From a virus: DNA of 21,760 nucleotides. The stretch lies in IMG/VR virus record IMGVR_UViG_3300033153_002770, positions 1 to 21,760 of that record; one strand, written 5' to 3'. The position numbers and the translations under genes are program-made. The number at the start of each line of letters is the position of its first letter. Positions within the stretch are counted from its first letter, which is position 1. The notes under the pieces are model-generated. The model saw nothing but the letters and a program-made list of their open reading frames with translations, was not told the origin of the DNA and made no database searches. Positions 1 through 21,760 of the stretch are shown one piece after another.

Positions 1-110
1 TACCTCAAGAGGAAGCTGTAGAAGCACCACAAGAGGAAAAAGCACCTGAAGCAGAAGTTCCTGAAGAGGAACTAACTGAATCATCAGGCGGTCCTTGTAA
101 AGAGGATTAA
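1..110 (+). CDS. C-terminal end of an acidic protein, function unknown (partial)
   Basis: An open frame runs in from the left edge (codons in phase with base 3) and stops at TAA 108-110. The visible 35 residues are rich in Pro, Glu and Ala (several PEEE/APQEE-like stretches) and end in SGGPCKED. This is a low-complexity, probably disordered tail, so it says nothing about function. The 67 bases to the next gene hold no clear promoter or ribosome site. Confidence 0.55.
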   Translation, partial: PQEEAVEAPQEEKAPEAEVPEEELTESSGGPCKED

Positions 111-177
111 TTGTTTAACCTTGTGCCTGCCATTGCAAACGGGCATAAGGACTAAATAGTTATTAAATAAAACAAAT

Positions 178-405
178 ATGTCAGACACAATAGAAACTCC
201 AAAAGACGACTTGGAAACAAGAGTAGGAGCTTTCAATGAGAAATTGAAAGTATTACTAGGTGAATACAATCTAGCATTAAGCGCAGTAGCACACATCACT
301 CAAGATGGAAGAATCGCAGCAACACCACAACTAGTAGATGGTGACGCTATTAAAAAAGCTAGAGAAGAAAAACAAGAACAACCACAGGAACTAAACGAAG
401 CATAG
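178..405 (+). CDS. Small conserved-looking phage protein, function unknown
   Basis: This gene encodes 75 residues from an ATG with an A-rich upstream context and no Shine-Dalgarno. The middle (LGEYNLALSAVAHITQDGRI) looks like a short folded unit, and the last 20 residues are a charged Lys/Glu/Gln tail. I associate the pattern 'ALSA-x-AxIT-x-DGRI-xA-x-P' with small unnamed phage proteins, but this is from memory. It ends one base before the next gene and is co-directional with the chaperonin genes, so it is probably co-transcribed with them. No enzyme motif, signal peptide or membrane segment is visible. Confidence 0.7.
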   Translation: MSDTIETPKDDLETRVGAFNEKLKVLLGEYNLALSAVAHITQDGRIAATPQLVDGDAIKKAREEKQEQPQELNEA

Positions 406-406
406 T

Positions 407-652
407 ATGTATTATTTACTCGGTATTATTACAGGACTATTGATATCAGTTTTGATCGTAACAACTCTTATCTTCTTTCGTAAACCTATCGAGCAAAAAA
501 CAAATCAAATCAAATCAAGGATTGAAATGGCTGGACCAAGACCAAGAGGATTTATTATAGATGCCCCTGACGAAGCAGAAGAAACAAGGGAAGAAATAAT
601 AGACAAAAATCGTAAAGATGGCAGAGATACCCCTATCTCTGACCTAATGTAA
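407..652 (+). CDS. Small single-pass membrane protein, function unknown
   Basis: The protein has 81 residues. Residues 2-25 form one strongly hydrophobic segment (YYLLGIITGLLISVLIVTTL) followed by FFRKP, a typical membrane anchor with positive charge on the cytoplasmic side. The rest is a soluble charged tail ending in GRDTPISDLM. The tail has an ordered-looking stretch around residues 43-58 (GPRPRGFIIDAPDEAE), so it may bind a partner at the membrane. There is no cleavage site, so it is an anchor rather than a secreted protein. Its start lies one base after the upstream stop, which suggests translational coupling. It could be a lysis or superinfection accessory protein, but nothing in the sequence decides this. 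Confidence 0.7.
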   Translation: MYYLLGIITGLLISVLIVTTLIFFRKPIEQKTNQIKSRIEMAGPRPRGFIIDAPDEAEETREEIIDKNRKDGRDTPISDLM

Positions 653-660
653 AAATATTT

Positions 661-948
661 ATGAAAATAAAACCAAGAAAATCTCAAGTTTTGGTAAAGC
701 CAGAAGAAGAGCAATCAAGAGTGTCAGCATCAGGTCTAGTAACACCAGATAACGTAGAACAAGAGCAAAGAGCAATCGGTACAGTAGAAGCTGTAGGTCA
801 AGGCGTAGATGATCTAAGCGCAGGTGACAAAGTAATCTACGGAGCATACGCAGGAGAAAAAATAAGTATAAAAGACTCAGGCGAAGACATAGACTATGTG
901 ATTTTATTTGAAGAAGACGTACTAGCAACCATATGCCAAACAGAATGA
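661..948 (+). CDS. groES: GroES-type co-chaperonin (10 kDa)
   Basis: At 95 residues this has the normal length of GroES. It starts with the family beta-strand KIKPRKSQVLVKPEEEQSR. Residues 24-37 (SASGLVTPDNVEQE) occupy the place of the mobile loop that docks on GroEL. The conserved centre follows: GTVEAVGQG, then a lysine-containing turn DKVIYGAYAGEKI (GroES proteins carry VLYGKYAGTE-like text here), and the family ending ILFEEDVLAT. GroES forms a seven-membered lid on the GroEL ring. The groEL-type gene is only 243 bases downstream, so the two probably act together. The start has no Shine-Dalgarno (AAAATATTT before ATG). The 3' end overlaps the next gene by 16 bases. Confidence 0.9.
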   Translation: MKIKPRKSQVLVKPEEEQSRVSASGLVTPDNVEQEQRAIGTVEAVGQGVDDLSAGDKVIYGAYAGEKISIKDSGEDIDYVILFEEDVLATICQTE

Positions 949-1190
949 GATTCGGGTGTAGATTCGGTTTACCACATGAACTAAAAATACTACACCAAAA
1001 TAAACATGCTAAATGGGAAGTATGTTTGATCTGCAACAATAAGTTCAGATGGAATCTAGGCTACAAATCAAGAATAGACAATGTGGCTTATCTGATGGCA
1101 CATGCCCGAAATTTTTGTCAGAAAAATGGGGCAACAAAAAGACTTTACAACAAACTCTATAATCCACATAAAACAATAATTCACATATAG
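933..1190 (+). CDS. Small Cys/His (putative zinc-binding) protein between groES and groEL
   Basis: The protein has 85 residues and starts inside the last codons of groES, in another frame. A CxxC pair lies at residues 31-34 (VCLICNNKFRW), followed by a helix-like basic stretch carrying His57 and Cys62. Together these could make one CCHC zinc site. Cys9 and His15 are further candidates. The segment RIDNVAYLMAHARNF-CQKNGATKRLYNKLY is well ordered in appearance and resembles small unnamed phage proteins I have seen in similar loci (memory, not a search). Its position inside a groES-groEL operon suggests a role linked to chaperonin expression or substrates, but this is inference. Nucleic-acid binding is equally possible. 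Confidence 0.75.
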   Translation: MPNRMRFGCRFGLPHELKILHQNKHAKWEVCLICNNKFRWNLGYKSRIDNVAYLMAHARNFCQKNGATKRLYNKLYNPHKTIIHI

Positions 1191-1191
1191 T

Positions 1192-2733
1192 ATGGGTACA
1201 AAACACATATCAAATAAAAAAGAAACTTTCAAACTAATACAATCCGCAGTAGAAAAACTCGTGGATACTATAAAGCCAACATTTGGCCCAGCAAGCAACA
1301 AAGTTGTAATTGATAAAATACCATACAGAATGGTTGTGGATGACGGAGTACAGATAGCTAGAGACTTCCAATTAGATGACGAACAAGAGAACGCAATAGT
1401 CAATTTTGTAAAAGGTGCAGCAATCAAGACAAACGACAGGGCAGGTGATGGCACAACAGGCGCTATGATCATCCTACAAGCCCTTGTAAGAGAGATTGGC
1501 AGAGAAATCGACCCAAAGGGTCATTCAATAGAAAGAGAGCTTAAAAAAGGCGTACAAGAGGTTATTGAACAACTGAAAGCCAAAGCCACACCAATCGAAT
1601 CAAAGGAAGATTTGAAGAAAGTAGCTATGGTATCTTTTGATGATGAAGGAATTGCAAACCTAATCGCAGACATGTATCACAAAATAGGCAAAGATGGAGT
1701 GGTAACATTAGCGAGATCAAACACAATGGACACCTACACCGAACTAACCGAAGGTGTAAAGATAACAAACGGATACATCAGTCCTTACATGGTGACAGAT
1801 GCAGAGCGAATGGAAGCAGTGATCGAGAAACCATACATTCTATTAACAGACTACCGACTAACCGAATCATCAGATATAATGCCAATACTAGAAAAGATGG
1901 TAAAAGCAGGCAAACATGACCTAGTGGTAATAGCAGAAAACGTAGAACAACAAGCACTAGCAACCATCGTGTCAAACCTAAGCACTGTGATGAACAGACA
2001 AACAGGCAAAACAGGCATGCTACGTTGCGTAGCAATCAACGCACCAAAGGTAGCAAACCAAAAGATATTCCTAGAAGATCTAGCAATGATGACAGGTGGT
2101 ACACTCTTTACAGAATCAATGGGAGATACACTAGAGGGTGCAGAACTAAAAGACTTAGGCAGAGCAGAAAGGTTCATAAGTAAACGTGATGAGAGTATCA
2201 TCGTAGAACCAAAAGGAAACAAAGAGGATGTAGACTCAGCAGTAAAATCTTTGAAACAAGCAATTGAAACTGAAGTAAAAGAATCAAACAGAAAAGAACT
2301 AGAACAGAGAGTAGGAATGTTCACAGGCACACTAGCGGTAATCAAAGTAGGCGCACCAACTGACGAAGAACAGAAAGCACTACAATACAAGGTAGAAGAT
2401 GCAGTAAACTCAGTGAAATCAGCATTCCAAAACGGAGTAGTATGTGGCGGAGGTTTAGCACTAAGAGGCATCACAACATCAAGCCCGATCCTAAACAGAG
2501 CATTGGAATACCCTTCATACCAACTATTTATAAACATGGAGATGCAATACCCACTACTAGCAGAAGGACAAGCACTAAACGTAATCACCGGGGAAACAGG
2601 CCCATACCTAGAAGTAGGTGTAATTGACCCAGTAGATGTTTTAATCGCAGGAGTAGAGAGCGCAGTATCAATCGCATCAATCCTAGCAACAAGCGCAGGA
2701 ATGATTTGTGAAACTAGGGATGAAGAAAAATAG
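1192..2733 (+). CDS. groEL: GroEL-type chaperonin (60 kDa family)
   Basis: This 513-residue protein spans the complete equatorial-intermediate-apical-intermediate-equatorial order of group I chaperonins. ATP-site features are present: TFGPASN at 30-36 (for the usual TLGPKGRN), the catalytic-loop Asp in GDGTT at 85-89 (equivalent of E. coli Asp87), the Asp of KVEDA at 400-404 (equivalent of Asp398) and VVCGGG at 416-421. The apical domain carries NGYISPYMV at 193-201. The C-terminal IDPVDV...A-x-SIASILAT-SAGMI block is complete, but the Gly-Gly-Met tail of cellular GroEL is missing: the protein ends TRDEEK. With groES upstream it makes a self-contained folding machine, probably for virion proteins (inference). 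The divergent GPASN text and missing tail mark a phage lineage, not a recent host copy. No Shine-Dalgarno is present. Confidence 0.95.
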   Translation: MGTKHISNKKETFKLIQSAVEKLVDTIKPTFGPASNKVVIDKIPYRMVVDDGVQIARDFQLDDEQENAIVNFVKGAAIKTNDRAGDGTTGAMIILQALVREIGREIDPKGHSIERELKKGVQEVIEQLKAKATPIESKEDLKKVAMVSFDDEGIANLIADMYHKIGKDGVVTLARSNTMDTYTELTEGVKITNGYISPYMVTDAERMEAVIEKPYILLTDYRLTESSDIMPILEKMVKAGKHDLVVIAENVEQQALATIVSNLSTVMNRQTGKTGMLRCVAINAPKVANQKIFLEDLAMMTGGTLFTESMGDTLEGAELKDLGRAERFISKRDESIIVEPKGNKEDVDSAVKSLKQAIETEVKESNRKELEQRVGMFTGTLAVIKVGAPTDEEQKALQYKVEDAVNSVKSAFQNGVVCGGGLALRGITTSSPILNRALEYPSYQLFINMEMQYPLLAEGQALNVITGETGPYLEVGVIDPVDVLIAGVESAVSIASILATSAGMICETRDEEK

Positions 2734-2783
2734 TATGGAGATGGGAATTGTACACACAACAAAAAGCAGTTAAGATATAAAAA

Positions 2784-2827
2784 ACACCACCCTACAGCTC
2801 CCCTTACGGGGCAAATATATATGGTGT
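2784..2827 (+). other. Stem-loop downstream of groEL
   Basis: An outer stem ACACCA (2784-2789) / TGGTGT (2822-2827) encloses a compact CCCC-TTAC-GGGG hairpin (2800-2811). It lies 50 bases after the groEL stop, a normal place for a terminator or a 3' mRNA-stabilising structure. No T-run follows, so intrinsic termination is not well supported. Confidence 0.4.
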
Positions 2828-2881
2828 CTATCAGGGATATATATATTCATACGCTCTCATCTTCGTGATGGGGGTTGTGGG

Positions 2882-3030
2882 GTGGTGAGTGTTTATTCAC
2901 CACTCTGTATAACAGAGTAATCATACCACGGAGGTTTGAAATGCTTCACACTGAATGGTTTTCTGTCTCATACAAACCAAGCGGGGTATATTTCCTAACC
3001 GCATTGTATGGGGTGGTGAGTATACATATA
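2882..3030 (+). promoter_or_regulatory. Promoter-like structured block, copy A of a duplicated cassette
   Basis: The block starts with a hairpin GTGGTGA/TCACCAC (2882-2903). It is followed at once by CTCTG and a -10-like TATAAC (2908-2913), the latter inside a CTCTGT-ATA-ACAGAG palindrome (2903-2917). Downstream, ACCAC (2925-2929) can pair with GTGGT (near 3014-3018). This pairing would enclose two hairpins, one with arms GGTTTG/CAAACC and one with arms GCGG/CCGC. The 25 bases 2888-2912 recur with one mismatch at 4279-4303, where the -10-like text is TATAAT. The GGGGTGGT end also recurs. No good -35 sits 17 bases upstream, so a promoter call is tentative. The hairpin-plus-TATAA architecture is what is conserved. 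Confidence 0.4.
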
Positions 3031-3045
3031 GGTTACAAAAGCTAA
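2941..3045 (+). CDS. Possible 34-residue leader peptide with a strong ribosome site
   Basis: A GGAGG at 2930-2934 sits 6 bases before ATG 2941. The frame runs 34 codons to TAA 3043-3045 (MLHTEWFSVSYKPSG... ending GYKS). Strong Shine-Dalgarno sequences are otherwise rare in this window, which makes this one stand out. The frame lies inside structured block A. Copy B of that block does not keep the frame, which argues against a conserved peptide. It may be a leader peptide, a toxin-like small protein or chance. Confidence 0.25.
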   Translation: MLHTEWFSVSYKPSGVYFLTALYGVVSIHIGYKS

Positions 3046-3128
3046 TTACAAATATTTAAAAATAATGACAACACTATGTTAACCATACGAAGATACTAAA
3101 CGGAATAGCTATAAGCGAATAATACAAA

Positions 3129-3200
3129 CTATGCAACTTTGTATACATTCTTGCATAGATAGATACAAACTGTTCATCGAATAGGTGTAATTACACCTAT
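3129..3200. promoter_or_regulatory. Candidate operator region: inverted repeat plus perfect 20-base palindrome
   Basis: CTATGCAA (3129-3136) and TTGCATAG (3151-3158) are exact inverted repeats around a GTATAC centre. Twenty-two bases later, ATAGGTGTAATTACACCTAT (3181-3200) is a perfect 20-base palindrome. Both have the form of dimeric repressor sites. They lie directly upstream of structured RNA copy 1 and are absent from the shorter corresponding stretch before copy 2. No cognate regulator gene is visible in this window. Confidence 0.4.
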
Positions 3201-3211
3201 AGTATACCTAT

Positions 3212-3337
3212 TAGATACCTTTCACTTGAATAGCGAAGACTCGCTGGTGAGCATCCCTCACATCAAGAACAATTCAAAACACCTATTGTCCACCTCTACT
3301 GCTATCAGGTGTAGGGGTTCTAGGTGAAAGTTATTTA
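3212..3337 (+). ncRNA. Structured RNA candidate with pseudoknot, copy 1
   Basis: The first 58 bases (3212-3269) are identical to 4427-4484, and the last 17 (3321-3337) to 4527-4543. Predicted fold: closing stem CTTTCAC (3219-3225)/GTGAAAG (3324-3330); a branch TTGA/TCAA (3226-3229/3263-3266) holding two hairpins AGCGA/TCGCT (3232-3245) and GTGAG/CTCAC (3247-3261); then hairpin CCTCTAC/GTAGGGG (3293-3299/3311-3317), whose loop AGGT (3307-3310) can pair with ACCT (3281-3284) as a pseudoknot. Copy 2 keeps every helix with compensatory changes. I do not recognise a known riboswitch, ribozyme or RNA family. It could be a free small RNA or a cis element of the transcript that also carries the tRNAs. 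Confidence 0.6.
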
Positions 3338-3339
3338 GA

Positions 3340-3516
3340 TAGTTATAATCACGAGTGGCGGAATAGAAAAGCTATGAGGGTAGGGGTGCACGATAAAAAG
3401 AGCCTACCTGGAAAATCTGCAAGGTGACTATACGAGTAAAAATACTGTTTAAGGGTTGTAACGTGACAGTTGAAACCATCTCGTCAAATCCTTGCCTTGT
3501 GGTTATAGATATTTAT
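3340..3516 (+). other. Folded non-coding stretch between RNA copy 1 and the tRNAs
   Basis: No gene is visible. A TATAAT lies at 3344-3349 without a matching -35. Clear pairings are GGTAGG (3379-3384)/CCTACC (3403-3408), and a nested series GCAAGG (3419-3424)/CCTTGC (3490-3495), ACGAG (3432-3436)/CTCGT (3480-3484), ACTGT (3444-3448)/ACAGT (3466-3470). The start, CACGAGTGGCGGAATAG, resembles the 5' part of a tRNA-Leu, but no complete cloverleaf can be drawn. It may be a decayed tRNA, a processed leader for the tRNA transcript or an unrelated small RNA. Confidence 0.35.
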
Positions 3517-3587
3517 AGGTGATTAGTGTAACGGCAACACTTCGGCTTCCAAACCCGACATTCAGAGTTCAAATCTCTGGTTACCTG
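3517..3587 (+). tRNA. tRNA-Trp (anticodon CCA)
   Basis: A full cloverleaf of 71 nt can be drawn. The acceptor is AGGTGAT/GTTACCT (two wobble pairs), the D stem is GTGT/ACAC with loop AACGGCA, and the T arm is CAGAG-TTCAAAT-CTCTG. The anticodon stem TCGGC/CCCGA has one C-C mismatch next to the loop TTCCAAA, so the anticodon is CCA (3549-3551). The discriminator base is G73, as in bacterial tRNA-Trp, and the arm lengths match bacterial tRNA-Trp closely. No CCA end is encoded. Reading it as tRNA-Gly (TCC) would break the anticodon stem. TGA is still used as a stop by these genes, so no recoding is implied. Confidence 0.8.
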
Positions 3588-3599
3588 CAAGGTATAAAC

Positions 3600-3670
3600 A
3601 GCTGGATAGAGAAATGGCATCTCATCGCTCTCATAAGGCGGAGTTACAGGTTCGAATCCTGTTCGAGCTA
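3600..3670 (+). tRNA. tRNA with CAU anticodon (Met, or Ile2 reading AUA)
   Basis: A 71-nt cloverleaf starts 12 bases after the Trp tRNA. The acceptor AGCTGGA/TCGAGCT has one G-G mismatch, the D stem is GAGA/TCTC, the anticodon stem is TCGCT/GGCGG with loop CTCATAA (anticodon CAT at 3632-3634), and the T arm is ACAGG-TTCGAAT-CCTGT. The discriminator is A73. The 1-72 pair is A-T and the anticodon stem lacks three G-C pairs, so it is not an initiator. It is either elongator Met or the Ile2 type, whose C34 is changed to lysidine to read AUA. AUA is frequent in these genes, which favours Ile2 but does not prove it. Confidence 0.82.
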
Positions 3671-3684
3671 CTAAAAGCCACTAT

Positions 3685-3996
3685 ATGAAACAACAAATAA
3701 CCCTAGAAAATTGGAATGAGTTGAGTGATGAGGAGAAAAAGAAATTTTGGATTGCGCATTCACCTAAATTCAATAAAGGGCTAACCACTCGAGAATTAAA
3801 ATATTTTAATTTCCCAACAATAGGTCAACTTATAGAGTTCTTGGGGGATGATATGGTTGGAATGTACTGGTGTGATAAGAATAAAGACGGGACAGAACAA
3901 TGGTGGTGGGTAGTAACAAGTGATTCTAATGGTGAAGAATACTTTGCTGATGAACTAATAGACGCACTCTGGGAAGCAACAAAACATAAACTATGA
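3685..3996 (+). CDS. Small acidic/aromatic protein, function unknown
   Basis: The protein has 103 residues and starts 14 bases after the tRNA. It has a helix-rich N-terminus (LENWNELSDEEKKKFW), then FPTIGQLIEFLGDD, a Trp-rich strand EQWWWVVTSD and a C-terminal helix ADELIDALWEATKHKL. The 'IGQLIEFLG...DALWEA-x-K-x-KL' pattern is one I associate with small early phage proteins of unknown role (memory). There is no signal or membrane segment. The stop overlaps the next start as ATGA, so the two are translationally coupled. Confidence 0.75.
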   Translation: MKQQITLENWNELSDEEKKKFWIAHSPKFNKGLTTRELKYFNFPTIGQLIEFLGDDMVGMYWCDKNKDGTEQWWWVVTSDSNGEEYFADELIDALWEATKHKL

Positions 3997-4175
3997 GTAT
4001 GAAAATACCAAAAACAATAAAACAAATAGAAAAACTACCAATACCCTTACAATACGCAATAGGCAACCATATCTGTTTACAACTTGATAAGGCAACCTAC
4101 AGATGGACTGATATGCCACAAATGTTAAAAGATTATAATAAAAATATGAAAGACGAAACAAAAATAAATATATAA
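3993..4175 (+). CDS. Very small basic protein, function unknown
   Basis: The protein has 60 residues and starts in an ATGA overlap with the previous stop (a second ATG at 3999 is possible). It is basic with hydrophobic patches (KLPIPLQYAIGNHICLQLDKATYRW) and resembles no family I know. The coupling to the upstream gene is the main support. It ends where the second non-coding stretch begins. Confidence 0.55.
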   Translation: MSMKIPKTIKQIEKLPIPLQYAIGNHICLQLDKATYRWTDMPQMLKDYNKNMKDETKINI

Positions 4176-4270
4176 TGAGCATTTTGCATCCTAGAAATAG
4201 GGTATTATCCCATCGTGTTACATCTTACTCGTGCTTAGCCTTGATTGGCTTAGAAAAAAGGGCAGGAGTG
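4176..4270 (+). other. Non-coding stretch leading into cassette copy B
   Basis: No gene is supported. The one structure I see is an imperfect hairpin CTTAGCC/GGCTTAG (about 4234-4252, one T-T mismatch), followed by an A-run rather than a T-run, so it is not a good + strand terminator. An open frame crossing 4231-4533 has no ribosome site and covers the duplicated RNA, so I reject it. Confidence 0.3.
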
Positions 4271-4278
4271 GGGTGCAA

Positions 4279-4360
4279 AGTGTTTATTTACCACTCTGTA
4301 TAATAGGGTGTATTAACAACACCACGTACAAGTGTAATTTGTACGGGGTGGTAAGTAGAC
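4279..4360 (+). promoter_or_regulatory. Promoter-like structured block, copy B of the duplicated cassette
   Basis: Bases 4279-4303 repeat 2888-2912 with one change and end in a perfect TATAAT (4299-4304). Downstream, ACCAC (4321-4325)/GTGGT encloses the hairpin GTACAA/TTGTAC (4326-4344). Copy A keeps the outer pairing but has a different, longer insert, so the outer arms are conserved while the inside varies. Bases 17 upstream of TATAAT do not resemble TTGACA, so use by the host sigma70 enzyme alone is doubtful. A phage-modified polymerase or an activator is possible. Confidence 0.45.
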
Positions 4361-4426
4361 ATAAAAACCAAATATTCAAATCTAAGCTATGTAAACTATA
4401 TGGATACAACACCAACAGGAATGTAA

Positions 4427-4543
4427 TAGATACCTTTCACTTGAATAGCGAAGACTCGCTGGTGAGCATCCCTCACATCAAGAAGTTACAACACCTTTGT
4501 CCACCCCTGCTTCAGGTACAGGGGGTTAGGTGAAAGTTATTTA
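4427..4543 (+). ncRNA. Structured RNA candidate with pseudoknot, copy 2
   Basis: This is the second copy of the element at 3212-3337. All helices are kept: closing stem 4434-4440/4530-4536, the two-hairpin branch inside the identical 58 bases, and the 3' hairpin CCCCTG (4504-4509)/CAGGGG (4519-4524) with loop AGGT (4514-4517) facing ACCT (4493-4496). Against copy 1 this hairpin shows an A-U to G-C exchange and a G-U to G-C exchange on paired positions, which supports the fold. The element ends 3 bases before a GGAGG ribosome site, so in this copy it is a plausible cis-regulator of the 59-residue gene that follows. Confidence 0.6.
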
Positions 4544-4557
4544 TATGGAGGAAACAT

Positions 4558-4737
4558 ATGACCACAGACTACAACTTCAATTGGGATAATTTATCTAAAC
4601 AACCAAGTATGTCATCAGTAGACGAAATATTCGGTGATCTAACACCACCAAAACAAGGGAAACCATCACCTGAAGCCATTCAATGGATGAAAGAGAAATA
4701 CCCCGGACTATTCCCTGTGTGGCCACAAACAAATTAA
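4558..4737 (+). CDS. 59-residue protein behind the structured RNA, function unknown
   Basis: The ATG has an exact GGAGG at 4547-4551 with 6 bases spacing, one of the very few strong ribosome sites here. The protein reads MTTDYNFNWDNLSKQPSMSS, then VDEIFGDLTPPKQGKPSPEA, then a Trp/Pro-rich end (QWMKEKYPGLFPVWPQTN). It looks like a short partly disordered adaptor with a C-terminal helix. It precedes the small terminase by 16 bases and is probably co-transcribed with it. I do not recognise the family. Confidence 0.65.
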   Translation: MTTDYNFNWDNLSKQPSMSSVDEIFGDLTPPKQGKPSPEAIQWMKEKYPGLFPVWPQTN

Positions 4738-4753
4738 ACAATAAATAACAAGT

Positions 4754-5290
4754 ATGCCAAAAGCAGGAAGACCATCAGTAAAAACAGAAGAAGTCATTCG
4801 TAAAATAAAGGAAGTGGCGGCTCTTGATGGTACTATAGAAGAAATGGCTTACTACAGCGAAGTTCACGTAGGAACTATATATAGATGGATGGAAGAAGAC
4901 CCAGAATTAAAGGAGTCTATACAGGCATTACGTCAAAGACCTATCCTAGCAGCAAGGCAGACAGTAATAAAAAGGATGAATGAGAGCTACGGAAATGCAA
5001 TGGATTATTTAAGCAGAAAGAAACAAAAAGAGTTCAACAAAGCCCAAAATATAGACATAACATCAGGTGGCCAAGTACTAGGAAAAGAAGAAGATCAAGG
5101 CGCAGTAGATGAATTTCATAATAAATTAGTAGAGAACAGAAAGAAAAGAGCTTTAGAACAAGCAGCTATAGAAGGAGAACTGGTAGAGGGGGTGGCTGAA
5201 GATGAGTCACCCGGAGTGCAAGAAGAAGAAATACTCCAAGAAGGAAGCCCAAACAATGCGCAACCTACGAAAGAAATCAAAGCAAGGTAG
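4754..5290 (+). CDS. Terminase small subunit
   Basis: The protein has 178 residues. The N-terminal third is a helix-turn-helix DNA-binding domain: GRPSV, then IKEVAALDGTIEEMAYYSEVHVGTIYRWMEEDPE, whose 'xTIYRWM-x-x-DPE' recognition helix is typical of phage small terminases. Next comes a helical oligomerisation region with ARQTVIKRMNESYGNAMDYLSRKKQKEF, also typical of the family. The last 50 residues are Glu-rich and low in complexity. Small terminase recognises the phage DNA end or pac site and hands it to the large subunit (encoded from 6613). The tail region overlaps another gene in a different frame, which explains its odd composition. Confidence 0.88.
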   Translation: MPKAGRPSVKTEEVIRKIKEVAALDGTIEEMAYYSEVHVGTIYRWMEEDPELKESIQALRQRPILAARQTVIKRMNESYGNAMDYLSRKKQKEFNKAQNIDITSGGQVLGKEEDQGAVDEFHNKLVENRKKRALEQAAIEGELVEGVAEDESPGVQEEEILQEGSPNNAQPTKEIKAR

Positions 5291-5396
5291 AAGAGAGAAA
5301 CTATTCATCTATCAATGTTTTTACTGTGGGTATTGGCATCTTACAAGGGAACAAATCAGCTACGGAAAGACAGGATTTAAGAGGTATAATCAATAA
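5202..5396 (+). CDS. Small zinc-ribbon-like protein overlapping the terminase gene
   Basis: The protein has 64 residues. The first 29 codons overlap the end of the small terminase gene in another frame. It reads ECKKKKYSKKEAQTMRNLRK, then QCFYCGYWHLT. This is a familiar small phage zinc-ribbon pattern: a single Cys near the start, a basic helix, then CxxC followed by WHLT. Because the first Cys and basic helix lie inside the overlap, the overlap is needed for a complete domain. It is basic and probably binds nucleic acid or the packaging complex. A sigma70-type promoter starts over its stop codon. Confidence 0.7.
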   Translation: MSHPECKKKKYSKKEAQTMRNLRKKSKQGRREKLFIYQCFYCGYWHLTREQISYGKTGFKRYNQ

Positions 5397-5397
5397 T

Positions 5398-5426
5398 TTG
5401 ACACAATCTATCGTATCTAGTATTAT
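5398..5426 (+). promoter_or_regulatory. Sigma70-type promoter upstream of the methyltransferase
   Basis: TTGACA (5398-5403, perfect -35), a 17-base spacer, and TATTAT (5421-5426, five of six) make the best promoter in the window. Transcription should start near 5433, giving a leader of about 110 bases before the methyltransferase ATG at 5543. It would let this gene, and perhaps the large terminase, be expressed independently of upstream transcripts. Confidence 0.75.
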
Positions 5427-5442
5427 AGGTACAACAACGTAG

Positions 5443-5526
5443 GGCGATCTAGTTACATAGTAACAAAGATGCAGTACCGCCGAGTTAAACAACCTAAAAA
5501 TACACGATATGATAGCATTGGCTATC
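5443..5526 (+). other. Structured 5' leader of the methyltransferase mRNA
   Basis: Nested pairings GGCG (5443-5446)/CGCC (5478-5481), ATCT (5447-5450)/AGAT (5467-5470) and GTTAC/GTAAC (5452-5464) form one long hairpin. A second hairpin GATAGC-ATTG-GCTATC (5511-5526) ends 16 bases before the start codon and is followed by TATTTT. The second could act as a weak terminator/attenuator or mask the ribosome. There is no Shine-Dalgarno before the start. Confidence 0.4.
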
Positions 5527-5542
5527 TATTTTGCATTTTAAT

Positions 5543-6616
5543 ATGAAGTACTTATCATTATTCAGTGGGATCGGTGGATTCGAACTGGGAATACAACAAG
5601 CTTATGAAAGCAATTTTAAACATGCACCTGTCGGCTCGGAATCCGAACAGGAAGAACGCTCACAAAGGGGGGAGCGGACCACTGATCAGCACAGAGTATT
5701 GTTACACTCTGGAGACAGGTCAACCCCATTATGTATTGGATATTCAGAAATCGACAAATACGCCACCCAAATCTACAACAAACACTTTAACCACAAAAAC
5801 TATGGGGACATTAAAAACATTAAAACAGATGACCTACCGAGTTTTGATATGCTCGTGGGAGGGTTTCCTTGCCAATCATTCAGTATTGCGGGGAAAAGAG
5901 GAGGGTTCGCTGATACCAGAGGCACGCTCTTCTTTGAAATCGCTAGGATTGCTAGGGAAAAACAACCACGCCTTTTACTCCTTGAAAACGTCAAAGGGCT
6001 TTTATCTCACGACAAAGGAAACACGTTCACTACCATCATCTCCACGCTTGATGAACTGGGGTATGACCTACAATGGCAAGTGCTCAACAGCAAGAATTTC
6101 GGTGTCCCCCAGAATAGGGAAAGAGTGTTCATTATCGGACATCTTAGAGGAACAAGTAGACCCGAAGTATTTCCTTTCACAGGAGCAAGCACAGAAACTA
6201 TTAAACAAATAAATCAACCTAAACACTCAAACGACAGAGTATACTCAGAAGAAGGAATAAGCCCAACACTAAACACAATGCAGGGTGGGAATAGACAGCC
6301 ATTTATAGCACCAGTTTTAACACCAGACAGACCAAACAAAAGACAAAACGGTAGAAGATTTAAAGAAAATGGAGAACCATCATTCACTCTAACAGCCCAA
6401 GATAAACACGGAATATACGATGGTGCAAAAATTCGCAGACTAACCCCAACAGAATGTGAAAGACTACAAGGATTTCCTGATGGGTGGACAGCAGAAGGTT
6501 TACCTCTAGAGGATGAATCATCACTAATAATGATTTCAGACACACAAAGATACAAGACACTAGGAAACGCAGTCACAGTCAATGTGATACGAGAAATAAT
6601 TAAAAAACTACAATGA
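5543..6616 (+). CDS. DNA (cytosine-5-)methyltransferase, Dcm family
   Basis: The protein has 357 residues from ATG 5543; an in-frame TTG at 5531 is less likely. All signature motifs are present: I LSLFSGIGGFELG (4-16, AdoMet binding), IV GGFPCQSFS with catalytic Cys110, VI LENV (147-150), VIII QNRERVFIIG (190-199), IX RRLTPTECERLQGFPDGWT (298-316) and X GNAV (341-344). The target-recognition region is about 220-295. It transfers methyl groups to C5 of cytosine in double-stranded DNA, probably to evade host restriction (inference). Between motif I and YSEIDKYA there is an extra polar stretch of about 40 residues (23-64). A 215-codon frame is open inside this gene (see findings). It overlaps the large terminase start as ATGA. 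Confidence 0.95.
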   Translation: MKYLSLFSGIGGFELGIQQAYESNFKHAPVGSESEQEERSQRGERTTDQHRVLLHSGDRSTPLCIGYSEIDKYATQIYNKHFNHKNYGDIKNIKTDDLPSFDMLVGGFPCQSFSIAGKRGGFADTRGTLFFEIARIAREKQPRLLLLENVKGLLSHDKGNTFTTIISTLDELGYDLQWQVLNSKNFGVPQNRERVFIIGHLRGTSRPEVFPFTGASTETIKQINQPKHSNDRVYSEEGISPTLNTMQGGNRQPFIAPVLTPDRPNKRQNGRRFKENGEPSFTLTAQDKHGIYDGAKIRRLTPTECERLQGFPDGWTAEGLPLEDESSLIMISDTQRYKTLGNAVTVNVIREIIKKLQ

Positions 6617-9165
6617 GCATCCATTCATGGCTAATACAAAACGAGATCAAGAACGAGAAGGGGGACTTAATAGAGTTCGATGACCACCCTTTTCTTTTTG
6701 ACATCTACTCAGACCAATCACAGAACCTCACAGTAATGAAAGCAGCACAGATAGGACTAACAACGTTGGAGTTTCTGAAATGCTTTTATGATGCCAAGAA
6801 CTACAAGATGGATATGATCTATTGTGTGGATGAAGAAACTGAGATACTAACAAAGAGAGGGTTTGTATTCCAAGATGATCTACAGCTACACGATAAAATA
6901 ATTACACTAGATAAGACTGGCACAGTTCAATGGTCTGAATTAGATGAGATATTTAGAAAAGAAGTTGATATGGATTGTTTAGAGTTTAACGCAAGGAATT
7001 TTAATGCATTAGTCACTCCAAACCATAGATGGCTACTACAACCATACAGAGGTGCTGGAGAAATGTTTTTTAGAGAGACAGAGGAAATGATAGGTAGGTA
7101 TGCAAGAATACCAAAGACACTAGAACATGATGGGGCAACACATAAGATTAAAAGATACAAAGACTGGTATGTAGAACTACTAGCATGGATATTTTCAGAA
7201 GGGTATTATTGTAAGCAAAAGAATAAGAATGATTACTCGGTAATAATTTCACAGTCAGAATTAGAAAACCCTCAATGGTGTGACGAGATAAGAGGCATAT
7301 TTAGAAAGGCAAAAATAGAATGGAAAGAATATAATTATAGTGGAATAATACAGTTTAGATTTGCATACAGACTAGGAGAAAAGATAAAAAGAATATTTCC
7401 AACAAAAGAACCAAGTATAGAATTTATAAACGAGCTAACAAGAAGTCAGTGTAAGTTATTTGTAGATACATTCGCAAAAGGTGATGGATGGTGTGATTCT
7501 TCAGGAACATGGGCTATAACACAAAAGAGCAAACAAACCACAGAAGCATTGTGTGTAGCAGCGGTACTAGCAGGATACGCACCAAGCATTCAATACCCAA
7601 CAAAGGCAAGGGATTGGCACACAATAAGGATGACACAATTCAAGACAGTAGAAACAGCAGAACTAAAGCCAGTTATAAAAAGATATAAAGGTATTATTTG
7701 GTGTCCATCAACAAAGTATGGAACTTTTTATGCAAGAAGAAAAGGCAGATGTTACTGGACAGGCAACACACTGCCAACAGACGCAGATGTGAAAGTGATG
7801 GTAGGTGGAAAATTCAATCGTATCATAGCCATGAACCAATGCATGCTAGATGATGTAGCTGACAAAGACTCCGTAGAACAAAAGAAAGTAGGAGAGTCAA
7901 TGATATACTTCAGAGGAACATGGACCAAGAAAGCAGCGATGATGATCCCATCAGACAGATTGATGCATGACGAGAAAGATACCAGCAAACTAGATGTAGT
8001 AGCAGACTACCAAGCCCGTCTACAACATTCGAAGTTCAAACAAACCCACACATTCAGCCATCCAAGTCTACCAGAAACAGGAGTACACAATGACTGGATA
8101 GCATCAGATCAAAAGCACTGGCATGTAGAATGTCCGAAATGTAAGAAATGGCAATTTTTAAACTGGGACTTAGAGAACCCAGACAAGATGAGCATATGCA
8201 TGGAACGTAAAGTATTCCAATGCAAGAAGTGCAAAGAACCACTCCCGGACTACGTAAGGAGGAACGGAAGATGGATAGCCAAATTTCCCGGTAGATCATG
8301 GAGCGGATATTGGGTAAACTTATTGATGGCCCCTTGGGTCTCAGCACAAGAACTGGTAGACAAATTCAATCACAAAGATACAACCGAAGAGTTTTGGTAC
8401 ACAAAGATACTAGGACTACCATATGCAGACGCAGCCAGTAAACTACTAAGGACATCATTCTTCCAGAACCTCACAGGAGCGTTGTGGACACCCACAGCAG
8501 ACGAAAAGATAGTAATGGGAGTAGATACAGGTTTAAGGATAGATTACGTCTTAGGAAGCAAAAAAGGACTATTCTACGAATCAGACGCAAAAGACTATGA
8601 CGACCTAGATGCACTAATGGAGAGATACCCAAAGATGATAGCTGTAATAGATTCAGGTGGAGATTTAATAGGCTCAAGAGCATTCCAAGAGAGATGGCCG
8701 GGAAGAATATGGCTTTGTGCTTTAACAGGCGACAAGAAAGGCAAACAACTAGTAACATGGGGTAAAGGGGACGAAACAGGATCATGTAGCGCAGACCGAA
8801 ACAAGATGATTCAATTGGTAGTAGATGAATACAGATACAAACGAATCCCGGTACATGGAACAGAAGAAGACTGGTTTGATTTTTGGACTGACTGGAACAA
8901 TCTATCCAAGATGAAAATTGTAGACCCAACTACAAATGAAACCAAAGGATACAAATGGATACGATCAGGACGTGACCATAGAGCCTTAGCAAACGTATTC
9001 TGGAGAATAGGGATGAGTAGATTCGCAGGCATGGGTGATGTAATGGAAGAACCACTAGAATTGAAACCAAACAGCTACATGGTAAACCCAGACCACTCAG
9101 TGTCATTTGACCCGGAGAAGATGTTTGATTTAATGGAAGAGGAAGAAGAAGAATGGCGCATATGA
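6613..9165 (+). CDS. Terminase large subunit (GpA-like) interrupted by an intein
   Basis: The precursor has 850 residues; without the intein (71-385) the packaging ATPase/nuclease is 535 residues, close to the GpA family. N-extein: the ATPase P-loop-like KAAQIGLTT (43-51). C-extein: TLPTDADVK (386-394), an acidic pair DE (453-454) in the Walker B position, a zinc ribbon with Cys507/510 and Cys537/540, then the nuclease part with Asp638 (VMGVDTG) and Asp680 (AVIDSGGD). The enzyme pumps DNA into the capsid through the portal and cuts it. It starts in an ATGA overlap with the methyltransferase and ends in an ATGA overlap with the next small gene. The active enzyme depends on splicing. Confidence 0.93.
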   Translation: MSIHSWLIQNEIKNEKGDLIEFDDHPFLFDIYSDQSQNLTVMKAAQIGLTTLEFLKCFYDAKNYKMDMIYCVDEETEILTKRGFVFQDDLQLHDKIITLDKTGTVQWSELDEIFRKEVDMDCLEFNARNFNALVTPNHRWLLQPYRGAGEMFFRETEEMIGRYARIPKTLEHDGATHKIKRYKDWYVELLAWIFSEGYYCKQKNKNDYSVIISQSELENPQWCDEIRGIFRKAKIEWKEYNYSGIIQFRFAYRLGEKIKRIFPTKEPSIEFINELTRSQCKLFVDTFAKGDGWCDSSGTWAITQKSKQTTEALCVAAVLAGYAPSIQYPTKARDWHTIRMTQFKTVETAELKPVIKRYKGIIWCPSTKYGTFYARRKGRCYWTGNTLPTDADVKVMVGGKFNRIIAMNQCMLDDVADKDSVEQKKVGESMIYFRGTWTKKAAMMIPSDRLMHDEKDTSKLDVVADYQARLQHSKFKQTHTFSHPSLPETGVHNDWIASDQKHWHVECPKCKKWQFLNWDLENPDKMSICMERKVFQCKKCKEPLPDYVRRNGRWIAKFPGRSWSGYWVNLLMAPWVSAQELVDKFNHKDTTEEFWYTKILGLPYADAASKLLRTSFFQNLTGALWTPTADEKIVMGVDTGLRIDYVLGSKKGLFYESDAKDYDDLDALMERYPKMIAVIDSGGDLIGSRAFQERWPGRIWLCALTGDKKGKQLVTWGKGDETGSCSADRNKMIQLVVDEYRYKRIPVHGTEEDWFDFWTDWNNLSKMKIVDPTTNETKGYKWIRSGRDHRALANVFWRIGMSRFAGMGDVMEEPLELKPNSYMVNPDHSVSFDPEKMFDLMEEEEEEWRI
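6823..7767 (+). mobile_element. Intein with LAGLIDADG homing endonuclease in the large terminase
   Basis: This 315-residue insertion is in frame inside the terminase (residues 71-385). It opens with Cys (CVDEETEILTKRGFV, intein block A), has block B TPNHRW (135-140), and ends FYARRKGRCYWTGN followed by Thr, giving C1, C-terminal Asn and a +1 Thr. The residue before Asn is Gly instead of the common His, a variant I associate with phage inteins. Two LAGLIDADG-like helices, ELLAWIFSEGYY (188-199) and LFVDTFAKGDGW (282-293), each end in an acidic residue, so it may still home. Joining the flanks gives MDMIYTLPTDAD, a smooth terminase sequence. The intein therefore sits exactly in the conserved 'Y-TLPT' motif. 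Confidence 0.93.
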
Positions 9166-9350
9166 GCATCGCAAAGAAAATAACAATCGAGAAGCTGAAA
9201 CCAAATGAAATGGAGAAACTAAAGGCTTTGCGAGAGTCAGGACTCTTTGATGTAGACAGTGGGAAGATTGAAATAAACGTAAACAACAGTCAGATACAAA
9301 ACATAATTATCCACAGGCAGACTTATAGGCGAGATAAAAGTATGTTATAA
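9162..9350 (+). CDS. Small protein after the large terminase, function unknown
   Basis: I chose ATG 9162 (62 residues) because it makes the same ATGA overlap seen at the terminase start; an ATG at 9153 would add three residues. The sequence MSIAKKITIEKLKPNEMEKL is followed by an acidic turn (FDVDSGKIEINVNNSQIQN) and a basic end. It looks like a small helix plus strand protein and matches no family I know. Promoter and terminator signals follow immediately, so it is the last gene of the terminase transcript. Confidence 0.6.
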   Translation: MSIAKKITIEKLKPNEMEKLKALRESGLFDVDSGKIEINVNNSQIQNIIIHRQTYRRDKSML

Positions 9351-9351
9351 T
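9343..9351 (+). promoter_or_regulatory. Extended -10 promoter candidate upstream of the portal gene
   Basis: TGTTATAAT is an exact extended -10 (TGnTATAAT) at the end of the preceding gene. The -35 position (about 9323-9328, TTATAG) is poor, but extended -10 promoters tolerate that. Transcription would begin near 9358 and meet the terminator at 9387-9418 before reaching the portal gene. Confidence 0.4.
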
Positions 9352-9386
9352 TATAATAACTACAACTCCAACTTCATAAAACAAGC

Positions 9387-9421
9387 GGGTTATATCTTTT
9401 TTGATGTAACCCATTTTTTAT
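9387..9421 (+). terminator. Intrinsic (Rho-independent) terminator before the portal gene
   Basis: A 10-base-pair stem GGGTTATATC (9387-9396)/GATGTAACCC (9403-9412) with a TTTTTT loop is followed by ATTTTTTATT. It has all the marks of an intrinsic terminator. It separates the terminase genes from the structural genes and lies only about 10 bases before the portal ATG (9431). Structural gene expression therefore needs read-through, antitermination or a promoter beyond it. Confidence 0.85.
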
Positions 9422-9430
9422 TAAAAAACT

Positions 9431-11287
9431 ATGAGAGATACAGGTATTGACGCATTCAACTCATTGGGTGCAGACATCAACAAGCAAAAAGGTCAAGAAC
9501 CAGAAGAAACAGATATAGGCGTGGTGTCTGACAAACTCCCAGAGCTAGAACTGAAGATGAAGAACGAGGATATCGTGAAACTAGCAAACAAATGGGAAGC
9601 AGCATGGTCTAACTCACCAAAGAGAAGTAAATGGCTGAAAGATATTGACGAGAATGAGAAATACTGGCTAGGCAACCAATTTGACACCCCAAGCAAAGAC
9701 ATGCGCAGGTCAATGGTAGATAACCTAATCTTCGAGTCATTGGAGACATACCTCCCACAAGCCACCAGACGCAACCCAGAGCCACTGGTAGCACTTAAAG
9801 CAGGGGAAGAACCTAATCCAGCCAATGAGAAGTTTACACAGAAAGTAAAGGACAGATTAGCAGATATAGCTGACGAAGACACTCTAAGATTGAAACTAAA
9901 GAAAGGCGCAAGGCACTGGGCCATAATGCATTTAGGTGTAGCAAAGATGGGATGGAATCTAGATGAAGACAGACCAACAGCCAGAATCGTAAGAGCAAAG
10001 AAAATAATCCTAGACCCGGACTCAATAATTGATGAAGACGGATACTCAGGAAATAGGGTAGGAGAATACAGGAAACTATCAGCAGAACGACTCCTTGAGA
10101 TTATGGGCGAAGAAGACGAAAACAAAGAGAAAGGGATCGAAGGCAACAAGAAAGCCATAGCAGCTATAAAGGAAAAAGTGAAAGATGATCTAGCAACAGA
10201 AGTACAGTTTATAGAATGGTGGACCAATGATTACATGTTTTGGAAACTAGGCAATCACATATTGTTTAAAAAGAAGAATCATCACTGGAACTACGACACA
10301 ACAGAACCAGATACAGACGTGGACAAGTTCGGAGTAGAAGAGGTTATAGAAAAAGATGTAGATGGAATAAACCACCTATCATCACCACAGATGCCATATA
10401 TCTTCTTAACAGTTTTCAATCTAGGTGACCAACCAATGGACAACACTGGATTGATCCAACAGAACCTAGCAAACCAAGATGTTATAAACAAACGAAACAA
10501 ACAAATTGATAAGAACACAGATTCGATGAACAACGGAATGGTAGTAAGCATGGAACGAGCAGGAGTAACAAAGGATCAAGCAGCAAGCATGAACCGAACA
10601 CTAAGAAAAGGCGGAACAGTAGTAATCCCTCAAGGAAGTCCACGTGAAGCAATTGATAGAATCAACGCACCCGGACTACCAGCGGATGTCTACAACAACC
10701 TATCAGACATGAGAGCAAGGATGAGAGATATCTTCGGAGTAAAAGGTTCGAGCCAAGCAGGACTAGCAGGAGAAAGCACAGTGAGAGGAAAGATAGTAAG
10801 CAGAAACTTGGATACAGACAGAATAGGTGGCGGAGTAACAGAATACCTAGAACAATTCGCAGACAAGGTATATAACTGGTATTTGCAACTACTATTCGTA
10901 TACGATGAAGACTTCCAATTCTTACAAGGAGCAAGACCACCAAAGATATTGATATCAGTAAAAGAAGGCTCACTACTACCAAAGGACTCAACCACAATAG
11001 CAAACCAAGCAATAGAATTATCGGTAGCAGGGAAGATGTCAGATGTAGACCTCTTCAAACGTCTAGAATATCCAAACCCAGAAGAGCTAGCAGCAAACGT
11101 GTGGCTACAAACAAATGCCCCAGAGATACTATATAAAGACAACCCATTGATTCAAGAAGCTCTAGCAATGCAAGCAGAGGCAGCAATAGATCAAGGAGCA
11201 GTGATACCACCAGAAGAGGAAGGACCAGCACAGCCCCTAGAAGAAGAACCAGCACAACCGATATTGGATCAAGTACCATTACAATAA
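9431..11287 (+). CDS. Portal protein
   Basis: This 618-residue protein lies directly between the terminase genes and the scaffold and capsid genes, where phage portal genes sit. The helical N-terminal part (about residues 40-110: KWEAAWSNSPKRSKWLKDID, then YLPQATRRNPEPLV) matches the clip/wing start of large podovirus/siphovirus portals. The long central part ends in helices with RARMRDIFGVKGSSQAGLAG, a stretch typical of portal crown/stem regions. The C-terminal 60 residues are acidic and Pro/Gln-rich (EEEGPAQPLEEEPAQP) and probably disordered. Portal rings of 12 form the DNA entry channel and dock the large terminase. No protease or ADP-ribosyltransferase fusion is seen. Confidence 0.85.
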   Translation: MRDTGIDAFNSLGADINKQKGQEPEETDIGVVSDKLPELELKMKNEDIVKLANKWEAAWSNSPKRSKWLKDIDENEKYWLGNQFDTPSKDMRRSMVDNLIFESLETYLPQATRRNPEPLVALKAGEEPNPANEKFTQKVKDRLADIADEDTLRLKLKKGARHWAIMHLGVAKMGWNLDEDRPTARIVRAKKIILDPDSIIDEDGYSGNRVGEYRKLSAERLLEIMGEEDENKEKGIEGNKKAIAAIKEKVKDDLATEVQFIEWWTNDYMFWKLGNHILFKKKNHHWNYDTTEPDTDVDKFGVEEVIEKDVDGINHLSSPQMPYIFLTVFNLGDQPMDNTGLIQQNLANQDVINKRNKQIDKNTDSMNNGMVVSMERAGVTKDQAASMNRTLRKGGTVVIPQGSPREAIDRINAPGLPADVYNNLSDMRARMRDIFGVKGSSQAGLAGESTVRGKIVSRNLDTDRIGGGVTEYLEQFADKVYNWYLQLLFVYDEDFQFLQGARPPKILISVKEGSLLPKDSTTIANQAIELSVAGKMSDVDLFKRLEYPNPEELAANVWLQTNAPEILYKDNPLIQEALAMQAEAAIDQGAVIPPEEEGPAQPLEEEPAQPILDQVPLQ

Positions 11288-11291
11288 ACAA

Positions 11292-11329
11292 TTGTGAGCG
11301 CTAATAAAGGGAAATCGCTCAACCCACAA
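11292..11329 (+). other. Hairpin in the portal-scaffold junction
   Basis: TGAGCG (11295-11300) pairs with CGCTCA (11316-11321), extended by TTG (11292-11294)/CAA (11327-11329) across a bulge. It contains the alternative GTG start (11294) of the scaffold frame and ends 9 bases before the ATG I prefer. It could tune scaffold translation, since scaffold is needed in a different ratio from portal. Confidence 0.3.
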
Positions 11330-11338
11330 GACAATACT

Positions 11339-12154
11339 ATGTCAGAAGACATTGCGGCGACATTTGGAAGAGAAGGCTCACCAGCTTTCCCAACCGAAAC
11401 AGGGACTGAAAACCCTGCCTCTTCGCCAGAGGATCAAACACCATCAGAGCAGACTCTATCGCCTGAAGAGAATAAAACACCAGAAGCACCAGAAGGAACT
11501 CCTGAAGGTACAGAAGGTGAACAGGCGAAAAACAATGAAAATGCTGGTGACGCAGGACTTGCAAAACATCCACGTTGGAAGGAACGTGAAGACGACTGGA
11601 AAGGTCGCTTCAATGATCAAGAATCCAGACATGTGGAAGAGATGCGAAAAATGAATGAGAAGATAGAAGGTCTATCCAATCAGAAACCTCCAGAGACTAA
11701 AGAACCGACTGGAGACATACCATCGTGGTTCGGTGGAGATGAAAGTCAGTGGGCAGAATTCCAAACATGGAATGACGGCCTAGTAAAGCAAGGTCGTGAC
11801 GAAGCACTCAAAGAGATAAACTCCAAGAGTGACAAAGAGAATAAAGCAGTCGCAGAAGCCACACAATACTTCAAAGACCAAGTCATTGAACTAGAAGGTG
11901 ACGGAAGCAAAGTAGACCGCAATAAACTCCTAAAGTTCACGATTGATAACGATTTAGTAGACAGCAAAGGCAGGTGGAACTACAAAGCAGCACATACAAT
12001 GATGCAAGGCAATGTAAGAACTACCAATACCGAAAAGCTCGATAAAAAGAAACAAATCGCAGTAGCTACAACATCTGAGAAGACATCTGAAACCAAACCA
12101 TCAGATATCATGACCTCAAAGGATTTTGAAAATCCTACTAATAGGCAATGGTAA
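11339..12154 (+). CDS. Capsid scaffolding protein (probable)
   Basis: The product is 271 residues from ATG 11339; a GTG at 11294 would add 15 residues but lies inside a hairpin. The first 75 residues are Pro/Glu/Thr-rich and disordered. Next comes a charged helical region (HPRWKEREDDWKGRFN..., EEMRKMNEKIEGLSNQ) and a folded C-terminal half including SWFGGDESQWAEFQTW, then a basic, Ser/Thr-rich end. A highly charged, helical, soluble protein immediately before the major capsid gene is the standard scaffold position. It should guide capsid assembly and leave or be destroyed at maturation. Family membership rests on position and composition, not on a conserved motif. Confidence 0.75.
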   Translation: MSEDIAATFGREGSPAFPTETGTENPASSPEDQTPSEQTLSPEENKTPEAPEGTPEGTEGEQAKNNENAGDAGLAKHPRWKEREDDWKGRFNDQESRHVEEMRKMNEKIEGLSNQKPPETKEPTGDIPSWFGGDESQWAEFQTWNDGLVKQGRDEALKEINSKSDKENKAVAEATQYFKDQVIELEGDGSKVDRNKLLKFTIDNDLVDSKGRWNYKAAHTMMQGNVRTTNTEKLDKKKQIAVATTSEKTSETKPSDIMTSKDFENPTNRQW

Positions 12155-12179
12155 TTATTCATAAGTAAATAACACTAGT

Positions 12180-13199
12180 ATGGCAGAATTATACGGACAA
12201 CGTGTTCAAACTACAGTACAGCAAAAATATTTGCCTTATGTAGTTGACACAGTTCTAAACTCAAACGTACTCTTCCAAAGAGTAGTAAGAGCTGCAAAGA
12301 AATGGAGCGGAAGAACTCTAAGAGTACCAGTCAAAGTCTCAAAGAACTCAACAGGTACATCATTTAGAGGATTCGACACTTTTTCAACAGCAGCAACAGA
12401 CAATCGTCAATACATGGAGTTCACTCCATCATTTTACCAAATCACATGTGCGCTTCCCGGTGATGAGCTTTCAGTAGCTGACACTGAAGAAAAAGTACTA
12501 GACTTGATGAAATTGACAATCCAATCAGACACAGAAGATATGGCTGATGATCTTGGTACATTATTTTATGCTGATGGAACAGGAAATGGTTCAAAAGACC
12601 CATTAGGACTAGCAGCATTAGTAGATGATGGCAACACAGTTGCTAACATCGGTGGTTTAAGCAGATCAACATACTCAACACTAGCAGGTACAGTAACTGC
12701 ATCAGGCGGTACACTTACACTTGCAAAAGTTGATACACTTTGGTCAGCAATAACATCAGGCTCACAAAAGCCAACAGCACACTACACAACTGAAACAGTA
12801 TTCAACTTATACGGCCAACTTCTTCGCCCACAAGAGCGCATCATGAAGGAAGCAAGTAAGATGAAAGGCATGTCAGGTGGTACAGGTTTCACTTCATTGG
12901 ATTACAATGGTAAACCAATCATCCAAGACGAGAAATGTACTTCAGGTGCATTCATCGCTTTAAATGAAGATTTTGTAGACTGGTATGCTCTTCCATTCTT
13001 TGGATCAAAAGCAGTAGGCTATAAATCACAAGTAGAAGGAAACGACTACGCAGCACCAATCGGACTAGGATTTTCATGGTCAGACTGGATTATTCCTGCA
13101 AATGCAGGTTCAGTAGTTGGACACATCTACTTCGGTGGACAGTTCATCACTACAAATCCAAAACGTCATGGAAAATTGACAGGCATTACAAGTATTTAA
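12180..13199 (+). CDS. Major capsid protein
   Basis: The protein has 339 residues and directly follows the scaffold gene. It starts MAELYGQRVQTTVQQKYLPYVVDTVLNSN and alternates helix and strand as HK97-fold capsid proteins do: the GRTLRVPVKV strand, an acidic helix ADTEEKVLDLMKLTIQSDTEDMADDLGTLFYADG with the familiar 'D-LG-x-x-FY-DGTG' turn, a helix around QLLRPQERIMKEASKM, and a C-terminal strand-rich segment. It would form the icosahedral shell, and is the most likely client of the encoded chaperonins (inference). The exact HK97-fold subfamily cannot be fixed by eye. The codon choice looks somewhat richer in C-ending codons than in the neighbours, as in highly expressed genes. Confidence 0.88.
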   Translation: MAELYGQRVQTTVQQKYLPYVVDTVLNSNVLFQRVVRAAKKWSGRTLRVPVKVSKNSTGTSFRGFDTFSTAATDNRQYMEFTPSFYQITCALPGDELSVADTEEKVLDLMKLTIQSDTEDMADDLGTLFYADGTGNGSKDPLGLAALVDDGNTVANIGGLSRSTYSTLAGTVTASGGTLTLAKVDTLWSAITSGSQKPTAHYTTETVFNLYGQLLRPQERIMKEASKMKGMSGGTGFTSLDYNGKPIIQDEKCTSGAFIALNEDFVDWYALPFFGSKAVGYKSQVEGNDYAAPIGLGFSWSDWIIPANAGSVVGHIYFGGQFITTNPKRHGKLTGITSI

Positions 13200-13259
13200 G
13201 TAACCGCCTTTTACCGGGAATCGTAAGATTACTCGAGAGGGTTAATAAAAGGAAACACT

Positions 13260-14246
13260 ATGGGAAATGCAAGAGAATTTATACCAGCATTGAAATATGG
13301 TCACAAGATCATACTAGATGACCTAGAAGCAGCGGGTATAGTTACATTTGGCCAAACATATTGGGTAGACCCAACAAACGGATCAGATGTTAACAATGGT
13401 GTCACAAAAGACAAACCATTCGCAACACTAGGAGCAGCAAACAGCGCTATTACATCAGGCAACCATGATGTTGTACTTATGAGTGCTAACTCTGCACACG
13501 CACAAACATCAATGCTTACTATTACAAAAGGTAGGTCTCATTGGGTAGGACTTGGTCTTCGACAAGGTTCATACGGAATGGGTGCTAGATCAAGAGTTAC
13601 AATGGGTGACTCAACAGTAGCAGCTGATATCGCTGTGATGCAAAATACTGGAGTAGGTAATACCTTCTCAGGTATCAAGTTTGACAGTTCAAGTACAGTA
13701 ACAGCTTCACTTTATGCAGTAGCAGAAGGTGGAGAATACTCAGTTTATGAAGGTTGTGAATTCTACAAGTCAACAGACTTAGATGAAACAGCAGCAGCAG
13801 AGGTAGCTAATAATGGTGACTCCGCTCAATGGTTAAACTGTTATTTCGGAACAACAGCAAACATCGTTGCAGACGACAAAATAAGACCAAACATGTTGGT
13901 AACAGGTGGTATTATTTCAGGAAAGAAATGTCGTGACAATGTTGTTGACAATTGCATCTTCGCTGTAAAAGCAGCAGGTGTAGAAGCTGTAAGAATTTAC
14001 GGAGCAAACGCAACAGATGTCGAAAGAATGTTATTGGTTAAAAACAGTACATTCTTGAGTAATGCATTGGGTGCAGCAACTCCAGCACACGCAGTAGGAT
14101 TCGGAGCAGCACAAACACAAGGTACAGTATTACTACAAAACTGTGCATCAGTAGATCACACAGTGATGGCTGAGGCAGCAGTAGGGATATACGTTGCAGG
14201 AGCAGTTCCAACATTCGCAACAACTGGTGTGTCAAAAGCATCATAA
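13260..14246 (+). CDS. Beta-helix virion protein following the capsid gene
   Basis: The protein has 328 residues. After a 30-residue N-terminus (MGNAREFIPALKYGHKIILD) it reads YWVDPTNGSDVNNGVTKDKP, then FATLGAANSAI, the usual opening of right-handed parallel beta-helix (pectin-lyase-like) folds. Repeating short strands with stacked Asn/Cys turns follow (VYEGCEFYKS, WLNCYFGT, VDNCIFAV, VKNSTFLSN, LQNCASVD). No catalytic motif of a lyase or hydrolase is evident. Its place between the capsid and a decoration-type gene suggests a capsid surface protein rather than a tailspike, but both are open. An AAGGA ribosome site precedes the ATG by 6 bases, and the 60-base gap before it has no other feature. 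Confidence 0.7.
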   Translation: MGNAREFIPALKYGHKIILDDLEAAGIVTFGQTYWVDPTNGSDVNNGVTKDKPFATLGAANSAITSGNHDVVLMSANSAHAQTSMLTITKGRSHWVGLGLRQGSYGMGARSRVTMGDSTVAADIAVMQNTGVGNTFSGIKFDSSSTVTASLYAVAEGGEYSVYEGCEFYKSTDLDETAAAEVANNGDSAQWLNCYFGTTANIVADDKIRPNMLVTGGIISGKKCRDNVVDNCIFAVKAAGVEAVRIYGANATDVERMLLVKNSTFLSNALGAATPAHAVGFGAAQTQGTVLLQNCASVDHTVMAEAAVGIYVAGAVPTFATTGVSKAS

Positions 14247-14275
14247 ACAAGCTAATTAACTAAGAAGAAGACACT

Positions 14276-14995
14276 ATGTCCAAATCACTAACAGGTGCAG
14301 TACAAGTGGTAGCTCACGAACTATTCGGTGAAAGTTCAGCTGCTTTGCACAATCTCGGTGAAGTCGTTTTTACAAACGATGGCCGAGCTTTCAAGTACTG
14401 TTCAGCAGGTGGTACAGCTTTGGTAGCAGGCAGTCTATATCAATCAAAAGTAGAAAATACTTCTGATGCAGATTTAGCTGTAGCTGCTACAGCAGCAGGT
14501 GCATTAAGCATCGTAACCACAGCAACAGTAACTGTTTCTGCTAACGAATATGCTCAAGGATTCGTAGTAGTAAACACAACACCAGGTCTTGGTCAAGTTT
14601 TAAAGATCAAGAGCCACCCAGCAGCATCAGCAGCTGTATTGACAGTCACTCTAGAAGACGAAGTACAAGTAGCATTGACTACTTCATCTCGTATCTCTTT
14701 GGTAGCAAATCCATATAAAGAAGTGATTATCAACCCAACAACTCTAACATCAGCTCCAGCAGGAGCAGCAGTAAAAACTATTACAGCTGCATACTTTGGA
14801 TGGTTAGGAGTTGCTGGCGCACAACCAGTTTTGTGTGACGGAGCAAACGCTGTAGGAGCAAATCTAGTAGCATCAAACGGAACAGCAGGAGCTGTAGAAG
14901 ACGCAGCAAGTCCGGGTGCTCAACCATTAGTAGCAACTGCACTTATCACAGGCGCAACAGCAGACGTTATAATGGCAAACATGCACTTACTATAA
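14276..14995 (+). CDS. Capsid decoration-type protein
   Basis: The protein has 239 residues and is rich in Ala, Val and Thr with many predicted strands. The segment FTNDGRAFKYCSAGGTALVAGSLYQS is a small beta-barrel-like pattern found in head decoration proteins of tailed phages; this is recognised from memory. The protein lacks signal or membrane segments. It lies immediately downstream of the capsid and beta-helix genes, preceded by an A/G-rich AAGAAGAAG ribosome region. It probably binds the outside of the mature capsid. Its C-terminal end (TADVIMANMHLL) resembles the end of other strand-rich virion proteins. It may share ancestry with the C-terminal domain of the fibre at 19097, which has a similar strand style, but I cannot align them by eye. 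Confidence 0.65.
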   Translation: MSKSLTGAVQVVAHELFGESSAALHNLGEVVFTNDGRAFKYCSAGGTALVAGSLYQSKVENTSDADLAVAATAAGALSIVTTATVTVSANEYAQGFVVVNTTPGLGQVLKIKSHPAASAAVLTVTLEDEVQVALTTSSRISLVANPYKEVIINPTTLTSAPAGAAVKTITAAYFGWLGVAGAQPVLCDGANAVGANLVASNGTAGAVEDAASPGAQPLVATALITGATADVIMANMHLL

Positions 14996-15011
14996 AGACA
15001 ACGAAAGGGTG

Positions 15012-15063
15012 GGGACAATACGTCCCTGCCCTTGTAAGGGCGCTAATTATCAGGGTTTCGCCC
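15012..15063 (+). other. Cluster of three short hairpins
   Basis: Three hairpins stand side by side: GGGAC/GTCCC (15012-15026), GCCCT/AGGGC (15028-15041) and GGG/CCC (15053-15063). They fill the gap between the head genes and the next group. No T-run follows, so they are not a plain intrinsic terminator. They could mark an mRNA processing or stability boundary. Confidence 0.35.
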
Positions 15064-15082
15064 ACCTGTATAACAATTTAAT

Positions 15083-15583
15083 ATGCAATCAACTGCACTA
15101 TTTACGAATTTTTCAAAAGAAGAATTTGAAGGATTCTGGAACGGAAAAGGTAGAAAATTCCAACCCGGTCAATCCATGCACATGCCAGATTATTTGGCAA
15201 AACATTTCGCAAAACATCTAACCAATAGAGAACTTATTCGTAAGGATGATAAAGGTAGTCTGATCTACAGTGAAGGAGAAAAAATGACCTCACCTAAAAG
15301 ACCAGAAGATGTTCCATTATTCATGGATTTATTCAACAAAGCCTACACTCCTGAAACAGAAGACATAGGAGAAGAAGGCGATGACGTAGATGCACTGATT
15401 GCCTCCGCTAACGCAAATAGAGCTGAAGGTGAGGATGTCTCAATGAACGCAGAACCACCAAAAACTCTAACACCAGCTGAAAAAGGCAAAATAACAAAGG
15501 CTAAGAACAAAGCAATAGCAGATGCTAAACAAGACCCAAGCGGTCCACAAGTAATAACACCACCAGACTTTGATGATGAATAA
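15083..15583 (+). CDS. Acidic protein of the head-tail region, function unknown
   Basis: The protein has 166 residues. The N-terminal 60 residues (FTNFSKEEFEGFWNGKGRKFQPG, then MPDYLAKHFAKHLTNRELI) look folded and follow a 'W-x-G-K-x-x-F-x-P-G-x-x-M-x-M-P-x-x-x-A-x-H-F-A-K-H-L' pattern that I have met in unnamed phage structural proteins. The second half is acidic and disordered, ending PPDFDDE. Position suggests a virion or assembly factor. No catalytic motif is visible. Confidence 0.7.
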   Translation: MQSTALFTNFSKEEFEGFWNGKGRKFQPGQSMHMPDYLAKHFAKHLTNRELIRKDDKGSLIYSEGEKMTSPKRPEDVPLFMDLFNKAYTPETEDIGEEGDDVDALIASANANRAEGEDVSMNAEPPKTLTPAEKGKITKAKNKAIADAKQDPSGPQVITPPDFDDE

Positions 15584-15585
15584 CT

Positions 15586-16317
15586 ATGAAATTACTCGAT
15601 CCAACACAAGTAGCTGAGAAAAAGGAAAAACAAAATGACGATCAGCTAAAACGGATCGTACAGTTAAACGAAGCCGAAAATCAGGCAGTAGCCCGAATGA
15701 ATAAGGCAATCAAAGAAGATGAAGAAAAGAGAGCCACAATAGAGGTGGAACTAGGTGTTTTTAAAGCCATAGCAGCCGATGTAAGAGCGAATTTGCAGAA
15801 AGAGGTGTCAACACTCGAAAAGAGAAAAGTAGACGCTCTAAAGCCAATTAAACAGCTAAAGAAAGAAGCGGAGATCATCTACAAACAAAACGTAGATGAG
15901 CAGGGAAACCTCGCTTCAAAGCGAGAGTCGCTGGAACAAGAACAAGAGCGACTCTCTATAATCGCCGAGGACCTTGCTGACAAAGCTAGTATTGTTGAGG
16001 ATATGAAAGAACCTTTACAAAAAAGAGAAGCAAAAGTAGGAGAAGCAGAAAAAGTATTAAAGACATCAACAGATAGACTTTCACAGGCATGGAAGGATCA
16101 CCACGCAAAAGTCCATGAAGTGAACGCCGATCTACAGCAAAGAGATCAAGTACTAAAAGTAGGAATGGAAACAGTAGTAACAATGAGAAAAGAAATTAAA
16201 GCAGAAGCTAAACGACAAGTAGACGAGAGACGATCTATCAAAGACAAATACGACACACTTGAACGTACTCAACAAAGATTAAGTAAAAAAAAATATGGCA
16301 AATGCAAAAAGGGATGA
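15586..16317 (+). CDS. Long coiled-coil protein
   Basis: The protein has 243 residues and is almost wholly made of charged heptads (for example RIVQLNEAENQAVARMNKAI, then KESLEQEQERLSII-type stretches), with no Trp-rich or strand segment. It is predicted to form an extended alpha-helical rod. It could be a tail or fibre-associated spacer, a scaffold-like chaperone or a short tape-measure substitute. It starts 2 bases after the previous stop. Its last 23 bases overlap the next gene, and its end follows a run of nine A residues (16285-16293), which could cause slippage. Confidence 0.75.
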   Translation: MKLLDPTQVAEKKEKQNDDQLKRIVQLNEAENQAVARMNKAIKEDEEKRATIEVELGVFKAIAADVRANLQKEVSTLEKRKVDALKPIKQLKKEAEIIYKQNVDEQGNLASKRESLEQEQERLSIIAEDLADKASIVEDMKEPLQKREAKVGEAEKVLKTSTDRLSQAWKDHHAKVHEVNADLQQRDQVLKVGMETVVTMRKEIKAEAKRQVDERRSIKDKYDTLERTQQRLSKKKYGKCKKG

Positions 16318-16570
16318 AAACTATATCCCAACTATCATAGGAGCATTGGACAGTGATGGGACAACCCCAGTCTTAATAAAAGCCGACCCAACCACACATG
16401 CGGTAAATTCATCAGATGCAATCACAGGATCAGATAACTCAGCAACAAATGAAGCAATAAGAGATGATAACTACGTACCCGGACTACTGGCTGTATCAGA
16501 TGCAGATGGTGAAACACCAGTGCAAATATATGTAGACACAAATGGTAATTTACTAATAGATACTAATTAA
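16295..16570 (+). CDS. Small protein made of two copies of the fibre N-terminal module
   Basis: The 91 residues contain the module twice: MANAKRDENYIPTIIGALD...DGTTPVLIKADPTTH (1-35) and EAIRDDNYVPGLLAVSDADG...QIYVDTNGNLLIDTN (about 55-91). The same module opens the products of 16572 and 19097. Such a module at the start of fibre genes probably docks them to one virion site. This gene has no distal fibre, so it may be a stand-alone adaptor or the remains of a longer fibre. It begins inside the coiled-coil gene and ends one base before the next. Confidence 0.75.
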   Translation: MANAKRDENYIPTIIGALDSDGTTPVLIKADPTTHAVNSSDAITGSDNSATNEAIRDDNYVPGLLAVSDADGETPVQIYVDTNGNLLIDTN

Positions 16571-16571
16571 T

Positions 16572-17723
16572 ATGGGAAACGCAATACATGATGACAATCG
16601 AATCCCGTCACTGTTAGCAGTATCAAGCTCTGACGGAACAACTCCAGTAACTTTATGGGCCGATCCAACTACTCATAGATTATTGGTAAGCTCTACAGGT
16701 AGTGTATCACCACTTACAACAAAAGGTGATGTATATACTTATGATACAGATGACCAAAGAATAGCAGTAGGAACAAATGGTCAAGTTTTAACCGCTGACT
16801 CAGGTGAGGCTACAGGCTTAAAATGGACTACAGTAGTAGGCTCAGGTGATGTATCTAAAGTAGGCACACCAGTAAACTCACAAGTGGGTGTGTGGACAGG
16901 TGATGGAACTATAGAGGGCGCAGCAAGTCTAACTTATGATGGCGCAAACTTACAGTTAACTGGAGATATTGGTTCAACAGGAACAAGAATTACAAAAGGT
17001 TGGTTTGTAGACTTACAAGTAACAAATGCAATCGCTGGTGCAGTAACAGGAAATGCAGGAACAGTATCAACTATTACAGGTTTAGCTCCAGATACAGCGA
17101 CAACTCAAGCTACACAAGCATCAATAACTACATGCGCAAATTTAGGTACAGTCAAAACAACCCTAACTGGTTTGTTAAGAGCTGACTCTGGTGTGTTATC
17201 AATAGATGGTGATGTAACCGATTTAGTTACTGCAGCAGATTTAACAACAGCAGGTAAGATTGAAGTAGCAACTGCAGCAGAAACAACAACAGGAACAGAT
17301 GCAACAAGGTCAGTAAGCCCAGACGGATTGGCAGGATCAGAATTTGGAGAGAGAGCAGTACAAGTGGTAGTATTTGACTTTACAACAGATACAGCCACAG
17401 GAGATGGTAAATTTTACTTCCATATTGATTCACGCTTAGCAGGCATGGATCTTGTTGATGTACACGCAGAAGTAATAACTGCAGGAACAACAGGAACTAC
17501 TGATATACAAATTCACAACCTTACACAAACAGCAGACATGCTTTCAACAGTTATCACAATTGATTCAACAGAAACTGGTTCAGACACCGCAGCAACACCA
17601 GCAGTAATTGATGGGGCAAATGATGACGTTGCAGAAAATGACGTAATAAGAATTGACGTAGATGCAATATCATCCTCTGCAGCTAAAGGACTTTTATTAA
17701 CAATGGGATTTAGAACACCATAA
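16572..17723 (+). CDS. Fibre-type protein 1
   Basis: The protein has 383 residues. It starts with the shared docking module (MGNAIHDDNRIPSLLAVSS, DGTTPVTLWADPTTHRLLV), followed by PLTTKGDVYTYDTDDQRIAV and GTNGQVLTADSGEATGLKW, text very common in phage tail fibres. A linker with TITGLAPDTATTQ (167-191) is shared with the fibre at 19097. The C-terminal third (from about 260, VQVVVFDFTTDTATGDGKFY...) is a beta-sandwich-like domain. It is predicted to sit at the tail tip or capsid vertex and contact the host or act as a base for another fibre. Confidence 0.8.
   Translation: MGNAIHDDNRIPSLLAVSSSDGTTPVTLWADPTTHRLLVSSTGSVSPLTTKGDVYTYDTDDQRIAVGTNGQVLTADSGEATGLKWTTVVGSGDVSKVGTPVNSQVGVWTGDGTIEGAASLTYDGANLQLTGDIGSTGTRITKGWFVDLQVTNAIAGAVTGNAGTVSTITGLAPDTATTQATQASITTCANLGTVKTTLTGLLRADSGVLSIDGDVTDLVTAADLTTAGKIEVATAAETTTGTDATRSVSPDGLAGSEFGERAVQVVVFDFTTDTATGDGKFYFHIDSRLAGMDLVDVHAEVITAGTTGTTDIQIHNLTQTADMLSTVITIDSTETGSDTAATPAVIDGANDDVAENDVIRIDVDAISSSAAKGLLLTMGFRTP
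17070..17144 (+). repeat. Fibre linker repeat, copy 1
   Basis: These 75 bases encode 25 residues (TITGLAPDTATTQ through TTCANL) that recur unchanged in protein at 20960-21034. Third codon positions differ, so the peptide is kept while the DNA has drifted. It probably serves as a recombination joint or a structural linker. Confidence 0.8.
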
Positions 17724-17724
17724 T

Positions 17725-19092
17725 ATGTCAGTGATACATAGACAAAAAAATTACACAGACTATGATATGGGTGGGGCAAATCGAAAAAGAAAAATCGGAA
17801 ACCATGTTAACTTTGTAGACCATCAAGGTAATTGGGGAGAAACTATTTCAAACATAACATCTCAAGCATCAGAACCGCCAGCGTGGTCGGGTAATTATGA
17901 TTTTGATAGGGCTTCTTTAAACGCCCCAATGCAATTCTTTGCAAGAGATGCACAGGATGCAGGTAATAGAGCTATGGTGGGTATTCGTCTATCTGATAGA
18001 CCTCAGTTTTGGATGAACTTAAAAGCACACAATATTGATAATGCAGTCGACGTAACTGATGTAAGTAATACAGTGGTTCAATGGACAGGATTGTGGACTG
18101 ATACAAATTATCGTATTCAACATCTAAGACATAAAATTAAAGTAGACTTTGTTTTAACAGGAGAAAATCATCCAGCTTCGTTTACTGAGACAATTCAGTT
18201 AGGTGGAGGAATGACTTTGGTTGATAATGGTAATAATACAATATCTGTAATGAATGGAGAGGAAGAAGTGTTTGTAATGCCAACTCCTTATGGATATTTA
18301 GAATCAGATGATACACAAGCTCAGGTAGTAGCTTGTACAATGGTAGTAGGTGAAAAGGTAGCAGGGCGTGACACAATCGTTGTTACACCTAATGCTGATG
18401 ACCTTACATCTGTAGGTTATGCAGAAAACATAGTAATTGACCCTACTGCTACAATAAGTGGAACAAGTGCTATTGAGGATTCTCAGCTTAGTCAGGTTGG
18501 AAACTTAAATAACAACTACGGAGGTTCAGTACTTCTTTCAAATAAAGATACATCAGGGATAGAAAGTAGACCAATATTTAGAATTACAGATGGTAATTTC
18601 CCAGAGGGAACTATCACTGATTTTAAATGGATAATGCGTGCAGGTCTTACAGTTGAAACATTCTCAGGTGAAGTGTATAAATTCAAACCAGCTAATAATT
18701 GGGTGGAAGGAACAACAAACGGAACAGCCCCTGAAATTGGAGCTAATTGTTGGACATTTCTTGCTTATGATGCTTCATCACCTACAAATTGGGCTGGTTC
18801 AGCAGGTGCAGGGACTTCGGGCACAGATTATTTTGCAGATGTTTCGCCACCTATTTTAAGTGGAGATACGACAGCAGTTGGAGACCCTCTTACCACAACT
18901 TTACCAACAGCATGGGTTACAGATTGGCGTGATACACCCTCAAATAATCAAGGATTTATAGTAAATCCAACAGGAGGAAGTACAAATGGGCGTATGGGGT
19001 CAACAGAGAACAGCAATTCAGCAACACACCCTACTTTTGAAATAGACTACACCGCAGGAGGTGGTTCAGTCCCTAAAACAATAATGTACTAA
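17725..19092 (+). CDS. Fibre-region protein with a DNRLRE-like C-terminal domain
   Basis: The protein has 455 residues. The N-terminus (MSVIHRQKNYTDYDMGGANRK) and a strand-rich middle (60-235) have no match I know. From about residue 240 it reads like the DNRLRE domain of cell-surface and carbohydrate-binding proteins: EDSQLSQVGNLNNNYGGSVL, IFRITDGNFPEGTITDFKWI, NNWVEGTTNG..NCWTF, and a closing VNPTGG..ATHPTFEIDYT. It does not carry the shared docking module. It may bind host surface glycans or stabilise the fibre complex (inference). It starts 1 base after the previous stop. Confidence 0.65.
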   Translation: MSVIHRQKNYTDYDMGGANRKRKIGNHVNFVDHQGNWGETISNITSQASEPPAWSGNYDFDRASLNAPMQFFARDAQDAGNRAMVGIRLSDRPQFWMNLKAHNIDNAVDVTDVSNTVVQWTGLWTDTNYRIQHLRHKIKVDFVLTGENHPASFTETIQLGGGMTLVDNGNNTISVMNGEEEVFVMPTPYGYLESDDTQAQVVACTMVVGEKVAGRDTIVVTPNADDLTSVGYAENIVIDPTATISGTSAIEDSQLSQVGNLNNNYGGSVLLSNKDTSGIESRPIFRITDGNFPEGTITDFKWIMRAGLTVETFSGEVYKFKPANNWVEGTTNGTAPEIGANCWTFLAYDASSPTNWAGSAGAGTSGTDYFADVSPPILSGDTTAVGDPLTTTLPTAWVTDWRDTPSNNQGFIVNPTGGSTNGRMGSTENSNSATHPTFEIDYTAGGGSVPKTIMY

Positions 19093-19096
19093 ACAT

Positions 19097-21619
19097 ATGG
19101 CAGAAGCAAAACGAGATAACAATTATATTACAACACTGCTAGCTGTTTCAAACGCAGATGGAACAACTCCAGTCACGCTATACGCTGATCCTGTAACTCA
19201 CAGGCTATTAGTGGATACAAGCGCAGGTGGTGGTGGGGCAAACACAGCATTGAATAACTTATCAGGCGTAGCAATAAACACTTCGCTTATTTCAGATACC
19301 GCACTAACAGATGATCTAGGAAGCGAAGCATTACCTTGGAGAAAATTATACATAGGATCAGACATTTCATTTGAAGGAGCAACAGATGATGCACACCAAA
19401 CCACACTATCAGTAACAGACCCAACAGCAGATAATACGATTACAATACCAGACACAACAGATACTCTGGTATGTAAAGCTACTACAGATACACTGACAAA
19501 TAAAACAATAGATGCTGATGGTACAGGTAACTCAATTTCAAATATAGGATTCCCAGAAATAGATACAGACATGAATGACTTCTTACAGTTAGGGAATGGG
19601 ACAGCTTTAGACAGTCCAGTGGTAACAATTACAGAATCAGGCGGAACTGTATCGCTTGAATTAGAAAAAAGTGGAACTGGAGATATAAGGATATTATTTT
19701 CAGATGGAGTTTACACATTAGATTGTACTTCTCCAATTTGTTCAGTGGCACTTTCAGCAGGAAGTGATGTAAATCCTACACTTAATTATGTTTATATACT
19801 TCAAAGTAATAAAACCTTAACAGCCAATACTGAATGGCCTGGAACAGAACATGCACCAGTAGCAACAGTATTAGTACAAAGTGCAGCTTCAGTAGCAACA
19901 GATGGAGCTTACAAAGTACATGCTTGGACAGATCATTCAAAAGGAACTGATGCACAAGGACATCTAGCTCATCTAAATCATTGGATAAGACATCAAGATG
20001 CTACTTGGTTAACAGGGATGGCGACTACTCCAACAGGTGGAGCCGCAACTTATGATGTAGCAGTTTCTGCAGGAACAGGATTACAATTACATCATCATAC
20101 TACACCAGCATTTGATACAGCAGGAGCAGGGTCAGATGTATACATGGTAAATGATTATACAACTAAATATAAAAAAGTAGGAACACTAACAGCTGAACTA
20201 ACAGATGCAGCAGATGTATCAATGTCAGGCAGATGGTATACATTAGTTTTCTGGGTAGTGATTAACGAAGTTTTAGGAGATTGTAAACTTATGTGTAACT
20301 TACCAATAGGTAGTTACAATAATAATACAGGAGACAAAGCACTAAACGACGACGATGGTTTTAATGTATATGATATACCAGCAGATTTTAAAGGAACTGG
20401 TGTACTTGTTTCGGAGGTAATAGTTTCAGAATCAGGAGGAACATTTACAGTACAACAAACAAATGATCTTCGTGGACAATTCCCTGGTCAACATGCTGGA
20501 GGAGGAGCAGTAGGTGGTAATGAATTTGTAGACAATGTATTTAGAATAGTAGATGATGGAGATGCTACCGCAGAATTAGCTTTCCAATGTTCCGGAATTA
20601 GCACAGGAACTACTAGAACTTTAACAGTGCCAGATGTAAGTGGAACAATTGCATTAAATCCAATGACAACAGGCGGTGATGTAGTTTATGGTGGAGCATC
20701 AGGAGTAGAAACAAGACTAGCAAACGGAACAGCAGGACAAGTACTTACATCAGGTGGAACTACAGTACCTCCAACATGGGAAAACGCAGGTGTAGGTGAC
20801 TTACTTGCAAACGGAACAGTACCATTAACAGCTAACTGGGATGTAGGAGCTTATACAATTACAGGTTTAACATTTGTATCAGATCAAGCTACAGGTACAG
20901 CACCATTCACAGTAGCCTCAACAACAGAAGTAGCAAACTTAAAAGCAGCAACAGTAGGTACAATTACAGGACTAGCTCCAGACACAGCGACAACACAAGC
21001 TACACAAGCAAGTATTACTACATGTGCAAACCTAACAACTGTAGGAGCATTAAATGCAGGATCAATCACATCAGGTTTCACATCAATAGATGTAGGAGCA
21101 GGAGCGATAACAACAACAGGTACAGCTTCACTAGGGGATATAACTCTAGGAGTTGATGGTACAATATCAGCTCTAACACTTACAGAGAAAGCAAGTATTG
21201 CACTAGACCCAGCAGGTGGAACAGATGGGGATTATTCAGGTATCACAGTAGCAGGAACAGGTGGAGCAACGATAGCTTTTGGTAATATGGTTTATTTAGC
21301 AGTAGCAGATAGTAGATGGGAACTAACAGATGCAAGTGCAGTAGGAACAGCAGGAACAGTAATGGTAGGATGTTTAGTCCTTGCAACTACAGACGGAGGT
21401 GCAGCAACAATCCTAACAAACGGAATAGTAAGAGCAGACAGTTTATTCCCCGGCTCACTAACAGTAGGCGCTCCAGTTTATTTGTCTGAAACAGGTGGAC
21501 TAATAACACAAACAGCACCAACAACAGCAGATGCGGTGGTTAGAGTAATAGGATTTGCAATAACAGCAGAAGAAATTTACTTTAATCCATCATCAGACCA
21601 TTTGACAGTCACAGGTTAG
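19097..21619 (+). CDS. Large fibre protein 2 (mosaic)
   Basis: The protein has 840 residues. It opens with the docking module (MAEAKRDNNYITTLLAVSN, DGTTPVTLYADPVTHRLLV). The mosaic then contains familiar phage fibre units: ISFEGATDDAHQTTLSVTDP, TTDTLTNKTIDADGTGNSIS, a central domain (about 200-460) with an unusual His-rich part (HLAHLNHWIRHQDATW, LQLHHHTTPAF), FRIVDDGDATAELAFQCSGI, MTTGGDVVYGGASGVETRL, and the linker TITGLAPDTATTQ (622-646). The C-terminal 150 residues end with PVYLSETGGLITQTAPTTAD and IYFNPSSDHLTVTG, a module I know from phage structural proteins. Probably the main host-contact fibre, assembled as a trimer. Confidence 0.82.
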   Translation: MAEAKRDNNYITTLLAVSNADGTTPVTLYADPVTHRLLVDTSAGGGGANTALNNLSGVAINTSLISDTALTDDLGSEALPWRKLYIGSDISFEGATDDAHQTTLSVTDPTADNTITIPDTTDTLVCKATTDTLTNKTIDADGTGNSISNIGFPEIDTDMNDFLQLGNGTALDSPVVTITESGGTVSLELEKSGTGDIRILFSDGVYTLDCTSPICSVALSAGSDVNPTLNYVYILQSNKTLTANTEWPGTEHAPVATVLVQSAASVATDGAYKVHAWTDHSKGTDAQGHLAHLNHWIRHQDATWLTGMATTPTGGAATYDVAVSAGTGLQLHHHTTPAFDTAGAGSDVYMVNDYTTKYKKVGTLTAELTDAADVSMSGRWYTLVFWVVINEVLGDCKLMCNLPIGSYNNNTGDKALNDDDGFNVYDIPADFKGTGVLVSEVIVSESGGTFTVQQTNDLRGQFPGQHAGGGAVGGNEFVDNVFRIVDDGDATAELAFQCSGISTGTTRTLTVPDVSGTIALNPMTTGGDVVYGGASGVETRLANGTAGQVLTSGGTTVPPTWENAGVGDLLANGTVPLTANWDVGAYTITGLTFVSDQATGTAPFTVASTTEVANLKAATVGTITGLAPDTATTQATQASITTCANLTTVGALNAGSITSGFTSIDVGAGAITTTGTASLGDITLGVDGTISALTLTEKASIALDPAGGTDGDYSGITVAGTGGATIAFGNMVYLAVADSRWELTDASAVGTAGTVMVGCLVLATTDGGAATILTNGIVRADSLFPGSLTVGAPVYLSETGGLITQTAPTTADAVVRVIGFAITAEEIYFNPSSDHLTVTG
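20960..21034 (+). repeat. Fibre linker repeat, copy 2
   Basis: This is the same 25 encoded residues as at 17070-17144, with synonymous differences. In both genes it sits just upstream of a variable distal part, as expected for a joint where fibre ends are exchanged. Confidence 0.8.
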
Positions 21620-21627
21620 AATATTAT

Positions 21628-21760
21628 ATGATTAGTCCAATAAAACAATGCAAAAACTGTGATAATTGGTTTAGTAAAAATTATCACAAATCAATGAAAG
21701 ACTGGAATGAAAGAACCAAATTTTGTTCTCGTGCTTGTATAAGAAAATTTTATGGCTCTA
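21628..21760 (+). CDS. Cysteine-rich protein, N-terminal part (runs off the right edge)
   Basis: A frame opens at ATG 21628, 8 bases after the fibre stop, and is open to the window end (44 codons). It reads MISPIKQCKNCDNWFSKNYH...KFCSRACIRKF. The two pairs CxxC and CxxxC form a probable zinc site like those at the start of HNH endonucleases and other phage zinc-finger proteins. An HNH homing endonuclease following a fibre gene would be common, but the diagnostic part lies beyond the window. Confidence 0.6.
   Translation, partial: MISPIKQCKNCDNWFSKNYHKSMKDWNERTKFCSRACIRKFYGS

Follow-up and report, generated by a model that had tools for sequence, protein, structure and literature searches.

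A duplicated RNA module of long-stem domains between the groEL, tRNA and terminase genes of a likely Patescibacteria phage

We propose, tentatively, that the window (the whole stretch of DNA analysed here, a virus record of 21,760 bases) carries a duplicated, cis-acting intercistronic RNA module of a Patescibacteria phage, in which tandem domains are each closed by a stem of 17-26 pairs. The role of this module would probably be RNase III-type processing, or protection, of the tRNA and terminase-operon transcripts. An earlier description made from the letters alone (the sequence-only reading) had reported two copies of a strongly structured, non-coding phage RNA of no known family, and in this it is borne out by the fold z-scores, the long stems and the lack of an Rfam match. 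It overlooked the domains upstream: each copy forms just the 3' end, as the last domain, of a longer module that is present twice. The module is larger than first reported and has a plausible ordinary role in transcript processing. RNA control in Patescibacteria phages is little known. A covarying module between tRNAs and packaging genes offers a concrete target for the study of RNA processing in them, and is an example of an element that RNA annotation by family overlooks. The features to which we refer are the following.

2785 to 2887, + strand: domain 0 of module 1; closing stem of 27 positions (20 Watson-Crick, 6 G-U, 1 mismatch), branched interior
2889 to 3027, + strand: domain A of module 1; closing stem of 24 positions (17 Watson-Crick, 6 G-U, 1 mismatch), interior of about 90 nt
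3028 to 3210, + strand: linker in module 1 that has no counterpart in module 2; a perfect 20-nt hairpin, ATAGGTGTAATTACACCTAT, lies on the 3' side
3211 to 3338, + strand: domain B, copy 1; closing stem, two small hairpins and a middle hairpin at 3293-3317
3336 to 3515, + strand: domain C, in module 1 only; closing stem of 20 positions, 19 of them paired
3517 to 3588, + strand: tRNA-Trp (cca)
3600 to 3671, + strand: tRNA-Met (cat)
4174 to 4288, + strand: domain 0' of module 2; stem of 20 pairs, the inner ten of which are homologous to domain 0
4280 to 4362, + strand: domain A' of module 2; stem of 24 pairs, free of mismatches, around a shorter interior than in domain A
4426 to 4544, + strand: domain B', copy 2
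4547 to 4551, + strand: GGAGG, 3 bases beyond copy 2; Shine-Dalgarno of the ORF that starts at 4558
4558 to 4737, + strand: 59-aa ORF (ORF59), no family assigned, directly downstream of copy 2
4754 to 5290: terminase small-subunit-like gene, after the 59-aa ORF

The genes of the window encode GroES (661-948), GroEL (1192-2733), a terminase small-subunit-like protein, a cytosine methylase, the large terminase, a portal-like protein and the major head protein; module 1 lies between groEL and tRNA-Trp, and module 2 between a 60-aa ORF and the 59-aa ORF. Upstream of each copy of domain B stand two further long-stem domains, 0 and A before copy 1 and 0' and A' before copy 2, and the direct repeats between the modules also span 2877-2918 and 4268-4309. 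Module 1 as a whole covers 2785-3515, about 730 nt. Its domain C ends at 3515, one base before tRNA-Trp starts at 3517; copy 1 had been said to precede the tRNAs, and tRNA-Trp and tRNA-Met do lie downstream of it, but this structured domain (3336-3515) intervenes. ARAGORN, with introns allowed, found no further tRNA or tmRNA in 2701-4760. The domains are closed separately and do not form a single long-range fold. The outer nine pairs of domain 0' overlap domain A'. A 100-aa ORF with a GTG start (4231-4533) runs across module 2; module 1 has no listed counterpart, and we judged this ORF spurious.

The module stands out in a long-stem scan of the whole window, in which a stem needed 17 or more pairs and could contain one mismatch and a loop of up to 160, but no bulges. 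On the + strand, the scan matched 2785-2887, 2889-3027, 3211-3338, 3336-3515, 4174-4288, 4280-4362 and 4426-4544, together with a variant inside domain A (2958-3021) and one stem in the terminase gene (7691-7856); across 21.8 kb of the gene strand, hardly any stem of this length lies outside the modules. The - strand gave a single stem (368-475, 18 pairs), and in 10 random controls no stem exceeded 19 pairs. For the + strand, local fold z-scores fall to -5.0 near 2751, -4.7 near 4251 and -3.6 near 3201 (mean -0.57), but the local z-score alone is not decisive, since some coding windows are nearly as low. Each of the stems holds 3-6 G-U pairs, which would be A.C mismatches on the other strand; this suits RNA transcribed in gene orientation, and does not suit a palindrome in the DNA. 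This bears on the idea of a DNA-level element, whether a site for packaging or replication close to the terminase genes or a miniature mobile element bounded by terminal inverted repeats. The two copies do lie within 1.3 kb, beside the terminase small-subunit-like gene, and among relatives long-stem elements are present, absent or replaced. Given the G-U pairs, the near absence of long stems in the - strand reading, the two-sided changes that keep RNA pairing, and the lack of a repeat copy elsewhere in the viral contigs, genomes, phages or plasmids searched, we consider an element of this kind very unlikely.

Comparison of the two modules, which is a comparison of two sequences in a register set by hand and not a statistical covariation test, lends good support to the predicted helices. 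In helix 0, all 10 of the 10 homologous pairs are kept through three consecutive two-sided changes (C-G to G-C, A-T to T-A and C-G to T-A) and one change on a single side. In helix A, 23 of the 24 pairs are kept, with one two-sided change, one one-sided change and one mismatch in module 1, and the domain B hairpin keeps 6 of 7, with one change of each kind. The upstream domains add four two-sided compensatory changes to that of the domain B hairpin, and it is in them that the covariation appears better. When the partner strand was slid by 1-3 bases, no two-sided pairs arose and fewer cells were paired.

The two copies of domain B are identical over 58 bases at the 5' end (3212-3269 and 4427-4484) and over the last 17 bases, just as the sequence-only reading had placed them within 3212-3337 and 4427-4543, around a diverged middle in which 8 of 44 ungapped positions differ, plus indels. 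If all sites drift alike, the chance of 75 unchanged bases at the divergence rate of the middle is about 3e-7, and for this reason the ends of domain B look constrained. Patchy gene conversion, as an alternative to selection, would produce a similar picture. Measured against dinucleotide shuffles, copy 1 folds with a z-score of -3.95 and copy 2 with one of -3.02. The 7-base closing stem of the earlier description exists, but is only part of a stem that has 17-18 pairs in the long-stem scan (3211-3338 and 4426-4544). Compensatory changes in the middle hairpin hold up in part: across the copies, 4 of its 7 pairs are unchanged, 1 has changed on both sides and 1 on one side (G-U to G-C), but 1 is lost in copy 2 (C-G to C.A), which makes the proof thin. 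Two other parts of that fold are also weak. A pseudoknot between ACCT and AGGT had been proposed, but the match is invariant between the copies and a 4-base match of this sort occurs by chance in 58% (copy 1) and 32% (copy 2) of shuffles. The two-hairpin branch was to be closed by TTGA/TCAA, a stem that is in competition with a longer form of the closing stem; its pairing probability in the nested partition function is 0. Within the window, the longest antisense match to the shared 58 nt is 10 bases.

Copy 2 was correctly described as ending 3 bases before a strong ribosome site (GGAGG at 4547-4551, ORF start at 4558), and this position could point to a cis-regulatory leader. In such a leader, domain B would sense a protein of the phage or the host, or else a ligand, and control translation of the 59-aa ORF and the terminase genes, while copy 1 would control expression of the tRNA unit. 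The invariance of the 5' half of domain B between the copies would suit this role, and the sequence would let CACCT pair instead with the strand of the closing stem that reads AGGTG. In the partition function, however, this alternative has a probability of 0. GGAGG lies outside the fold and stays unpaired in the minimum-energy structure of 4420-4557, and in this fold we found no alternative pairing that masks the ribosome site; in addition, no ORF with a ribosome site stands directly behind copy 1. A leader of this kind therefore seems to us improbable.

The main rival to a cis-acting module is a stable, abundant, trans-acting non-coding RNA beside a tRNA island, similar to ROOL or GOLLD, with module 1 as its full form and module 2 as a shorter paralogue. 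ROOL and GOLLD are large phage RNAs that are often found near tRNA islands (PMC12286853). A member of this class would also be expected to be an abundant, stable RNA and to assemble into a cage-like oligomer. Here, too, a large and elaborate phage RNA lies near tRNAs (tRNA-Trp at 3517 and tRNA-Met at 3600), its tandem domains come directly before them, and domain B is constrained in sequence. The differences lie in its tandem domains, which are closed separately, in module 2, which runs into a ribosome site directly before a protein gene, and in the failure of any model to match it: with Rfam 15 at the gathering score, only the two tRNAs pass in the window, permissive filters bring no match either, and the ROOL and GOLLD models give no line up to E = 10 in 2734-4560. 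Relatives, moreover, have single elements filling the gaps between genes. We thus regard a trans-acting RNA as possible but rather unlikely.

Searches for homologues of domains A and B, by sequence and by two-sequence model, returned none. A two-sequence covariance model (R1), which had been suggested as a check, could be built from copies 1 and 2 and searched, but without a match in 80 capsid relatives, 49 whole virus records, five genome loci and three of their whole genomes. The single R1 match in 380 host-phylum genomes (27 bits) lay antisense inside a GTPase gene and was rejected as chance. Exact and loop-only patterns and 16-mers gave nothing in viral contigs, or chance matches in other sequence; no match came from a domain A 21-mer search, from a 22-mer search of genome contigs or from blastn against phages, and the one 23-base match from blastn against plasmids was taken as chance. 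Nearer relatives, sought from groEL and ORF59, were not found. Because the reach of a two-sequence model is limited, distant homologues of the domains may have been missed.

For the cis-acting module, which we prefer, we suggest the following scheme. The predicted stems of 17-26 pairs lie between groEL, the tRNAs and the ORF59-terminase genes. Since no sigma70-like promoter or terminator-like site was scored on the + strand of 2600-4800, we infer that the region from groEL to the terminase genes would be transcribed as a single message. The long stems would fold while they emerge and, being double-stranded, could serve as substrates of host RNase III or else block other nucleases. In this way, the message for ORF59 and the terminase, like the tRNAs, would be excised or be given protected 5' ends. 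Domain B, which is kept in sequence as well as in fold and would remain just upstream of the released unit, may be a landmark that a nuclease, the ribosome or a phage protein recognises specifically. Cleavage by RNase III, protection and a specific binder of domain B are all putative steps here. What favours a role in cis is the intergenic position of the module, the lack of a scored promoter or terminator on the + strand and the habit of related phages. Against it, the 5' half of domain B is kept letter for letter, which exceeds the needs of a plain double-stranded processing site, and successive stems are redundant for processing. Independent transcription may also occur, as Patescibacteria promoters may escape a sigma70-type scan. 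The motif CTGTATAAYA has three occurrences (2905, 4296 and 15066; 0.14 expected), and we rejected it as a module promoter because in both modules it lies within a paired arm of domain A. Its third copy, at 15066, stands just before an ORF at 15083 and could be a promoter.

This scheme recalls two known systems. Like RNase III sites of the T7 R1.1 type, the elements are long stems between phage genes, in gene orientation, for which no strong sequence consensus is needed; unlike those sites, they have large branched interiors, stand in tandem and belong to a duplicated module with a sequence-constrained domain, and their cleavage is only predicted. The intervening sequences (IVS) of bacterial 23S rRNA are likewise stem-closed cassettes of 100-200 nt that are present or absent between relatives, and in the known case RNase III excises them. 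The cassettes described here, in contrast, lie between phage genes and tRNAs and not in rRNA, and their excision is putative.

Long stems also occur between genes in related phages. A stem of at least 18 pairs is present in 12 of 198 intergenic gaps, one of the 12 being in the window, against 0.5 in dinucleotide shuffles, and one of at least 20 pairs in 8 gaps against 0.0, when stems with a loop of 25 or more are counted; two of the records, L020 and L021, are nearly the same, so that slightly fewer of these gaps are independent. At these loci, Rfam finds tRNAs only, and the elements have no sequence similarity to those of the window. Several fill most of the stop-to-start gap (90% in L037, 90% in L039 and 87% in L044), so that their nearness to start codons does not count as evidence of its own. 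The tRNA-Met of L020 is flanked by two long stems, one ending at its first base and the other beginning at the base that follows it; most tRNAs in the relatives have no adjoining long stem. The elements at 4438-4544 of L025 and 4091-4240 of L039 occupy the same intergenic spot, with flanks that are 80-84% identical, but are themselves non-alignable. Between L044 and L055, the alignment jumps from 312 bases that hold the element (2491-2802) to 3 bases (L055 2651-2655). This spot in L055 resembles an empty site for the element of L044, and at least one long-stem element is thus apparently present in one relative and absent from another. By eye, the stem bases of the relatives' elements resemble one another (ATTGTTT...AATAAT); this resemblance is unscored and was not used. 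L055 and L092, which agree in length and match position, seem to be one 10,576-base contig that stands once as a virus record and once as part of a Parcubacteria bin.

Since these analogous cassettes share no sequence, they suggest that across related phages selection acts on the stem and its position; for the same reason, a function in common with the stems of the window rests on analogy. The counts speak for intercistronic RNA cassettes in Patescibacteria phages as a class prone to turnover, whose function would be assigned by analogy. It is conceivable, if doubtful, that such phages in general carry fast-evolving, long-stem cassettes of this type, concentrated between the groEL and terminase or portal genes and exchanged or rebuilt at fixed spots. 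The duplicated multi-domain array of the window would then be the most elaborate of them, and the cassettes would represent a new system by which viruses of ultra-small bacteria process RNA, protect it or interfere with the host.

Relatives of the capsid protein at 69-87% identity are numerous in viral contigs, and 4 of the 5 that come from genome contigs lie in Patescibacteria, Parcubacteria or Jorgensenbacteria bins, the other in an Ignavibacteriae bin. The capsid of a TM7 phage is 31% identical to that of the window. Taking these together, a Patescibacteria host is likely for the virus of the window. Of 59 genomes sampled from the phylum to which the Jorgensenbacteria relative belongs, 53 encode RNase III, the likely enzyme in the scheme above; the window's own host is a putative one. 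Some two dozen relatives also have GroEL, in most cases encoded upstream of the terminase. The large terminase gene (6613-9165) has an apparent intein-like insert, judged by eye, with CVDEETEIL near residue 73 and ...YWTGN|T before the protein resumes, and its PHROG terminase matches fall mainly at residues 383-805. Large late ORFs contain repeated segments (16570-16687/19095-19212 and 17051-17140/20941-21030) that are 70-83% identical and are probably structural-protein modules.
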